From contig NZ_JAGSPA010000003.1 in the NCBI RefSeq assembly GCF_019204005.1, positions 620,001 through 684,000 of the forward strand: DNA of 64,000 nt, in the 5' to 3' direction. Of this stretch, positions 1 through 64,000 are shown one piece after another; position 1 is the first letter of the stretch, and every line of letters begins with the position of its first letter. The stretch comes from Pacificimonas pallii. Lineage in GTDB: Bacteria > Pseudomonadota > Alphaproteobacteria > Sphingomonadales > Sphingomonadaceae. A model generated the notes under the pieces. It made no database searches. It was not told where the DNA came from and saw nothing but the letters and a program-made list of their open reading frames with translations. Position numbers and translations under genes: made by a program.

Positions 1-658
1 CGAAGTTTTTAATACCAAATCGCTTATATAGTGAGAACATTGCTGCTGCTTGCCAATTTGGCCCCTCTCCACCAACGATATCGGAAACGATATCGTCCTT
101 AGAAGCATTAAATTCGGCTGAGATTTCACTATAATGGTTATCAATCCAATTCGAAAGCTGAGTAATCGCAAAATCTTCTACAAATGATTGCTTGCTATAC
201 ATCTGGATATTAAAACCATACCTAACACCGGCATTTGTGAATGGCCAAGTTAATGAAATTGATAGCAATCCAGATTTAATCTGATTTTGATTATTTTGCT
301 CAGCAGATAATTGTATTGACAGCCCTTTAACACTCTCTTCCATCACTACGACGAGTTCGTCGCTATCGAAACCCTCGAATTGATCTAAGCTTCCAACAAC
401 CGCTCTGCCCCTACCGCCAATTAAGAAGCTGCCTGACGCATTGACTGCGCGATCATCGAAAGTCAGACTTCCACCAATAGAAAATACGTCTGTACTTAGA
501 TTAATGCCAACGCCGAAATTTGGCGCGACCTTCATATAATAGCCTTGACTCTCTAGAACATTAAAGATCGCTGAAAATTGCTGAGTCGAAACACTTTTCG
601 CTGCTGCATTTCGTAAAAGATCTGACATCTCTTGAAAACTGACGTGAGTCAACGGCAT
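1..658 (-). CDS. Unknown protein, 3' part beyond window (possible type I secretion cargo)
   Basis: An open frame runs leftwards from an ATG at 658 to the window edge without a stop, giving at least 219 residues starting MPLTHVSFQE. The start overlaps the stop of the lipoprotein gene upstream (TGATG), which suggests translational coupling. There is no N-terminal signal peptide or membrane segment. The visible part is rich in Ser, Asn, Gln and Gly, with a beta-strand-like stretch (GVGINLSTDVFSIGGSL) followed by more acidic helical sequence. I do not recognise the family. The DNA is visibly more AT-rich than everything to the right of about 1.6 kb, so recent transfer is likely. Position at the end of a type I secretion operon and absence of a Sec signal fit an exported substrate, but this is inference; the C-terminus, where a secretion signal would lie, is not in the window. 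Confidence 0.7.
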   Translation of the reverse strand, partial: MPLTHVSFQEMSDLLRNAAAKSVSTQQFSAIFNVLESQGYYMKVAPNFGVGINLSTDVFSIGGSLTFDDRAVNASGSFLIGGRGRAVVGSLDQFEGFDSDELVVVMEESVKGLSIQLSAEQNNQNQIKSGLLSISLTWPFTNAGVRYGFNIQMYSKQSFVEDFAITQLSNWIDNHYSEISAEFNASKDDIVSDIVGGEGPNWQAAAMFSLYKRFGIKNF

Positions 659-1542
659 CATTTATCTCCACTCATGGCATGTATGCGATCACGCATTATC
701 TGCATTAAGTAACGCTTTTTATCTAGATTAAGATCAAACGGATTTTCTCCAGATTTTTTTAATCTTTCTTCAATAAATTCCTCCTTATTTTCTTTGTATT
801 CATCGTTCACGGGAAAAATATTTGAAAATGACACAACATCTATACTATTACCGCTGAACATATGCGGAAATAAGCGCGGGGAATGGATATCTTCGAGGTC
901 CACCCTCATCGTATATTCGGCCAGTCCATGAAGACCTAAACTAGTGAAAGAGGCTGCAACGGCACACGCCTGACCAGAAAGATCAATGTATTTTTCAGAC
1001 TCAGGTATATGTACTACATAACTTCGTTCTTTTGCCCTATAGATTGCGCAGTTATTAGATAAATCATTAACGAGGACTTCAGTTAATCCTGAATCATCTT
1101 TATCTGATATCTCTATGTCCAAATTTAGATATCCATCATTTTCGGTCGCACACGCGCGTCCGCGTATAATAACCTCAAAGTTTTGCTCGCTATTTCGAGA
1201 AAACTTCATGTATAAGTCACTAATAGATGACAATGTATCGCGATGAGAGGAATCAACATCGTCGGCGTTCCAATCAAGGCACTCGCCATTTCTTCTCAAT
1301 CCAATAACTATATCGAATTTCTTTGAAGGCAGGGAGGTAAGCGTTCCACCACCAATAGCCTCTTGGATTAGCTCATCATATACAGAAACAAGGTCGCTAT
1401 TAGATAGAGCTTCCGTTGGCGCCGATGAGCTACAAGAAAGTACAAGCATCGCAGCAGATAATGATAACACAGAAATGAGGCTTAATGGCATTAAGAATCC
1501 TATGCAATTCAATGGCATTTTTACAAGTTTGATTTTTATCAC
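658..1542 (-). CDS. Predicted lipoprotein of unknown function
   Basis: A 294-residue protein. The N-terminus has basic residues, a long hydrophobic stretch and a lipobox ending at LVLSC followed by SSS, so it should be lipidated by Lgt/LspA and anchored in a membrane facing the periplasm. The mature part has several cysteines (for example in GECLDW, RACAT, NNCAIY and QACAVA) that could form disulphides. No catalytic motif or known domain is recognised. It starts with GTG overlapping the stop of a remnant hlyD tail (GTGA) and its stop overlaps the next gene's ATG. The DNA is AT-rich and full of A/T-ending codons, unlike the neighbouring secretion genes. Candidate roles are an accessory or immunity-like protein for the secreted cargo, or cargo-specific surface anchoring; nothing in the sequence proves either. 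Confidence 0.8.
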   Translation of the reverse strand: MIKIKLVKMPLNCIGFLMPLSLISVLSLSAAMLVLSCSSSAPTEALSNSDLVSVYDELIQEAIGGGTLTSLPSKKFDIVIGLRRNGECLDWNADDVDSSHRDTLSSISDLYMKFSRNSEQNFEVIIRGRACATENDGYLNLDIEISDKDDSGLTEVLVNDLSNNCAIYRAKERSYVVHIPESEKYIDLSGQACAVAASFTSLGLHGLAEYTMRVDLEDIHSPRLFPHMFSGNSIDVVSFSNIFPVNDEYKENKEEFIEERLKKSGENPFDLNLDKKRYLMQIMRDRIHAMSGDK

Positions 1543-1748
1543 CGCCCCCTCCCCGCTTCACTCGTCGCCCTCGATATCAGTGACAGGACATGGTCGACGA
1601 TCCGGCGCTGGTCCGTCTTGATTTCCGCCGTCGCCGTCATGCCCGCTGAAATCGCGCGGCACAGGGCGGCGGTCTTGGGGGTCAGGCTATCAGGGGGCGA
1701 CGGACATGCCCCAGTCTCCATACTCATCGATTGCCCCCGCGAATCCAA
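1539..1748 (-). pseudogene. Orphan 3' fragment of a second hlyD-like gene
   Basis: The last 45 residues of this frame match the C-terminus of the intact HlyD-type adaptor (2087-3577) at 37 of 45 positions, with no gaps, including the shared cores TAALCRA and AGMTATAEIKTDQRR. The homologous DNA is 1539-1676 against 2087-2224. Upstream of the match the frame is unrelated, so the rest of the adaptor is missing and this cannot be a working secretion protein. The stop overlaps a GTG start of the lipoprotein gene exactly as the intact hlyD stop overlaps a GTG start of its own downstream gene. The differences between the copies show they are diverged homologues, not a very recent tandem duplication. 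Confidence 0.85.
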
Positions 1749-1877
1749 TATAAAACATGCTTAGCATCATCCACGTAACAATCATATGACATGGAGCAAT
1801 CCGCACGCAGACAATCGCCGCGCCGCGTCTCATCGCACGGCCGTGCGCACCACCGCCAACATCGCCGACGCCCTGCA
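1677..1877. other. Junction region between the two hlyD tails, no recognised gene
   Basis: Mosaic sequence between the orphan hlyD tail and the small gene at 1878. On the minus strand, short frames are open but none is recognisable. On the plus strand a 44-codon frame (1786-1920, ending ALHQWQHKLSIVPLSL) is open; I do not recognise it. Its right end holds the motif TAGTGCCCCTGTCCCTG (1901-1917), which resembles short sequences often seen at the edges of transposase remnants in Proteobacteria. That resemblance is from memory and weak. Confidence 0.3.
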
Positions 1878-2090
1878 TCAATGGCAACATAAATTAAGTA
1901 TAGTGCCCCTGTCCCTGTGATTAAGCTCCAGCTGCGCCCATTTAAAACCCTCCTGAGCGTTTCGCGCGAGCTTTTGCAATTTCGCCTCGGTTTCCGAAAC
2001 AGGCACCGCAGTAAGACGAATACCTGGGTACTTCATGAGTATGCAGGAAATCAGCAGCGACATGCACAGAATCGTTGAAATGCGGATCAC
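1878..2090 (-). CDS. Small protein with N-terminal hydrophobic segment, possibly truncated
   Basis: A 70-residue frame starting at a GTG that overlaps the hlyD stop (GTGA), so translation is probably coupled. Residues 4-18 are hydrophobic and contain LLISC, a possible lipobox or short signal. The middle part (SETEAKLQKLARNAQEGF) is helical and faintly recalls a Sel1/TPR-like repeat. The last dozen residues run into the mosaic junction and look unnatural, so the gene may be the 5' remnant of a longer one. It holds the same position after hlyD as the lipoprotein gene holds after the orphan hlyD tail. Function unknown. Confidence 0.5.
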   Translation of the reverse strand: MIRISTILCMSLLISCILMKYPGIRLTAVPVSETEAKLQKLARNAQEGFKWAQLELNHRDRGTILNLCCH

Positions 2091-2224
2091 CGCTCCCTCC
2101 CCGCTTCACTGGTCGCCTTCGATATCGGCGACAGGAAATAGTCGATAATCCGGCGCTGGTCCGTCTTGATCTCCGCCGTTGCGGTCATGCCCGCCGACAT
2201 TGCACGGCACAGGGCGGCGGTCTG
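2087..2224 (-). repeat. 138-bp hlyD 3'-end repeat, copy within the intact gene
   Basis: Last 46 codons (stop included) of hlyD, repeated at 1539-1676 in the same orientation and still clearly alignable base by base without gaps. Each copy ends in a stop overlapped by the GTG start of a different downstream gene. The two copies form a direct repeat about 548 bp apart, which could support homologous recombination that deletes or swaps the DNA between them. Confidence 0.85.
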
Positions 2225-3577
2225 GGCGGCTTTGCGTGTGTCTTCGCCGGTCGGTGCGCAGTCGAGGGCGACGCGGGCGGTGTAGACCAGGCCGACATTC
2301 TCCTGCTCCACCGCATCGCTGCTGATGCGCGTCAGCGTGCCGGGGATCAGGCCGTGGTCGGTGAACGGGAACGCCTCCAGCTTGACCGCCACCTCCTGCC
2401 CCTCCCGCACGAAGCCGATATCCTTGTTCAATAACATGACCTCCGCGACAAGGTCATGACGGTCACCACGCGGCGCCTTTCTACTGGTGCCTTCGCCGCC
2501 GCCTTCCGGCACCACCACCATCAGCGCCTCGGCAGGCTGCACGACGCCGCCGATCGTGGCAAGCTTCAGCTGCTGCACCGTCCCCGACACCGGCGCGGTC
2601 AGCTGCATCAGCCCCGCGCGGCGGCCCGCCTTGGTCATGTCGCCCACCGCCATGGCGATGCGGTTTTCCGCGTCGGACAGCTCGGCAAGCGCGGCGCGGA
2701 TGGCCTCCTGCCGCGCCTGTGCCTGCCCCTGCCGCGCGGCCGATACGCTCGCGAGCGCCTGCTGCTCGGTATTGCGGGCGATGGCGCCGTTCTTCTCCGC
2801 CTCCACGAGCGCGGCTTCATAGTCGAGCAGTTGCAGTTTCGACTGGAACCCGCGCTCGGCAAGCTCCCGGCGCGCCTCCACCTGCTCGCGCAGCAGCGGC
2901 GCCGTCTCACCGAGCTTTGCGATCTCCTGACGCGCGGCGCCCGCCTGCGCCTGCGCGGACCGCGCCTGATCGGCAAGGCCCGCACTGCGCGCGCGGTACT
3001 CCGCCAGCTGCGCCGCGATCAGCGTCTGCTGCACCCGCGCGACGGCGTCCGGCGTTCCCTCGGGCGCAGTGAACGTGGCATTGCCGCCCTGCAGGCCGCC
3101 CAGGACGGCCCTGGCCCGCGCCGCATCGATACGCGCCGCCAGAAGCGCGCGCTCGGCCTGTCCCGCCTCCGCATCGGCGACGGTCGGGTCGAGTTCGACG
3201 AGCACATCCCCGGCGGCCACCCGCTGCCCCTCCCGCACGTTCAAGGCGCGGACGATGCCGAGTTCCGGCGCCTGCACGGTCTTCACGCGGCCCTCCGGCA
3301 CCAGCTTTCCGGGGGCGACGGCAACGACGTCCATGCGGCCAATAAAGCTCCACAAGAGCGCGATGGCCAGGCACGACATCAGGAACCACAAAAGGCCGCG
3401 TCCGATCGGACTGGGCGGGGTTTCCATCACTTCCAGCGCGGCGGGCAGGAAGTCGGTCTCGTCGATTTTCCGGTGCGTTTTTGCGCGCTCCGTCTCCTGA
3501 CTCCACGCCGCGCGCAGCACCGCCCAGTGCCGCGCGAGCGACGGGAAACGATCGGCCGCGGCCGATGCGACGCTCAT
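2087..3577 (-). CDS. HlyD-family type I secretion membrane fusion protein
   Basis: A 496-residue periplasmic adaptor that should link the inner-membrane ABC transporter to a TolC-like outer-membrane channel. It has a cytoplasmic N-terminus, one membrane segment near residues 60-80 (LLWFLMSCLAIALLWSF), a first lipoyl half-motif (PGKLVPEGRVKTVQAPELG), a long Ala/Gln/Glu-rich coiled-coil hairpin over roughly residues 130-310, the returning lipoyl half (TAPVSGTVQQLKL) and a beta-barrel domain. This is the standard HlyD/LktD layout and length. Its start overlaps the ABC transporter stop (ATGA), so the two are co-translated. No TolC homologue is seen in the window. The 3' 138 bp are repeated downstream. 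Confidence 0.93.
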   Translation of the reverse strand: MSVASAAADRFPSLARHWAVLRAAWSQETERAKTHRKIDETDFLPAALEVMETPPSPIGRGLLWFLMSCLAIALLWSFIGRMDVVAVAPGKLVPEGRVKTVQAPELGIVRALNVREGQRVAAGDVLVELDPTVADAEAGQAERALLAARIDAARARAVLGGLQGGNATFTAPEGTPDAVARVQQTLIAAQLAEYRARSAGLADQARSAQAQAGAARQEIAKLGETAPLLREQVEARRELAERGFQSKLQLLDYEAALVEAEKNGAIARNTEQQALASVSAARQGQAQARQEAIRAALAELSDAENRIAMAVGDMTKAGRRAGLMQLTAPVSGTVQQLKLATIGGVVQPAEALMVVVPEGGGEGTSRKAPRGDRHDLVAEVMLLNKDIGFVREGQEVAVKLEAFPFTDHGLIPGTLTRISSDAVEQENVGLVYTARVALDCAPTGEDTRKAAQTAALCRAMSAGMTATAEIKTDQRRIIDYFLSPISKATSEAGRER

Positions 3578-5730
3578 ACCGGGACTCCCATCTGGCGCTT
3601 GTACATTTCGGCGTAGCGGCCACCGGCGCGGATCAGCGTTTCGTGATCGCCCTCTTCAGTGATCTCGCCCTTTTCGACCGTGATGATGCGGTCGCACTGC
3701 CGCACCGCGCTGAGGCGGTGTGCGATGATCAGCACCGTGCGGCCCTTCGCGATCAGTTTCAGATTGCGCTGCACGATCTCCTCGCTCTCCGCATCCAGCG
3801 CGCTGGTGGCCTCATCCAGAATCAGGATGCGCGGGTTAGTGATCAGCGCGCGGGCGATGGCGATGCGCTGGCGCTGCCCGCCCGACAGATTGCCGCCGCG
3901 CTCGTCGATCTGCGTGTCATAGCCTTCCGCCAGTTCCAGGATGAACTCATGCGCGCCCGCGGCCTGGGCGGCGGCCATGACGCGCTCCTGCGGCAATGTG
4001 GGGTCGGCGAGCGCGATGTTGTCCCTGACCGAGCGGTTGAACAGGATGTTCTCCTGCAGCACGACGCCAACCTGACGCCGCAGCCATGCGGGATCGACCA
4101 TGGCGAGGTCGGTGCCATCGACGCTCACGCGGCCCTGCTCCGGCACATAAAGCCGCTGTACAAGCTTCGTCAGCGTCGACTTGCCGGATCCCGACGGACC
4201 GACGATGCCAAGCATTTCGCCCGCCGCGATCTCCAGACTGACACCGCGCAACACTTCGGGGGTGTCGGGGCGATAGCGGAAACGCACCTGGTCAAAGCCA
4301 ATGCGCCCCTCGATTTTGGGAAGCGCCGCACGGCCCAGCTTCTGATCCGGCTCTGCGGGGGCATTCAGAACATCGCCCAGACGCTCGACGGACACGCGCA
4401 CCTGCTGGAAATCCTGCCACATCTGCGCCAGCCGCAGCACCGGCTGGGCCACGCGCCCCGCCAGCATGTTAAAGGCAACCAGCGCGCCAACGCTAAGCTC
4501 ACCGCCAATCACGGCCTTCGCGCCGAAATACAGGATGGCGACAGTGGTGAGTTTGGAGACCAGCTGCACCGACTGACTGCCCCAGTTCGACAGCCGCACG
4601 ACGTCGAAATTGGTCTTGGTATAGCCTGCGATCTGCTTTTCCCAGCGCTCGCGCATCTGCGGCTCGACCGCCATGGATTTCAGCGTCTGGACGCCTGTCA
4701 CACTCTCGACCAGAAACGCCTGATTTTCCGCTCCGCGCTGGAACTTCTCTTCCAGGCGGCGGCGAAGGGCGGGCGTGATCACGACGGAAATCGCAATATA
4801 AATGGGGATCGAAATCGCCACGACCAGCGTCAGCATCGGCGAGTAGATGTACATCACGCCGAGAAACACGAAGGTGAACAGCAGGTCGATGACGAGGGTC
4901 ACGGAAGAGTTGGTCAGGAATTCGCGAATGGTTTCCAATTCGCGGACACGCGCCACGCTGTCGCCTACCCTGCGGCTTTCGAAATAGCTGAGCGGCAGTT
5001 TCAGGAGATGCCGGAACAGCTGCGCGCCAAGCTCCGCATCCACGCGGTTCGACGTATGCGCGAACAGCCAGGTCCTGAGGCCGGACAGAATCACTTCCCA
5101 CACGGATATGATGACGAAACCGATCGCGAGCACGGTCAGTGTTGTCATCGACTGGTGGACGAGCACCTTGTCGATGACCAGCTGGAAAAAGATCGGTGTC
5201 GCCAGTGCCACCAGCTGCATGAAAAAGCTGGCCAGCAGGACGTCGCGAAGGGCGCTGCGATACTTCACCAATGCAGGAATGAACCACGATACGTCGAACC
5301 GGCGCTGTCCGCCCGCCAGCATCTCGCGCGTGGTCATGAAGATCAGCTCGCCGCCATATTCCGCAGCCAGGGTATCGGCGTCCCAGATTTCGGGCTTGCC
5401 GTCGCCGTCCGGGCGCTGAATCAGCGCTTTTTCGGCGCCGTCCTGCTCGTCGATCTTCGCGAGAATGAAGAAGCGCCCGTCAGTGCCTCGCGCGATTGCT
5501 GGCAGGGGTTGCCGTGAGAGCTTTTCAACCGGGACCCGCTTCAGCCGCGCATTGATCTTCAGAGGTTTCGCGGCGCGCAATATGTCCTGCGGCGTAAACG
5601 GGTCATTGCCCCGCCCGCGTTCGTGAATCAGCTGATTTGGATCGACTGCCACGCGCAGAAATTGCGCCAGCATCAAGAAGCTTTGCAAAGCGGTATCACC
5701 GCCCTGCGCAGCCGTAGACTCATACTGCAT
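3574..5730 (-). CDS. Type I secretion ABC transporter (HlyB type)
   Basis: A 718-residue half-transporter that energises export of a cargo protein from the cytoplasm. The N-terminal about 130 residues look like a C39 peptidase-like domain; the start (LQSFLMLAQFLRVAVDP) has no catalytic cysteine, so it should bind cargo rather than cleave a leader, as in HlyB. Six membrane helices follow (about 150-420). The nucleotide-binding domain has Walker A GPSGSGKST near residue 513, signature LSGGQRQR near 615, Walker B ILILDEATSALD and H-loop IIAHRLS. It is the first gene of the leftward operon with the HlyD adaptor. The cargo is not identified; the AT-rich genes at the left edge are the nearest candidates. 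No bacteriocin-type double-glycine leader peptide was recognised nearby. Confidence 0.95.
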   Translation of the reverse strand: MQYESTAAQGGDTALQSFLMLAQFLRVAVDPNQLIHERGRGNDPFTPQDILRAAKPLKINARLKRVPVEKLSRQPLPAIARGTDGRFFILAKIDEQDGAEKALIQRPDGDGKPEIWDADTLAAEYGGELIFMTTREMLAGGQRRFDVSWFIPALVKYRSALRDVLLASFFMQLVALATPIFFQLVIDKVLVHQSMTTLTVLAIGFVIISVWEVILSGLRTWLFAHTSNRVDAELGAQLFRHLLKLPLSYFESRRVGDSVARVRELETIREFLTNSSVTLVIDLLFTFVFLGVMYIYSPMLTLVVAISIPIYIAISVVITPALRRRLEEKFQRGAENQAFLVESVTGVQTLKSMAVEPQMRERWEKQIAGYTKTNFDVVRLSNWGSQSVQLVSKLTTVAILYFGAKAVIGGELSVGALVAFNMLAGRVAQPVLRLAQMWQDFQQVRVSVERLGDVLNAPAEPDQKLGRAALPKIEGRIGFDQVRFRYRPDTPEVLRGVSLEIAAGEMLGIVGPSGSGKSTLTKLVQRLYVPEQGRVSVDGTDLAMVDPAWLRRQVGVVLQENILFNRSVRDNIALADPTLPQERVMAAAQAAGAHEFILELAEGYDTQIDERGGNLSGGQRQRIAIARALITNPRILILDEATSALDAESEEIVQRNLKLIAKGRTVLIIAHRLSAVRQCDRIITVEKGEITEEGDHETLIRAGGRYAEMYKRQMGVPV

Positions 5731-5778
5731 TTTTGCCCCTTTTAGGGATCGTGCAGTCGCAGCAAAAACTTGATTTGT

Positions 5779-5816
5779 CCAGATAGTTTCATCTGGAAAC
5801 GAACAGATTTAATCTG
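5779..5816. promoter_or_regulatory. Two adjacent palindromes upstream of the type I secretion operon
   Basis: CCAGAT-N6-ATCTGG lies at 5779-5796 and CAGATT-N1-AATCTG at 5804-5816. Both arms are perfect and share a CAGAT/ATCTG core. They sit in AT-rich DNA about 50-85 bp before the transporter start at 5730, the right place for a promoter operator. The binding protein is unknown. Confidence 0.45.
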
Positions 5817-5878
5817 CTTGCAACAATCTTATCAATTGCGTCTCCATGAGGCTCTAGTTTGGCCGAAGCGCTTTCGAT

Positions 5879-5915
5879 TCACATGATCGATAGCCGCTAT
5901 CGGTACCTCACATGA
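5879..5915. promoter_or_regulatory. Palindrome flanked by direct repeats, possible operator
   Basis: A perfect 7-bp inverted repeat with one central base (CGATAGC-C-GCTATCG, 5888-5902) is flanked by two copies of TCACATGA (5879-5886 and 5908-5915). It lies in the gap between the exporter permease gene and the type I secretion operon. It could be a regulator site for the secretion operon; the lack of a T-run argues against an intrinsic terminator. Confidence 0.35.
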
Positions 5916-6013
5916 ATGTCAGACAGGCCGGGCCCGACGGGGCAAGGCGTACCGGGTGTCACCCATCCAGCAACCACGTGTCGTCCCCCACGTTTCCCTG
6001 GGTCCGGACATCG

Positions 6014-8455
6014 TTATTCATACCTTAGTGCGCGGGCCGGTTCGGCGCGCGCGACGCGCCAGCTTTGGCCGAATATGGTCACGGCGGCAATGATAAGGGC
6101 GAGGAACGAAGCGCCGATGAAGAAGAATGGCGACAGCGCAACACGGTCATCAAAGCCGTTCAGCCAGTTCGACATAGCCAGATAAGCAAGCGGCCAGGCG
6201 ATGAGATTGGCAATCAGGACGGGCCGGAGGAATTGGCCGATCAGGAGCCGCAGGATCTCCTTCGTTGACGCGCCCAGCGTCTTGCGGATGCCGATCTCCT
6301 TCACCCGCCGCGCCGTGTCGAAACTGGCGAGGCCGTAAAGGCCGATACAGCCGATAAGGACAGCCAGCACCGCGCCGATCGTGAACAGACGCGAGCGCTG
6401 TGCGTCGGCCTTGTAAAGACTGTTGTAAAGTGTCTGACTGGCCGTGTTTCCGCTGAACGGGACGGCAGGAGCTATTCTTTTCCATGTCGCCTCGACGTCC
6501 GCAAGCACGTCGCGGGCGGGACGCCCCTCGAATCTGAGGGCGGCGAGTGCACCGTCGATATTGTCGGATTCGTAAAAATACATCATCGGGCGCAAGGCTT
6601 CCCGAGGGCTTCGAAAGCGCATGTCGTCGACGACGCCGATGACGCGGTTTTCCGCTTCAGCGCCGAAGCTCTGGACGATTTCCCCGATCGCGGCTTCAGG
6701 TGACGCAAAGCCGAGGTCCCGCGCACCGGCACGACTGAGAATGATGTTATAGGTATTCGCCTTCATATCCTCGAAATTGATATCGGCCGTATCGTCCAGC
6801 GCGATATCCGCGCGAAAGTCCCGTCCCGCGATCAGGCGGGCACCATATGTGTCAAAATAGCCGGGACCTGTCCGCACCCATGTGAGCGAGGGCGTCGGCA
6901 TATTCTCACCGGGCCGTTGGATCGTGGTGGAACTCGTACTATAGGCGACGCCGGGGGTGTCGTTGCTGACAGCGACGCTCGTCACACCATCGATGGCACG
7001 GAACGCGGCAAGCATTTCCCGCCCCTGGCTGTCGTCCATGGGCACGTTCTGGAAACTATGGACGGTGATCAGGCCGTCGCGCTGGAAACCGAGATCGGCC
7101 TGTTCCAGATGACGAGTCTGCGCAAGCAGGATGAGGGTGCCGATCATGAACGCAACGGCAATCGAAAACTGCATGACGACAAGTGCGCGCCGAAGCTTTT
7201 GTCCCGCGCGGCCCCCGCCCGGCGCGCGCGCCGACGCAAGAACGGCGGCGGGCTGGAAACCGGACAGGATGAAGGCGGGATAAAGCCCTGCCAGAAGACC
7301 GACGATGAGGACCATCATGATCAGCGGCGGCAGGATCGAACCGGCGCCCCAATATGTCAGGCCAAGGTCGGTACCGCCCAGACTGTTTACGAAGGGGAGC
7401 GAAAGCTCCGTCAGGGCCAGCCCGATGAGTGACGCGAAGGCTACGGTCGCGATCGCCTCTGTCATGAATTGGATGACAAGTGATGTCTGCGTGCCGCCCA
7501 AAACTTTCCGGATCGCCACCTCTCGCGCCCTGAGACCGGCACGCGCTGTCGCGAGGTTGATGTAGTTCACGATCGCTATAAGCAGGGTCAAGATGCCGAC
7601 TACGCCAAGCGTGACGACGACGGTCCTGTCGCTTTCTCGCATCAGATGGACATCGTGCAGGGGACGGGTTTGCATCGTCATGATGTCGGAATATTGCTGG
7701 CCGGGAGCCACATCGACTGCGTTGGTATGCCGGTCGATGAACGCAGGCATGTCCGCCGTCATAGCCGCCGCAGCGTTCGCGTCCGGAAGCTGAACGAATG
7801 TATAGAGCTGCTGACTGCCCCAATTGTCGAAATTCTCATCTGCGTAGCGCTCGCGCACATATTGGCCAAAAATCTCTTGATCGAAACTGCGGTTCGCGGC
7901 TGGCTGTTTCAGGATCGCGCCAACCTGAAAACTGCGTGTCTCGCCATAGACAGTCAGGGCGATGGTCTCGCCCACGGGCAGCGGGTCACGGAAATATTTT
8001 CGCGCCATATCTTCTGTGATCGCAATGCTGTCGGGGTCGCTTAGCGCTGCCGCATCTCCCGCAATCACGGGATAGGGAAACAGATCGAAAAAGTTGCTGT
8101 CGACAAGGGCCATCTGTTCCGATGTCGCGCTCGCTCCCTTCTGGACGGCGATACCGGTCTCCTTCAGACGCGTACCCTGCAGGCCGGGATAATCCGCTCT
8201 CAGAAAATCAATGAGCGCAGCCATTGTATCTACGCCCTCAAGCTCTGGAATGCCGGGCAGATCGTAGGTGAGCGTCATGACATAGATATTTTCGGACCCC
8301 GGCAACTGCCGGTCATAACCACGCTCGTTCTGAACGAAGAGATAGAGCACCAGGAACACCGCGATGCCGAGAGCGAGGCCGCCGATGGACAGGACGGCGT
8401 GCAGCTTGTGCCGGGTCAGCGAGCGGTAGAGCGTCAGAAGAGCGGTGGAGGTCAT
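6014..8455 (-). CDS. MacB/FtsX-type ABC exporter permease
   Basis: An 813-residue inner-membrane permease built from two FtsX-like units. An N-terminal helix (LSIGGLALGIAVFLVLYLFV) is followed by a periplasmic MacB-PCD-like domain, a first membrane block around residues 285-400 containing the FtsX signature REVAIRKVLGGT, a further helix and second periplasmic domain, and a C-terminal block with the matching signature VKEIGIRKTLGAS. Such double-unit proteins work by mechanotransmission with a separate ATPase, here the next gene upstream (15 bp away). With the adaptor gene it forms a three-gene export operon that probably expels a small molecule, peptide or lipid from the periplasm or inner membrane. 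The substrate cannot be told from sequence. Confidence 0.9.
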   Translation of the reverse strand: MTSTALLTLYRSLTRHKLHAVLSIGGLALGIAVFLVLYLFVQNERGYDRQLPGSENIYVMTLTYDLPGIPELEGVDTMAALIDFLRADYPGLQGTRLKETGIAVQKGASATSEQMALVDSNFFDLFPYPVIAGDAAALSDPDSIAITEDMARKYFRDPLPVGETIALTVYGETRSFQVGAILKQPAANRSFDQEIFGQYVRERYADENFDNWGSQQLYTFVQLPDANAAAAMTADMPAFIDRHTNAVDVAPGQQYSDIMTMQTRPLHDVHLMRESDRTVVVTLGVVGILTLLIAIVNYINLATARAGLRAREVAIRKVLGGTQTSLVIQFMTEAIATVAFASLIGLALTELSLPFVNSLGGTDLGLTYWGAGSILPPLIMMVLIVGLLAGLYPAFILSGFQPAAVLASARAPGGGRAGQKLRRALVVMQFSIAVAFMIGTLILLAQTRHLEQADLGFQRDGLITVHSFQNVPMDDSQGREMLAAFRAIDGVTSVAVSNDTPGVAYSTSSTTIQRPGENMPTPSLTWVRTGPGYFDTYGARLIAGRDFRADIALDDTADINFEDMKANTYNIILSRAGARDLGFASPEAAIGEIVQSFGAEAENRVIGVVDDMRFRSPREALRPMMYFYESDNIDGALAALRFEGRPARDVLADVEATWKRIAPAVPFSGNTASQTLYNSLYKADAQRSRLFTIGAVLAVLIGCIGLYGLASFDTARRVKEIGIRKTLGASTKEILRLLIGQFLRPVLIANLIAWPLAYLAMSNWLNGFDDRVALSPFFFIGASFLALIIAAVTIFGQSWRVARAEPARALRYE

Positions 8456-8469
8456 GTATCTGTTCCCGT

Positions 8470-9150
8470 TCAGGCGGCGCGGCGGGCGGAGGTGAGGATG
8501 CGGCCATCGACCATAGAGACGGTGCGCTTGGCGATATCGGCATGGGCGGGTGAGTGCGTAACCATGACGATGGTCGCGCCGTCCGCGTTGAGTTCGGACA
8601 ATATGTCCATTACCTGCGCGCCGTTTTCCGTATCGAGGTTCCCGGTTGGCTCGTCGGCCAGGATCAGCTTCGGTTCTCCCACAATCGCCCGCGCGATGGC
8701 GGCGCGCTGCTGCTGGCCGCCGCTTAACTGGTGCGGGTGATGGTCCTTCCTATGCGCGACGCCGACCCGGTCCATGGCGGCCTCGACGCGCTCGCGTTTT
8801 TCTTTTGCTGACATGTCGCGATAGGCGAGGCCGAGCGCGACATTCTCGCCGATGGTCAGGTCGTCAATCAGATTGAAGCTTTGGAAGACGAAACCCAGGC
8901 GGTCGCGGCGCAGCTTTGCCAGTTGCTGCTCGGCACTGGCGCTGATGTCCCTACCCTCGAAGATGTACCGACCGGAACTGGGACGATCTATCGTGCCAAG
9001 AACGTTCAGAAGCGTGGACTTGCCGCAACCGGACGGCCCCATGATGGCAACAAATTCGCCTGCGTCGATGTTGAGGTCAATACTCGTGAGTGCGGTCGTT
9101 TCGACCTCGTCGGAACGGTACAGGCGGCAGACATTTTCGAGCTGGATCAT
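8470..9150 (-). CDS. ABC exporter ATPase (MacB/LolD type)
   Basis: A 226-residue stand-alone ATPase, the usual size for the LolD/MacB/YknY group. It shows Walker A GPSGCGKST near residue 38, Q-loop region FVFQSFNLI, signature LSGGQQQR, Walker B LILADEPTGNLD and H-loop VTHS. It should drive the FtsX-type permease encoded immediately downstream. It lies 8 bp from the adaptor gene, so one mRNA is likely. Confidence 0.94.
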   Translation of the reverse strand: MIQLENVCRLYRSDEVETTALTSIDLNIDAGEFVAIMGPSGCGKSTLLNVLGTIDRPSSGRYIFEGRDISASAEQQLAKLRRDRLGFVFQSFNLIDDLTIGENVALGLAYRDMSAKEKRERVEAAMDRVGVAHRKDHHPHQLSGGQQQRAAIARAIVGEPKLILADEPTGNLDTENGAQVMDILSELNADGATIVMVTHSPAHADIAKRTVSMVDGRILTSARRAA

Positions 9151-9158
9151 CGGTTTTC

Positions 9159-10445
9159 CTAATTAAGAATGAGCGTGTCGTAGTCGGCGTAACTGCCGGT
9201 GGCGGAGGTCACGATGCGATCTCCGGCGGAAAGCCCGGAGGTGATTTCGACCTGGTCGGGATTGCGCCGGCCGCTGGTGATTGCGCGGCGATGTGCGCGG
9301 CCCTCGCCGTCCATGACGAAGGCGCTGGTGCCATTGCCGTCCAGCCAGCCACCTGACGGGGCCACCAACGCAGGCCGGTCGGCGCCCAGTACGAGCCGCA
9401 CGTCGATCGTCTGGCCGCGATTGAGTTGCGCAGAGGGCTCTTCAGTAAAGCCCAGCTCTATACGAAACTGACCGTCCGTAACTTGCGGCAGGACCTTGAT
9501 GACGGTCATCGGGAGGACCTTGCCGCCAATGGTCGCGCGTGCAGCAAGGCCGGTTTCGACGCGGCCCAGATAAAATTGATCGACATCGGCGATGAGTTTC
9601 CACCTGCCCTCGCTATCGATCTGCCCGACTGGATCGCCGGGAGTGAGCGTCTGACCAGCTTGTAGGGTGAAAGCGGTCAGGCGGCCCGATACCGGTCCAC
9701 GGATGGTGAGCGCATCGAGGCTGCGGCGAACCATGGCGAGGCTGCGGTTCAGCTGCGCCTCGGTTCTCCCTATACGGGCAGACTGGCTGGCGAGGACCCC
9801 CTGTTCGCTGGCGCGCGATTGTTCGAGGGCGTGCAGCCGCGCACGGCGAAAGGCAACCTCCGCAGCGACCGGGTCAAGGGCGGCCTGGTTGACGATCTGG
9901 CGTTCGAACAGGAACGCCTTGGCCTGATAATCTTCCTCCGCCTTCATGAGGGCGTTTCGCGCTTCGGCAAGATCCTTGTCGCCCTCGAACCGGCCGCGCT
10001 GTACGGCGAGGCGCTGGCCGCTGACATTGCCAAGCTGCCCGGCAATGTCGGCGGAGCGCGAGGCGACATCGAGCTCCAGCGCGGGGTTGGTGAGGCGCAC
10101 AAGCGCATCGCCCTTGGTCACCAATTGCCCGTCACTGGCGATGAGCGCCTCGACCTGGCCGCCCGCGACAGAGGCGACGAACGTCGTCGAAAACGGCGCA
10201 ACCTTCGCGCGGAGCGGTACATAATCCTGAAAGGGTGCGCGCACGACTTCACCCGTGCGGATCATAGCGGCATCGACGGTCAGTGACCCTGATGCGGGGA
10301 TGAGGCGATAGCCGAACAGAATTGCCAGAATGGCGACCAGGCCGATGCCAAGCCGCACCGCCCATGTCCGCGATTTTGGCTTTGGCGCTTCTATCCGGCG
10401 GTCCATATTTGCGCCGCTTACGTCTGGGGTGCTCACTGCTGTCAT
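9159..10445 (-). CDS. Periplasmic adaptor subunit of the ABC exporter (HlyD/MacA family)
   Basis: A 428-residue membrane fusion protein. After about 28 cytoplasmic residues there is a single membrane helix (LGIGLVAILAILFGYRLI), then a lipoyl-like half-motif, a coiled-coil hairpin over about residues 115-245, a barrel domain and a C-terminal membrane-proximal domain ending with SGLSAGDRIV, typical of this family. First gene of the leftward exporter operon; it faces the two-component genes across a 127-bp AT-rich gap. It should connect the permease/ATPase to an outer-membrane channel encoded elsewhere. Confidence 0.9.
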   Translation of the reverse strand: MTAVSTPDVSGANMDRRIEAPKPKSRTWAVRLGIGLVAILAILFGYRLIPASGSLTVDAAMIRTGEVVRAPFQDYVPLRAKVAPFSTTFVASVAGGQVEALIASDGQLVTKGDALVRLTNPALELDVASRSADIAGQLGNVSGQRLAVQRGRFEGDKDLAEARNALMKAEEDYQAKAFLFERQIVNQAALDPVAAEVAFRRARLHALEQSRASEQGVLASQSARIGRTEAQLNRSLAMVRRSLDALTIRGPVSGRLTAFTLQAGQTLTPGDPVGQIDSEGRWKLIADVDQFYLGRVETGLAARATIGGKVLPMTVIKVLPQVTDGQFRIELGFTEEPSAQLNRGQTIDVRLVLGADRPALVAPSGGWLDGNGTSAFVMDGEGRAHRRAITSGRRNPDQVEITSGLSAGDRIVTSATGSYADYDTLILN

Positions 10446-10572
10446 GAGGACAGTATATGTCAGCTTGCAGAATCAACCTTAATTTCTGAATTGATTAAAT
10501 AAAATTACACGTCTTGGCGCGCGGCTGTTCGCCCCTGTAAGGAGGTGTCCGATTTCGAACACGGGTAAAAAC
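10446..10572. promoter_or_regulatory. Divergent AT-rich promoter region of exporter and two-component genes
   Basis: The gap between the leftward exporter operon and the rightward regulator gene is strikingly AT-rich at 10465-10510. It contains an inverted repeat AATCAA (10471-10476) / TTGATT (10491-10496) with AATT-TCTG-AATT nested inside (10481-10492). This is a good candidate for the regulator's own binding site. No -24/-12 sigma-54 promoter (TGGCAC-N5-TTGCA) is seen on either strand. A strong AAGGAGG lies at 10539-10545, unusually far (27 bases) from the ATG at 10573. Confidence 0.5.
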
Positions 10573-11838
10573 ATGTCAACCGAATCAGATGAGCCCGAAT
10601 CATCATCCGTCCTCTTTATCGATGATGATCCTGACATCGTGAAGGCGGCACGGTTGCTGCTGATGCGGGAGGGCATCGCGGTGACGGGCGCGGCATCCCC
10701 GGATGCGGCATGGCCCCTGCTCGCGGGGCGAAGCTTTGATGTCATCCTTCTCGACCTCAATTTCGCACGCGGGCAGACGTCGGGCGCGGAAGGGTTCGCG
10801 ATGCTGGACCGGCTGCTTGCCGCCGACCGGAATGCCATCATTGTCGTTGTCACCGGTCATAGCGGCATCAATATCGCCGTGCAGGCGATGCGGGCCGGCG
10901 CAAGCGATTTTGTCATCAAGCCTTGGAACAATGAGCGTCTGGTCGCGACGGTTCAGCGCGCTACCGACCTGCGCCGGGCCAAGACCAAGGCCGCGCCCGA
11001 CATCGCCGCAAATACCGAGGACCGCCTACTCCTGGGCGAGGATGCGTCCATCGTGCGCGCGCGTGATACCATTGCCCGGGTCGCCCCGACGGGCGCCGCC
11101 GTCCTTATTCAGGGACCGGCGGGTAGCGGTAAGAGCCTTGCCGCACGCGCGCTGCATCATGCGTCTGCGTTGGCCGATCAACCGCTCGTTACGCTCGCAG
11201 CGGGTACACCCCTGTCCGATGCCGATATTATCGATGCCGCGGCGCGTGCCAGAGGCGCGACCCTGCTGATCGAGGATGTGGGAGAGCTGGGCGCCGCGTT
11301 GCAGCCCACTCTTGCACGTGCCCTTTCCGACGTGCGCGTCATCGCCACAAGCTGCGAGGCCCGTGCCGAGCTGAAAGCCAGGCTGGACAAGGATCTGCTA
11401 TACCGGCTCAACACTATCGAGATCACCCTGCCGCCGCTCGGTCAGCGCGGGGGCGATGCACTGCTACTGGCCCGGCACTTTCTTGCCCTGTTCGCCGGGC
11501 GCTATGGAAAGCCCGCAAAGGCGTTGACGTATGAGGCGGAAGAGGCAATCGCCGCGGACAGCTGGCCCGACGATGTGCGCGGCCTGCGGCAGGCCATGGA
11601 GAGGGCGGTACTGCTCGGCACGGGCGAGGAGCACGGCGTCGATGATTTCGGGTTTGCCATAGATGATGACGACCATCGCCCGCGCGCCATCGCGGCGGAT
11701 CTCAACCTGACGCGCAGCGAGAAGGTGCTGGTGGAGGCCGCCCTGAAGCGGCATAATTTCAACGTGTCCCGCGCCGCCAAGGATCTCGGCCTGACCCGCG
11801 CCGCGCTCTATCGCAGAATGGCAAAATATGAACTTTAG
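10573..11838 (+). CDS. NtrC-like response regulator lacking the GAFTGA loop
   Basis: A 421-residue regulator: receiver domain at about 12-125 with acidic pocket FIDDD, phospho-acceptor Asp near 61 (ILLDLNF) and conserved Lys in VIKPW; AAA+ domain at about 150-330 with Walker A GPAGSGKS and Walker B-like LLIEDVG; and a C-terminal Fis-type helix-turn-helix (FNVSRAAKDLGLTRAALYRR). The stretch that in NtrC proteins carries the sigma-54-contacting GAFTGA loop is missing: the sequence goes from LVTLAAGTPLSDADII almost straight to the Walker B region. It therefore probably regulates without sigma-54, perhaps as a sigma-70 activator or repressor. Its 3' end overlaps the kinase gene by 11 bp. Likely target: the divergent exporter operon. 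Confidence 0.9.
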   Translation: MSTESDEPESSSVLFIDDDPDIVKAARLLLMREGIAVTGAASPDAAWPLLAGRSFDVILLDLNFARGQTSGAEGFAMLDRLLAADRNAIIVVVTGHSGINIAVQAMRAGASDFVIKPWNNERLVATVQRATDLRRAKTKAAPDIAANTEDRLLLGEDASIVRARDTIARVAPTGAAVLIQGPAGSGKSLAARALHHASALADQPLVTLAAGTPLSDADIIDAAARARGATLLIEDVGELGAALQPTLARALSDVRVIATSCEARAELKARLDKDLLYRLNTIEITLPPLGQRGGDALLLARHFLALFAGRYGKPAKALTYEAEEAIAADSWPDDVRGLRQAMERAVLLGTGEEHGVDDFGFAIDDDDHRPRAIAADLNLTRSEKVLVEAALKRHNFNVSRAAKDLGLTRAALYRRMAKYEL

Positions 11839-13012
11839 GCTGAGGACCGCGCTATACGCCACGCTGCTGATCTTCACGGGAGCGGCGGCCATGCTTGCCT
11901 GGCGCGAGGGCTTCTATGCCAACACTGCGCTTGCGCTTCTCGTGGCAGTCTGGATCTCCGCGATCCTGTCGGCGATGGCAACGCGGCAGACGGCCCCCGT
12001 TACGGTTGTCATGCAAACTCCGGACGAAGCGGCGCTGCGCGAGCAGAAGCGGCTGATTGCCTATCTGAACCTATCCCCCGCGCCGCTTGTCACGCTTGAC
12101 CGGGAAATGCGGCTATGGGCCGTCAACCGCGCCGCGCGGCGGCTATTTGCGGCCGACGACCTCATTCCGTCACCGCCCGATGGACTGGTGGCGGCCATTT
12201 CCGCCACCGCCCCGGGCCAAACCACCAGCGTCAGAATGGACGGAGGGCATGCCGCAGCGCTGGCGATTGCCGATCTCGATTCCGGCGGGACAGGCGGGCG
12301 GATCGCCGCGCTTATCGATATTGATGCCGAACTGAAGGTCGCGGAGGCCAATGCGCTGCGCGACCTGCTGCAGGTGCTGAGCCATGAGATCATGAACGCG
12401 CTGACGCCCATTGCGTCGCTCGGGCGAACAGCGGCGGCGCTGATGATGGATGTGAAGCCCGATATAGCCGCTGCGCGCGATGCCGTGGAAACGATTGCGC
12501 GGCGCGCCGATGGCTTGCAGAAATTCAGCCGCGCATATCGCGATCTGGCACGCCTGCCTCCGCCTGATATTTCTCCCATCGAGTTACGGATATTCGTGTC
12601 GGATCTGCAGCGAATGTTTGACACACGGTGGACGAACGGCCCGAACCTCACCGTCAAATATGATCGCGCCCCGCAATTGGTATTGGCAGACCCGGATCAG
12701 TTGAACGCGGCGGTCTGGGCGCTGTTGCAGAATGCCGTCGAAGCTGGCGGTAGCGGGGTCCATGTCACTTTGGAGATTCAGCGCCTTGCAAATGCCCTGA
12801 CCCTCAGCGTTATCGACGATGGACCCGGACTGTCCGACGCGCATCGTGACAGGGTTTTTCAGCCTTTCTACACGACGAGACCGGAAGGTAGCGGCATCGG
12901 CCTGACGCTTGCGCGGCAAATTGCCCGCGCGCATGGTGGCGATCTGCAGCTCGTTCACACGCAGCCCGCACATGGGGCCCGGTTCGAACTCACATTTCCC
13001 GCTGTTCGATAG
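11828..13012 (+). CDS. Sensor histidine kinase (NtrY/NtrB-like)
   Basis: A 394-residue membrane kinase: two N-terminal membrane helices within the first 55 residues with almost no periplasmic loop, a PAS-like segment (PAPLVTLDREMRLWAVN), an H-box with phospho-acceptor His near residue 186 (LSHEIMNALTPI), an N-box (LLQNAVEAGG), G1 (DDGPGLS), F (FQPFYTTRPEG) and G2 (GSGIGLTLAR). With so little outside the membrane it probably senses a membrane or cytoplasmic cue. It overlaps the upstream regulator gene and its 3' end overlaps the oppositely oriented ccoS by 23 bp. Confidence 0.93.
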   Translation: MNFRLRTALYATLLIFTGAAAMLAWREGFYANTALALLVAVWISAILSAMATRQTAPVTVVMQTPDEAALREQKRLIAYLNLSPAPLVTLDREMRLWAVNRAARRLFAADDLIPSPPDGLVAAISATAPGQTTSVRMDGGHAAALAIADLDSGGTGGRIAALIDIDAELKVAEANALRDLLQVLSHEIMNALTPIASLGRTAAALMMDVKPDIAAARDAVETIARRADGLQKFSRAYRDLARLPPPDISPIELRIFVSDLQRMFDTRWTNGPNLTVKYDRAPQLVLADPDQLNAAVWALLQNAVEAGGSGVHVTLEIQRLANALTLSVIDDGPGLSDAHRDRVFQPFYTTRPEGSGIGLTLARQIARAHGGDLQLVHTQPAHGARFELTFPAVR

Positions 13013-13217
13013 ACGCCTTTCCGTGATCGCGGGAGGGCCGCCGCGATGGCCGCGCTTCGGGCCTTGCGGCAACCTCATCTTCGTCTTCGTTTAGAATCCG
13101 CAATGCGGCACCGTCGAGATCCTCGAACTGGTCGTGCTTCATCGCCCAGAAGAACGCGGCCAGCCCCGCCAGGCCAAGTCCCAACGCGATGGGAATCAGA
13201 ACCGCAAGGCCCGTCAT
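12990..13217 (-). CDS. ccoS: cbb3 oxidase maturation protein CcoS
   Basis: A 75-residue protein with one N-terminal membrane helix (LIPIALGLGLAGLAAFFWAM) followed by the CcoS signature KHDQFEDLDG and a charged tail. CcoS is needed to insert heme and copper cofactors into CcoN. It is the last gene of the leftward cco cluster; its start overlaps the ccoI stop. The tail is longer than usual for the family (most are 45-60 residues) and runs into the kinase gene on the other strand. Confidence 0.92.
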   Translation of the reverse strand: MTGLAVLIPIALGLGLAGLAAFFWAMKHDQFEDLDGAALRILNEDEDEVAARPEARPSRRPSRDHGKASIEQREM

Positions 13218-15334
13218 GAACGCGCCAGACGCAGCGAATTGCCCACCACGATCACGGACGACAGCGACATGGCCACCGCTGCAACAAGCGGTGTGACGAG
13301 GCCGGCAACGGCGAGGGGGACGGCCAGAATATTATACATGATCGCAAGCGCGAAATTCTGCCTGACGATCCGCATCGTGCGTTTCGCGGTGTCGAGCGCG
13401 GTGACAACCGGCCGCAGGCTATTACCCAGGAATACGAAATCGGCGGCCTGCTGCCCGGCATCGCTGGCCGTGCCGGGCGCCATGGAAACATCCGCAGCGG
13501 AAAGCGCGGGCCCGTCATTGAGCCCGTCTCCGACCATGAAGACCCGGTGCCCATCTGCCTGCGCCGCTCTTATCGTCGCAAGCTTCTGTGGCGGCAGCAG
13601 GTCGGACCGTGCGGGAATATCAAGATCCCGCGCAACTTTGGCAACGGGGCCCTCGCGGTCGCCGGACAGGATGGCGATATCGGGAATACGGATTTTAAGC
13701 GCGTCGATGGCCGACCTCGCTTCAGGGCGCAAATCGTCGGCGAATGTCAGGAGATGCAGCGGATCTCCGTCACGTTCAAACAAAGTGGCCAATGGTGCAT
13801 CGCGCTTCGACGGTTTGCGCAGCGCCACCGGCTGTCCGCGATAGGCGGCGAATACCCCCTCGCCGGGACGCTCAGTAAGATTTTCAAGCGCGGCGGGCGT
13901 GACGTTCATGCCGTTCAGCGCCCGGGTCAGGGAACGTGACAGCGGCTGTCGGCTCGACTGGGCGAGCGCAAGGATCACGCTGGCATCTTCATCCGATAAG
14001 ACACCAAGATCCTGCGGCACGGGCGACCCCATCGTCAGCGTTCCCGTCTTGTCGAAAAAGACCTGGTCCACCTCGGCCAGCCGTTCAAGCGCACTGCCAT
14101 CCTTGACGAGGATCCCCGCCTTCATCAGCCGCCCGGCCGCAACCACCTGCGCGGCCGGAACGGCAAGTCCAAGTGCGCAGGGGCAGGTGATGATGAGCAC
14201 GGCAACGGCAATCAGCAGCGCCTCATGCCATCCCGCACCTGCCATCATCCAGCCGGTGAAGGCAGCGGCAGCGACAAGGTGCACCACTGGCGCGTAGAGC
14301 CGCGCGGCGCGGTCGGCGATGCGGACATAGCGCGACTTTCCCTGAGCCGCCGCCTCCATGAGGCGCGCCATTTCCGCGATCGCCGTGTCTTCGCCCGCGC
14401 GCGTGACGCGGACGGTCAGCGCCGCTGTCAGATTCAGCGATCCTGCCGCGACGTCGCTGCCGACGCGTGCTTCGGCAGCCTCGCTTTCGCCGGTGAGCAG
14501 GCTGGCGTCGACATGACTGGTTCCCGACTCGACGGTGCCGTCGGCGGCGAACCGGTCGCCTGCCGCGACCAGCATGCGCATGCCGGGCGCCAGATGTTCA
14601 GCTTCACGCCAGATTGTGCCGCCATCCCCTTGAACGACATGCGCACCCGGCGCCCGCTGCTTCAGCAGAGCTTCGATCCCGGTCATGGCGCGCGCGCGCA
14701 CCTGCTTGTCGAGGACACGCCCGATCAACAGGAAGAACAAGAGCATGACAGCGCCGTCGAACCAGGCATGCGGTCCGTGGGTCACCGTTTCATGCAGGCT
14801 CATGGCGGTCACCAGCACAAGACCGACAGCGATCGGCACATCCATATTGGTGCGCCTCGCCCGCAGCGCACGCCAGGCGGAGAGGAAGAACGGTCTGCCG
14901 GCATATGCGATCGCAGGCACGGCAATCAGCGCTGACAGCCAGTGGAACAGCTGACGTGTGGCCGGGTCCGCCCCTGCCCAAATGCTGACAGAAAACAGCA
15001 TGACGTTCATCGCGGCGAAACCGGCGACGGCAAGCGCGCGCGTGAGCATCTTCGCTTCGGGGTCGCGTTCGTCGATGTTCGAAACGGCCTGCTGCGCTTC
15101 AAATCCCATCCGTTCGAAACATGTTTCGATGTCACGGGGGGTAAGTTCCGGGAGGTGCGACACCGAAACCTTTTTCCCTGAAAAGTTCACGCGAACCGCC
15201 GCGATGCCCTGTATCGCGGTCATTCCGGTTTCGATTTTCGCGATGCAGCCGGCACAGCGTATGCCGGGAACCGTGAATACCGACTCTATGGTACTACCTG
15301 CCGGGCGCAGCCGCACATTGGCTGGCGCGTTCAT
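13214..15334 (-). CDS. ccoI: Copper-exporting P1B-type ATPase CcoI (FixI)
   Basis: A 706-residue heavy-metal ATPase that supplies copper for cbb3 oxidase assembly in the periplasm. It has an N-terminal HMA domain with the metal site CAGC near residue 28, membrane helices, the TGES actuator motif, the ion-channel motif CPC (TCPCALG), phosphorylation motif DKTGT and hinge GDGLNDGPAL. Its place between ccoH and ccoS identifies it as CcoI rather than the detoxifying CopA ATPase. Overlaps its neighbours by 4 bp on each side. Confidence 0.95.
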   Translation of the reverse strand: MNAPANVRLRPAGSTIESVFTVPGIRCAGCIAKIETGMTAIQGIAAVRVNFSGKKVSVSHLPELTPRDIETCFERMGFEAQQAVSNIDERDPEAKMLTRALAVAGFAAMNVMLFSVSIWAGADPATRQLFHWLSALIAVPAIAYAGRPFFLSAWRALRARRTNMDVPIAVGLVLVTAMSLHETVTHGPHAWFDGAVMLLFFLLIGRVLDKQVRARAMTGIEALLKQRAPGAHVVQGDGGTIWREAEHLAPGMRMLVAAGDRFAADGTVESGTSHVDASLLTGESEAAEARVGSDVAAGSLNLTAALTVRVTRAGEDTAIAEMARLMEAAAQGKSRYVRIADRAARLYAPVVHLVAAAAFTGWMMAGAGWHEALLIAVAVLIITCPCALGLAVPAAQVVAAGRLMKAGILVKDGSALERLAEVDQVFFDKTGTLTMGSPVPQDLGVLSDEDASVILALAQSSRQPLSRSLTRALNGMNVTPAALENLTERPGEGVFAAYRGQPVALRKPSKRDAPLATLFERDGDPLHLLTFADDLRPEARSAIDALKIRIPDIAILSGDREGPVAKVARDLDIPARSDLLPPQKLATIRAAQADGHRVFMVGDGLNDGPALSAADVSMAPGTASDAGQQAADFVFLGNSLRPVVTALDTAKRTMRIVRQNFALAIMYNILAVPLAVAGLVTPLVAAVAMSLSSVIVVGNSLRLARS

Positions 15335-15780
15335 TCGATTGTCCTGATCGCGCGATATTCCTGTCCCGGACGTTCCGCCCGAAGACGCACTTTCCAGCGC
15401 CCTTCGGGAAGCGGGGCGGTGAATATGCCCGGGGACAGTTTCGTAAACGACAGGACCCGGTCTTCGCTCTGGCCAAGGGGGTGCTCCGCCGTTCCCGATA
15501 GTTCGACGTCTTTCAGCGGGCCGGTCCCGTCTACAAGCGTCACCACGAAAGCGCCCGTTTCGGCACGTTCACCTGTCAGGGTCCAGCCGAGGGCCTGGGC
15601 GGACCGCCCTTCCTCCAGCCACTGATTATAGTTCTGGCTCGCCACGTAGCTATTGTCCACGACGGTGCCGCCAAAAGTACCAATGGCAAACCGCGCCATG
15701 ATCAGATTCACGACGATCACCGTACCGAAAAACAGTACCAGAATGATGAACATGTGGCGTCCGGTGAACTTGCGCGTCAC
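15331..15780 (-). CDS. ccoH: cbb3 oxidase assembly protein CcoH (FixH)
   Basis: A 149-residue protein with one membrane anchor near residues 9-30 (MFIILVLFFGTVIVVNLIM) and a periplasmic domain beginning VDNSYVASQNYNQWLEE, the FixH hallmark, then a beta-rich part (EGRWKVRLRAE). It assists late steps of cbb3 oxidase assembly. ATGA-type overlaps with ccoG upstream and ccoI downstream. Confidence 0.95.
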   Translation of the reverse strand: MTRKFTGRHMFIILVLFFGTVIVVNLIMARFAIGTFGGTVVDNSYVASQNYNQWLEEGRSAQALGWTLTGERAETGAFVVTLVDGTGPLKDVELSGTAEHPLGQSEDRVLSFTKLSPGIFTAPLPEGRWKVRLRAERPGQEYRAIRTIE

Positions 15781-17237
15781 GAGCCGTCTCCCGGACCTGC
15801 GAAATGAACCTTGACGCTGTCGGCACCGCCTTCTTCATCGAGGGCGCGGACACTGAAAGCGAAGTCGCGGCGACCCAGCGCTGAATCCGGGCCGACGACG
15901 AAGACCTTCACCGGCTTCACGCTGTCGGCGGGCAGATCCACCGTGAGGGTGCGCCCTGCGATGTCACGGCTGCCTCCGCGCCGCCACATCACCGCATCGT
16001 CGAGCCCGACCAGGCCGATTTCCATTTGCCGGGGCCGCGCCTGCATATTGCTGACCTTCAGTGTAAAATCATTGCGAACCGTACCATCGGACATTTGCAC
16101 ATAAGGCGGATTCCGGTCGTGCGCGGCGGCGATATCGATGCGCGAACGGGTACCGAGCGTAAATAGCATGGCCAGGCCAATACCGGCCCAGATACCGAAA
16201 TAGAGAAGCGTGCGCGGCCGCAGAAGCGTCTTTAGCGGCGACAAAGCAGGCTTGCCCTCACGCTCCCTCTCCTGCCCCTCCAGCGTCGCATAGTCGATCA
16301 GGCCGCGCGGGCGACCGATCTGATCCATTACCTTGTCGCACGCATCGATGCACAGCGCGCATGTGATGCAGCCGATCTGCGGTCCCTCCCGAATGTCGAT
16401 GCCGGTCGGACAGACGGACACGCACTTCATACAATCGATGCAGTCGCCAAAGGGCTCGTCGGGGCCACGCGCTTTCTTCAGGCCCTTGGCACGCGGCTCT
16501 CCTCGCCATTCCTTATAGGTCACGATCAGGGAATTTTCGTCCAGCATCGCCGACTGGATGCGCGGCCATGGGCACATGTAGATGCACACCTGCTCGCGCA
16601 GAAACCCGCCGAAAATAAAGGTCGTCGCCGTCAGAACGCCCACCGTTGCGTAGGCGACGAAGGCGGCATTCCCGGTCAGAAAGTCCTGAGCCAAAGTGGG
16701 TGCATCGGCAAAGTAGAATATCCATGCACCGCCGGTCGCAAACGCGATCACAAGCCAGATGGACCATTTGAACAGGCGCCGCGCGATCTTCCCCGGCCCC
16801 CAGGGCGCGCGTTGCAGCCGGATTTGCGCATTCCGATCGCCATCGACGAAGCGTTCGACATGCTGAAAAAGATCGGTCCACACGGTCTGCGGACACGCAT
16901 AACCGCACCAGGCCCGTCCAACCGCGGACGTGACCAGAAACAGGCCGATGCCCGCCATCACGAGCAGGCCGACGATATAGTAGAATTCCTGCGGCCAGAT
17001 CTCGATACCGAACATATAGAAACGGCGATTGGCGAGATCGACGAGCACCGCCTGATCGGGAGCATAGGGTCCCCGGTCCCAGCGAATCCAGGGCGTGACG
17101 TAGTAAATGGCCAACGTCACGGCCATGATGGCCCATTTCAGACGGCGAAACGTGCCGTCAACTGCCTGCGGAAAGACGCTTTTGCGCTTCTCGTAAAGCT
17201 GCAGCGGCGGTTCATCGAGGGTGTCAGGGGCGTTCAT
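15777..17237 (-). CDS. ccoG: Polyferredoxin CcoG (FixG/RdxA)
   Basis: 486 residues from the ATG at 17237; the frame is open further upstream, but this start gives the typical length and overlaps ccoP by only 14 bp. Membrane helices near the N-terminus and middle, a redox motif CGYACPQ, two 4Fe-4S clusters (CIDCMKCVSVCP and CITCALCIDAC) and a C-terminal Ig-like periplasmic domain. CcoG reduces copper for delivery to the cbb3 oxidase. Part of the ccoGHIS maturation block directly downstream of ccoNOQP. Confidence 0.94.
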   Translation of the reverse strand: MNAPDTLDEPPLQLYEKRKSVFPQAVDGTFRRLKWAIMAVTLAIYYVTPWIRWDRGPYAPDQAVLVDLANRRFYMFGIEIWPQEFYYIVGLLVMAGIGLFLVTSAVGRAWCGYACPQTVWTDLFQHVERFVDGDRNAQIRLQRAPWGPGKIARRLFKWSIWLVIAFATGGAWIFYFADAPTLAQDFLTGNAAFVAYATVGVLTATTFIFGGFLREQVCIYMCPWPRIQSAMLDENSLIVTYKEWRGEPRAKGLKKARGPDEPFGDCIDCMKCVSVCPTGIDIREGPQIGCITCALCIDACDKVMDQIGRPRGLIDYATLEGQEREREGKPALSPLKTLLRPRTLLYFGIWAGIGLAMLFTLGTRSRIDIAAAHDRNPPYVQMSDGTVRNDFTLKVSNMQARPRQMEIGLVGLDDAVMWRRGGSRDIAGRTLTVDLPADSVKPVKVFVVGPDSALGRRDFAFSVRALDEEGGADSVKVHFAGPGDGS

Positions 17238-18150
17238 CGACCTCCACCTCGGGATCGGCGGCGACCTCGACATAATTTTCGCCGCCACCGAGTGAGTGGA
17301 CATAGGCCGCCAGCATCTTGATCGTCACCGGATCGAGGCGCTCGCCGAAGCGCGGCATGACACCAGAGCGGCTATTATGAACCGTATTGCGAATGGACTC
17401 GGCATCGCCGCCATATAGCCAGATGGCGTCAGTCAGATTTGGCGCGCCCTGCTCGCGGTCCCCCTGTCCATCCGCCCCGTGACAGGCGACACATTGCTGC
17501 GCGAACAGCGCCGCGCCGCGGGCAGCCGACTCGCTCTTCTCTTCCTGTCCGCTGATGACCCGTACATAATTCGATACGTCCGTGACTTCCTCGGGAGAGA
17601 AAATACCATCCCGGCCAAATGCCGGCATTTGGGAATATCTTGTGTCGTCATGATCGGGATTGCGAATGCCATGGACAATCGTGAACTCGATCGCCTTGAT
17701 GTCACCGCCCCAAAGCCATTCGTCGTCATTCAGGTTCGGATAGCCCGTGAAACCCGCGGCGCCGGACCCGTGGCACTGAACACAATATTGCTTGAAGGCG
17801 GATTCGCCGCCCGCAATGGCGAACTGCAGAAGTTCGCTATCGTCCGGCAACCGCTCGATCGGCGTTGACGCGAGCGCGCGCAGAACCGGCGCGCGCCGTT
17901 CCGTTGCGGCGGCAATTTCGTCGCGAAACTCCTGCTCGCTGGACCAGCCGAGCACACCTTTCGTATAGCCGGTAATGCCCGGCCATGCCGGATAAAGCAC
18001 CGTATAGCCAATCCCCCAGATGATGGTCGCATAGAGCGTCCACAACCACCAGCGCGGCATCGGCGTATCGAGTTCCTCGATGCCATCCCATTCATGGCCG
18101 ACGGTTTCCGTGCCCGTCGGCTCGTCGATACGCTTTTTGTCAGCCATCAT
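17224..18150 (-). CDS. ccoP: cbb3 oxidase diheme subunit CcoP (FixP)
   Basis: A 308-residue membrane-anchored diheme cytochrome c. N-terminal domain with HEWDGIEELD and a membrane helix (WWLWTLYATIIWGIGYTVLY), then two c-type heme sites CVQCH and CVACH, with downstream Met ligands (SQMPAFG; GVMPRFG). It takes electrons from soluble cytochrome c and passes them to CcoO. A second in-frame ATG directly after the first could also be used. Overlaps ccoQ and ccoG. Confidence 0.95.
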   Translation of the reverse strand: MMADKKRIDEPTGTETVGHEWDGIEELDTPMPRWWLWTLYATIIWGIGYTVLYPAWPGITGYTKGVLGWSSEQEFRDEIAAATERRAPVLRALASTPIERLPDDSELLQFAIAGGESAFKQYCVQCHGSGAAGFTGYPNLNDDEWLWGGDIKAIEFTIVHGIRNPDHDDTRYSQMPAFGRDGIFSPEEVTDVSNYVRVISGQEEKSESAARGAALFAQQCVACHGADGQGDREQGAPNLTDAIWLYGGDAESIRNTVHNSRSGVMPRFGERLDPVTIKMLAAYVHSLGGGENYVEVAADPEVEVDERP

Positions 18151-18313
18151 TCTCGTCCTTGATGGTATCGTCCGCGAAAATCATGTTCGCAGCCTGCTCA
18201 TTGCGTTTCTTCGCGTTCGGCCGGAACGCCCAGCCGCACAGGACAATATAAAGGATCACCATGACGACGAGCCCGTAACTGTCTGCGAAATGTCGCATTT
18301 CGTCATAGGTCAT
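18140..18313 (-). CDS. ccoQ: cbb3 oxidase small subunit CcoQ (FixQ)
   Basis: A 57-residue gene: [16 protein letters not shown], a single membrane helix ([15 protein letters not shown]), then the basic RPNAKKR segment and an acidic tail with IFADD, all typical of FixQ. The start overlaps the ccoO stop (ATGA) and the end overlaps the ccoP start. It stabilises the CcoP-CcoNO association. Confidence 0.93.
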
Positions 18314-19044
18314 TCGGAACGCTCCATCGGCTCGGCGGTCTCGAAATCGACCAGCGTGCCCAGCATCTGTAAATAGGCGACGAGCGCGTCCATTTCGGTC
18401 AGACGCTGCGGGTCACCGTCGAAATCCCGTACCTGAACTTTCGGATAGCGCACCGCGAGGTCGGGGCCGTAGCCATCCGCATTGCCCTGAAGCCGCATGT
18501 CTTCCTCGGCCAACTCGATCTGTTCGTCCGTATAGGGGACGCCGACCCGGCGCAGGGCGATCAGATGCTCGCCAATGTCATCCGTGCGGACATCGCGGTC
18601 CGCCAGGAACGCGTAAGGCGGCATGATCGATTCCGGGACGACCGACCGGGGATCTTTCATATGCTGAACATGCCATTCGTCCGAATAGCGCTCGCCGACA
18701 CGCGCAAGGTCCGGGCCCGTCCGCTTCGACCCCCACTGAAACGGATGATCATACATGCTTTCCGCAGCGAGGCTGAAATGGCCATAGCGTTCCACCTCGT
18801 CGCGGAACGGGCGGATCATCTGGCTGTGGCAGTTGTAGCAGCCCTCGCGGATGTACACGTTGCGGCCGGCAAGCTCCAATGGCGTGTAAGGGCGAACGCC
18901 TTCCACCTTCTCCACGGTGGAATCGATCCAGAACAAGGGCGCGATTTCAACGACGCCGCCGATGACGACAGCGATCAGGCTGCAGATTGCGAGCAGCGTG
19001 ATATTCCGCTCAAGTTTCTTGTGTTGCCGTGTGAGTAGAGACAT
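18310..19044 (-). CDS. ccoO: cbb3 oxidase monoheme subunit CcoO (FixO)
   Basis: A 244-residue membrane-bound cytochrome c. One N-terminal membrane helix ([20 protein letters not shown]), the CcoO segment [16 protein letters not shown], heme motif CYNCHSQ and downstream methionine region ([11 protein letters not shown]). It passes electrons to CcoN. It is separated by 10 bp from ccoN and overlaps ccoQ. Confidence 0.96.
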
Positions 19045-19054
19045 GTCGGGATTC

Positions 19055-20713
19055 CTATTCGGCCGGCTGCGTGACGATCGGGCGATCCGCCGCTGGATCG
19101 TAGACGGCGTCGCTCATCGGCTTTTCGGCGCGTTGCCGGCCTGCAATCGTCATGCAGACGTTGTACACCATGATGATTGCCCCGGCGAGGTAGAGAGCGC
19201 CGCCGACGGCGCGGATCAGGTACATCGGGAACATCGCGCTGACGACTTCCGAAAAGGCGTAGACGAGATAGCCGTCCTCGCCATATTCACGCCACATCAG
19301 ACCCTGCATGATCCCCGCAACCCATAGGGCCGCGGCGTAAAGGACGATGCCAATCGTCGCGAGCCAGAAGTGCCAGTTCACCATACGCAGGGAATACAGC
19401 CGGGGTTGCCGCCACAAACGCGGGACCAGAAAATAGATCGCGGCGAAACTGATCATGCCGTTCCAGCCGAGCGCGCCGGAATGCACATGACCGACCGTCC
19501 ATTCGGTATAATGGGACAGGCTGTTGACAGCCTTGATCGACAGCATCGGCCCTTCGAAGGTCGCCATGCCGTAGAACGCCAGCGCCATGACCATCATACG
19601 GATAATGGGGTCGGTGCGGATCTTGTCCCACGCGCCGTTCAGCGTCATCAGCCCGTTGATCATACCGCCCCAGCTTGGCATCCACAGCACGACCGAGAAC
19701 ACCATACCCAGCGTCTGCGCCCAGTCTGGCAGCGCCGTGTAGTGCAGGTGATGCGGCCCGGCCCAGATGTAGAGAAAGATCAGCGACCAGAAGTGGATGA
19801 TCGACAGGCGGTAGGAGTAAACCGGACGGTTCGCCTGCTTGGGCACGAAATAGTACATCATCGCCAGAAACGGGACGGTCAGGAAGAAGGCGACGGCGTT
19901 GTGGCCGTACCACCACTGCGTGAGCGCATCCTGCACCCCGCCAAATGCGCTATAGCTTTTCGAGCCGAAAATGCTGACCGGTATCGCCAGATTGTTGACG
20001 ATGTGCAGCATTGCGATCGTGATGATGAAGCTCAGATAGAACCAGTTCGCGACATAGATGTGCGGCTCCCTACGCCGCGCCAATGTACCAACGAAAACAA
20101 CAAAATAGGCGACCCACACAATCGTCAGCCAGATGTCGACATACCATTCCGGCTCGGCATATTCGCGTGATGCGGTGATGCCCATGACATAGCCGGTCGC
20201 CGCCAGGACAATGAAAAACTGATACCCCCAGAAGACGAACCGCGCGAGCCCGGGAAAGGCGAGGCGCGCCCGGCATGTCCGCTGGACCACATAGAAGCTG
20301 CTGGCGATCAGGATATTGCCGCCAAAAGCGAAAATGACCGCTGATGTATGGAGGGGACGAAGACGGCCGAAAGTCGTGAATTCCGATCCTAAATTCAGCA
20401 CCGGATATGTAAGCTGAAGGGCTATGAAGAGACCGGCAAGAAGCCCGACGACGCTCCAGCCGACGGTCGCGATGACGCCCCAGCGCACGACATCATCATA
20501 ATATTGGCTCTTATCGTCGGGCGTGCGCAGGATACCGCGCGCGAGCGCGGAATAATCAATGCGGGTCAGCGTCGCCCATACCATGATGAGCGCCGCCGCG
20601 CCGGCGATAGCCATATGGACGGCGTATCCGCGATCTTCGGCCACGACAACCAGCACCATGGTCACGAGGAAGAGCGCAAACCAGCCGCTTGCGCGCATCA
20701 CTACACTGTCCAT
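19055..20713 (-). CDS. ccoN: cbb3 cytochrome oxidase catalytic subunit CcoN (FixN)
   Basis: 552 residues from the ATG at 20713 ([11 protein letters not shown]), chosen because GGAG lies 9 bases upstream; the frame is open to 20803 but that would run into the FNR box. About twelve membrane helices. Conserved histidine motifs for low-spin heme b, heme b3 and CuB are visible ([46 protein letters not shown]). It is the oxygen-reducing, proton-pumping subunit of a high-affinity oxidase for low-oxygen growth, and heads ccoNOQPGHIS. Confidence 0.97.
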
Positions 20714-20793
20714 TTTTCCCATCTCCGGAACTGAATGCGCGCGAAGTCGTGCGCCCCTGCGGACCGGAATGGCGAATGGAGGCCGGCGAAACA

Positions 20794-20807
20794 TTGACCT
20801 CAATCAA
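20794..20807. promoter_or_regulatory. FNR/FixK box upstream of ccoN
   Basis: TTGAC-CTCA-ATCAA matches the FNR-family consensus TTGAT-N4-ATCAA with one transition. It lies about 87 bp before the ccoN start, placing a -41.5 activated transcription start near 20759. The FnrL gene next door is the obvious activator under low oxygen. Confidence 0.85.
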
Positions 20808-20830
20808 TTTTGACCGACGAGTTGTAAAGC

Positions 20831-21538
20831 CTAGCTTTCCGCGGCCTTGGCAAGCCCCTCCCGGTTCAGGATCTGGATCGTCCGGCGTCCGCTCAAACCG
20901 ATGAGTCCCTGCCGTTTCAGTGACGTCATCTGGCGGCTGACCGTCTCGATCGTCAGGCCAAGAATATCGGCGACCTGCTGCCTGCCAAAGGGCAGCTCAA
21001 ACCGGTCCAGCACGGTCGAGCCGTGACAGGTCTCCGCAGACAGGCGTTCGGAAATGTCGAGCACGAAACTCGATACTTTTTCGCTGGCCGTTTTTCGGCC
21101 CAGACGCGTCATCCATTCGCGCGCACGTTCCAGTTCGGCAAGCGTCCGCTCGAGCAGCTTGTGTTCAAGTTCAGGATGCTCGCGCGCGAAATTGTCGAAA
21201 TCCTCGCGTCTGAAAACGCAGACCTCCGTGTCCGTTAACGCCGTGACAGTGCTCATCGTCTTGTCGTGAAAGGGTCGGCCGACGAAATCCGCTGGAAAGG
21301 CAAGGCCGACAATCTGTTCCTTGCCGTCGCCCAGCGATTTGGTGAGTTTGAGAACGCCTGCCGTCACACTTGCGACGACAAAAGCGTCATCCCCCTCCCA
21401 GACGAGTGTTTGACCGGCCGGAATGAACTGGTGTCGGCGGATTTGGCGCAGGCCAGACAATTCGGGGCCGCTAAGGGCGGCGCAAATGGCTTTGTTTCGA
21501 ACCGGACAGGCTTCGCAGGCGACCGATAATGTTTCCAT
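20831..21538 (-). CDS. fnrL: Oxygen-sensing Crp/Fnr regulator FnrL
   Basis: 235 residues from the ATG at 21538, preceded by CAGGA; the frame is open further upstream but this start gives normal FnrL length. Cysteines at 8, 11, 19 and 107 match the C-X2-C-X7-C plus one distal Cys ligand set of the [4Fe-4S] cluster in alphaproteobacterial FnrL. A cyclic-nucleotide-like beta-roll, a dimerisation helix and a C-terminal helix-turn-helix (FGRQQVADILGLTIETVSRQ) follow; the E..SR recognition residues suit TTGAT-type sites. It lies just upstream of the cco operon, whose promoter has a matching box, and it has a near-match in its own promoter. Confidence 0.95.
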   Translation of the reverse strand: METLSVACEACPVRNKAICAALSGPELSGLRQIRRHQFIPAGQTLVWEGDDAFVVASVTAGVLKLTKSLGDGKEQIVGLAFPADFVGRPFHDKTMSTVTALTDTEVCVFRREDFDNFAREHPELEHKLLERTLAELERAREWMTRLGRKTASEKVSSFVLDISERLSAETCHGSTVLDRFELPFGRQQVADILGLTIETVSRQMTSLKRQGLIGLSGRRTIQILNREGLAKAAES

Positions 21539-21580
21539 AATTCCTGGCACAGGACCTCTGATAATGATTCCGGGACTGTT

Positions 21581-21594
21581 TTGACAGAAATCAT
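21581..21594. promoter_or_regulatory. Near-consensus FNR box in front of fnrL
   Basis: TTGAC-AGAA-ATCAT keeps the left half-site and differs in the last base of the right half-site. It is centred about 50 bp before the fnrL start, consistent with autoregulation, probably repression at this short distance. The rest of the 413-bp gap to ctpA (21539-21951) holds only the ctpA promoter region. Confidence 0.55.
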
Positions 21595-21879
21595 TCTTTT
21601 TGTCCCGGCGGTGAAACTGCGGGTCGGGAACTGGGATAAGCGCGTTCTCCGCTTCCTGCTGCCCCCTCGTCATGCGTCGCTGGCGGGAAGCAGCCGCCCA
21701 CCTTGTCTTGTTTTCGCGTAAGATCATGTCTGTCGGCATGGCCGGACAATCGCGCAAGAGAGGTGGATGCGGCCATGGCATCGCGCGAACCTGTCAATCA
21801 TGATCGCCTTCAGGGCCGATCACCGCGCGCGGCACGGCGGGCACGCTTCAGGGGGCGATGATCATTTATCCCGTATCCG

Positions 21880-21907
21880 TTGCTGTATCGTTCACATTCA
21901 TTATGCT
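21880..21907 (+). promoter_or_regulatory. Possible sigma-70 promoter of ctpA
   Basis: TTGCTG (21880-21885), a 16-bp spacer and TATGCT (21902-21907) lie 45-70 bp before the ctpA ATG. The match to the housekeeping consensus is moderate. Confidence 0.3.
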
Positions 21908-21951
21908 ACCCTGTCCGGGAGATTTTTGTCCCCAAGGGGAAGGACCATCCG

Positions 21952-23283
21952 ATGAAACATCGCATTCTCTACGCGTTTCTGCCGCTCGGCATCGCCGCCT
22001 TGATACCAACGCAAACGAGCGTGCAGGCTGCCGATGGTCCGGACACATATCGCCAGCTCGACCAGCTGATGGACGTATTTGAGCGCGTTCGCTCGGAATA
22101 TGTCGAGGAAGTGACTGACGAACAGCTGTTGGAAGGCGCCATTAACGGCATGCTCGCCAGTCTCGATCCGCATTCCAGCTTCCTGGCCGCGCGCGATGTC
22201 GAGAACATGCGGACCCAGACGGACGGTGAATATGGCGGCCTTGGCCTTTCCGTGACGATGGAAGACGGCGTGGTGAAGGTGATCGCGCCAACCGACGACA
22301 CGCCTGCATCAAAAGCCGGCATCAAGGCGGGCGATTACATCACTCATATCGACGATGAGCTCATCTACGGACTCAGCCTGAATGAAGCCGTCGAGCAGAT
22401 GCGCGGCCCGCCAGGCACCCCCATTTCGCTGACCGTCATCCGTCCCGGTGAAACCAAGCCGCTCGAAATCAGCATTACCCGCGCTGTCATCGAATTGAAG
22501 CCTGTGCGCTGGGAAGTCACCGACAATGTCGGCGTGATCCGCATTTCGACCTTCAACAAGCAGACCGGTCCCGCCACGCGCGAGGCGATCGACGCGATTG
22601 AGAAGAAAGTCGGTAAACCGCTGCTTGGCTACGTCATTGACCTGCGCTCCAATCCCGGCGGCCTCCTCGATCAGGCCATCGAAGTCACGGATGCCTTCAT
22701 GGACAATGGCGGAGAGATCGTGTCCCAGCGTGGCCGGGCCAAGGGCGATGTCCTGCGCTATTTCGCCCGCACCGAGGACCAGACGCACGGCAAACCGATC
22801 ATCATCCTGGTCGATGAGGGCTCCGCCTCCGCCTCGGAAATTGTCGCAGGCGCGCTGCAGGACCATCGCCGCGCTCTGGTGATCGGCGCGCGCAGCTTCG
22901 GAAAGGGCTCGGTGCAGACGCTTATCCCGCTCAGCACGGACACGGCGCTGCGTCTGACGACAGCGCGTTACTACACGCCGTCCGGACGTTCGGTGCAGGA
23001 AGCCGGGATCGAACCCGACATCGTGGTTCCTCAACTGACTGACGCCAGTCGCCGGGACCGCCGTATCGTCCGGGAAAGCGATCTGCGGCAGGCGCTGCGA
23101 AATTCGAACGTTGAGGATCAGAGTATCGTCGAGGACGATGCGAAGGCCAATCCGCGTTTCGAAATCACGACGGAAGAACTCGAGGAAAAGGGCATTGAGG
23201 ATTACCAGCTGCATTATGCGTTGGACATCCTTGGGCGCCTTACCGGCAAAGCCGAAGTGCAGACCGCGAGTGCAGGAAACTAG
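21952..23283 (+). CDS. ctpA: C-terminal processing protease CtpA (S41 family)
   Basis: 443 residues from the ATG at 21952, chosen because GGGGAAGGA precedes it and a Sec signal (ILYAFLPLGIAALIPTQTSVQA) follows directly. PDZ domain at about 85-165 (DGEYGGLGLSVTMEDGVVKV; GIKAGDYITHID) and S41 protease domain with catalytic Ser in EGSASASEIVAGAL and Lys in ARSFGKGSVQ. These periplasmic proteases trim or degrade envelope proteins, often cell-wall hydrolases. The next gene follows after 6 bp, the usual ctpA-deacetylase pairing in alphaproteobacteria; the frequent partners envC and rppH are absent. Confidence 0.93.
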   Translation: MKHRILYAFLPLGIAALIPTQTSVQAADGPDTYRQLDQLMDVFERVRSEYVEEVTDEQLLEGAINGMLASLDPHSSFLAARDVENMRTQTDGEYGGLGLSVTMEDGVVKVIAPTDDTPASKAGIKAGDYITHIDDELIYGLSLNEAVEQMRGPPGTPISLTVIRPGETKPLEISITRAVIELKPVRWEVTDNVGVIRISTFNKQTGPATREAIDAIEKKVGKPLLGYVIDLRSNPGGLLDQAIEVTDAFMDNGGEIVSQRGRAKGDVLRYFARTEDQTHGKPIIILVDEGSASASEIVAGALQDHRRALVIGARSFGKGSVQTLIPLSTDTALRLTTARYYTPSGRSVQEAGIEPDIVVPQLTDASRRDRRIVRESDLRQALRNSNVEDQSIVEDDAKANPRFEITTEELEEKGIEDYQLHYALDILGRLTGKAEVQTASAGN

Positions 23284-23289
23284 GCGCCG

Positions 23290-24300
23290 ATGGCGAGGCA
23301 GATGAGCTCTGGAAAGGTATTTATGACCGTCCTTGTCGGCGCCGTGATATTCGTCGGCCTTGCCACCCTGTTCGCGCAATTGCTGAGTCCGCTTGCCCCG
23401 GCGCAGGCAGCGCGCGGTGAGAATGATCAAGGGCGGAATTCCCCGCCGCTTCAGGCAGAGGTACGCCCCCCGATCGCCGAGCTTACGGATGAAGATATTG
23501 CCGAGCTTGAGGCGAATCGCGGCCGCGGCCGGGATGAAACGGCAGGTGAGGAAGAAGCGGGCAGTGATGCGCGTGCGGATGGCGGGCGGGAAGTCGCAGA
23601 TGCGCCGCTTCCCGATGGCCCTAGGATTGCGGTTGTGATGACCGAGCTTGGACCGGATGCCAACCTCTCCAGAAGTGCGATCGAACAGCTGCCGCGTGGT
23701 GTGACACTCACTTTCAGTCCCTATGCCCGCGCGTCGATGGAACTTGCGCGCGAAGCGCATGCCGATGGGCATGAAGTCTTCGCATCGATCCCGATGGAGC
23801 CGCAGCGCTATCCGGCGATTAGCCCCGGACGGAACACATTGCTGCGGGCCGCGACCGCCGATGACAATCTTGAGCGTTTGAACTGGGCGCTTTCCCGTTT
23901 CAGTGAACTCGATGGCGTGACCGGTATGATGGGAAGCGCTTTCACACAGGATGCCAATGCCCTGCAGCCGGTCATGAAGGAACTGCATCTGCGCGGGCTT
24001 ACGTATATCGACGCCCGCGCATCTACGCGCAGCGTTGCCGAACGCACGGCTCGGGAAAACGGCGTTTCCTCCCGGTCGAATGACCGCTTCCTCGACGAAC
24101 CTGCGACCGTCGCAAACATTGAGAGCAATCTTTCGGCATTGATCTCCACCGCAAAGCGGCGGGGCTGGGCGATCGGTTATGCGCGTCCGACGGCGGAAAC
24201 CATCAAGGCACTATCGGGGCTGGACGCGCTTGCTGCGGAATCCGGCGTTGTTCTTGTCGGCGCCGGCCGTTTGGCGCGCGGTCTGCCTGACGACGATTAG
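23290..24300 (+). CDS. Divergent polysaccharide deacetylase family protein (YibQ/DUF610)
   Basis: A 336-residue protein with one N-terminal membrane helix (VFMTVLVGAVIFVGLATLF), an acidic, low-complexity linker to about residue 110, then the divergent deacetylase domain: RIAVVMTELG, LTFSPYA, HEVFASIPMEPQRYP, GMMGSAFTQD and TYIDARAS. The family lacks several metal ligands of true NodB enzymes, so activity is uncertain; it is thought to act on envelope glycan. Probably cotranscribed with ctpA. Start uncertain: ATG at 23290, 23302 or 23323 are all in frame. Confidence 0.88.
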   Translation: MARQMSSGKVFMTVLVGAVIFVGLATLFAQLLSPLAPAQAARGENDQGRNSPPLQAEVRPPIAELTDEDIAELEANRGRGRDETAGEEEAGSDARADGGREVADAPLPDGPRIAVVMTELGPDANLSRSAIEQLPRGVTLTFSPYARASMELAREAHADGHEVFASIPMEPQRYPAISPGRNTLLRAATADDNLERLNWALSRFSELDGVTGMMGSAFTQDANALQPVMKELHLRGLTYIDARASTRSVAERTARENGVSSRSNDRFLDEPATVANIESNLSALISTAKRRGWAIGYARPTAETIKALSGLDALAAESGVVLVGAGRLARGLPDDD

Positions 24301-24325
24301 CTCGCGGCCACCCGATACCTCCTCC

Positions 24326-25099
24326 ATGCAGGCGCTACCCGTCTTTCTACTGCTGCGGAACCGGGACGTGATGCTGTTCGGTGACGGCGAAGGTGCGGCG
24401 CCGAAGCGCCGCCTCCTTGAGGCGGCAGGTGCGAATATCGTCACGCGCCCGACGCCCGGCACGCGGATCGCCGTTCTCGCCATTGATGATGCGGACGAAG
24501 CGGCGCACGAAGCCGCCAGACTGCGCGCTGCCGGTCTGCTGGTGAACGTCGTGGACAAGCCCGCACTTTGCGATTTCAGTTTCCCGGCCATTGTCGACCG
24601 CGCGCCGATTACCATCGCCATTGGATCGGGCGGTGCGTCGGCTACATTGTCGAAGACCCTGCGGGAGCGGCTGGAGGCCTTGCTACCGGCACGTCTCGGC
24701 GAGATCGCGCAGGCCGTGCGGACGCTCCGCCCGCGCGTGAACCAGACATTGGACACGCCCGGTGCGCGCCGCCTGTTCTGGGATGGGTTGATGGCGCCCG
24801 GCGCGGCGCTCGACCCGCTGGGTGCCGCCGAACAGCCAGAGGCGGCGATCTTGGATGCTCTTGCGGCGGGTCAGGGCGACCCGTCGTCCGTCTATGACCT
24901 GCGACCGCGATCCGCGGATCCCGATGATCTGACATTGAGGGATCTGAGGGAATTGTCACGCGCGGACGTCATCCTGTCCTGCCCGGGCGCCAGCAAGGCG
25001 ATCGAGGATCGCGGGCGCCGCGACGCCGAGCGCGGCGTCTTTACCCCGGAAACCGGAATTCCGTCATCCTGTCGCGTGGTGATCCTGCGGGCTCATTGA
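24326..25099 (+). CDS. Siroheme synthase N-terminal type protein with decayed methyltransferase tail
   Basis: 257 residues. The first about 190 match precorrin-2 dehydrogenase/sirohydrochlorin ferrochelatase (CysG N-terminal, Met8-like): QALPVFLLLRNRDVMLFGDG as the NAD-binding fold, then LLVNVVDKPALCDFSFPAIV and ITIAIGSGGASATLSKTLRE. The glycine motif is GDGEGA rather than the usual GGGxVA. The C-terminal 50 residues (DPDDLTLRDLRELSRADVIL) resemble the opening of a uroporphyrinogen-III methyltransferase, as in CobA at 53 kb (DPDLLTVRALRALERADVVV), but stop there. So it looks like a former CysG fusion whose methyltransferase half has been lost. It should make siroheme for the sulfite reductase at 51-53 kb. 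Its 3' end overlaps the opposite gene by 36 bp. Confidence 0.85.
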   Translation: MQALPVFLLLRNRDVMLFGDGEGAAPKRRLLEAAGANIVTRPTPGTRIAVLAIDDADEAAHEAARLRAAGLLVNVVDKPALCDFSFPAIVDRAPITIAIGSGGASATLSKTLRERLEALLPARLGEIAQAVRTLRPRVNQTLDTPGARRLFWDGLMAPGAALDPLGAAEQPEAAILDALAAGQGDPSSVYDLRPRSADPDDLTLRDLRELSRADVILSCPGASKAIEDRGRRDAERGVFTPETGIPSSCRVVILRAH

Positions 25100-26770
25100 G
25101 ATATCAGGCATGCCGCTCGCGATCTTCGCCCAGGCGAAAAACGCGTCCTCATCCATTGGCCTGCCAATACTGAAACCCTGCATGACCTCGCAGCCCATCA
25201 GGGTCAGCAGTTCTTGCTGCACCTCGGCCTCGACCCCTTCCGCCACGCTTTCATAGCCAAGTCCCTGGGCCAGGCTGACGATTGCCTGCACGATGGTCCG
25301 TGAACTGCCCGATGCCGAGATGTCACGCACGAGGGACTGGTCGATCTTCACACGATCAATGGGGAGCGCCTTCAGGCGCGCAAGATTCGAATACCCCGTG
25401 CCGAAATCGTCGACGGCAATGCTGATACCCAGGCTGCGGACATAGGCCAGCTTCGGCGCGATGTCGGCGATATCCTCCATCACGAGCGCCTCGGTGATTT
25501 CAAGCTCCAGCTGTTTCGGATCAGCACCCGTCTTTTCCAGCGCATGTTCGACGCTGTCGACAAAGCCGGGTGCCAGAATCTGGCGCACCGAAACATTTAC
25601 CGAAAGACGGAAATTCGGTCCAAGCCCCTGCAACTTTCCGATAATGCCCAACGACTCTTCCAAAACCCAGGTGCCGATCTCGACAATGGTACCGGTCTCT
25701 TCCGCCACGTTGATAAATTCGCCCGCGGGGAGCAGGCCGCGTACCGGGTGCTCCCAGCGCAGCAGCGCTTCGGCAGCGCGGATCTGACCAGTCTTGCAGT
25801 CCACCTGCGGCTGCAGGTGGATTATGAACTCGCCGGCGTCGACGGCACCGCGCAGCGCATTTTCCAGCTCCAGCCGCTCGCGGGCCTGATCGTGCATCGC
25901 GGCCTCGAACAGCTGCGCGCGATTCCGGCCCAGCGCCTTGGCACGGTACATGGCCGTATCCGCATTGCGCATCAGCGTGTCATAGTCATTGCCATCAGCC
26001 GGTGCATGACAAATGCCGATGCTGGCCCCGACCGTCAGTCGGTGCTCGCCAATCGTGAAAGGCCGTGTCAGGGCCTCCAGCACGCGGTCCGCAACCGCCT
26101 GTGAAATCTCGATGCCGCCCTTGCCTGGCAGGAAGATTGTGAATTCGTCGCCCGCCAGACGCGCGAAAATGGAGTTGCCCTTGCGCAACAGGCCCCGGAC
26201 CCGCTGCGCAAAAGCCTGCAACAGCTCGTCGCCTATGGAATGGCCCAAACTGTCATTCACCGCCTTGAACTGGTCGAGATCGATGAACAGCAGCGCCCCG
26301 GCATCATCGTCTTCATAGGGAAGATGTTTACGGACCAATGCGGAAAAGTGCAGCCGGTTGGGAAGGCCGGTCACGGCATCGGTCAGCGCGGTGCTCTCCA
26401 TCTCGGAATAGGAATTCCGCATGCGATCAACGGCGCGGTCAATGGATCTTGTCACCTCGGGAAGGACAATACGCGTGCCGACGCTGAAATCCGGCAACGC
26501 ATGATCCCTGCCCGCTTTTTGCACAGTCGTTTCAATTTCTTCGATGGCACGGCTTATCGGGTCCAGCGCGCGGGCGACCAGTACCTGCGAACAGAGCAGG
26601 GCGACGGCGCCCAAAGAGAGGCAGGCCACGAAGAACAGCCACACGGGGATCACGTCGCCGAAAGAGCGGCTCATAAACGCCGTCAGGCCGACCAGCATCA
26701 GGAACAGAAACCCCTGAAGGGCCAGCATTCGAAATTTCAGCCTGCGTGCGAACATCAGATGCAGTGCCAT
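25064..26770 (-). CDS. GGDEF-EAL cyclic-di-GMP turnover protein, membrane bound
   Basis: A 568-residue protein: two membrane helices within the first 65 residues with a very short loop, a GGDEF domain at about 125-290, and an EAL domain at about 300-555. The GGDEF signature reads AGDEF (FARLAGDEFTIF), a variant seen in both active and inactive cyclases. The EAL domain keeps its catalytic set: EALLRW, NVSVRQ, ELEITEAL, DDFGTGYSN, KIDQSLV and EGVEAE, so phosphodiesterase activity is likely. No sensor domain is visible, so the signal is unknown. Convergent 36-bp overlap with the siroheme gene. Confidence 0.93.
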   Translation of the reverse strand: MALHLMFARRLKFRMLALQGFLFLMLVGLTAFMSRSFGDVIPVWLFFVACLSLGAVALLCSQVLVARALDPISRAIEEIETTVQKAGRDHALPDFSVGTRIVLPEVTRSIDRAVDRMRNSYSEMESTALTDAVTGLPNRLHFSALVRKHLPYEDDDAGALLFIDLDQFKAVNDSLGHSIGDELLQAFAQRVRGLLRKGNSIFARLAGDEFTIFLPGKGGIEISQAVADRVLEALTRPFTIGEHRLTVGASIGICHAPADGNDYDTLMRNADTAMYRAKALGRNRAQLFEAAMHDQARERLELENALRGAVDAGEFIIHLQPQVDCKTGQIRAAEALLRWEHPVRGLLPAGEFINVAEETGTIVEIGTWVLEESLGIIGKLQGLGPNFRLSVNVSVRQILAPGFVDSVEHALEKTGADPKQLELEITEALVMEDIADIAPKLAYVRSLGISIAVDDFGTGYSNLARLKALPIDRVKIDQSLVRDISASGSSRTIVQAIVSLAQGLGYESVAEGVEAEVQQELLTLMGCEVMQGFSIGRPMDEDAFFAWAKIASGMPDISMSPQDHHATG

Positions 26771-26882
26771 CCTTTAGGAAACAGGGCATCCGGCAGTGGC
26801 GCCCCATAGACCGTTCCTGCCCTGATTAAGGTAAAGAAGTCGTGAGGCTGACGGAAAAAATTGATGCGGAAGGCGCGCGCGA

Positions 26883-27143
26883 TCAGCTTTCGTAAAACGG
26901 CTCGACGACGCCCTTCAGCTTAATCGTCATCGGATTGCCGTTACGATCGCGCGCCTTGCCCGCGGCAACCTTTATCCAGCCTTCCGACACGCAATATTCC
27001 TCGACATTATGCCGCTCGACACCGTTGAAGCGAATGCCGATACCGCGCTCAAGATGTTCGGGCTCGTAATGGTCACTGCCCGGGCTGACCGAAAGGCGGT
27101 CGGGCGGCGTATCGGTGATTTCCTTTTTTTCGTCTTCGGACAT
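26883..27143 (-). CDS. DUF3297 family small protein
   Basis: An 86-residue, cytoplasmic, highly charged protein with the family core PPDRLSVSPGSDHY, GIGIRFNGVER, EEYCVSEGWIKV and PMTIKLKG. This family is widespread in Proteobacteria and has no established function. It sits 15 bp downstream of polA in the same direction and may share its mRNA. Confidence 0.85.
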   Translation of the reverse strand: MSEDEKKEITDTPPDRLSVSPGSDHYEPEHLERGIGIRFNGVERHNVEEYCVSEGWIKVAAGKARDRNGNPMTIKLKGVVEPFYES

Positions 27144-27158
27144 GCGTTTTGCTCCTGA

Positions 27159-29951
27159 TCAATGTGCCTCGCCCCAGGTCTTGCCGGTGCCGATATCCAC
27201 CACAAGGGGGACATCAAGCTCCAGAACAGGGGCGCAGGCGGTTTCCATGACATTCCTGATGATACGGCCCGCCGCATCCGCGTCGGCTTCGGGTACCTCG
27301 AACACGAGTTCGTCATGCACCTGCAGCAGCATCTGCGCGCTTTCCACCCCCGCCTCGGCGAGCGCGGGTTCGATGCGCGTCATGGCGCGGCGGATGATGT
27401 CCGCGGCGGTGCCCTGAATGGGCGCGTTGATGGCGGCGCGCTCGGCAAAGCCGCGCTCATTCTGGCGGCTCGATTTAATGTAGGGCGTATGCGTACGGCG
27501 GCCGAAGAGCGTTTCCACATACCCCTTCTCGCGCGCTTTCAGCTTCGTCTCGTTCATATACGTCCTGATGCCGGGGAAGCGGTCGAAATAGCGGTCGATA
27601 TAGTCCGCCGCCTCACTGCGATCGATGCCGAGATTGCGGGCGAGGCCAAAGGCGCTGATCCCGTAAATAATGCCGAAATTGATGGCCTTGGCCTGACGGC
27701 GCACCAGCGGGTCCATGCCCTCAATCGCCACGCCGAACATCTCGCTGGCGGTCAGCGCGTGAATGTCGATGCCATCCGCAAACGCCTGCTTCAGCTGCGG
27801 AATGTCAGCGATATGCGCGAGCAGGCGCAGCTCGATCTGTGAATAATCGGCCGCCAGCAGCAGATTGCCGGTTTCCGGTACGAAGGTTTCGCGGATCTTC
27901 GCGCCCTCTTCCGTGCGGATCGGGATGTTCTGCAGGTTCGGATCGCTTGAGGACAGGCGGCCCGTCGTCGTTGCCGCCATCTGAAAATTGGTGTGCACGC
28001 GGCCCGTATCGGGATTGATCGCCGCGACCAGCGCATCGGCATAGGTCGATTTCAGCTTTGACAATTGGCGCCAGTCCACAACCGTCTGCGCGATGCCGAC
28101 GCCGTCCGCCGCGAGCTTCTCCAGGACATCGGCGTCCGTGGAATAGGCACCGGTCTTGGACGATTTCCTGCCGCCCTCCAGCCCCATTTCGCCGAACAGG
28201 ATTTCACCAAGCTGCTTGGGCGAACCGATGTTGAATTCGCGCCCGGCCAGTTCATAGGCGGTCTTCTCGAATTCCGTCATGCGTTCGGCATAATCGGCAC
28301 TGAGCCGGGAAAGCGCGGCGCGGTCGACGGAGATGCCGCGCCGTTCCATGCGGGCAAGCACGGGCACGAGCGGGCGTTCCAGCCGCTCGTAAACGCTCGT
28401 CAGCCGCTCACGCCACAGGCGCGGCTTCCACGCCCGGTGCAGGCGGAGCGCAATATCCGCGTCCTCGGCGGCGTATTCGGTCGCCTTTCGCAGCTCGACC
28501 CGATCGAATGTGACGGCCGATTTACCGGTACCCGCAACCTCCTTGAACTTGATGGTCGTATGATCGAATTCACGCTTCGCCGCGGGGTCGAGGCCGTGCG
28601 CGCCGCCGATATGACTGCCGCCTTCCAGCGCGTAGCCGATCAGCATGGTGTCCTCGATGGGAGCGAGGTTTATCCCCTCCCGGTTCAAAAGGACGAGCAG
28701 GTCATATTTCAGATTATGGCCGATCTTCAGGACCGACGGATCCTCCAGCAGAGGCTTCAGCCTGGCGAGCGCCGCCGCCTTGTCGAGCTGGTCCACCGAT
28801 TCCCCCAACAGCCCCTCACCGGATATGTGCGCAAGCGGGATGTAGCAGGCTTTTCCGGGCGCGGTGGCCATCGAAACGCCAACCAGATCAGCCCGCATGG
28901 CGTTGATATCGTTGGTCTCGATATCGAAGCCGACAGTGCCGAGCGCCGCGGCCTCCGCAATCCACCGGTTGAGCGCATCCATCGTCGTCACGCATTCATA
29001 GGCTGACGTATCGAAGGGTTCCTGCACGGCCGGCGACGCGGCCGCTTCGGCCGGCTTTGGTATGCCGGACGATTTGACGCCAAGCTTGGCGAGCATGGTC
29101 TTGAAGCCATGATGTTCAAGGAAGGCCTGTAGCGGTTCGACAGCAGGTTCGGCGAGCGCAAGCGCATCGAGCGGCTCGGCCAGCTCCCAGTCACAGTAAA
29201 GCTCCACCAGCTTGCGGGAAATCCGGATCTCCTCAGTCGAATTCTGGATATTCTCACGCAGCTTGTTCTGCTTGATCTTACCGGCATTGGCGATGACACC
29301 TTCAGTGTCGCCATATTCCAGAATCAGCTTCGCGGCGGTTTTGGGCCCAACGCCTTTGACGCCTGGAATATTATCGACACTGTCGCCCATCAGCGCGAGC
29401 AGCTCGCCGATCTTTTCCGGCGGGACGCCGAATTTCTCCTCAACCTCCGCGGGGCCGATGCGCAGGCTTTTCATCGTGTCGAGCATATCGACATTGGTGC
29501 CATCGATCAGCTGCATCAAATCCTTGTCGGACGAGACGATGGTGGTTTTCCACCCGGCCTTTGTCGCGGCGCGCGCGTAGCAGGCGATGATGTCGTCGGC
29601 CTCAATGCCCTCCTGCTCGATACAGGGGACCGAGAAGGCCCGGACGGCATCGCGGATGATCGGAAATTGCGGTTTCAGATCCTCCGGCGGATCGGGGCGC
29701 TGCGCCTTGTAGTCCGCATACATGTCATTGCGGAACGAATGCGACGAATGATCGAGGATCACCGCCATGTGCGTCGGTCCGTCGGCATCGTTCAGCTCGT
29801 CAATCAGCTTCCAGATCATCGACGTGAAGCCATAGACCGCCCCGGCCGGTTCGCCGTGCCTGTTGGTGAGCGGCGGCAGACGGTGATAGGCCCGGAAGAT
29901 GTAGCCGGAGCCATCGACGAGATAGAGGTGATTCTGCTTTTTTGCGGACAT
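27159..29951 (-). CDS. polA: DNA polymerase I
   Basis: 930 residues, full length. 5'-3' exonuclease/flap domain at about 1-290 (LVDGSGYIFRAYH; helix-hairpin-helix at VDNIPGVKGVGPKTAAKLI), 3'-5' exonuclease domain at about 325-510 with ExoI motif FDIETND, and polymerase domain to the end with motif A DYSQIELR, O-helix RRQAKAINFGIIYGIS and motif C VHDELVFE. It fills gaps in repair and removes RNA primers. All catalytic motifs are intact, including proofreading. Confidence 0.97.
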   Translation of the reverse strand: MSAKKQNHLYLVDGSGYIFRAYHRLPPLTNRHGEPAGAVYGFTSMIWKLIDELNDADGPTHMAVILDHSSHSFRNDMYADYKAQRPDPPEDLKPQFPIIRDAVRAFSVPCIEQEGIEADDIIACYARAATKAGWKTTIVSSDKDLMQLIDGTNVDMLDTMKSLRIGPAEVEEKFGVPPEKIGELLALMGDSVDNIPGVKGVGPKTAAKLILEYGDTEGVIANAGKIKQNKLRENIQNSTEEIRISRKLVELYCDWELAEPLDALALAEPAVEPLQAFLEHHGFKTMLAKLGVKSSGIPKPAEAAASPAVQEPFDTSAYECVTTMDALNRWIAEAAALGTVGFDIETNDINAMRADLVGVSMATAPGKACYIPLAHISGEGLLGESVDQLDKAAALARLKPLLEDPSVLKIGHNLKYDLLVLLNREGINLAPIEDTMLIGYALEGGSHIGGAHGLDPAAKREFDHTTIKFKEVAGTGKSAVTFDRVELRKATEYAAEDADIALRLHRAWKPRLWRERLTSVYERLERPLVPVLARMERRGISVDRAALSRLSADYAERMTEFEKTAYELAGREFNIGSPKQLGEILFGEMGLEGGRKSSKTGAYSTDADVLEKLAADGVGIAQTVVDWRQLSKLKSTYADALVAAINPDTGRVHTNFQMAATTTGRLSSSDPNLQNIPIRTEEGAKIRETFVPETGNLLLAADYSQIELRLLAHIADIPQLKQAFADGIDIHALTASEMFGVAIEGMDPLVRRQAKAINFGIIYGISAFGLARNLGIDRSEAADYIDRYFDRFPGIRTYMNETKLKAREKGYVETLFGRRTHTPYIKSSRQNERGFAERAAINAPIQGTAADIIRRAMTRIEPALAEAGVESAQMLLQVHDELVFEVPEADADAAGRIIRNVMETACAPVLELDVPLVVDIGTGKTWGEAH

Positions 29952-30540
29952 GCCGATGTCCTAGCGGGGCACGGCCCGCGACCCAAGGGAAGAGTGACAA
30001 CCTGCCAAGGCCATGCACCGCATCGGATGGTCCCGAGCCCCGTATCGGGACCCATCCGGGTTTGCAGGAACATGAGCGCGTCCTTCGACTGCGTTCAGGA
30101 TGACCCGGTTTTGTGAGCGCACCCGCGAATATGTTCGCTTCGCCTGGGTTGCTGAAGTTGGCGAAGGTGACACGCTTTTGGGTATCGGTGTGACGTTCGC
30201 CGTTGATTTCCATGAGAAAGAGCGCGGGGCACGGAGCTGTGCGCGGCAAGTATTTCTGATCTGTGCGGGTGTAGGAAAGTGGTTTCGGTACCGCGCTGGA
30301 ATGGCGGACGAAATGCCGTTCAACCAGCGAGTCGCCGTCCCGCGGGCGGGCGATGCGCGAAGTTGCCAGTGTGGGCGGCGGATGGTGCCATCAGGGCACG
30401 CGGAAGGTGCCGCGTAGCGGTCCTATGTTCGCGCCAAGCGGACGGGAATTCGAAATGCGGATGCGCAATATGCACACCCCATCATCCCGAGCGAAATCGA
30501 GGGATGATCAAACAAGGATATTGCAGAATCTTCGTACCCG
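29952..30540. other. 589-bp gene-free stretch with dispersed repeats
   Basis: No convincing gene. It holds a copy of a dispersed imperfect palindrome (GTCCTTCGACTGCGTTCAGG at 30081-30100, followed by ATGAC), a related copy of which lies near 38488, and a short hairpin-forming element CATCCCGAGCGAAATCGAGG near 30484-30503. On the minus strand around 30210 down to 30117 a frame starting MEINGERHTDTQKRV is open and coding-like, but it runs straight into the palindrome, so it is more likely part of a dispersed repeat than a gene. Confidence 0.55.
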
Positions 30541-32145
30541 CTACGCCGCCTTTGGCGCGGCGTTGCGGACGCCTGAGTCCACATGGTCTTCGAACTGCGT
30601 GAAGTTCTTGATGAACAGGCCGACGAGGTGCGCGGCCTTTTCGTCATAGGCGGCCTTGTCGGACCAGGTCGAGCGCGGGTCGAGAATGCCGTCGTCGACA
30701 CCGGGGACCGAGACCGGCACCTGGAAGCCGAAGTTCGGATCGGTGCGGAATTCCGCATCCTTCAGGCTGCCGTCGAGCGCGGCGTTCAGCAAGGCGCGCG
30801 TTGCCTTGATCGGCATGCGGTTGCCGGTGCCGTACTGGCCGCCGGTCCAGCCGGTATTGACCAGCCAGCAGTCAACGCCGCCTTCGGCGATGCGCTTCTT
30901 GAGAAGGTTGCCATAGACGCTGGGATGGCGCGGCATGAACGGCGCGCCGAAGCAGGTCGAGAAGGTGGCCTGCGGTTCGGTCACGCCGATTTCCGTGCCC
31001 GCAACCTTGGCGGTGTAGCCCGACAGGAAGTGGTACATGGCCTGATCGGGTGTCAGCTTCGCGATCGGAGGCAGCACGCCGAACGCATCCGCCGTCAGCA
31101 TGATGACATTGGAGGGCGGCGGGCCGAGGTTCTTCTCGCTGGTATTGGGAATGAAGTGGATCGGATAGGCGCCGCGGGTATTCTCCGCGAGACTATTGTC
31201 GAACAGGTCGAGTTCCCGCGTCTGTTCGTCCATCACGACATTTTCGAGCACGGTGCCGAATTTCCGCGTGGTCGCGTAGATTTCCGGCTCGGCCTCCGCA
31301 TCGAGGTTGATCATCTTGGCGTAGCAGCCGCCTTCGAAATTGAAGACCGCGGTATCGGACCAGCCATGTTCGTCATCGCCGATCAGCGTGCGGCTGGCAT
31401 CGGCGGAAAGCGTGGTCTTGCCCGTACCGGACAGGCCAAAGAACACGGCCGATTTGCCGTCATCGCCGATATTGGCGCTGCAGTGCATCGGCATGATGCC
31501 CTGTGCCGGCAGGCGGTAGTTGAGGAGGCCGAAGACCGACTTCTTCATTTCGCCGGCATAGCGCGTGCCGCCGATCAGGATCAGTTTTTCCGTAAAGTTG
31601 ACCGCGACAACCACCTCGCTGCGCGTGCCGTGACGTTCAGGGTCCGCCGTGAACGTCGGCAGGTCGATAATCGTGAATTCCGGTACGAAATCGGTCAGTT
31701 CCTCGCGCTCCGGACGGCAGAGCAGCGTACGGATAAAGAGATTATGCCACGCCATTTCATTAATGACACGAACCTTGACGCGGTGTTCCGGCTGTGACCC
31801 GCCATAGAGGTCCTGCACAAACAGCGTGTCCTTCCTGGCAAGCTCTGCCATGAAGTCCGCCTTCAACGCCGCGAAATGCGCCGGGTCCATCGGCTTGTTG
31901 CCGTCGTTGAACCAGACATTGCCGTCGGTTTCGGAATCCTTCACGGTGAACTTGTCCTTGGCGGAACGCCCCGTACGATCGCCGGTTTCGACAACAAGCG
32001 CGCCGTGGCGCGACAGCCGCCCTTCCCCGCGCGCAACCGATGTTTCCACCAGCGCGGCCGTCATCAGGTTCCAGTGCAGTTCCGCACCGGTGCTAACGCC
32101 CTGCTTCGTGAGGTCGAATGCCGGTATAATGTGGTCCGCAGCCAT
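30541..32145 (-). CDS. pckA: Phosphoenolpyruvate carboxykinase (ATP)
   Basis: 534 residues from the ATG at 32145, preceded by AAGGAG; the frame is open further upstream without a better start. Converts oxaloacetate and ATP to phosphoenolpyruvate, the entry to gluconeogenesis. Visible motifs: GRSAKDKF (substrate), [12 protein letters not shown] with metal-binding Lys, P-loop [11 protein letters not shown], metal site LIGDDEHGW and the adenine region NTGWTGG. It lies beside the ChvI/HprK phosphotransfer genes, an arrangement common in alphaproteobacteria where ChvI-type regulators act on pckA. Confidence 0.97.
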
Positions 32146-32321
32146 GGGGGCTGTCTCCTTATCGTCGTGTGAAAAAGCGAGGGTCCGGCATCGCGTCGCC
32201 AGACCCCGCATCTGAAACATGCCATTCAATACACTGAAAAAGTTCGCGCCGTCAAAAGAGGCAGGGTTAACCTGTCCTTTGGCCCTTATGACAATGATGT
32301 CAGGCCAGCCTTGTCATGACC

Positions 32322-32924
32322 TTAGCCGGTTTGCGCACTTTCAATCGCCTCCACGACCGCCTCGACGAGGACGTCGGCGGGCGCCGGCTTCTTCAGCACG
32401 CGGTGATTCGGAAATTGTGTCGAGAGCAGGTCCTGATCCGCAAAACCGGTGTGAAAGACGAAGGGCACGCCCTGGTCCGCAAGCTCGCGGGCGAGCGGCC
32501 GTACGTCCTTGCCGCCGACATCGAGGTCGAGAACGATGACGTCCGGTCCAAAATCGCCAGCGACGACCGCGCGGCAGGCGGCGATGCCATTGCAAAGGCG
32601 GACCTGATCGGCACCGGCGTCCAGGAGGATCACGCGAAGGGCCATGCCGGGATAGACTTCGTCCTCCAGTACGATGACGCGCCTGCCCTTCAGCGCGTCC
32701 TCGTCGGGCGCCGCGCCGGAACTGCGGTCGATATCCTTGCCATCGAGGAGGTCGGCGATGCGGTTGACGAACGCGAGCGCGGCGCGGCGGCTGCCCTCGG
32801 GCGGCAACGGGACAGCGATTTCCTGAATGTGGCGCACGGCCTTTTCAAGCAGGCGTTCAAGTCCGTCGGCCTTCGCCTCGCTATTGCCGAGCTGATGCCT
32901 AAGCAGGTCTTCATGTTCAGTCAT
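32322..32924 (-). CDS. Single-receiver response regulator with helical N-terminal domain
   Basis: 200 residues from the ATG at 32924, preceded by AAGGGGG. Residues 1-85 are helical (QLGNSEAKADGLERLLEKAV; AALAFVNRIADLLDG) without a recognised family. Residues about 88-200 form a receiver: VIVLEDE acidic pair, phospho-acceptor Asp in DVIVLDLDVGG, Thr in FVFHTGF and conserved Lys in LKKPAP. There is no output domain, so it probably works by protein contact or as a phosphate sink. It is transcribed divergently from chvI across 91 bp, so it may belong to the same signalling circuit. Confidence 0.8.
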   Translation of the reverse strand: MTEHEDLLRHQLGNSEAKADGLERLLEKAVRHIQEIAVPLPPEGSRRAALAFVNRIADLLDGKDIDRSSGAAPDEDALKGRRVIVLEDEVYPGMALRVILLDAGADQVRLCNGIAACRAVVAGDFGPDVIVLDLDVGGKDVRPLARELADQGVPFVFHTGFADQDLLSTQFPNHRVLKKPAPADVLVEAVVEAIESAQTG

Positions 32925-33015
32925 ATGCGCCCCCTTAAGCCAAAGTCGTGAACAGAGCGCTACAGGATATTTCAGGGTCGTGACGAATGTATGCATATAG
33001 GTTAGAGACGCAGCC

Positions 33016-33738
33016 ATGTCCGCCACCATCGCGCTGGTCGATGACGACCGCAACATCCTGACATCCGTGTCCATCGCGCTCCAGGCCGAGGGGTTCATCG
33101 TCCGCGTCTATTCCGACCCGGTCGCCGCGCTGAAGGCACTGGTGGAGAATCCGCCCGACCTTGCCGTGCTGGACGTGAAGATGCCGCGCATGGACGGAAT
33201 CGAACTGCTGCAAAAGCTGCGTGAGAAGAGCCCGGTGCCGGTTATCTTCCTGACGTCGAAGGATACCGAGATCGACGAGGCGCTCGGCCTGCGCATGGGC
33301 GCGGACGACTATGTCGGCAAGCCGTTTTCGCAGCGCCTGCTGATCGAGCGTATCCGCGCCGTGCTGCGCCGCGCCGCGCGCCGCGCGGAGCCCGAGGATG
33401 ACGATACCGAAGCGGACGCCGAACGCATTCTGGAACGCGGGCGGCTGTCGATGGACACGGGCCGTCACAGGGTGCGCTGGGACGGCAAGGACGTGTCGCT
33501 GACGGTCAGCGAATTCCTGATCCTGCAAACCCTGGCGGAGCGGCCCGGTTTCGTGAAATCGCGCGACCAGCTGATGAATGCCGCATATCAGGACGATGTC
33601 TATGTCGATGACCGTACGATCGACAGCCACATAAAGCGCCTGAGAAAGAAGTTCCGCGTGGTCGATGACGCGTTTGAATCCATAGAGACGCTGTACGGCG
33701 TCGGCTACCGGTTCAACGAGGACGCCGCGGGCGAATAG
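33016..33738 (+). CDS. chvI: Response regulator ChvI
   Basis: A 240-residue OmpR-family regulator: receiver with VDDDRN, phospho-Asp near residue 53 ([13 protein letters not shown]) and KPFSQ, then a winged helix ([42 protein letters not shown]). With ChvG it forms the envelope-stress/acid-sensing system that in rhizobia controls exopolysaccharide, motility and central metabolism. chvG follows after 3 bp. Confidence 0.95.
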
Positions 33739-33741
33739 GCC

Positions 33742-35277
33742 GTGGCGGTGCGCGACGATTCACAGCTGAAATGGTCGCGCGGCTGGTCACTGACCACGCG
33801 TATCATGGCCGTGAACCTGTTTGCCGTGCTGATGCTGGCAGGCGGCGTGCTGTATCTGGACGGATTTCGCGAGCGCCTGCTGGAGCAGCGGGAGACGGAG
33901 GTCCGCGTTTCCGCGGCGCTGCTGGCGGCCTCGGTAAGCGACGCCGACGGCGATGCGCTGGCGAGGCAGCTGGCCGCCGCGGCGCGAATCGCAAGTTTCA
34001 GGGTCAGGGTCTACGGCCCGGACGGTCGGCTGCAGGTGGACAATTGGGATCTGGCGGGGCCCACCTACACGCTGATCGATCCCGAAACGCAGCCGCTGCG
34101 CAAGGACGTCGCCAGGCTGCTGGACCGGAGCATCGAGGCGCTGGCCGGGGCGCGCAGGCTTGACGACATGAACCTGGACGCGCCGGATGTCGCGTCCTCC
34201 CATGCGGTGATCGCGATGGCCCGGGCCGAGGGCCGGCCGGCGGCAACGCTGTTATACGCGCCGGATCGTACGCCGGTTGCCTTCGCGGCGGCGGCGCTAC
34301 CCGAAGGACGCACGCTGATGCTGTCAGCGAATGCGCGCGACATCACGCGCATCGTGCGGTCGGAACGTGCGGCGATGTTCCTGATCTTTCTGGGCGTGGT
34401 GGCCCTGTCGATGCTGCTGTCGAGTTTTCTGGCCCGGACCATCGTACGGCCGCTGCGACGGCTGGCGATTGCCGCGCAGCGCGTGCGGCTGGGACGGTCG
34501 CGCGAAGTCACGGTCCCCCGCTTTCAGCTGCGCCGCGACGAGATCGGCGAACTTTCCCGCAGCCTTAGCGATATGACCGGTGCGCTGAGGTCGCGGATCG
34601 ATGCGACCGAGGCCTTTGCGGCGGACGTGGCGCATGAACTGAAAAATCCGCTCGCGTCGCTGAGAAGCGCGATCGAAGGGCTGGAACGGGTGGAGGACCC
34701 GGACCTGCGGGCGCAGCTGCTGAAGATCGTGAAGGCCGATATCGACCGCCTGGACAGGCTGATCAGCGACATTTCGGACGCGTCCCGGCTGGACGCGGAA
34801 CTGAGCCGCGCGCGGTTCGAACGGGTCGATCTGGGCGCGATGCTGGAGGCGGTGGTGACGCTGTATGAAGAGCGCGGCCTGCCCCGGAATATCGAACTGG
34901 CGCTTGCCCGGCCGGGACAGGGGACCACCTGTATCCTTGCCGATGAGCGACGCCTGGCCCAGGTCGTTCGCAACCTGATCGACAATGCGATCAGCTTCTC
35001 TCCCGATGGCGGCATCGTGCAGGTCGGCGCGGCGCGCGGCGGCGGCGATGTGATATTCTATGTGGAGGATGCCGGCCCCGGCATCCCGCCCGGCACGGAA
35101 GAGAAGATCTTCAAACGCTTTTATTCCGAGCGGCCGCAGAGCGAGGATTTCGGGCGGCACAGCGGCCTCGGCCTCGCCATATCCCGCGCCATCGTCGAGG
35201 CGCATGACGGCACCATCGCAGCCCACACCCGCGCCGAGGGCGGCGCGCGGTTCGTGGCGACGTTGCCCGCCGCATGA
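33742..35277 (+). CDS. chvG: Sensor histidine kinase ChvG
   Basis: A 511-residue kinase with a GTG start. Two membrane helices (about 18-35 and 205-230) enclose a roughly 170-residue periplasmic sensor domain; HAMP follows (ARTIVRPLRRLAIAAQRVR), then the phospho-acceptor His near 298 (ADVAHELKNPLAS), N-box (NLIDNAISFS), G1 (VEDAGPGIP), F (KIFKRFYSERP) and G2 (HSGLGLAIS). This is full-length ChvG/ExoS architecture. In rhizobia the periplasmic inhibitor ExoR binds ChvG; no exoR is seen here. The stop overlaps the hprK start. Confidence 0.95.
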   Translation: MAVRDDSQLKWSRGWSLTTRIMAVNLFAVLMLAGGVLYLDGFRERLLEQRETEVRVSAALLAASVSDADGDALARQLAAAARIASFRVRVYGPDGRLQVDNWDLAGPTYTLIDPETQPLRKDVARLLDRSIEALAGARRLDDMNLDAPDVASSHAVIAMARAEGRPAATLLYAPDRTPVAFAAAALPEGRTLMLSANARDITRIVRSERAAMFLIFLGVVALSMLLSSFLARTIVRPLRRLAIAAQRVRLGRSREVTVPRFQLRRDEIGELSRSLSDMTGALRSRIDATEAFAADVAHELKNPLASLRSAIEGLERVEDPDLRAQLLKIVKADIDRLDRLISDISDASRLDAELSRARFERVDLGAMLEAVVTLYEERGLPRNIELALARPGQGTTCILADERRLAQVVRNLIDNAISFSPDGGIVQVGAARGGGDVIFYVEDAGPGIPPGTEEKIFKRFYSERPQSEDFGRHSGLGLAISRAIVEAHDGTIAAHTRAEGGARFVATLPAA

Positions 35278-35699
35278 CCAGCGAACGCATCCACGCGACG
35301 ATGGTCCGGCTGGGGCATGCGGGCGTCCTTCTGACAGGAGACAGCGGCGCGGGGAAATCCGACCTCGCCATCCGGCTGATCGACCGGGGGGGGATGCTGG
35401 TCGCCGACGACCAGGTCATATTGGCGGCGGTGGGCGGCGTGCTTTACGGTGATGCGGTTCCCGGCTTTGCCGGCAGGATCGAAGCGCGCGGCCTGGGAAT
35501 CCTGGACGTCCCCGCGGCAGGGCGCACCCGCGTCACGCATCATTTCGCGCTGTCGAACGATCCCGCCCGCATGCCGGTTGAGGAGGAACGCCATTTTTGC
35601 GGCGTGGCGCTGCCGTCGCGTCAGATCGACGCCAGAGCGGCATCTGCGCCCATATTGGTCGGTATGGGTATCGGCATGCCGCCGAATGCTGTACTTTAA
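35274..35699 (+). CDS. hprK: HPr kinase/phosphorylase, short alphaproteobacterial form
   Basis: 141 residues, consisting only of the catalytic domain: P-loop GDSGAGKSD at 22-30, LIDRGGMLVADDQ, and the K3/signature region ARGLGILDV. It lacks the N-terminal domain of Firmicutes HprK, which is normal for alphaproteobacteria. It phosphorylates HPr on its regulatory serine using ATP and reverses this. It overlaps chvG by 4 bp and is followed by rapZ after 6 bp. Confidence 0.94.
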   Translation: MTSERIHATMVRLGHAGVLLTGDSGAGKSDLAIRLIDRGGMLVADDQVILAAVGGVLYGDAVPGFAGRIEARGLGILDVPAAGRTRVTHHFALSNDPARMPVEEERHFCGVALPSRQIDARAASAPILVGMGIGMPPNAVL

Positions 35700-35705
35700 C
35701 GCCAC

Positions 35706-36671
35706 ATGGCCGACTCGCCCGCCTCTTCCCCGACAGAGACCGGCAGCGCATCGGGGGCCAAACGGCGCCCGCCGCTGCTGATCGTCACCGGCATGTCGGG
35801 TGCCGGGAAATCGACGGCGCTGCGCGCGCTCGAGGACCGCGGATATGAAGTGGTCGACAATCTGCCGCTGTCACTGCTGAACCGCCTGTTGAAGCTGGAT
35901 ACGGGCGAGGAATTGCAGGATCGCCCGGTCGCGGTGGGCATCGATGCCCGCACGCGCGCATTTGCGCCCAATAAGGTCGTCACCCGCATCAAGGAACTGC
36001 GCGAAGCGGGAAATGATGCGCGCGTGCTGTTCCTGGACTGCGCCGGCGGTGAGCTGGTACGGCGCTTTTCAGAGACCCGCCGCCGTCATCCCCTGGCGCA
36101 GGACCGGCCCGCCACGGACGGCATCGCACGCGAGCGCGAATCGCTCGCCCCGCTGCGGCGCTGGGCGGACATCGTCATCGATACCACCGAATATAGCGTT
36201 CACGACCTCAGGCGCTCGATCCGGCAGAAGTTCGGCGGTGCCCCCAATGCGGGCCTGACACTGACGCTGATGTCGTTCGGCTTTGCGAGGGGCGTGCCGA
36301 GAGACGCGGACATGATGTTCGACATGCGGTTCCTGGCCAATCCGCACTGGGTGGAGACTTTGCGGCCCCTGACCGGACTGGATCCCGAAATCGGCGAATA
36401 TGTCGCCAAAGACCCGTCTTTCGATGACGCCTATGAGCGGATCTCGGGTCTCGTTCAGTCGCTGATCCCGGCCTATTCGCGTGAAGGAAAGGCCTATCTT
36501 ACCATCGCGATTGGCTGTACAGGCGGTCGCCATCGATCCGTTTTCGTGACGGAGCGCCTTGCGGCGGACCTGCGTGCATCCGGCATTCAGCCCAACGTGG
36601 TCCACCGCGATGTGTTCGGACATAGTGAAGGTGCCGAGGCGGAAGCTGGCGGCGCGGGGGTAACAGCGTAG
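35706..36671 (+). CDS. rapZ: RapZ-family nucleotide-binding protein (RNase adapter type)
   Basis: A 321-residue protein: a 20-residue low-complexity lead, Walker A GMSGAGKST near residue 30, DRGYEVVDNLPLSLL, the Walker B-like VLFLDC, and the C-terminal RapZ domain with SFGFARGVP, DMRFLANPHW and CTGGRHRSV. In E. coli RapZ controls glmZ sRNA decay and binds glucosamine-6-phosphate. In alphaproteobacteria the gene regularly sits between hprK and EIIA, as here, suggesting a link to the phosphotransfer chain; the RNA role is unproven in this group. Confidence 0.94.
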   Translation: MADSPASSPTETGSASGAKRRPPLLIVTGMSGAGKSTALRALEDRGYEVVDNLPLSLLNRLLKLDTGEELQDRPVAVGIDARTRAFAPNKVVTRIKELREAGNDARVLFLDCAGGELVRRFSETRRRHPLAQDRPATDGIARERESLAPLRRWADIVIDTTEYSVHDLRRSIRQKFGGAPNAGLTLTLMSFGFARGVPRDADMMFDMRFLANPHWVETLRPLTGLDPEIGEYVAKDPSFDDAYERISGLVQSLIPAYSREGKAYLTIAIGCTGGRHRSVFVTERLAADLRASGIQPNVVHRDVFGHSEGAEAEAGGAGVTA

Positions 36672-36676
36672 ATCTC

Positions 36677-37090
36677 ATGCTTGGTATGGTTTTGGTTACA
36701 CATGGCGGGCTCGCGCGCGAGTTCATTTCGGCCATGGAGCACGTCGTGGGAAAGCAGCAGCAGATCGCCGCGATCTGCATCGAAGCGCATGACGACATGG
36801 AAACACGGCGGCGGGATATCGCCGACGCGATCGTGGAGACGGACTCCGGTTCCGGTGTCATCGTCCTGACCGATATGTTCGGCGGCACACCGTCGAACCT
36901 GGCCATCTCGCTGATGGGCGCGGGCAAATCGAACGCGGTCGAAGTCATCGCGGGCATCAACCTGCCGATGCTGATCCGGCTGGCCAGCGTGCGCGGCGAA
37001 ATGAGCGCGCATGACGCCATCGAAGCCGCGCAGGAAGCGGGGCGCAAATATATTTCCGTGGCGTCGAAGATACTTGGCGAAGTCGCCTGA
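36677..37090 (+). CDS. PTS EIIA component, mannose family (regulatory)
   Basis: 137 residues with the EIIA-Man core: MLGMVLVTHGG with phospho-acceptor His9, TDMFGGTPSNLA and AGINLPMLIRL. No sugar-transport EIIB/EIIC genes are near, so it is probably the output of a regulatory phosphotransfer chain (PTS-Ntr-like) that senses phosphoenolpyruvate or nitrogen status. The gene starts 5 bp after rapZ and is followed by HPr. Confidence 0.92.
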   Translation: MLGMVLVTHGGLAREFISAMEHVVGKQQQIAAICIEAHDDMETRRRDIADAIVETDSGSGVIVLTDMFGGTPSNLAISLMGAGKSNAVEVIAGINLPMLIRLASVRGEMSAHDAIEAAQEAGRKYISVASKILGEVA

Positions 37091-37125
37091 CCGGCCGCGA
37101 GGATAGTGGCGGCATCTGCAGGCCC

Positions 37126-37377
37126 GTGACGATCCGCAACCGCCGCGGGCTGCACGCCCGTGCCAGTGCGAAATTCGTTACGCTGGCAACGGATTTCGAA
37201 GCGGACATCATCGTCGACAAGGATGGCACGACCGCGCCGGGTCGCAGCATCATGAGCCTGATGATGCTGGCCGCCGGCCCGGGCGACACGGTGATCGTGC
37301 GCGGTCACGGCAGCGATGCGGAGGCCGCCGTCGATGCGCTGGTCGATTTGATCGAAGCCAAGTTCGGCGAAGAATAG
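37126..37377 (+). CDS. ptsH: Phosphocarrier protein HPr
   Basis: 83 residues with the active-site His at position 10 (GLHARAS) and the HprK target Ser at position 41 (GRSIMSLMML). Both are exactly five positions earlier than in standard HPr (15 and 46), so the GTG start at 37126 gives a slightly short N-terminus. No ATG, GTG or TTG exists just upstream in frame, so either the short form is real or a rare start is used. Receives phosphate from an EI encoded elsewhere and passes it to the EIIA upstream. Confidence 0.93.
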   Translation: MTIRNRRGLHARASAKFVTLATDFEADIIVDKDGTTAPGRSIMSLMMLAAGPGDTVIVRGHGSDAEAAVDALVDLIEAKFGEE

Positions 37378-37393
37378 GCGGCCGCCGCGCGCC

Positions 37394-38197
37394 ATGCCCC
37401 GCCAGATTACCAGCTTTTCCAACGTGACGGTCAAGCGCGTCCGCGCGCTGGCGCAGAAAAAACATCGGGCCGCAGAGGGCCTGTTCATGGCCGAGGGACT
37501 GCGCATCTGCGCCGAGGCGCTGGACGCAGGCCATGCGCCGCGCATCCTGATCTTTGCCGAAGGCGACCGGCATGAGCTGACGGCGCGGCTGATCGCGGCG
37601 ACGGAAGACGCGGGCGGGGAGGCTCTGGAAGTCCACCGCGACATCCTTGCGAAAATTACCGGCAAGGATAATCCGCAGGGCGTTGTCGGTGTCTTCGCGC
37701 TGCTGGATACCGCGCTGGCACGGCTCGACCGCGGCGCGGCGGACATCTGGATCGTCTGTCAGGCGCTGAAGGATCCCGGCAATCTGGGCACGATCTTGCG
37801 TACGGCGGATGCCGTGGGCGCGGGCGGCGTGATCCTGCTGGACCATAGCTGCGACCCGTTCAGCGTGGAGGCGGTGCGCGCGTCGATGGGCGCCTTGTTC
37901 ACCGTGCCGGTCGCGCAGGCGCAGGGCGCGGCATTTTTCGAGTGGCTGCGCGCGGGCCCCGCCATGCTGGTCGGCACGAGCCTGAAGGCGAGCGCCGACT
38001 ACCAGGCGATGTCATATGATGCGCCGACCTTCATCTTCATGGGCAATGAGCAGTCCGGCCTGCCGGATGATTATGAGGCCGCATGCGACGCGCTGGTGAA
38101 GATGCCGATGCTGGGCAAGGCGGATTCGCTGAACGTGGCGGTCAGCTGCGCGGTCATGGCCTATGAAGTGCTGAACCAGCAGCGGCGGCGCGGGTGA
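37394..38197 (+). CDS. TrmH/SpoU-family RNA 2'-O-methyltransferase
   Basis: A 267-residue protein with an N-terminal substrate-binding domain (KKHRAAEGLFMAEGLR) and a trefoil-knot SPOUT domain: motif 1 LKDPGNLGTILRTADA, motif 2 FIFMGNEQSGLP and motif 3 LGKADSLNVAVSCAVMAYE. It should methylate a ribose in rRNA or tRNA with S-adenosylmethionine; the target base cannot be assigned. It lies 16 bp after HPr and overlaps the next gene by 4 bp. Confidence 0.92.
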   Translation: MPRQITSFSNVTVKRVRALAQKKHRAAEGLFMAEGLRICAEALDAGHAPRILIFAEGDRHELTARLIAATEDAGGEALEVHRDILAKITGKDNPQGVVGVFALLDTALARLDRGAADIWIVCQALKDPGNLGTILRTADAVGAGGVILLDHSCDPFSVEAVRASMGALFTVPVAQAQGAAFFEWLRAGPAMLVGTSLKASADYQAMSYDAPTFIFMGNEQSGLPDDYEAACDALVKMPMLGKADSLNVAVSCAVMAYEVLNQQRRRG

Positions 38198-38415
38198 GCG
38201 ATACCGAAGAGGACGCCGGTGAGAATGTCCTTCAGGTGACGGGGCGGCTGGTGCGCGAGGAGGGGCAGTTCATGCTGGCCTGTCATGACGGCCGGAAACT
38301 GCGGCTGGTGCTGCGCCGGACGCCGGTCGACCTCGTTGAAAAAGCGGTGACGGTCACCGGTGTGATGACCGGCGATGTGCTGGATGCCGATGGGGCGGCG
38401 CCGCTGGTTGGCTGA
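38194..38415 (+). CDS. Small conserved-looking protein of unknown function
   Basis: A 73-residue acidic protein with a GTG start overlapping the methyltransferase stop (GTGA). The sequence alternates beta strands (LQVTGRLVREEGQFMLAC; LRLVLRRTPVDLVEKAV; TVTGVMTGDVL), suggesting a small OB- or barrel-like fold. No known family recognised. Translational coupling makes a real gene likely. Confidence 0.7.
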   Translation: MSDTEEDAGENVLQVTGRLVREEGQFMLACHDGRKLRLVLRRTPVDLVEKAVTVTGVMTGDVLDADGAAPLVG

Positions 38416-38451
38416 GACGGGGTGCTGACGCCTTGTACAGGAAATGGTTCA

Positions 38452-38479
38452 CGTCACCCCGGCTGTCACCGGGGTGACG
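38452..38479. terminator. Perfect hairpin between convergent genes
   Basis: CGTCACCCCGG, a 6-base loop CTGTCA, and CCGGGGTGACG form a perfect 11-bp stem between the ends of the small gene (38415) and rmuC (38544). It has no T-run on either side, so it is not a classic intrinsic terminator; it may protect or help end both transcripts, or be one of the dispersed palindromes. Confidence 0.45.
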
Positions 38480-38484
38480 CTATT

Positions 38485-38513
38485 CGGATTGTGCGTCCTT
38501 CGACCGCGCTCAG
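38485..38513. repeat. Dispersed imperfect palindrome (copy of the one near 30081)
   Basis: GTCCTTCGACCGCGCTCAGC followed by ATGAC matches the copy at 30081-30105 (GTCCTTCGACTGCGTTCAGG followed by ATGAC) with three changes in the first 20 bases. Such elements are common between genes in sphingomonads and other Proteobacteria; function unknown. Confidence 0.6.
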
Positions 38514-38543
38514 CATGACTGGCTCTGGTGAAATACTTTATGT

Positions 38544-39980
38544 CTAATCCGCCTTGGCTTCGCCCGCATCCAGCTTGGTCAGCGGGCGCGTTTCCACGGT
38601 GGCGGACGGCAGGGCCTCGACAGTCTTCCTGGGCGCGTCGATGGCTTTTTCGCGCAGGCGGTGCGCGGATGTCATGACCTGCGATTCCAGGCTGCCGACC
38701 AGCTTGTTATAGGCGCCCGAAGCGAGGTCAAGGTTCCGGCCCACACGGCTGACATGTTCACCCATGGTGGCGAGCCGGTCATAAAGTTCCTTGCCCAGCG
38801 CGGCGATTTCGCGGGCATCCGCGGCGGCGTTTTCCTGCTGCCAGACCATGGCGACGGTTTTGGCGATGGCGATCAGGTTGGTCGGACTGGCGAGCAGCAC
38901 TTTTCGCTCAAATGCGGTTTCGAACAGATCCTGATCGGTTTCGAGCGCAGCGGCGAGGAAGTTTTCGCCCGGCACGAACATGATGACGAAATCCAGCGTC
39001 TCGTCGAACTGCTGCGTATAGCTTTTGCGCCCCAGCGTATCGACATGCGCTTTCATGGCCTTGGCGTGGGCGAGGAGGTGAATCTGCCGCTCCTCATCGG
39101 TCTCCGCCGAGGCCGCATCCTGATAGGCATTGAGCGAGACTTTCGCGTCAATGACCAGCACGCGGTTGTTCGGCAGGTTGATGACCGCGTCGGGGCGGAT
39201 ATTGGGGCCGTCATCGGTGCCGACATGCACCTCCTCGGCGAAGTCGCAATGCTTCGACAGGCCCGCCATTTCGAGGACGCGGCGCAGCTGGTGCTCGCCC
39301 CAGCGGCCGCGCGCCTTGGGCGCATTGCGCAGCGCGCCGACGATGCGTTGCGCCTCCTGACTGACGCGCTCCTGCCCCAATTTGACATCGGCAATGGCGT
39401 TGGTGATCGCGCCGTAGGCACCGGCGCGCTTCTCCTCGATTTCCTTCAGCTGCGTCTCGTATTTGGTCAGCGTCTCGCGCATCGGCGAAATCAGCTTGTC
39501 AAGCGCCTCGCGGTTCTTGCCGCTGTCATTGGCGACGGTTTCCCGGTGCAGCTTCAGCGTTTCATCGGCACGCTTCAGAAAAGCCTCGGTGGTCTTGCCG
39601 AGTGCGGCATCCGCCAGGACCTGGAAGCGCTTGTCGAGATCGGCCTCACGCTCGCGAAACGCCTCTTCACGCTGATCATGTGCGGCCTTCAGGCGTTCAA
39701 AGGCGACCTCCACCCCGCGCAGGCGTTCGATTTCGGGGGCCTGCTCCTCCAGCCGCGATTTCAGACCGGCGGCGTTCTGCTCCGCAAGCGCCCTGTCCGA
39801 CCGCGCAAGATGCATTTCACCGTCCAGCTGTTCCCGCGCCGCGCGGGCTTCGTCGCGTTCTTCCGTCGCGGTCGCAAGCTGCGCCCTGAGCGCCGTCGCC
39901 GCCCGCGCCCAGATCAGCCAGCCGAGCGTCAGCCCGAGAACGAGCGCGACCAGAGCGGCTATGATGAATTCTGTGGGCAT
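38544..39980 (-). CDS. rmuC: DNA recombination protein RmuC
   Basis: A 478-residue protein: an N-terminal membrane anchor (FIIAALVALVLGLTLGWLIW), a long coiled coil over about residues 25-200, and the RmuC nuclease-like domain with KARGRWGEHQLRRVLE, LPNNRVLVIDAKVSLNAY and FVIMFVPGENFL. E. coli RmuC limits DNA inversions at short inverted repeats. It stands alone, facing left between repeat-bearing gaps. Confidence 0.93.
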   Translation of the reverse strand: MPTEFIIAALVALVLGLTLGWLIWARAATALRAQLATATEERDEARAAREQLDGEMHLARSDRALAEQNAAGLKSRLEEQAPEIERLRGVEVAFERLKAAHDQREEAFREREADLDKRFQVLADAALGKTTEAFLKRADETLKLHRETVANDSGKNREALDKLISPMRETLTKYETQLKEIEEKRAGAYGAITNAIADVKLGQERVSQEAQRIVGALRNAPKARGRWGEHQLRRVLEMAGLSKHCDFAEEVHVGTDDGPNIRPDAVINLPNNRVLVIDAKVSLNAYQDAASAETDEERQIHLLAHAKAMKAHVDTLGRKSYTQQFDETLDFVIMFVPGENFLAAALETDQDLFETAFERKVLLASPTNLIAIAKTVAMVWQQENAAADAREIAALGKELYDRLATMGEHVSRVGRNLDLASGAYNKLVGSLESQVMTSAHRLREKAIDAPRKTVEALPSATVETRPLTKLDAGEAKAD

Positions 39981-40017
39981 TGGATGGAGTTCAACCCTTT
40001 TCGAAATTCATGGAAAC

Positions 40018-40108
40018 CGTCATTCCGGCGGAGGCCGGGGTCCGCCTCTCGAATGCGCTTTCCGGCTCACGCATAGGAGATGGATTCCGGCCTTCGCCGG
40101 GATGACAT
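40018..40108. repeat. Pair of inverted dispersed repeats
   Basis: GTCATTCCGGCGGAGGCCGG (from 40019) and, in opposite orientation, GATTCCGGCCTTCGCCGGGA (from 40083) followed by TGAC. Each is itself an imperfect palindrome and together they can form a larger stem. This sequence type is common in alphaproteobacterial intergenic DNA. It fills most of the gap between rmuC and the amidohydrolase gene. Confidence 0.65.
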
Positions 40109-40153
40109 AAGATGATACCGCGAGAACATACATAGAACAAGTGCAATGCGCGA

Positions 40154-41818
40154 TCAGATCCCATTCCCGTCCGTATCGCGTGCGAACACACGCTCGCCCG
40201 CCAGCCAGGTTTCCTCGACCGCGATCGACCAGATATCGCCCGCGTCGATCTGAAACGGATCGGCATCGAGGATGACGAAATCGGCCCATTTTCCGCCGGT
40301 CAGCGTGCCCACCCTCGTCTCTGCACCGGCGGCATAGGCCGCGCCGGTGGTGAACGCGCCGAATGCGGCCTGACGGCCAAGCGATTCTTCCGGGTACCAG
40401 CCTTCGGGGGGCTCGCCGTCACGGTCCTGCCGCGTGATGGCGGCGTGAAGGCCGTAGAGCGGTTCGGGGGGTTCGACTGGAAAGTCGCTGCCGGCGGCGA
40501 AACGCGCGCCCGATTGCATCAGCGTTTTCCACGCATAGCCGCCCCTGATCCGGTCCGGACCGACGCGGTTCTCCGCCATGGCCTTGTCACTGGTCGCGTG
40601 GGTTGGCTGCATGGACGCGATGATGCCGAGCTCGGCGAAGCGTGGCAGATCCTGGGCGGCGATGATCTGGGCATGTTCAATGCGATGACGACCGCCGGGC
40701 ACATAGGCCAGGATGTCGGCGAACGCATCGAGGGCTTCCCTGTTCGCCGCATCGCCAATGGCGTGAAAAGCAATGGCGAAGCCGCGCGACGCGGCGGAGA
40801 CGAACTGGTTGCGCAGCTCCGCACCGCTGACGAACAGCAGGCCGGTATTGCCGGGATCGTCGCTATAGGGTTCGATCATCGCCGCGCCGCGTGAGCCGAG
40901 CGCGCCGTCGCCGTAGAGCTTCACCCCGACCAGCGCGAGCCGGTCGCCATGCAGCCAGCCGCTGGGACCGGACGGGGCCATGTCGGCCAGTGCGTCCATG
41001 CCGCCGGCATAAGCGGCGATGCGCGCGGTGAGCCGTCCCTCTTCGCCGAAGCGCCGCATGACCGCCCATTCGGCGGGCGTGGTGCCCATATCGGCAACAC
41101 CGGTCAGACCGGTGGCCGCCATTTTCCGCAGCGCGGTCGTCAGCGCCGCCTCAAGCTGTGCGGTCGTCGGTGCCGGCATGACCGCGTGGACCAGCGCCGA
41201 CGCGGCATCAATGAGCGTGCCCGCCGGTTTCCCGTCAGCGCCGCGCTCAATCCGGCCGCCATCGGGATCGACCGTTGCCGCGGTGATGCCCGCAGCGCGG
41301 ATCGCGGCGCTGTTCACCCAGCTGGCATGGCCATCGACACGTTCCAGAATGACCGGGCGGTCGGAGACAATTTCGTCGAGCTGCGCCGCCGTCGGAAAGC
41401 CGTCCATGCCATAGGTGACCTGGTTCCAGCCGCGTCCCCGAATCCACGCCAGGTCGGGATTGGCGGCGGCATAGCCCGCCACCGCCGCAAGCGCTTCTTC
41501 CAGCGTTTTCGTACCCGACAGATCGAGCGTCATGAGCCCCTGGCCCAGCCCCATCACATGACCGTGCGCGTCGATCAGGCCGGGCAGCATGGTGCGGCCG
41601 CCGACATCGACAATCTCTCCGTTTGGCGGACGCGCGGGCGACGACATGGTCTGTTCCACCCGGCCATCGTCGCCGACGACGAGCGTGTCAAAGGTGATAA
41701 GACGCCCGACCTCGTCCAGCGTGTAGCCATTCGCATTGGTGAAAATGGTGCGCGCATCGGCCTGACCGGCGAACAGCGACAGCGCCGTCAGCAGGATAAG
41801 GTGGAGCCTGATCGTCAT
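40154..41818 (-). CDS. Exported amidohydrolase (YtcJ-like)
   Basis: 554 residues from the ATG at 41818, with a Sec signal peptide (LHLILLTALSLFAGQADA). The metal-dependent hydrolase fold is shown by MLPGLIDAHGHVMGLG (metal histidines), RGRGWNQ, a mid-domain with DGALGSRGAAM, IAFHAIGDAANREALD, RIEHAQI and the C-terminal FAAGSDFPVEPPEP. The YtcJ group hydrolyses amide or ester bonds of varied organic compounds; the substrate is not predictable. It ends 173 bp from rmuC and follows the ATP-grasp gene. Confidence 0.9.
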   Translation of the reverse strand: MTIRLHLILLTALSLFAGQADARTIFTNANGYTLDEVGRLITFDTLVVGDDGRVEQTMSSPARPPNGEIVDVGGRTMLPGLIDAHGHVMGLGQGLMTLDLSGTKTLEEALAAVAGYAAANPDLAWIRGRGWNQVTYGMDGFPTAAQLDEIVSDRPVILERVDGHASWVNSAAIRAAGITAATVDPDGGRIERGADGKPAGTLIDAASALVHAVMPAPTTAQLEAALTTALRKMAATGLTGVADMGTTPAEWAVMRRFGEEGRLTARIAAYAGGMDALADMAPSGPSGWLHGDRLALVGVKLYGDGALGSRGAAMIEPYSDDPGNTGLLFVSGAELRNQFVSAASRGFAIAFHAIGDAANREALDAFADILAYVPGGRHRIEHAQIIAAQDLPRFAELGIIASMQPTHATSDKAMAENRVGPDRIRGGYAWKTLMQSGARFAAGSDFPVEPPEPLYGLHAAITRQDRDGEPPEGWYPEESLGRQAAFGAFTTGAAYAAGAETRVGTLTGGKWADFVILDADPFQIDAGDIWSIAVEETWLAGERVFARDTDGNGI

Positions 41819-41895
41819 GGGGAAACCCTTTGAAAACAGTGTCTGGTGCGCCCTGTGCCACAATGCCGGCGGTCGTACAAAGACAAGAGCGGCCA

Positions 41896-42768
41896 TCAGA
41901 AGCCCAGACGTTCGGCGAGTGCCCCGTGCAACATCCGGCCCAGATGCGGCCCCTGTTCAGGGTATAGGAACGGCTCGATCAGCTCCAGCTCCATCAGTAG
42001 CAGGGACCCCTCATTTCCGCGCACCATATCGACACGCGCATAAAGCGGCGCGTCTTCGAGCGCGGAAAGTGCCGCCGCCGCCGCCGCCAGATCATCATCA
42101 TCGGGTGTGATGGCCCGTTCGGTACCGCCATAATCCGACTGCACCCGGTAGTCTCCGCTCGCCGGGCATTTCAGCAGCGCATGAGAGAAGTGGCCGCCAA
42201 TGAAAATGAAGCTGTATTCGCCCTCCTCCAATATGGCGGGCAGGAAGGGCTGCGCGAACATCGGCTGGCAGGAATCGGGGATGCGGTCGGTCCGGCGAAG
42301 CCGGTACTGGCCTTCGGAATTGCCGCTGACCCGCTGCTTCAGGACGATATCGTTCGTTTCAAGCGCGTCAAACGATGCCTCGACCGCCCTGGTATCCGGC
42401 GTGTCGAGCCATATGGCCGGGATGATGGGCACACCCTTTCCATGAAGGTCGCGCAAATAGCTCTTGTCGAGATTCCACCGCACCAGTGGCGGCGGATTGA
42501 ACAGCCGTGTCGCACAGGCGATGCGGTCGATGGCGCTCAGAAATTCGTCCTTACGCCTGGGATAATCCCACACCGTGCCAAGCAAAGCGCCGTCGAAGCG
42601 GGACCAGTCCTCGCTGAGCGCATCCCAGCGCACCACCTCCACATGATCGCCATTATCGGCAAAGGCCGCGCCCAGCGTCGCCACCATCACATCATGTTCG
42701 AACGCATCCGTCCGCCGATCCCGCGCGCCCGGCAGATTGCTGGCGCAGGTGAGGAGCGCGATACGCAT
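41896..42768 (-). CDS. ATP-grasp domain protein (glutathione synthetase/RimK-like fold)
   Basis: A 290-residue protein with an N-terminal Rossmann-like part (MRIALLTCAS; DGALLGTVWDYPRR), an ATP-grasp central region (LDKSYLRDLHGKGVPIIPAI; DIVLKQRVSGNSEGQYRL) and a C-terminal metal/ATP site (LYARVDMVRGNEGSLLLMEL; ELIEPFLY). This group forms amide bonds between a carboxylate and an amine using ATP; the product is unknown. It lies 3 bp after the dehydrogenase gene upstream, so the two are probably cotranscribed. Confidence 0.85.
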   Translation of the reverse strand: MRIALLTCASNLPGARDRRTDAFEHDVMVATLGAAFADNGDHVEVVRWDALSEDWSRFDGALLGTVWDYPRRKDEFLSAIDRIACATRLFNPPPLVRWNLDKSYLRDLHGKGVPIIPAIWLDTPDTRAVEASFDALETNDIVLKQRVSGNSEGQYRLRRTDRIPDSCQPMFAQPFLPAILEEGEYSFIFIGGHFSHALLKCPASGDYRVQSDYGGTERAITPDDDDLAAAAAALSALEDAPLYARVDMVRGNEGSLLLMELELIEPFLYPEQGPHLGRMLHGALAERLGF

Positions 42769-42771
42769 CCA

Positions 42772-43638
42772 CTAGCCGCGGAAGCGGCGGAGCAGGCTGG
42801 ACGTGTCCTGCCGCCCGCCGTCCAGATTCTGCACGTCCTTGTAGAACTGATCGACGAGCGCGGTCAGCGGGAGCGGGATGCCCCTGGCGTCGGCCTCGGC
42901 GAGGGCGATGGCGAGATCCTTGCGCATCCAGTCGACGGCGAAACCGAAATCATATTCGCCCTTCGCCATGGTGGCGGCGCGATTGTCCATCTGCCAGCTT
43001 TGCGCGGCGCCCTTGCCGATCACGTCGAACACCTGTTCAGGGTCGAGGCCGGATTCGAGGGTGAAATTGACGGCCTCGGCAAGGCCCTGAAGGATACCGG
43101 CAATGGCGATCTGGTTGACCATCTTCGTCGTCTGCCCCGCCCCCGCCGCGCCCATATGGCCGACGCGTTTTGCATAGACCCGCATGACAGGATCGCCGCG
43201 GGCGAAATCGGCGTCCGTGCCGCCGACCATGATGGTCAGCTGGCCCTTTTCGGCGCCCGCCTGCCCGCCCGACACAGGAGCGTCGAGGGTACCGATGCCG
43301 CGCGCTTCGCCCTCTGCGGCAAGTTCGCGGGCAATGGCGGCGGAGACGGTGGTGTGGTCGATGAACAATGTGCCGGCCGCCATGGCGGAAAAACAGCCCT
43401 CACGGCCTATTGTCACGTCGCGCAGATCCTCGTCGCGGCCGACGCAGGCGATGACGATGTCCGCCGCTTTTGCGGCTTCGGCGGGCGTGGCGGCGACGGC
43501 CCCGCCATGTGCCTTCGCCCACGCCTCGGCCTTCGCCGCGGTGCGGTTGTATACCGTGACGTCGTGGCCTGCGGCCTTCAGATGACCGGCCATGGGATAG
43601 CCCATGACGCCAAGGCCGAGAAATGCGAGCTTTGTCAT
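42772..43638 (-). CDS. NAD(P)-dependent beta-hydroxyacid dehydrogenase
   Basis: A 288-residue enzyme of the 3-hydroxyisobutyrate/tartronate-semialdehyde reductase family: nucleotide fold LGLGVMGYPMAGHLKAAGHD, substrate site DAPVSGGQAGAEKGQL, catalytic Lys in GAGQTTKMVNQ and KDLAIALAEA. It oxidises a beta-hydroxy acid or reduces the semialdehyde. Which substrate is used cannot be decided; valine degradation (mmsB) genes are not adjacent. Confidence 0.9.
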   Translation of the reverse strand: MTKLAFLGLGVMGYPMAGHLKAAGHDVTVYNRTAAKAEAWAKAHGGAVAATPAEAAKAADIVIACVGRDEDLRDVTIGREGCFSAMAAGTLFIDHTTVSAAIARELAAEGEARGIGTLDAPVSGGQAGAEKGQLTIMVGGTDADFARGDPVMRVYAKRVGHMGAAGAGQTTKMVNQIAIAGILQGLAEAVNFTLESGLDPEQVFDVIGKGAAQSWQMDNRAATMAKGEYDFGFAVDWMRKDLAIALAEADARGIPLPLTALVDQFYKDVQNLDGGRQDTSSLLRRFRG

Positions 43639-43769
43639 GATTGATGTGCTTAACGCGGCGCCGCCGGGCCGTCACCCGTTTCGCTTTGCGGCAATCGTCA
43701 CTATGTGAAATCGCGAACGCGGCGAGTCGCTCCCGCGAACCGTTTTTCAGTTGCAAGGATATCCCTCCC

Positions 43770-45161
43770 ATGTCCGATTTTGACCTGATCGTTATTGGCG
43801 CCGGCCCGGGCGGCTATGTCGCCGCCATCCGCGCGGCGCAGAACGGCCTGAAAGTGGCCTGTGTGGAATCGCGCGACAAGCTGGGCGGCACCTGCCTGAA
43901 TGTCGGCTGCATCCCGTCGAAGGCGCTGCTGCACGCGTCGGAATATTATGCCGAGGCATCGTCCGGTGCGCTCGAAAAGTTCGGCGTCAAGCTGGGCAAG
44001 GTCACGCTCGACTGGGCCGCGATGCAAGGCGAGAAGGCGAAAGCCATCAACGAACTGACCGGCGGTATCGAGATGCTGTTCAAGAAGAACAAGGTCACCT
44101 GGCTGAAGGGCCGCGCCGCCTTCCGGGATGCAAGCAGCGTCGAGGTCGCGGGCAAAAGCTATTCCGCCGACAAGTTCGTCATCGCCACCGGCTCCAGCGT
44201 CACGCCCCTGAAAGGCGTCGAGATCGACGGCGAGATCGTGGTGTCGTCGACGGAGGCGCTGTCGCTGCCAAAGGTGCCAAAGCGCATGATCGTCATTGGC
44301 GGCGGCTATATCGGCCTGGAAATGGGCAGTGTTTACAAGCGGCTGGGTACGGATGTCACGGTCGTCGAATATATGGACACGATCACGCCGGGGCTGGACG
44401 CGGAGGTGACCAAGACCTTTGCGCGCATCCTCAAAAAACAGGGCATGACCCTGATGACCGGCACCAAGGTCACCGGCGTCGAGACCAAGGGCGGAACCGC
44501 CAGGGTCAGCGTCGAGGCCGCGAAGGGCGGCAAGGCGGACGTGCTGGAAGCGGACGTGGTGCTGCTGTCCATCGGCCGCGTGCCGAACACGGGCGGGCTG
44601 AACCTGGAGGCGGCGGGCCTGTCGCTGAACGATCGCGGGCAGATCGAGGTCGATGCGCAGGGCCGCACCGCCGCCGATCACATCTATGCCATTGGCGACG
44701 TGACCCCCGGCCCCATGCTGGCGCACAAGGCGGAGGATGAAGGCGTCGCGGTGGCCGACTGGGCGGCGGGGCGCACCGGCTATGTCAATCATGCCGTCAT
44801 ACCGGCCGTGGTCTACACGCATCCGGAAGTCGCGAGCGTCGGCCTGACGGAAGAACAGCTGAAAGCGGCGGGCACGAACTACAAGGCGGGCAAGTTCCCC
44901 TTCGCCGCGAACAGCCGCGCCAAGACGAACCGCGATACCGACGGTTTCGTCAAGGTTCTGGCGGATGCGGAGACGGACCGGGTGCTGGGCGTCCATATCA
45001 TCGGCGCGATGGCGGGAACCATGATCGCGCAGGCCGCGCAGGCGATGGAGTTCGGCGCATCGTCCGAAGACATCGCGCTCACCTGCCACGCGCACCCGAC
45101 GCATTCCGAAGCGCTGAAAGAAGCCGCGATGGACGTCGAGGGCTCGCCGATCCACGCGTGA
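43770..45161 (+). CDS. lpd: Dihydrolipoyl dehydrogenase
   Basis: 463 residues from the ATG at 43770, preceded by AAGGA. FAD-binding GAGPGGYVAAIRAAQ, redox disulphide GGTCLNVGCIPSK near residues 43-48, NAD fold IGGGYIGLEMGSVYKRLG, second FAD site IYAIGDVTPGPMLAHKAEDEG and the C-terminal active-site His-Glu (CHAHPTHSEAL). It is the E3 subunit of 2-oxo acid dehydrogenase complexes. It stands alone here, divergent from the dehydrogenase gene. Confidence 0.96.
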   Translation: MSDFDLIVIGAGPGGYVAAIRAAQNGLKVACVESRDKLGGTCLNVGCIPSKALLHASEYYAEASSGALEKFGVKLGKVTLDWAAMQGEKAKAINELTGGIEMLFKKNKVTWLKGRAAFRDASSVEVAGKSYSADKFVIATGSSVTPLKGVEIDGEIVVSSTEALSLPKVPKRMIVIGGGYIGLEMGSVYKRLGTDVTVVEYMDTITPGLDAEVTKTFARILKKQGMTLMTGTKVTGVETKGGTARVSVEAAKGGKADVLEADVVLLSIGRVPNTGGLNLEAAGLSLNDRGQIEVDAQGRTAADHIYAIGDVTPGPMLAHKAEDEGVAVADWAAGRTGYVNHAVIPAVVYTHPEVASVGLTEEQLKAAGTNYKAGKFPFAANSRAKTNRDTDGFVKVLADAETDRVLGVHIIGAMAGTMIAQAAQAMEFGASSEDIALTCHAHPTHSEALKEAAMDVEGSPIHA

Positions 45162-45242
45162 GTGCGCCGCGCGGTAAAGCGGCACTGCTCACGTTAGATA
45201 TACGATATAGCTGATCCCACGGCGCCGTGCAGCTGGTGTTGA

Positions 45243-45554
45243 TATGGTGGGGTCGGCGCCGTGACGCTACGCGATGACGACAGCATTTTGGCGGCAACGG
45301 GTATTTGGAACGGACTGTCCACCACTTTCAACAGCGGTTCTTCGACGATGGCGAGCCTGTTCCTGCGGAACGCACAGACGGCTTCGTTCGGAAATGATTT
45401 CGCGATTGACGATATCTCGCTCGATACAAGGTCGATCGTGAACCCCATGGATGTCCCAGAACCGGCGGCGGCAGGGCTCATGCTTCTCGGCTGCTCAGGT
45501 CTTGCGTTCGCCGCCCACAGAAGGCGCGCCAAAGGAACCCGCAGCGGACGCTGA
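45243..45554 (+). pseudogene. 5'-truncated PEP-CTERM protein gene remnant
   Basis: The frame opens at 45243 and encodes the C-terminal end of a PEP-CTERM exported protein: GNDFAIDDISLDT, typical of the last strands of such domains, followed by the sorting signal MDVPEPAAAGLMLLGCSG and the basic end AHRRRAK. A signal peptide and most of the domain are missing, and the only start (GTG at 45261) lies inside the domain. So this is most likely the surviving 3' end of a deleted gene. GC content is like the surroundings. Confidence 0.75.
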
Positions 45555-45608
45555 GCGCGTGCCGATCCCCGCGTGGCAACCCGACCGGGGAAAGGGCCTG
45601 CAAGGCAG

Positions 45609-46733
45609 CTAGAACCAGAAGCGGATGCCAGCGACGAAATTCGTGACGCTGGCATCCTCTCCTGCCGCGCGGGCATAGTCGGCGCTCTGGCCCAGTTTCC
45701 ATTCCTGTTCGATGCCCAGATAGGGCGCGAATTCGCGGGCGAATTCATAACGCAGGCGCAGGCCGAGTTCGATCTTGTCCACCCCCGCGCCGATGCCGAG
45801 TTCGGGAATATCCTGAGCGCTCAGCACCGCTTCGCCGCGCGGCTGGAGGATCAGGCGCTGCGTGATGCGCTGATCGAGTTCGAGCTCCGCACGCGCGGTC
45901 AGGTCGCCCTTGTCAGAGACGAAGGCCGCCACATCATATTCGTAATTATAGGGCGCGAGGCCCTGAACGCCGATGACGGCATAAGTGCGGTCGCGCGGCG
46001 CGAAATCCTGCCGGAGACCAAGTTGCAGGTCGGCGAACGGACCGATGGCATGGCTCCAGAGCGCCTGCACTTCCACGCCCTCCATCGCTTCGCCGAAACT
46101 GCCTTCGCCCTCCGACTTGAACCAGAATTTGTCGATGTCGCCGCCATAATAGCCCTGCACATCCCACAAATAGCCATCATGGCCTTCGCGCACACGAAGC
46201 TCCGCGCGGTCGCCCTGAAACCAGAAGAGCGACATGCCGCCATTTTCATGCGCGAGCGCTTCGCGAGAGGCCCGCATCGCCGCTGCGCCCCAGATGGCGT
46301 CGGCGGCGCGCGGCGGACCCGAACCTGCCGCGGCGGGCGGCGGTGCCATGGGAATGTCGGCTGGCGCGGAACCATGGCCCATGGCCGAATGATCCATCTT
46401 CGAATGGTCCATCTTGCTGTGGTCCATATTCGAATGATCCATCGGCGGAGCGGTTTCCGGCATCGCAGGGCCCATCGCCGAATGATCCATGCCATTGTGA
46501 TCCGCAGCTTCGGTAGCCGTGGGCGCGTCGTGGTTCATCGCGCCCTGATCCGGTGCCCCATGATCCATCGACCCATGATCCATTGTCGGATGCGCGGCGT
46601 GTGGATTTTCGGCAGGTGCCTCGGTCGCCTCTGGCGCGGCCCTTACCGGTTCGGCGGGCGTCTGGTGATGCGCATGCTGGCCGAGTGCGGGCGCGGCGGC
46701 CGCGAGCAGCAGCGCGGCTGCGAAAACCCTCAC
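45609..46733 (-). CDS. copB: Copper resistance outer-membrane protein CopB
   Basis: A 374-residue protein with a signal peptide (VFAAALLLAAAAPALGQ), then a Met/His/Asp-rich region at about 45-125 with repeated MDHS/MDHG units that should bind copper, then the CopB beta-barrel domain starting near residue 140 (DAIWGAAAMRASREALAHE; DLQLGLRQDFAP; YEFAREFAPYLGIEQEWKLG) and ending in Phe (GIRFWF), the outer-membrane assembly signature. It overlaps copA by 4 bp. Confidence 0.94.
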   Translation of the reverse strand: MRVFAAALLLAAAAPALGQHAHHQTPAEPVRAAPEATEAPAENPHAAHPTMDHGSMDHGAPDQGAMNHDAPTATEAADHNGMDHSAMGPAMPETAPPMDHSNMDHSKMDHSKMDHSAMGHGSAPADIPMAPPPAAAGSGPPRAADAIWGAAAMRASREALAHENGGMSLFWFQGDRAELRVREGHDGYLWDVQGYYGGDIDKFWFKSEGEGSFGEAMEGVEVQALWSHAIGPFADLQLGLRQDFAPRDRTYAVIGVQGLAPYNYEYDVAAFVSDKGDLTARAELELDQRITQRLILQPRGEAVLSAQDIPELGIGAGVDKIELGLRLRYEFAREFAPYLGIEQEWKLGQSADYARAAGEDASVTNFVAGIRFWF

Positions 46734-48547
46734 GCCGCCGCTCCCGGCGCGTTGACCGTCACGATCTGAAACATGCCGGAATGCATGTGATAGAGAAGGT
46801 GACAGTGGAAGGCCCAGTCGCCGAGCTCGTCCGCGGTCAGGTCGAACGTCGCGCTGCCGCCGGGTTGCACGATGACAGTATGCTTCTGCGGCTGGTGCCC
46901 GGCCTCCGCGCCATTCACCAGCTCAAAGAAGTGCCCGTGCAGATGGATGGGGTGCGCCATCATGGTGTCGTTAACGAGCTTGACCCTGACGCGCTCATTA
47001 TAGGCGAAGCGGATGGGATCGTCGCTGACGGCCGTGAATTTCCGCCCGTCGAACGACCACATATAGCGTTCCATATTGCCGGTCAGATGGATCTGCATCC
47101 GGCGTGACGGGGTGCGCGGATCGTCGTTCGGCGTGAGCGCGACGAGGTCCCTGTAATTCAAGACCCGGTGCGGGACCCTGTCGAGGCCGATGCCGGGGTC
47201 ACCCATACGGTCGGCGGGTGCCATGGATACCATGTCGATGCCGGGGCCAATTTTCACATGGGGCGGCAGCAGCGACGTGTCGCGCATGGACATCCCGTCC
47301 ATCGACATCCCGTCCATGGATGCCCCTTCCATGGCCATGGCGTCTGCCGCCGCGGGCATGGCATGTCCCATCGCGGCATGATCCATCGTGCCCCCTTCAC
47401 CGGAGCCATGGTCCATATCCCCGTGGTTCATGCCCATATCGGCCATGGTGAGAAGCGGGGCATCGCGGAGCGCCGGAACCTCCGCGCGCGCGCCGGGACG
47501 GCTGGCCAGCGTCGCCAGTGCCATACCGGACCGATCCATCGATTCCGCGACGATGCTGTGCGCGTCCGCGGTGGGTTCGACGAGAATATCGTAGGTTTCC
47601 GCCGCGCCGATCTGGAACTCCTCAACCTCGACCGGGCGGACATTCTGGCCATCTGCGCCGACGACCATGAATTTCACGCCCGGAATGCGGACGTTGAAAA
47701 AGCTCATCGCGCTGCCATTGATGACGCGGATGCGCACGCGCTGACCGGGCGTAAACAGATATTCCAGCCCTTCGGTCGGGCCGTGGCCATTGGCCAGATA
47801 GGTATAGGTCGCGCCGGTCACGTCCAGGATGTCTGTCGGCATCATGCGCATTTCCGCCCACATGCGGCGGTCCTGCCCCGTCAGCGGATAGTCGTCGGTC
47901 CAGGTCCGCTGCTGATAGTTGAAATAGCCTTCGCCGCCCTTCAGCTTCTTCATGATCATGTGCGGATGCAGCGGCGTGAATTCACTCAGCAGGAGTACAT
48001 AGTCGCGGTCGGCCTGCACCGGGTCGGGCCCGGCCGGGTCGACGATGATCGGTCCGTAATGCCCGGCCTGTTCCTGCAGGTTCGAATGGCTGTGCCACCA
48101 ATAGGTGCCGGATTGCCGGATGGGGAAATCATAGGTGAAGGTTTCACCGGGCGCGATGCCGGGAAAGCTGATGCCGGGGACGCCGTCATACTGAAACGGC
48201 ACCAGCAGGCCGTGCCAGTGGATCGAGGAATCCTCATCGAGGCCATTTGTAACGTTCAGGCGGACATGCTGCCCCTCGCGCAGCCGGACGAGCGGGCCGG
48301 GCACACTGCCATTGACGGCGATGCCCATGCCGCTGCGCCCCTCCACCATGCGGTGGCCGCGCGCGATGGTGAGGTCGATGCTGTCGCCGGCGACTTCGTC
48401 GAAGCCTTTGCGCAGATGGGGGCCGCCCACATGCGCGCCCCGTGCCCAGGCGGGAAGTGCGGATGCGGCGGCGAGCGCGGCAGCGCCGCCGAGGAAGGTC
48501 CGGCGGGCCACCGGCGGCAGAAAATGCGTACGGGTTGAATTTGTCAT
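46730..48547 (-). CDS. copA: Multicopper oxidase CopA (copper resistance)
   Basis: A 605-residue periplasmic oxidase with a Tat signal (ARRTFLGGAAALAAASALPA). Copper-binding motifs: HWHGLL, WWHSHSNLQ, HPIHLHGHFF and HCHLLYHMHSGM. A Met/His-rich insert at about 370-425 (MGMNHGDMDHG; MDGMSMDGMSM) should bind extra Cu(I). It oxidises Cu(I) to the less toxic Cu(II). The start lies 15 bp from a CsoR-type palindrome, which fits copper-induced derepression. Confidence 0.96.
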   Translation of the reverse strand: MTNSTRTHFLPPVARRTFLGGAAALAAASALPAWARGAHVGGPHLRKGFDEVAGDSIDLTIARGHRMVEGRSGMGIAVNGSVPGPLVRLREGQHVRLNVTNGLDEDSSIHWHGLLVPFQYDGVPGISFPGIAPGETFTYDFPIRQSGTYWWHSHSNLQEQAGHYGPIIVDPAGPDPVQADRDYVLLLSEFTPLHPHMIMKKLKGGEGYFNYQQRTWTDDYPLTGQDRRMWAEMRMMPTDILDVTGATYTYLANGHGPTEGLEYLFTPGQRVRIRVINGSAMSFFNVRIPGVKFMVVGADGQNVRPVEVEEFQIGAAETYDILVEPTADAHSIVAESMDRSGMALATLASRPGARAEVPALRDAPLLTMADMGMNHGDMDHGSGEGGTMDHAAMGHAMPAAADAMAMEGASMDGMSMDGMSMRDTSLLPPHVKIGPGIDMVSMAPADRMGDPGIGLDRVPHRVLNYRDLVALTPNDDPRTPSRRMQIHLTGNMERYMWSFDGRKFTAVSDDPIRFAYNERVRVKLVNDTMMAHPIHLHGHFFELVNGAEAGHQPQKHTVIVQPGGSATFDLTADELGDWAFHCHLLYHMHSGMFQIVTVNAPGAAA

Positions 48548-48561
48548 ACGGGCTCACCTAT

Positions 48562-48578
48562 ATACCCCCCATGGGTAT
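48562..48578. promoter_or_regulatory. CsoR-type operator between copAB and csoR
   Basis: Perfect inverted repeat ATACCC-N5-GGGTAT with a C-rich centre, the hallmark of CsoR copper-repressor sites. It lies in the 48-bp gap between the divergent copA and csoR starts, so one site could control both operons. Confidence 0.85.
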
Positions 48579-48595
48579 TTCAATGGAGAATCGCC

Positions 48596-48871
48596 GTGGC
48601 GGCTAGTCGCACGAAACAGAAGGTCAACCGGCTGAACCGCATCGCCGGGCAGGTGCGCGGCGTGGCGCAGATGGTCGAGGACGACCGCTATTGCATCGAC
48701 ATCCTGACCCAGTTGCAGGCGGTGAAGGCGGCCATTGCCAAGGCGGAAAGCGAGATCCTGAAGGACCATAGCGCCTGCTGCGTCGCGGAGGCGATCGCGT
48801 CCGGCGATGCCGAGGAACAGCGCGCCAAATTCAGCGAGCTTGTCGACCTGCTGGAACGGACCAGACGATGA
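48596..48871 (+). CDS. csoR: Copper-sensing repressor CsoR
   Basis: A 91-residue all-helical repressor of the CsoR/RcnR family with a GTG start. Cys33, His58 and Cys62 reproduce the Cys-His-Cys spacing of the CsoR Cu(I) site (36-61-65 in M. tuberculosis), which separates it from the formaldehyde and nickel sensors FrmR and RcnR. The helix-1 basic residues (RLNRIAGQVRG) contact DNA. It faces copAB across a CsoR palindrome and overlaps the next gene by 4 bp. Confidence 0.92.
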   Translation: MAASRTKQKVNRLNRIAGQVRGVAQMVEDDRYCIDILTQLQAVKAAIAKAESEILKDHSACCVAEAIASGDAEEQRAKFSELVDLLERTRR

Positions 48872-49617
48872 GTGCGGGCGCGGAACGCAAAACGGCGACG
48901 CTCTATCGCATGGTCATGAACGAGCATGTCTGCCCTTCCGGGCTGAAGGCGAAGGACCTGCTGGAACGGCAGGGGTATCAGGTCAAGGACCGCCATCTGT
49001 TAACGCGGGCGCAAACCGATGCGTTCAAGGCGGAACATGGCGTCGAGACGACGCCGCAGATCTTTATCGGCGGTCGGCGCATCGGCGGCTATGACGATCT
49101 GCGCGTGTTTTTCGGCAAGGAAAAGAAAAGCAAGGACGACACGACCTATGTGCCGGTGCTGGTGATCTTTGGCGTGGCCGCGCTGATGGCGCTGGCGCTC
49201 AACTGGGCGGTTTATCGCGAGCTGACGACGGTGCGCGGCATCGAATGGTTTGTCTCGATTTCGATGGTGATCCTGGCCGTGCAGAAGCTGCGCGATCTTG
49301 AGAGCTTCTCGACCATGTTCCTGAACTACGACCTGCTGGCACGGCGCTGGGTCAGATATGGCTATGTCTATCCCTTTGGCGAGGCCATTGCCGGGATCCT
49401 GATGATCGCCGGCGCGCTGACCTGGCTGTCCGCGCCCATCGCGCTGTTCATCGGCGGCATCGGCGCCGTCAGCGTGTTCAAGGCCGTCTATATCGACAGA
49501 CGCGAGCTGAAATGCGCCTGTGTCGGCGGCCAGTCCAATGTGCCGCTGGGGTTCATCTCCCTGATCGAGAATCTCGCCATGATCGGCATGAGCATCTGGA
49601 TGCTGGCGAAAGGCTGA
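48868..49617 (+). CDS. Glutaredoxin-like/MauE-type membrane fusion protein
   Basis: A 249-residue fusion. Residues 9-90 have a glutaredoxin fold: a single active-site cysteine (CPSG, Cys22), cis-Pro motif TTPQIFIGG and GGYDDL. Residues about 95-249 form four membrane helices of the MauE/DoxX-like group (VLVIFGVAALMALALNWAVY; ISMVILAVQKL; IAGILMIAGALTWL; a final helix) with a CACVGG loop between helices. Coupled to csoR by a 4-bp overlap, it is probably part of the copper response, perhaps handling thiol-copper or disulphide chemistry at the membrane. The role is inferred from position only. Confidence 0.83.
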   Translation: MSAGAERKTATLYRMVMNEHVCPSGLKAKDLLERQGYQVKDRHLLTRAQTDAFKAEHGVETTPQIFIGGRRIGGYDDLRVFFGKEKKSKDDTTYVPVLVIFGVAALMALALNWAVYRELTTVRGIEWFVSISMVILAVQKLRDLESFSTMFLNYDLLARRWVRYGYVYPFGEAIAGILMIAGALTWLSAPIALFIGGIGAVSVFKAVYIDRRELKCACVGGQSNVPLGFISLIENLAMIGMSIWMLAKG

Positions 49618-49623
49618 GCGGCC

Positions 49624-50418
49624 CTAGAAACTCGGCAGCTCGCTGACTTCGCCGTCATCGGTGTGGATGCCGCATTCGGTCTTGTCCCAGCCGCGCCAGC
49701 GGCCGGAGCGCGGGTCTTCGCCGGGCTTTACCTTCGACGTGCAGGGGGAGCAGCCGATGCTGGGATAGCCCTCGGCCTCCAGCGGGTGCCGGGGGAGGTC
49801 GTTGGCGGCGAACCAGGCCTCGATATCGGCCTTTTGCCAGTCGATGATCGGATTCACTTTCAGGCGGCCATCCTCGGCTTCGACGCGGGGGAGTTCCGCG
49901 CGGGTGGCCGCCTGAAAGGATTTGCGGCCAGTGATGGAGCCGCCGAAATCCGTCAAGACGCGCGCGAGCGGACGGACCTTGCGCAGTTCGCAGCAGCCAT
50001 CGGGGTCGAATGACCAGCGCAGGCCGTTGCTGTCCTTGGCGGCGATGTCGTCAGGGCCAGGCATGACCGAGATAACATTGGTGAGGCCAAGGCGCTCGAC
50101 GAGCGTGTCGCGATAGGCCAGCGTTTCGGGAAAATGCTTGCCCGTGTCGAGAAACACCACCGGCGTCGCGGGATCGACGCGGGACACAAGGTCGAGAAGC
50201 ACCGCGGACTCGGCGCCGAACGAGGACACGACGGCGAGTTCACCGGGCGCGATTTCCGTTAGCATCACCTCTAGAAACGCAAGCGTGTCGAGCGCCGCCA
50301 ATCCGGCATTCAGAACGGCGGCGTCAGCATCGGTATAGCCGATGTCGAGGCGGTCATGCCGACGCGCATTTCCAGATGAAGAAGCGCCGGAAGAAGAAGC
50401 GGCCGCCGCCTCAGCCAT
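49624..50418 (-). CDS. cysH: Assimilatory (phospho)adenylylsulfate reductase CysH
   Basis: 264 residues from the ATG at 50418, chosen by an 8-bp overlap with the upstream gene. PAPS-reductase fold: VVSSFGAESAVLLDL (P-loop-like), FLDTGKHFPETL and GRKSFQAATR. Both the CC pair (CCELRKV) and CSPC are present, the four-cysteine set of Fe-S APS-type reductases, plus the catalytic ECGIH near the C-terminus. It reduces activated sulfate to sulfite with thioredoxin. Last gene of the cobA-cysI-cysH operon. Confidence 0.93.
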   Translation of the reverse strand: MAEAAAASSSGASSSGNARRHDRLDIGYTDADAAVLNAGLAALDTLAFLEVMLTEIAPGELAVVSSFGAESAVLLDLVSRVDPATPVVFLDTGKHFPETLAYRDTLVERLGLTNVISVMPGPDDIAAKDSNGLRWSFDPDGCCELRKVRPLARVLTDFGGSITGRKSFQAATRAELPRVEAEDGRLKVNPIIDWQKADIEAWFAANDLPRHPLEAEGYPSIGCSPCTSKVKPGEDPRSGRWRGWDKTECGIHTDDGEVSELPSF

Positions 50419-50836
50419 GCCGCAGCGCCCATATGGGAGGCTGCGCATCCGCGGCGCGCTGATAGGCATGCGGCCAGCGGGCCATGGCGGCCTCGGCAGC
50501 TTTCGCATCGAGGGGCACGGCGGGCGCGAAACTGTCGAAGCCGCAGCGGCGCATGAACGCGATCTGGTCGAGGAGCACGTCGCCCTCGGCGCGCAGCTCG
50601 CCAGTATAGCCTGCTTCGCGCAGGATGCGGGCGGCGGAATAGCCGCGGCCGTCGCGATAGGCGGGGAAAGCGATTTCAATCAGTTTCAGCCGGGAAAGAT
50701 GCGGCACCAGCACACGAACGTCCGCATCCGGTTCAATCCGGACGGCGACCGCTTCGGGCTGGTCCAGAAAGGCGTCCAGTGTGACGGCCGGTTCATTGGC
50801 GGCGGCGTCATCGCGATATCGTGGCCAGCTGCTCAT
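50411..50836 (-). CDS. DUF934 family protein (sulfur-assimilation associated)
   Basis: 141 residues from the ATG at 50836, which overlaps the previous stop (ATGA). Family motifs IEIAFPAYRDGRGYSAARIL, LREAGYTGELRAEGDVL, DQIAFMRRCGFDSF and a final aromatic segment. DUF934 proteins are nearly always encoded next to cysI/cysH; proposed roles include electron transfer or assembly for sulfite reductase, but none is proven. Confidence 0.9.
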   Translation of the reverse strand: MSSWPRYRDDAAANEPAVTLDAFLDQPEAVAVRIEPDADVRVLVPHLSRLKLIEIAFPAYRDGRGYSAARILREAGYTGELRAEGDVLLDQIAFMRRCGFDSFAPAVPLDAKAAEAAMARWPHAYQRAADAQPPIWALRHG

Positions 50837-51237
50837 GCGCGGGATCTTTCGGGAATGCGGGCGATGACTTTGATTTCGAACTGGAAGCCGCCGAGCCAGG
50901 TGACGCCGACCGCGGTCCAGTTGGGATAGGGCTCCGCGCCGAACACCTCCGCTTTCGCAGCGGCGAAATGGTGCATATTCGCCTCTGGATCGACGTGGAA
51001 GCTGGTGATGTCGACCACATCGTCGAACGTGCATCCCGCGGCGGCCAGCACCGCCTTCAGATTGCGAAAGGCCTGCCTGTACTGTTCGCCGATATCCGCG
51101 ACGGCGCTGCCGTCTTCAAGGCTGCCCACCTGTCCGGAAACAAACAGGAAATCGCCCGAGCGCACGGCGGCGCTATACCCCATTTTCTTATATATATCCG
51201 CGCGTCCCGCAGGGAAAATCACGTCACGCCTTGTCAT
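50833..51237 (-). CDS. RidA-family protein inside the sulfite-reduction operon
   Basis: 134 residues from the ATG at 51237, overlapping cysI by 14 bp. RidA/YjgF fold: SGDFLFVSGQVGSLEDGS, EQYRQAFRNLKAVLAAAG, VVDITSFHVD and PNWTAVGVTWLGGFQFEIKV. The arginine that binds the imine substrate in true RidA (in the RAAVEV/RACVEV segment) is absent: the sequence there is WLGGFQFEI. It therefore belongs to a divergent subgroup and may not be an imine deaminase. Its place between cysI and DUF934 hints at a role tied to sulfite reduction or cysteine-derived reactive enamines. Confidence 0.85.
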   Translation of the reverse strand: MTRRDVIFPAGRADIYKKMGYSAAVRSGDFLFVSGQVGSLEDGSAVADIGEQYRQAFRNLKAVLAAAGCTFDDVVDITSFHVDPEANMHHFAAAKAEVFGAEPYPNWTAVGVTWLGGFQFEIKVIARIPERSRA

Positions 51238-52852
51238 AGAGGGCCTCCTTGAAGGGCGCCATGCCGAGGCGGCGATAGGTATCGAGGAAACGCTCATCGC
51301 CCTCGCGGGCGTCTCGGTAGACACTTGTCACGGTTTCAATGGCATCGACAATGCCGCGTTCGTCGAAACCAGGTCCGGTGATTTTCGCGAGGCTGACATC
51401 CTCCGCCGCGCTGCCGCCAAGCAGAAGCTGGTAGGATTCCACGCCTTTCTTGTCGACGCCGAGGACGCCGATGTGACCGGCATGGTGATGCCCGCAGGCG
51501 TTGATGCAGCCGGACATCTTGATCTGCAACGCGCCCACTTCGCGTTCTATCGGCGCAAGCCGCTTCGCAACCTCCTGCGCAATCGGGATGGAGCGCGCAT
51601 TGGCAAGGCTGCAATAATCAAGGCCCGGGCAGGCGATGATGTCGCTGGCCCGGTCGAGATTGGCGGGAGCGAGGCCGGCCGCGTCAAGTTCCTGCCACAG
51701 GGCATAAAGCCGGTCCTGACGGACATTCGGCAGGACGAGGTTCTGGGCGTGCGTCACACGCACCTCGTCCATGGAATAGCGCGCTGCGAGATCGGCGACG
51801 ATATCCATCTGCTCCGCGCTGGCATCGCCCGGAATGCCGCCGACCGGCTTCAGGCTGATCGTGGCGGCGGCATAGCCAGGCTGCTTGTGCGGGAAGAGGT
51901 TGGTTTCCGCCCAGATGCGGAAATCGGGGTCTGACGTATCATAGCCATCCTCGATCGCCGCATATTCGGGGGGCGCGAAGAACGCCTTGATGCGGGCGAG
52001 TTCCGCGCGCGGCGGGTCGAGGTCGAGGGGCTGCATATGCGCGAATTCCGCCTCCACTTCCTCGCGGAATTTGTCGGCACCGGTTTCGTGCACCAGGATC
52101 TTGATGCGTGCCTTATACTTATTGTCGCGGCGGCCGTGGCGGTTGTAGACCCGCAGGATCGCCTCGCAATAGCTGACCATCTGGTCTTCGGGAACGAAGT
52201 CGCGGATTTCAGGCGCGATCATCGGCGTGCGGCCCATGCCGCCGCCCGCGAACACCTGCGCGCCAAGGACGCCGTCCCGCCTGACGATGCGAATGCCGAT
52301 GTCGTGCAGGCGCATCGCGGCGCGGTCCGCATCCGAGGCGATGACGGCAATCTTGAACTTGCGGGGCAGGAACGAGAATTCCGGATGAAAACTGGACCAT
52401 TGCCGCAGCAGTTCCGCATGCGGGCGCGGATCGATGACTTCATCACCGGCAACGCCCGCGAACTGATCCGAGGAGATATTGCGGATGCAGTTGCCGGACG
52501 TCTGGATCGCGTGCATCTCGACCCTGGCGAGATCGGCGAGCAGGTCGGGCGTCTCCTTCAGCTGGATCCAGTTATACTGGACGTTCTGCCGCGTCGTGAA
52601 ATGGGCATAGCCCTTGTCATATTTGCGGGCGATGTCCGCCAGCGCGCGCATCTGCGTGGACGACAGCGTACCGTAGGGGATGGCGACGCGCAGCATGTAG
52701 GCGTGCAATTGCAGATAGAGGCCGTTCATCAGCCGCAGCGGCTTGAACTGATCCTCCGTCATCGCCCCCGAAAGGCGGCGTTCCACCTGGTCGCGGAATT
52801 CCGCGACCCGGGCATCGACCATCGCCTGGTCATATTGGTCATAACGATACAT
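51224..52852 (-). CDS. cysI: Siroheme/Fe-S sulfite (or nitrite) reductase hemoprotein CysI
   Basis: 542 residues from the ATG at 52852. Two ferredoxin-like repeats and the siroheme-[4Fe-4S] ligands CPGLDYC and CINAC are visible, with substrate/siroheme basic residues in FTTRQNVQYNW and NIRNISS-like motif (GNCIRNISSD). It should reduce sulfite to sulfide by six electrons. Homologues act on nitrite too, but cysH and cobA in the same operon favour sulfite. Overlaps the genes on both sides by 14 bp. Confidence 0.94.
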   Translation of the reverse strand: MYRYDQYDQAMVDARVAEFRDQVERRLSGAMTEDQFKPLRLMNGLYLQLHAYMLRVAIPYGTLSSTQMRALADIARKYDKGYAHFTTRQNVQYNWIQLKETPDLLADLARVEMHAIQTSGNCIRNISSDQFAGVAGDEVIDPRPHAELLRQWSSFHPEFSFLPRKFKIAVIASDADRAAMRLHDIGIRIVRRDGVLGAQVFAGGGMGRTPMIAPEIRDFVPEDQMVSYCEAILRVYNRHGRRDNKYKARIKILVHETGADKFREEVEAEFAHMQPLDLDPPRAELARIKAFFAPPEYAAIEDGYDTSDPDFRIWAETNLFPHKQPGYAAATISLKPVGGIPGDASAEQMDIVADLAARYSMDEVRVTHAQNLVLPNVRQDRLYALWQELDAAGLAPANLDRASDIIACPGLDYCSLANARSIPIAQEVAKRLAPIEREVGALQIKMSGCINACGHHHAGHIGVLGVDKKGVESYQLLLGGSAAEDVSLAKITGPGFDERGIVDAIETVTSVYRDAREGDERFLDTYRRLGMAPFKEALYDKA

Positions 52853-53129
52853 GGACGGGTCCTTTCGCCTGCACGCCGAGGTCGAGGCGCACGGATGGCC
52901 CCAATGCGCGCATGCGGTCCTTGATATGGGCGGGCCGCGGGCCCGCATCAGTCATCTCGCCATCGACGACATAGCCGTCGAAAACCTTCTGGGCGGCGGA
53001 TTCGCGGGCGATGATCGCCTCGCCGTCCTCGCCCACATCGGCGGCGTCGACAAGATGCCGTGACCAGCCGGAGCCGGTCCACCAGATGACATCGCCGGTT
53101 TTCAGGTCATTGCCGGTTACGATCTTCAC
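52839..53129 (-). CDS. DUF2849 family protein
   Basis: A 96-residue cytoplasmic protein with the family pattern MKIVTGNDLKTGDVIWW, followed by a VVDGEM segment. DUF2849 proteins lie between cobA/cysG and cysI in many alphaproteobacteria and are assumed to help sulfite reduction; function unproven. Overlaps cobA (4 bp) and cysI (14 bp). Confidence 0.88.
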   Translation of the reverse strand: MKIVTGNDLKTGDVIWWTGSGWSRHLVDAADVGEDGEAIIARESAAQKVFDGYVVDGEMTDAGPRPAHIKDRMRALGPSVRLDLGVQAKGPVHVSL

Positions 53130-53878
53130 GAAACAGTCTCCAGAAGCTGGGCGGTGCGGACACCAAGCCGTGCGACATCACCGACCACGATCAGCGCCGG
53201 ACTTTCGACATTTTCGCGTTCGACAAGGCCGGGCAGGTCGGCGAGCATCGCGCGCAGGACACGCATGTCCGGCAGCGTCGCGCGTTCAAGAATGGCAATG
53301 GGCGTCGCCGGTGACAGGCCGTCATCCATCAGCTTTTCCGCAATGGCAGCGCTGGTCGCAACGCCCATGAAAATGACAAGCGTCCGGCCCTTTCCGGCAA
53401 GGCCCGCCCAATTCTGGTCCGACAGGCCGCGGCACTGCCCGGCGACGAAGGTGACCGTCGAGGCGTGGTCACGGTGCGTCAATGGCATGGCAGCGGCAGC
53501 GGCGGCGCCAAGCGCGGACGAAATGCCAGGCACGACGGTGACGGGAATACCGGCCCGGTGCGCGTCTTCCACCTCTTCACCGCCGCGGCCAAAGATGAAG
53601 GGATCGCCGCCCTTCAAACGGATGACGATATGCCCTGCCCGCGCCTCGCGCACCAGAAGCTCACCGATCTGTTCCTGCGGCAGGGTGTGGCGCGCGCGGC
53701 GCTTGGCAACGGAAATCATGCGCGCGCCGCCGGGCGCAAGGTCCAGTATCTCCGCCGATACGAGGCCGTCATGCACAACGACATCCGCACGCTCCAGCGC
53801 GCGCAGTGCCCGCACGGTCAGCAGGTCGGGGTCGCCCGGGCCCGCGCCCACAAGAATGATTTCGCCTGAATCGGTCAT
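53126..53878 (-). CDS. cobA: Uroporphyrinogen-III C-methyltransferase
   Basis: 250 residues from the ATG at 53878. SAM-dependent tetrapyrrole methylase fold: ILVGAGPGDPDLLTVRALRA, DVVVHDGLVS, RLKGGDPFIFGRGGEE, VVPGISSALGAAA and LVIFMGV. It makes precorrin-2 for siroheme. First gene of the sulfite-assimilation operon; the dehydrogenase/chelatase step is probably done by the protein at 24326-25099. Confidence 0.94.
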   Translation of the reverse strand: MTDSGEIILVGAGPGDPDLLTVRALRALERADVVVHDGLVSAEILDLAPGGARMISVAKRRARHTLPQEQIGELLVREARAGHIVIRLKGGDPFIFGRGGEEVEDAHRAGIPVTVVPGISSALGAAAAAAMPLTHRDHASTVTFVAGQCRGLSDQNWAGLAGKGRTLVIFMGVATSAAIAEKLMDDGLSPATPIAILERATLPDMRVLRAMLADLPGLVERENVESPALIVVGDVARLGVRTAQLLETVS

Positions 53879-53989
53879 GGCCCGCAACGTGCGACGCGCC
53901 GCCGGTTTCCGCCACAAAGGCTTTCTTGCCCCTGCCCTAGCGCCGCTTCTTTCGGCGCACTACACGGGTCTGCGACAACAGGCGGGAAG

Positions 53990-55936
53990 ATGAGGAATAT
54001 GACGAAATCGCTGACGGCCATAGCCGGAGTATATGCTGTGTTAATGGTCGGCGGGGCCGGCGGAGCCGCCGCGCAGGAGCGCCGGACGGAGGGACAGCTC
54101 GTCATTGAGGGAGTCCCGGAAATTCCCGCAGAGCTGGCGCAGCAGGTGCAGCGATACCGCAATGTGCGTAGCCATGCCTTTCGCGATTTCCTGCCCGACG
54201 GCAGCATGTTGATCAGCACACGATTCGGTGAGACCAGCCAGGTGCACCGCCTCACCGCCCCGATGGGCGTCCGCAGTCAATTGACCTTTTACAACGAGCC
54301 GGTGCGCGGGATCACGGCGAACCCCGCCGGACAAAGCTATGTGTTTTCCCGGGATTCCGGTGGCGACGAGTTCTTTCAATTATTTACCCATGACCTTGCC
54401 ACCGGCACGGTCATGGGTTTCACGACGCCCGGCGAACGCAATTCCTTTGCCGTCTGGTCCGATGACGGCGCGAAGATCGCCTATAATGTCGCGCGCGCCA
54501 GCGAACCCGACTGGAAGATCAATGTCGTGCAAAAGGCGGCGGGACAGGACACAGAAGCGGTGCCGCAGACCCTCTATGCCGGCGAAGGCGCGAACTATCC
54601 GCTGGACTGGAGCGCGGATGGCAAGACACTGCTGGTCCAGCGCTATGTCTCCAATTCGAAAAGCCACCTCTATCTGGTCGAAGAGGAAGGCGAGGCCCGC
54701 GAAATCCTGGCCGATGAAAACAATGCCTATAGCGGCGGCGATATCCTGAGCGACGGCAGCATCCTGATCGTGACGGACCGCGAGGCGGACATGGTCAACC
54801 TCGTCCAGGTGAAACCGGATGGCTCGGTCATCAATCTGACGGCGCCTGTGCTCTGGGACGTGTCGGGATATGCGGTCAGTCCTGACGAAACGCGAATCGC
54901 CCTCACCATCAATGAAGGCGGGCTGGGCAGCATCCGCATGCTGGACCTGGAGACAGGCATGATTTCCGCAGGCCCGGAATTGCCCGCGGGTATCGCAAGC
55001 GGCCTTGGCTGGCACCCGGACGGCGAACAGCTGGGCTTCACCTTCAATGCCGCGACCAGCCCCAGCGATGCGTGGGTATGGAATGTCCGTTCCGGTGAGC
55101 TGACGCGCTGGACGAAGGCGGAGCTGGGCGGGCTGAGCGAGGAGCGGTTCGTGGAACCGGAGCTGATCGCCTATCCCAATAAGGACGACATGCAGATCCC
55201 GGCTTTTGTCTACAGGCCGAAGGGCGCGGGACCGCACCCCGTGCTCATCTCCATCCATGGCGGCCCCGCCAGTCAGGCGCGACCGGGCTTCTCGTCCACA
55301 CGGCAATATCTGGCGAGTGAACTCGGCATCGCCGTGATTCGTCCGAACGTGCGCGGATCCACGGGCTATGGGCAGAATTACATGAATGCCGACAATGGCC
55401 TGCTGCGCAAGAAATCGGTCGAGGACATCGGCGCGCTGCTGGACTGGATCGAGACGCAGGACGACCTCGATGCCAGCCGCGTCGTCGTTTCCGGCGGCTC
55501 ATATGGCGGCTATATGGTGCTGGCGTCGATGGTCGATTATGGCGAACGTCTGGCGGGCGGGATCGACATGGTCGGCATCAGCGATTTCAGAACCTTCCTG
55601 CAGAACACCAAGGGCTATCGCCGTGACCTGCGCCGCGTTGAATATGGCGATGAGCGCGACCCGGACATCGCCGCCTTTTTCGACCGGATCAGCCCCCTGA
55701 AAAACGCGGACAAGATCACCAAGCCGCTGTTCATTCTGCAGGGTGCGAATGATCCCCGCGTGCCGGCATCGGAAGCGGAGCAGATCCTCGCCGCCGTGAA
55801 GTCGCAGGGCACGAAAGCATGGTTTGTCATGGCGATGGATGAGGGGCATGGTTTCCGCAAGAAAGCCAATCAGGACTATCGCCTTGCCGCTGAAACGCTG
55901 TTCCTGCGCGATGTTCTGGGGCTTGGCGCGAAGTAG
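53990..55936 (+). CDS. Exported S9-family serine peptidase
   Basis: 648 residues with a signal peptide (AIAGVYAVLMVGGAGGAAAQ). A beta-propeller occupies about residues 60-390 and an alpha/beta hydrolase the rest: ISIHGGPASQARPGF, nucleophile GGSYGGYM, acidic residue in LQGANDPRVP and His in MDEGHGF. Related to acylaminoacyl/dipeptidyl peptidases; should cleave short peptides in the periplasm. A second in-frame ATG at 53999, with GAGG just before it, is an equally likely start. Confidence 0.93.
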   Translation: MRNMTKSLTAIAGVYAVLMVGGAGGAAAQERRTEGQLVIEGVPEIPAELAQQVQRYRNVRSHAFRDFLPDGSMLISTRFGETSQVHRLTAPMGVRSQLTFYNEPVRGITANPAGQSYVFSRDSGGDEFFQLFTHDLATGTVMGFTTPGERNSFAVWSDDGAKIAYNVARASEPDWKINVVQKAAGQDTEAVPQTLYAGEGANYPLDWSADGKTLLVQRYVSNSKSHLYLVEEEGEAREILADENNAYSGGDILSDGSILIVTDREADMVNLVQVKPDGSVINLTAPVLWDVSGYAVSPDETRIALTINEGGLGSIRMLDLETGMISAGPELPAGIASGLGWHPDGEQLGFTFNAATSPSDAWVWNVRSGELTRWTKAELGGLSEERFVEPELIAYPNKDDMQIPAFVYRPKGAGPHPVLISIHGGPASQARPGFSSTRQYLASELGIAVIRPNVRGSTGYGQNYMNADNGLLRKKSVEDIGALLDWIETQDDLDASRVVVSGGSYGGYMVLASMVDYGERLAGGIDMVGISDFRTFLQNTKGYRRDLRRVEYGDERDPDIAAFFDRISPLKNADKITKPLFILQGANDPRVPASEAEQILAAVKSQGTKAWFVMAMDEGHGFRKKANQDYRLAAETLFLRDVLGLGAK

Positions 55937-56146
55937 GCCCGCGGTACTGCCGCCCGCATTCGCCGCGACGGGAGCACGCCGCCTGGCGGCGGCCCCGATG
56001 CCCTGCCACAGCGCCGAGGGCCAATAGCCAGCGCCCTGTTTCCTTTACGCTTAAAAGACGCGCCGATGAAATTTCCGTGACCCGATTGCTCCCCGCGCCA
56101 CGTGTCGGCAGGGGCGCGTTAACCAATCGCAACAGGGATTATCGAC

Positions 56147-57676
56147 ATGTCAGCCATCGTTCGCCTGCTCACTTCCAGCGCCATCGCCGCCGCCGGTCTC
56201 GCCGCCGCCGCGCAGGCCGATATCCTGCGCCATGACACCGTCCTCACCACCGTCGTTGGCGACGAGGCGGAAATCCCGGCCTATGATTCCGGCGCGAACC
56301 GGTTCTTCGTCGTCGGCATCGAAAACGATGCCAGTTTCGTGCGGGTGGTGGACGCGGCGAACGGCAATGTCGCAGGCATGCTGGACCTGGGTGACGGCAC
56401 GGCCAACAGCGTCGCCGTCAGCACGACGCAGGTCGCCGTGGCCGTCGAGGCCGCGAACAAGACCGATCCTGGCCGCGTGCTGGTCTGGAACCTGAGCGAC
56501 CTGAACGCCGCGCCCGCCAGCTACACCGTCGGCGCACTGCCCGACCAGTTGACCTTCACCCCCGATCAGAGCCGCATCGTCGTCGCCAATGAGGGCGAAC
56601 CCGAAGGCTATGAGGACGGGCAGCTCGATCCGGAAGGCTCGATCAGCATCATCGACCTTGGCACCGGGACTGTCGCGACGGCGGATTTCAACGCGTTCGA
56701 CAGCCGGCAGGCGGAACTGCAGGCAGCGGGCGTGCGCATCTTTGGCCCGGGCGCCAGCGTCAGCCAGGATCTGGAACCCGAATTCGCGGCGATCAACGCG
56801 GACGGCACCACCGCGTTCGTGACGCTGCAGGAAAATAACGCCGTCGCCGTCGTCGACCTCGCCACCGCAACGGTTACCGACATCCTGCCGCTTGGCTTCA
56901 AAAGCTGGCAGCCGGGCGACAATGAGCTGGACCCGAGCGACCGTGATGGCGGGCCGGGCAATTTCCAGAGCCTGGAAGGATTATATGGCCTCTATCAGCC
57001 CGATGCGATCCTGACCGTCGAGGCCAATGGCCAGACCTATTTCATCACCGCCGATGAAGGCGACGCGCGCGACTATGATGGATTTGAAGAGGAAGAGCGC
57101 GGCGACGACCAGGGCCTGAGCGGAGACTTCGCGCGCCTGGAACTGACCAACACGCTTGGCGCCGACGGCCCCGCGGATGGGCAATATTACACCTTTGGCG
57201 GGCGCGGCTTCTCGATCCGCGATACGGCCGGGAACATCATCTACGACAGCGGCGATCTGGTTGAAAAGATCGTCACCAACCTGCCGGGCGGCGCCCTCAA
57301 TGACAAACGCAGCGATGCCAAGGGTCCCGAGCCCGAAGCGGTCGCCTTTGGCATGGTTGACGGCGTGCCGGTTCTGTTCCTGGGGCTGGAGCGCGCGAAT
57401 GGCGGCGATCTGGGCACCATCCTGACCTTCAGCCTGGAAGGCCTCGGCTTTGGCACCGACCCTGAATATCTGGGCGCGATCACGTCGGATCTGCTGGGCC
57501 GTCCGGAAGGCCTGACATTCTTCATGCGCGATGGGCAGGAATTCCTGGCCGCCGCCGATGAGGAAACCGGCAATCTGGTGGTCTTCGCGCTCAACATCGT
57601 GCCTGCTCCCGCAGCGCTCGGCCTGCTTGGCCTAGGCCTGGGCGGGCTGGCGGCGATGCGCCGTAAGCGGAAGTAA
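56147..57676 (+). CDS. PEP-CTERM choice-of-anchor I family protein
   Basis: A 509-residue secreted protein: signal peptide (LLTSSAIAAAGLAAAAQA), a seven-bladed propeller-like domain typical of the choice-of-anchor I family (RIVVANEGEPEGYEDGQLDP; EPEFAAINADGTTAFVTLQE; FITADEGDARDYDGF; SDAKGPEPEAVAFG), and a C-terminal sorting signal VPAPAALGLLGLGLGGLAAM followed by RRKRK. Such signals are cut by an exosortase, whose gene is not in the window. The fold recalls alkaline-phosphatase-associated domains; no activity can be assigned. Confidence 0.92.
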   Translation: MSAIVRLLTSSAIAAAGLAAAAQADILRHDTVLTTVVGDEAEIPAYDSGANRFFVVGIENDASFVRVVDAANGNVAGMLDLGDGTANSVAVSTTQVAVAVEAANKTDPGRVLVWNLSDLNAAPASYTVGALPDQLTFTPDQSRIVVANEGEPEGYEDGQLDPEGSISIIDLGTGTVATADFNAFDSRQAELQAAGVRIFGPGASVSQDLEPEFAAINADGTTAFVTLQENNAVAVVDLATATVTDILPLGFKSWQPGDNELDPSDRDGGPGNFQSLEGLYGLYQPDAILTVEANGQTYFITADEGDARDYDGFEEEERGDDQGLSGDFARLELTNTLGADGPADGQYYTFGGRGFSIRDTAGNIIYDSGDLVEKIVTNLPGGALNDKRSDAKGPEPEAVAFGMVDGVPVLFLGLERANGGDLGTILTFSLEGLGFGTDPEYLGAITSDLLGRPEGLTFFMRDGQEFLAAADEETGNLVVFALNIVPAPAALGLLGLGLGGLAAMRRKRK

Positions 57677-57688
57677 ATTCGCCCGGGG

Positions 57689-58360
57689 TCAGGCGGCAAG
57701 CGGGAAGCTGAGCAGTTTTTCGGCGGTCGGGATGATCGCATTCGCTGCGCCTGGCCCCATGGCGCGCATGATGGGCGGCGCGGCGGCATCGAGGCCGCCC
57801 GTCAGGGCGCCGAAGGCGGGCAGGATGATCTTGCGGTCGCTGACCACGAAGCACCGGCGTGACACGCCCCGCCCCCGGCCGCGCAGGCGGAGCTTGGGGT
57901 GGAAATGGCCGCTGAGCTCCGGTCGCGTTTCCGAGGCCTCGGCCTCGTGACGGAGCAGAAGCCCGCCAATCCCGGCCTCCACCATCACCCTGCCGCCCCA
58001 GACCCTGCCAGTTGTGGCCATCGGGTCGTGATTGCCCGTGATCCACGTCCATTCGGTGCGGGCCGTCAGGTCGAGAAGCAGCGCCCGCGCATCCCGAGAA
58101 AGCCGGTCCGACCCTGCCTTGTCGTGAAAGGAATCGCCCAGGCACCAGACCTCCCCCGCCGCATGACGGTCCACCAGAACCGCAAGATCCTGCAGCGTCT
58201 TCAGACTGTCATAAGGCGGTAGCATCTGGCCATGCGCGGCAAACCAGCTGGCCTTTTCCAGATGCAGGTCGGCAAGCAGCAGCGCGCGGCGCGCGGGCCA
58301 CCACAGCGCGCCATCGGGCAATGGAATCAAGTCCTGACCTGCGAACGAAAGGGGAACCAT
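57689..58360 (-). CDS. pdeM: Ligase-associated DNA damage response endonuclease PdeM
   Basis: A 223-residue calcineurin-like metallophosphoesterase: LLLADLHLEK, CLGDSFHD, TGNHDP, an LLLRHEAE segment and SGHFHP supply the metal ligands. This family is found with an ATP-dependent ligase, an Lhr-like helicase and an MBL-fold exonuclease; the last two are encoded at 59.5-61.9 kb and 63.3 kb here. It ends 12 bp from the oppositely oriented PEP-CTERM gene. Confidence 0.92.
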   Translation of the reverse strand: MVPLSFAGQDLIPLPDGALWWPARRALLLADLHLEKASWFAAHGQMLPPYDSLKTLQDLAVLVDRHAAGEVWCLGDSFHDKAGSDRLSRDARALLLDLTARTEWTWITGNHDPMATTGRVWGGRVMVEAGIGGLLLRHEAEASETRPELSGHFHPKLRLRGRGRGVSRRCFVVSDRKIILPAFGALTGGLDAAAPPIMRAMGPGAANAIIPTAEKLLSFPLAA

Positions 58361-58375
58361 GCCCCCTTTATGGCG

Positions 58376-59362
58376 TCAGCAGCCGCGACGCGCAATGCGC
58401 GATGCGAGGCAGTCGGAGGCCAGGGGGTTCGCACCGACGCCGTCAGGCTTGAGGTGGAAACTGACCTGGCGATTCGGGAAGTCGATGGCGACCTGACGAA
58501 AGGCGCGGATGGTATCCATTCCCAGAAGGATCGCCGGCTCGTCATCAAGGCCAAGCTGGGCGAATATCGGCGCATCGGAATAGGCGATGCCGCCGCCCTT
58601 CAATGTCATTCCGCCAATCTTCAACGAGCGCAGCTGGTTGAAGTTCGCCTCAAGCTCCTCACCCACCACGTCGATCAGGCTGACCAGCGTGCCGTCGGTG
58701 GCATTGCGGCGCAGCGCGGTCCGCAGCGCCGTGTTGCCCACAGTCACCTCCGCGCCGGTATCGACGACGACCCGCACCGCCGTTCCATTCAGCCGCGCGT
58801 CGGTGAAGATCAGCCGGCCATGCGCGCGCTTGGCGGTCACAACGATCGTGTCATGATCCGACTTCGCCGCCCGCCGCCGGGAGGGGGCCAGCACAGACGG
58901 CCGAATGCTCATCACCTCCTTGCGCAGATCGAAAAGCACCTTCGACGATTGCAGGCTGTCGAGCCCGAGAAGGCCGACAGCGCCAAGCGCCGCGCGCGGC
59001 ACCGCGGGAACGTCGAACTGGCGCGCGCCATCGCCTGAAATGCTGAGACGCTCGATGCTCACCATGTCGACGGGGTATATTCCCGATATTGTGTGAATCA
59101 GTCCCGTCCCGCGCGCACCAAGCCCGAGTTCGGCGGCAAGCTCGCTGGAAATCATGGAGCGCTCCGCACCGGTGTCGATGACGAAAGGAAACGGACCCTG
59201 CCCGTTAATCATCACCGGGACCGTCATGCGTTCGGTGACATTTTCGCCCAGCGCAAGATCATCGCCAAGATCGGCCTTCCCCTGCGTGGCATGGGCAAGG
59301 GGGGCGGCCAGGAACGATGCCAGAAGACCGCCCATCAGCGCGTACCGAAATCCAAATCGCAT
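58376..59362 (-). CDS. Exported retropepsin-like aspartyl protease, two domains in one chain
   Basis: A 328-residue protein with a signal peptide (LMGGLLASFLAAPLAHA). Two retropepsin-like units each carry a catalytic triad DTGAE (Asp63 and Asp201) and a downstream hydrophobic-Gly motif (VGLLGLD near 130; AILLGMD near 295). Viral retropepsins are homodimers; here two halves are joined, so the active site could form within one chain. It is probably periplasmic; the substrate is unknown. It lies among DNA repair genes but is itself exported. Confidence 0.88.
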   Translation of the reverse strand: MRFGFRYALMGGLLASFLAAPLAHATQGKADLGDDLALGENVTERMTVPVMINGQGPFPFVIDTGAERSMISSELAAELGLGARGTGLIHTISGIYPVDMVSIERLSISGDGARQFDVPAVPRAALGAVGLLGLDSLQSSKVLFDLRKEVMSIRPSVLAPSRRRAAKSDHDTIVVTAKRAHGRLIFTDARLNGTAVRVVVDTGAEVTVGNTALRTALRRNATDGTLVSLIDVVGEELEANFNQLRSLKIGGMTLKGGGIAYSDAPIFAQLGLDDEPAILLGMDTIRAFRQVAIDFPNRQVSFHLKPDGVGANPLASDCLASRIARRGC

Positions 59363-59462
59363 ATTATCCTCCCCAGGAAATTCCGTAGCTAAGGCGAAGC
59401 GAACTCCTTTTTGACGCCGCGGTCAAGGGCGGCGGCAGGCGGGACAAGGGATGAACGCCGCC

Positions 59463-61874
59463 CTAGCCCGGGCGCATCGCTTCGGCGGCGAGCCGTTCGG
59501 CCTCCGCCAGAATTTCATCCTCCACGGTCCCCGATGCAACGCTTTCGCGGCCGATCAGTACCATGATCGGAACGGCGAGCGGACTGATCCGGTCGAGCCG
59601 CTGATGCACCATCGTCGACGGCGCCCGCTCAAGCAGGTCGGCGAGGCGGCCGATGTCGGTGAGCTTGCCCTTGGCATCTTCCCACGCCGCATTCAGCAGC
59701 ATGTGGTCGGGCTCGTATTTCCGCAGCACATCGTAAATCAGGTCGGTCGAGAATGTCACCTGACGGCCGGTCTTCCGCTTGCCCGGAATGTGCCGTTCGA
59801 TCAGGCCGCCGATCACGGCGACTTCGCGAAACGCGCGCTTCAGGAGCGCGGATGTCTGTATCCATTCGACAAGCTCGTCCTCCAATATATCGGCGGAAAA
59901 GAGCGGACGGGGGTCGGTGACGGGCTTCAGACTGTAGCAGGCGAGCGCGTAATCGTTGGACACGAAACCGAGCGGCGACAGACCCTGCGTTTCCATCCGC
60001 CGGGTGATGAGCATGCCGAGCGACTGATGCGCGTTCCAACCCTCGAAACTATAGGCGATCATATAATGCCGGTCGTCGCGCGGAAATGTCTCCACCAGCA
60101 ATTCGTCGGGGGCGGGCAGCACCGAGCGCAGCCGCTGCATTTGCAGCCATTCGCGGACGTCCTGCGGGAAACGCTGCCACGCGTCCGGCTCGTGCAGGAA
60201 ATGGCGGACGCGGCGGGACAGGTTGGTCGTCAGCGGCATGCGCGCGCCGACATAGGTGGGAATGCGCGCGGGCTTGGCGGTGGCTTTGACGAGCAGGTCC
60301 GCATCCTTCACGCCGACGACTTCGAGCGGGACACCCGCGAAGGAGAAGCTGTCGCCGGGACGCAGTGTCGATGCGAAATACTCCTCGACCGTGCCGAGCT
60401 TGCGGCCATTCCTGAAGCGCACGTCGAGCACCGGCGCATCGACGATGATGCCGGCGTTCAGGCGGTGCTGCGCGGCGAAGCGGGGATGCGAAATGCGCCA
60501 GAGGCCGTCCCCGCCGCGCGTGATGCGCCTGTATTTATCATAGGCGCGCAGGGCATAGCCGCCGGATTCGACGAAATGCAGCACGGCATCGAATGTTTCC
60601 CGCGTCAGCAGCGCATAGGGCGCCGCCGTTCTGACCTCCCGATAGAGATCGTCGGCGCTGAATGGTGCGGCGCATGCGACCGCCATGACATGCTGCGCCA
60701 GCACATCGAGCCCGCCGCTGCGCCAGATGTCGGGATCAAGCTCTCCCTCCGCCACGGCGTCGAGCGCCGCGCGCGCCTCCAGATATTCGAACCGGTTGCC
60801 GGGTACGATGATCGCCTCCGACGCTTCGTCGAGCCGGTGGTTGGCGCGGCCGATGCGCTGCAGCAGGCGCGACGAGCCTTTTGGTGCGCCCATCTGCACC
60901 ACGAGATCGACATCGCCCCAGTCGACCCCGAGATCGAGCGAGGCCGTGCAGACAAGCCCGCGCAGGTCGCCGCGCGCCATCGCGCCCTCGACCTTGCGGC
61001 GCGCCTCCACGCTCAGCGAGCCGTGATGGACCGCGATGGGCAGATTCCCGTCATTTTCCGCCCACAGATCCTGAAAGATCAGTTCCGCCAGGCCGCGCGT
61101 ATTGCAGAAAACGAGCGTCAGCTTGTGCGCCGCGATCTCTTCCATGACCTGCCGCGCGGCATAGCGTCCGGAATGCCCCGACCATGGCACGCGGTCTTCG
61201 GGCAGCAGGATGCGGATATTCGCCTTGGCGCCCGGTTCCCCCTCCACCAGCGTCACGCCCTCATAATCGCCGTCGCTGGACAGCCAGCCGCGAAACCCGT
61301 CGGGATCGCGCACGGTCGCGGTCAGCGCCACGCGGCGGAGCTGCGGCGATAACGCCTGCAGGCGGGCCATGGCGAGCGACAAAAGGTCGCCGCGCTTGGT
61401 TGGCGCGAAAGCGTGGATTTCATCGACGATGATCGTGCGCAGCCCGGCAAACATGGCTTCCGCCTCAGGATAGCTGAGCAGCAGCGACAGCGATTCCGGC
61501 GTGGTGAGCAGCATCTGCGGCGGCTGCGTGCGCTGCCTCGCCTTGCGATTGGACGGTGTATCGCCCGTGCGTGTTTCCACGCGAATGTCGAGGCCCATGT
61601 CCTGGATCGGTTCGAGAAGATTGCGCTGCACGTCGACGGCAAGCGCCTTTAGCGGCGAAATGTACAGCGTGTGGAGACCGTCGAAATCCGGCTTCTCGAT
61701 CAGTTCCGCGATCGATGCGAGGAAACCGGCAAGGGTCTTGCCCGCCCCCGTCGCGGCGACCAGCAGCGCATCGTCGCCCCTGCGCGCAGCGGCGATCATT
61801 TCCGCCTGGTGCCGCCTGAGCCGCCAGCCGCGCTCGGCAAACCAGGTCGTGATGGGGCCGGGAAGGTCAATCAT
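59463..61874 (-). CDS. Ligase-associated DEXH-box helicase (Lhr-type)
   Basis: 803 residues from the ATG at 61874. Superfamily 2 motifs: I VAATGAGKT, Ia ISPLKALA, Ib TTPESL, II VDEIHAF, III ALTATV, V TASLDLGVDWGDVD and VI QRIGRANHR, then the Lhr winged-helix and C-terminal core. It is a 3'-5' DNA helicase of the Lhr-core group that belongs to a repair set with PdeM and an MBL exonuclease. The gene stands alone between the protease and YbaN-type genes. Confidence 0.94.
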   Translation of the reverse strand: MIDLPGPITTWFAERGWRLRRHQAEMIAAARRGDDALLVAATGAGKTLAGFLASIAELIEKPDFDGLHTLYISPLKALAVDVQRNLLEPIQDMGLDIRVETRTGDTPSNRKARQRTQPPQMLLTTPESLSLLLSYPEAEAMFAGLRTIIVDEIHAFAPTKRGDLLSLAMARLQALSPQLRRVALTATVRDPDGFRGWLSSDGDYEGVTLVEGEPGAKANIRILLPEDRVPWSGHSGRYAARQVMEEIAAHKLTLVFCNTRGLAELIFQDLWAENDGNLPIAVHHGSLSVEARRKVEGAMARGDLRGLVCTASLDLGVDWGDVDLVVQMGAPKGSSRLLQRIGRANHRLDEASEAIIVPGNRFEYLEARAALDAVAEGELDPDIWRSGGLDVLAQHVMAVACAAPFSADDLYREVRTAAPYALLTRETFDAVLHFVESGGYALRAYDKYRRITRGGDGLWRISHPRFAAQHRLNAGIIVDAPVLDVRFRNGRKLGTVEEYFASTLRPGDSFSFAGVPLEVVGVKDADLLVKATAKPARIPTYVGARMPLTTNLSRRVRHFLHEPDAWQRFPQDVREWLQMQRLRSVLPAPDELLVETFPRDDRHYMIAYSFEGWNAHQSLGMLITRRMETQGLSPLGFVSNDYALACYSLKPVTDPRPLFSADILEDELVEWIQTSALLKRAFREVAVIGGLIERHIPGKRKTGRQVTFSTDLIYDVLRKYEPDHMLLNAAWEDAKGKLTDIGRLADLLERAPSTMVHQRLDRISPLAVPIMVLIGRESVASGTVEDEILAEAERLAAEAMRPG

Positions 61875-61942
61875 CAAAGCGGGACTAGATCATTCGGCAG
61901 GCAAGATCGCCCGCAAAATCCGGACGAAGCCCGACCACGCCC

Positions 61943-62356
61943 TTACGATTCCGGCCGCGACCATAGCCATGGCAGGACGATCGCAGCGACCGCCGGTGTA
62001 ATGAAACTGAATGGCGGCAATAGCGTGAACAGGCTGAATATCGCGCCGCCGCCAAGACCGACCGTCGCCCACCATTTGCCTGCGCGGCTCACCGCCTTTC
62101 GCTCACGCCATGCGGTGATATGCGGACCGAAGACCGGGTGCCGCATCAGGCGTGCCTCCCATGCCGGATTGCTACGCGCAAAGCAGGCTGCCGCCACGAT
62201 CAGGAACACGACCGTTGGCATGATGGGGAGCACGGCGCCGACGGCGCCGAGGCCAAGGAACATCACCCCGAGCGCGAACCACAGGTGACGGAGCGGGCCT
62301 GCGGGCTGCTTGTCGTCTTCCCCGTCTTTTTCCATTTGCGCCTTTGTGACCTCCAT
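61943..62356 (-). CDS. YbaN/DUF454 family inner-membrane protein
   Basis: A 137-residue protein with an acidic start and three to four membrane helices: LWFALGVMFLGLGAVGAVLP, TVVFLIVAAACFARS and two near the C-terminus. The family motif ACFARSNPAWEARLMRHPVF is present. Function of this family is unknown. Confidence 0.92.
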   Translation of the reverse strand: MEVTKAQMEKDGEDDKQPAGPLRHLWFALGVMFLGLGAVGAVLPIMPTVVFLIVAAACFARSNPAWEARLMRHPVFGPHITAWRERKAVSRAGKWWATVGLGGGAIFSLFTLLPPFSFITPAVAAIVLPWLWSRPES

Positions 62357-62533
62357 GGCGGCCGATCAGCCGAAAATTCCGATTGCCAGAAGCATGCGTA
62401 TGGGGGAAGCAATGATCCACCCGGGCGATATCGGCGAGCCGCATAAAACCGGTAAACGCCGCTCATCCGGTCCGGTCATGCGCTTTTCCGTTCGACGCGC
62501 AAAATGCAGATTTGCGAGAAAAAGACCTTTCAC

Positions 62534-63175
62534 ATGACCACGAAAATTATCGACCGGATCGGCCAGGCGGGCCTGCTGCCCGTCATCAGGATCGACGATG
62601 CCTCCCGGGCTGCGGACCTTGGCGCGGCACTCGTCGCCGGTGGACTTCCCGTTGCGGAGATCACATTTCGGACGGCCGCGGCGGCAGCCGCGATCCGCGC
62701 CATGCGCGAAGCGCAGCCCGACATGCTGATCGGCGCGGGAACGATATTGACCATCGATCAGGCGAAGGCCGCGCTGGACGCGGGCGCGGCGTTCATCATA
62801 TCGCCCGGCCTCAACCCCACCACGGTGGAATGGTGTGTGAAAGCGGGCGTTCTCATCACGCCTGGCATAGCGACGCCAAGCGATATCGAGCGCGGGCTGG
62901 AATATGGTCTGACACATTTGAAATTCTTTCCCGCCGAGGCGAATGGCGGCCTGAAGACGCTCAAGGCCATTGCCGCGCCCTATGGCGATGTGCGTTTCAT
63001 CCCCACGGGCGGCATCGACCTTGGCAACTTCGCCGATTATCTGAAGTTCGGTCGCGTTCACGCCTGCGGTGGCAGCTGGATCGTCCCGTCGGACGCGATT
63101 GCCGCTGGCGACTGGCACCGGATCACGGCGCTGACGCGCGAGGCGGTGGCGCTGCGTGACAGCATCAGGACATAG
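62534..63175 (+). CDS. eda: KDPG aldolase (Entner-Doudoroff)
   Basis: 213 residues from the ATG at 62534. TIM-barrel aldolase with catalytic Glu42 and Arg46 (VAEITFRT), LIGAGTILT, SPGLNPTTVEW, Schiff-base Lys near 130 (HLKFFPAEA) and phosphate site FIPTGGIDLGNF. Splits 2-keto-3-deoxy-6-phosphogluconate into pyruvate and glyceraldehyde-3-phosphate. The usual partners edd, zwf and glk are not adjacent. Confidence 0.95.
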   Translation: MTTKIIDRIGQAGLLPVIRIDDASRAADLGAALVAGGLPVAEITFRTAAAAAAIRAMREAQPDMLIGAGTILTIDQAKAALDAGAAFIISPGLNPTTVEWCVKAGVLITPGIATPSDIERGLEYGLTHLKFFPAEANGGLKTLKAIAAPYGDVRFIPTGGIDLGNFADYLKFGRVHACGGSWIVPSDAIAAGDWHRITALTREAVALRDSIRT

Positions 63176-63261
63176 CGCCGTCACTGGCGAAGGTGCGGCC
63201 GCGGCCGGTTGAACAATGTGCCGCAGTGGAACCATCGCCGCCGCTCGCCCATATTCCCCGC

Positions 63262-64000
63262 ATGGCGAAGCAAACCCTTGGCGACTGGATCAAACCCCAC
63301 CCGACCGGCATTTATGTCGAGCCGGGTGACTTCTGGATCGACCCGTCGGAAGCGCAGGGCATGGCCGTGGTGACGCACGGCCATGCCGATCACGCCCGCT
63401 CCGGGCACAGCCATGTCATGGCGACACCGGAGACGCTGGCGATCATGGAAACGCGCTACGGCGAATATCCCAAGGCCACGCCGATGGCACATGGCGAAAT
63501 CGCCCGTATCGGCGAGGTCGATGTCGGCTTCGTCCCCGCCGGCCATGTGCTAGGCTCCGCGCAGGTCGTGATGGAGTATCGCGGCGAGCGCATCGTCGCG
63601 TCCGGCGATTACAAGCGCCGCGCCGACCCGACCTGCGCGCCGTTCGAAGTCGTGCCCTGCGATGTCTTCATCACCGAGGCGACATTCGGCCTGCCGGTGT
63701 TCCGGCATCCCGACACGGCGGGAGAAGTTCAAAAGGCGCTCGACGCGCTGCATGCGAATCCCGAACGCTGCGTCCTGATCGGCGCCTACGCGCTGGGAAA
63801 AGCGCAGCGGGTGATCCGGCATCTGCGCGACCTTGGCCATCACGAGCCGATCTACATTCACGGCGCGCAGGAGAAGCTTTGCAACCTGTATCAGGATCTG
63901 GGCGTCGACCTTGGCGAGCTGAGACTCGCGACGGGCAGGAAGAAGGATGAACTGCAGGGCACGATCATCATCTGTCCGCCGGGCGCGCTGAACGACAGGT
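63262..64000 (+). CDS. Ligase-associated MBL-fold DNA exonuclease, cut by window edge
   Basis: At least 246 residues from the ATG at 63262 (MAKQTLGDWIKPHPTGIYVE); the 3' end is outside the window. Metallo-beta-lactamase motif THGHADHARSGH, VPAGHVLGSAQ, SGDYKRR and TEATFGLPVF, with the beta-CASP part beginning at LIGAYALGKAQR. It matches the exonuclease of the ligase/helicase/PdeM repair set; the ATP-dependent ligase gene is expected just beyond the right edge. Confidence 0.92.
   Translation, partial: MAKQTLGDWIKPHPTGIYVEPGDFWIDPSEAQGMAVVTHGHADHARSGHSHVMATPETLAIMETRYGEYPKATPMAHGEIARIGEVDVGFVPAGHVLGSAQVVMEYRGERIVASGDYKRRADPTCAPFEVVPCDVFITEATFGLPVFRHPDTAGEVQKALDALHANPERCVLIGAYALGKAQRVIRHLRDLGHHEPIYIHGAQEKLCNLYQDLGVDLGELRLATGRKKDELQGTIIICPPGALNDR

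What the first reader, a model, noticed from the sequence alone, without database searches (positions are those of the whole stretch)
1539..2224. Repeated hlyD tail, each copy fused to a different downstream gene
The last 46 codons of hlyD (stop included) occur twice in direct orientation (1539-1676, 2087-2224), 37 of 45 residues identical. Each copy's stop is overlapped by a GTG start (GTGA) of an unrelated gene: a 70-residue protein after the intact hlyD, an AT-rich lipoprotein after the orphan tail. Seen directly. By analogy with orphan tips of Rhs and CDI loci, I infer that cargo cassettes at the end of this type I secretion operon are exchanged through the conserved hlyD 3' end, leaving displaced cassettes behind. 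I know of no described type I secretion system that works this way.
Basis: partly seen in the sequence, partly recalled or inferred. Interest (0 to 1): 0.8.

Follow-up and report, generated by a model that had tools for sequence, protein, structure and literature searches.

The report
Swappable toxin–immunity cassettes behind hlyD
This bacterium appears to carry a type I secretion operon whose end, a lipoprotein gene plus the front of a giant secreted protein, is swapped between species like a cartridge, and the duplicated hlyD tails are scars left by such cartridges; it probably serves warfare between bacteria, although no toxicity has been tested.

Summary
The orphan hlyD tail leads into a lipoprotein gene and then, by ATGA overlap, into a 4827-aa RTX gene that runs out of the window. 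The "70-residue protein" after intact hlyD is a truncated Sel1-type lipoprotein. The same genome holds four more orphan hlyD 3' ends. Three of them keep an intact lipoprotein gene, followed by a destroyed start of an effector gene next to a REP-like repeat. None has an hlyB remnant.

Across 17 homologous loci, hlyD is homologous in 136/136 pairs. The gene before the giant is homologous in only 10/136, and the giant's first 300 residues in 11/136; all 10 lie within the 11. Two species of one genus (hlyD 93% identical) match at 83% in DNA up to the end of hlyC and at 83% at the giant's 3' end, with almost nothing alignable in the lipoprotein gene and front half of the giant. Relatives carry stacked displaced cassettes.

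Best reading: a polymorphic FrpC/FrpD-like system with upstream lipoprotein immunity and an exchangeable N-terminal effector domain. Toxicity, immunity and recombination route are inferred.

The parts
3574..5730 (-). hlyB-type ABC permease/ATPase of the type I secretion system
   Evidence: TIGR01846 1048 bits against a cut-off of 726
2087..3577 (-). hlyD, intact periplasmic adaptor (496 aa)
   Evidence: TIGR01843 326 bits against a cut-off of 209
2087..2224 (-). 3' end of intact hlyD: reference copy of the repeated tail; GTGA overlap with the next ORF, preceded by GGGGAGGG
1878..2090 (-). 70-aa ORF: broken Sel1-type lipoprotein gene. Homologous part about 1923-2090; intact forms follow hlyD in G107 (L055) and on Sphingobium plasmid pTomTYG46b (L122)
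   Evidence: DNA match 1923-2452 at 93% to L008; Sel1 Pfam hit of the L055 form; L122
1894..1909 (+). REP-like motif TTAAGTATAGTGCCCC
   Evidence: 19 genome copies, 0 control matches; related copies flank the genome's only Y1_Tnp (RAYT-type) gene
1677..1916 (-). about 240-bp unit joining the REP-like motif to the orphan tail; same junction at the C6 orphan; most of the unit also at C1 without the tail; function unknown
   Evidence: 81% to L009, 86% over 162 bp to L010
1539..1676 (-). orphan hlyD tail (last 46 codons with stop); carries GGGGAGGG and the GTGA overlap for the lipoprotein gene
   Evidence: dN/dS to intact hlyD 0.27
658..1542 (-). putative lipoprotein (294 aa, GC3 0.34), proposed immunity protein
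   Evidence: LSCS lipobox-like motif at residues 35-38; no Pfam or NCBIfam hit; no homolog in 300 family genomes
1..661 (-). 5' end of the giant RTX gene (4827 aa; continues outside the window to G000:C5:606178): variable AT-rich N-terminus, Hint/BIL domain at aa ~361-497, shared region ~590-1050, RTX/cadherin repeats, FrpC-type module near aa 4543-4701

Best explanation
The operon is a polymorphic type I secretion system. HlyB and HlyD export a giant RTX protein. The exchangeable unit is the gene or genes after hlyD (a lipoprotein or membrane protein, proposed immunity) together with the N-terminal few hundred residues of the giant (proposed effector domain), followed by a shared linker/RTX/FrpC-module body and type I signal. 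Because the variable domain is N-terminal, the 5' conserved flank of a cassette is the end of the last export gene (hlyD, or hlyC where present), and the 3' flank lies inside the giant gene. Incoming cassettes bring a stretch of donor hlyD. Older cassettes remain as orphans: upstream in the same locus or elsewhere, with the lipoprotein gene kept and the effector start cut off. In the window, an older cassette (hlyD + Sel1 lipoprotein, broken at a REP-like repeat) is followed by a second cassette with its own hlyD tail, lipoprotein and the current giant. Shown: gene order, homology pattern, orphan structure, same-genus replacement, selection signature of the tails. Inferred: antibacterial activity, immunity, and homologous recombination (possibly helped by REP-like repeats) as the exchange route.
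For: 17 loci: hlyD 136/136 pairs homologous, last 45 residues 136/136 (mean 67% identity), gene before the giant 10/136, giant aa 1-300 11/136, with all 10 inside the 11. G172 vs G260 (same genus): hlyD 92.6%, lipoprotein 34%; DNA 83% to +921 nt after hlyD and 82.6% over 2310 bp at the giant's 3' end, with only an 84-bp match and RTX-repeat matches of 62-69% between. Giant aa 1-590 matches none of the relatives' loci, aa 590-1050 matches 10, FrpC-like module 21. Own orphans: hlyD 3' end + intact lipoprotein + effector start cut at 48, 43 or ~8 codons, close to a REP-like motif. Displaced cassettes in relatives: L051, L055, L057, orphan tails L065, L107, L108. Orphan tails have dS 0.20-0.65 and dN/dS 0.07-0.33 to resident hlyD, so most divergence arose while they were part of working hlyD genes. 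No hlyB fragments beside orphans. Recognisable N-terminal effectors: GHSLGG lipase-like in five loci, SLT transglycosylase in L057. The whole operon sits on a mobilizable Sphingobium plasmid.
Against: No toxicity or immunity data. In the only exchanged pair the left boundary is after hlyC, not hlyD. Not every downstream gene has a clear lipobox. Own effector domain and lipoprotein have no homologs, and the lipoprotein model was useless (pLDDT 32). G017/G303 (same genus) show no exchange. The homologous immunity/effector pairs all come from one lipase group of five loci, so they are not independent. Several hlyD homologs have no giant downstream (L059-L061). Comparison is between species, not strains.
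Confidence: 0.72

Rival explanations
1. The orphans are remains of whole duplicated or acquired type I operons that decayed in place; the hlyD tail is only what happened to survive, and no cassette exchange through hlyD took place.
For: Orphans keep the native order hlyD-end, Sel1, lipoprotein, effector start; one copy (C4b) has an internal stop and degenerate surroundings; tails diverged under constraint, as paralogous operons would.
Against: No hlyB remnant and no hlyD 5' part beside any orphan in this genome; window and C6 tails share the same truncation point and the same ~240-bp left neighbour; the G172/G260 replacement with two conserved flanks is exchange, not decay. Selective retention of lipoproteins would remain true under this rival.
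Confidence: 0.3
2. The giants are adhesins or nutrient/biofilm proteins and the lipoproteins are surface anchors or chaperones, as once proposed for FrpD/FrpC; variability reflects attachment specificity.
For: Cadherin and Ig-like repeats; FrpD was proposed to anchor FrpC to the cell surface (PMC5233953).
Against: Lipase-like and lysozyme-like N-terminal domains, orphan lipoproteins kept with the partner destroyed and stacked displaced cassettes fit immunity better; an orphan anchor has no obvious use.
Confidence: 0.2
3. REP-like repeats and their RAYT-type transposase, not homologous recombination, scattered the hlyD-tail pieces; the tails have no role.
For: 4 of 5 extra tail copies lie within about 1 kb of a REP-like motif that occurs only ~19 times in 3.0 Mb; a Y1_Tnp gene is present.
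Against: Tail ends differ (46, ~100, 123, 130 codons) without a common boundary at the motif except window/C6; C4b has no motif nearby; relatives show the pattern and were not found to depend on the motif. Both may simply gather in tolerant islands.
Confidence: 0.15
4. A simple local tandem duplication of the hlyD end.
For: Two copies in direct orientation 410 bp apart.
Against: Copies differ by 12% with a purifying signature; the orphan shares its junction and its final GRGR codons with the C6 copy on another contig; four further copies elsewhere.
Confidence: 0.05

Closest known systems
frpDC of Neisseria meningitidis (FrpD lipoprotein, FrpC RTX protein)
   Same: Lipoprotein gene directly before a type I secreted RTX protein; FrpD binds the FrpC N-terminus (Kd ~0.2 nM, PMC5233953); the giant here carries a FrpC-type module (PDB 6SJW, E=1e-22); proposed as antibacterial effector and immunity (PMC6759196).
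   Different: Here the lipoprotein and N-terminus are highly variable between species and lie behind hlyB-hlyD; orphan cassettes carry hlyD tails; a Hint/BIL domain is present; no sequence match of the lipoprotein to FrpD; the module copies here seem to lack Asp-Pro at the cleavage position (read by eye).
CDI (CdiA-CT/CdiI) and Rhs polymorphic toxins with orphan modules
   Same: Conserved delivery body, variable effector tip linked to an immunity gene, displaced orphan modules carrying a bit of the conserved flank.
   Different: Type I export; variable tip is N-terminal and immunity gene upstream (mirror polarity); the 5' flank is an export gene rather than the toxin's own core.
X-T4SS effector pair Smlt3024/Smlt3025 (Stenotrophomonas)
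   Same: Effector similar to N-terminal domains of RTX proteins, several from Sphingomonas; immunity is a FrpD-like lipoprotein (PMC6759196).
   Different: Delivered by type IV secretion; no RTX body.
Cdz contact-dependent killing of Caulobacter
   Same: Type I secretion used for killing neighbours, with a dedicated immunity gene (PMC5380434).
   Different: Small glycine-zipper peptides and inner-membrane CdzI, not giant RTX proteins with cassettes.
MARTX toxins
   Same: Large type I secreted RTX proteins with exchangeable effector domains (own knowledge).
   Different: Effectors central and aimed at host cells; no immunity genes.

Membership tests
Type I secretion system with RTX substrate | HlyB-type ABC exporter and HlyD-type adaptor in one operon | tested here: met
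   Both above NCBIfam cut-offs
Type I secretion system with RTX substrate | Substrate with RTX nonapeptide repeats | tested here: met
   PF00353, 34 stretches, E=2e-161
Polymorphic toxin system | Variable effector region on a conserved delivery body | tested here: met
Polymorphic toxin system | Linked gene co-varying with the effector region | tested here: met
   10 of 10 homologous upstream genes pair with homologous N-termini; one protein group only, so not independent
Polymorphic toxin system | Orphan or displaced modules | tested here: met
Polymorphic toxin system | Variable domain is toxic and linked protein neutralises it | not testable with these tools
   Needs expression and competition assays
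FrpDC-type lipoprotein/RTX pair | Lipoprotein gene directly upstream of RTX gene | tested here: met
   ATGA overlap 658-661
FrpDC-type lipoprotein/RTX pair | FrpC-type self-processing module | tested here: met
   6SJW E=1e-22; activity untested and Asp-Pro not seen
FrpDC-type lipoprotein/RTX pair | FrpD-like lipoprotein fold | tested here: inconclusive
   No sequence match in PDB; model unusable
CDI / two-partner secretion | CdiA filamentous protein with CdiB partner and C-terminal toxin | tested here: not met
   Export genes are hlyB and hlyD; variable part is N-terminal

The most novel reading that the evidence does not exclude
A mirror-image polymorphic toxin class: type I secreted RTX giants whose N-terminal toxin and upstream lipoprotein immunity gene are exchanged as a cassette, using the 3' end of the export gene hlyD as a homology arm and immunity start site, with displaced immunity cassettes collected around the genome.
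Probability: 0.5. Interest if true: 0.85.

Novelty: new variant of a known kind. Interest (0 to 1): 0.72.

Why it matters
If right, type I secretion joins the delivery routes known to carry exchangeable toxin-immunity cassettes, with reversed polarity (immunity first, toxin at the N-terminus). It would give a testable role to the many giant RTX proteins of sphingomonads and relatives and bear on the unresolved function of FrpC/FrpD. The hlyD tail gives a simple handle for finding immunity genes and effectors that otherwise have no detectable homologs.

Tried and rejected
AlphaFold2 of the 294-aa lipoprotein without relatives: pLDDT 32, not searched further. Homologs of that lipoprotein and of the C6/C1 lipoproteins in 300 family genomes: none outside the genome itself. 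Genome-contig scan with hlyD: one locus only. DNA search in 40 relatives: only weak conserved hlyD matches. One attempt to align the lipase-group lipoproteins failed on a wrong frame for L052. PDB sequence search of other N-termini: nothing useful. Considered and rejected: simple tandem duplication; the 70-aa ORF as an independent cargo gene; CDI membership. Literature searches found no type I system with hlyD-tailed cassettes; the library holds open-access papers only, so absence is weak evidence.

Full report
1. Observation. The two hlyD tails are real (17 of 138 nt differ; 37 of 45 residues identical). Both end in a GTGA overlap preceded by GGGGAGGG, so the hlyD end probably supplies the ribosome-binding site and start of the next gene (inference). 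The 70-aa ORF is the broken start of a Sel1-type lipoprotein gene. A longer form follows an orphan hlyD end at C4 (93% DNA over 530 bp), and intact forms follow hlyD in G107 (L055; Sel1 Pfam hit) and on the Sphingobium plasmid pTomTYG46b, where hlyD, Sel1 lipoprotein, a 125-aa gene and the giant overlap by four bases each.

2. Surroundings. The lipoprotein (658-1542) overlaps a giant gene of 4827 aa that leaves the window. Its first ~1000 codons are AT-rich (GC3 mostly 0.28-0.45) while the following RTX part is GC-richer. It has a Hint/BIL domain at about 361-497 (Pfam E=4e-5; matches to BIL-type structures), RTX and cadherin repeats, and a FrpC-type module near its end (PDB 6SJW, E=1e-22).

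3. Other tails in this genome. C4a: hlyD residues 376-496, Sel1 lipoprotein, 157-aa lipoprotein, effector start of 48 codons cut at a REP-like motif. C1: residues 367-496, 155-aa lipoprotein (GTGA overlap), 43-codon effector start, motif. C6: the same truncated tail and left neighbour as in the window, 156-aa lipoprotein (GTGA overlap), about 8 codons, motif. C4b: degenerate, with an internal stop. The C6 and C1 lipoproteins are distant homologs (25-26%). No hlyB remnant is near any of them. Tails differ from resident hlyD mainly at silent sites (dN/dS 0.07-0.33; dS 0.20-0.65), so they probably come from diverged working hlyD genes rather than from recent copying of the resident gene; short lengths make single values uncertain.

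4. Relatives. hlyB-hlyD homologs were found in 20 of 201 family genomes at E<=1e-40 and their surroundings read. Most carry one or more small genes, then a giant RTX gene. Pairwise comparison of 17 loci gives hlyD 136/136, tail 136/136, upstream gene 10/136, giant aa 1-300 11/136; all 10 pairs are inside the 11. These come from one group with a lipase-like GHSLGG N-terminus (L048, L051, L052, L105, L106), so they are not independent. Homology between giants starts abruptly at about residues 350-600. L057 starts with an SLT transglycosylase domain.

5. Exchange. G172 and G260 are congeners with 92.6% identical HlyD. DNA identity is 83% through hlyB-hlyD-hlyC to +921, and 82.6% over 2310 bp at the 3' end of the giants, whose lengths are 7778 and 4787 aa; between these only a short 84-bp match and repeat-type matches of 62-69% are seen. 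G017 and G303 show no exchange (imm 77%, giant 80%). Displaced cassettes are stacked in L051 (two lipase fragments with lipoproteins before the intact pair), L055 (881-aa truncated giant before a second pair) and L057. Orphan hlyD ends with different partners occur in G107 (L065, complete with lipoprotein and a 2580-aa giant), G060 (L107) and G068 (L108, with a fragment resembling the FGE-type gene of L053, by eye).

6. REP-like motif. TTARGTATAGTGYCCC occurs 19 times in 3.0 Mb at up to one mismatch, control 0. Related copies flank the only Y1_Tnp gene in inverted orientation. Four of the five extra tails lie within about 1 kb of a copy. This may mark the route of movement or only tolerant genome islands.

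7. Interpretation. The pattern fits exchange of immunity-effector cassettes in a type I secretion operon. Precedent for the architecture is frpDC (PMC5233953), and PMC6759196 proposed that FrpC is an antibacterial effector and FrpD its immunity protein; that paper also noted similar N-terminal domains in RTX proteins of Sphingomonas. What seems new is the polymorphism, the N-terminal polarity, and orphan cassettes tagged by hlyD tails. Toxicity and immunity remain untested, and the crossover point is not fixed: in the one informative pair it lies after hlyC. Decay of whole acquired operons with retained immunity genes is the strongest rival for the dispersed orphans, but it does not explain the G172/G260 replacement.

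Noticed in passing
L070:801-1517 (G000:C4, about 340.8-341.5 kb): The only Y1_Tnp (RAYT-type) gene of the genome is flanked by inverted, slightly altered copies of the REP-like motif found at the orphan cassettes.
   Followed up: partly
L010:7690-7850: A fragment reading like the end of an Rhs core (WYEGSGTNDRRFLHADARGSVMAQSDS, by eye) lies beside the C1 orphan, suggesting an island of polymorphic-toxin remnants.
   Followed up: no
L068:8109-9047: AT-rich gene with a TIR-like start (by eye) next to two REP-like motifs, between conserved GC-rich genes.
   Followed up: no
L009:9775-10401: IS630-like transposase ORF (by eye) just downstream of the C6 orphan.
   Followed up: no
window:1677-1916, L009:8724-8936, L010:9140-9332: About 240-bp unit repeated beside REP-like motifs, once without an hlyD tail; coding status and function unknown.
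   Followed up: partly
L058:15673-16197, L048:3742-4428, L050:15651-16304: HlyC-type toxin acyltransferase genes lie between hlyD and the cassette in several relatives (Pfam hit tested for L058; others by similarity), but none was seen in the window operon.
   Followed up: partly
L122:16230-18159 (AP027326.1): The plasmid annotation starts the giant about 640 codons late (18159 instead of 16230), hiding the whole variable N-terminus.
   Followed up: yes
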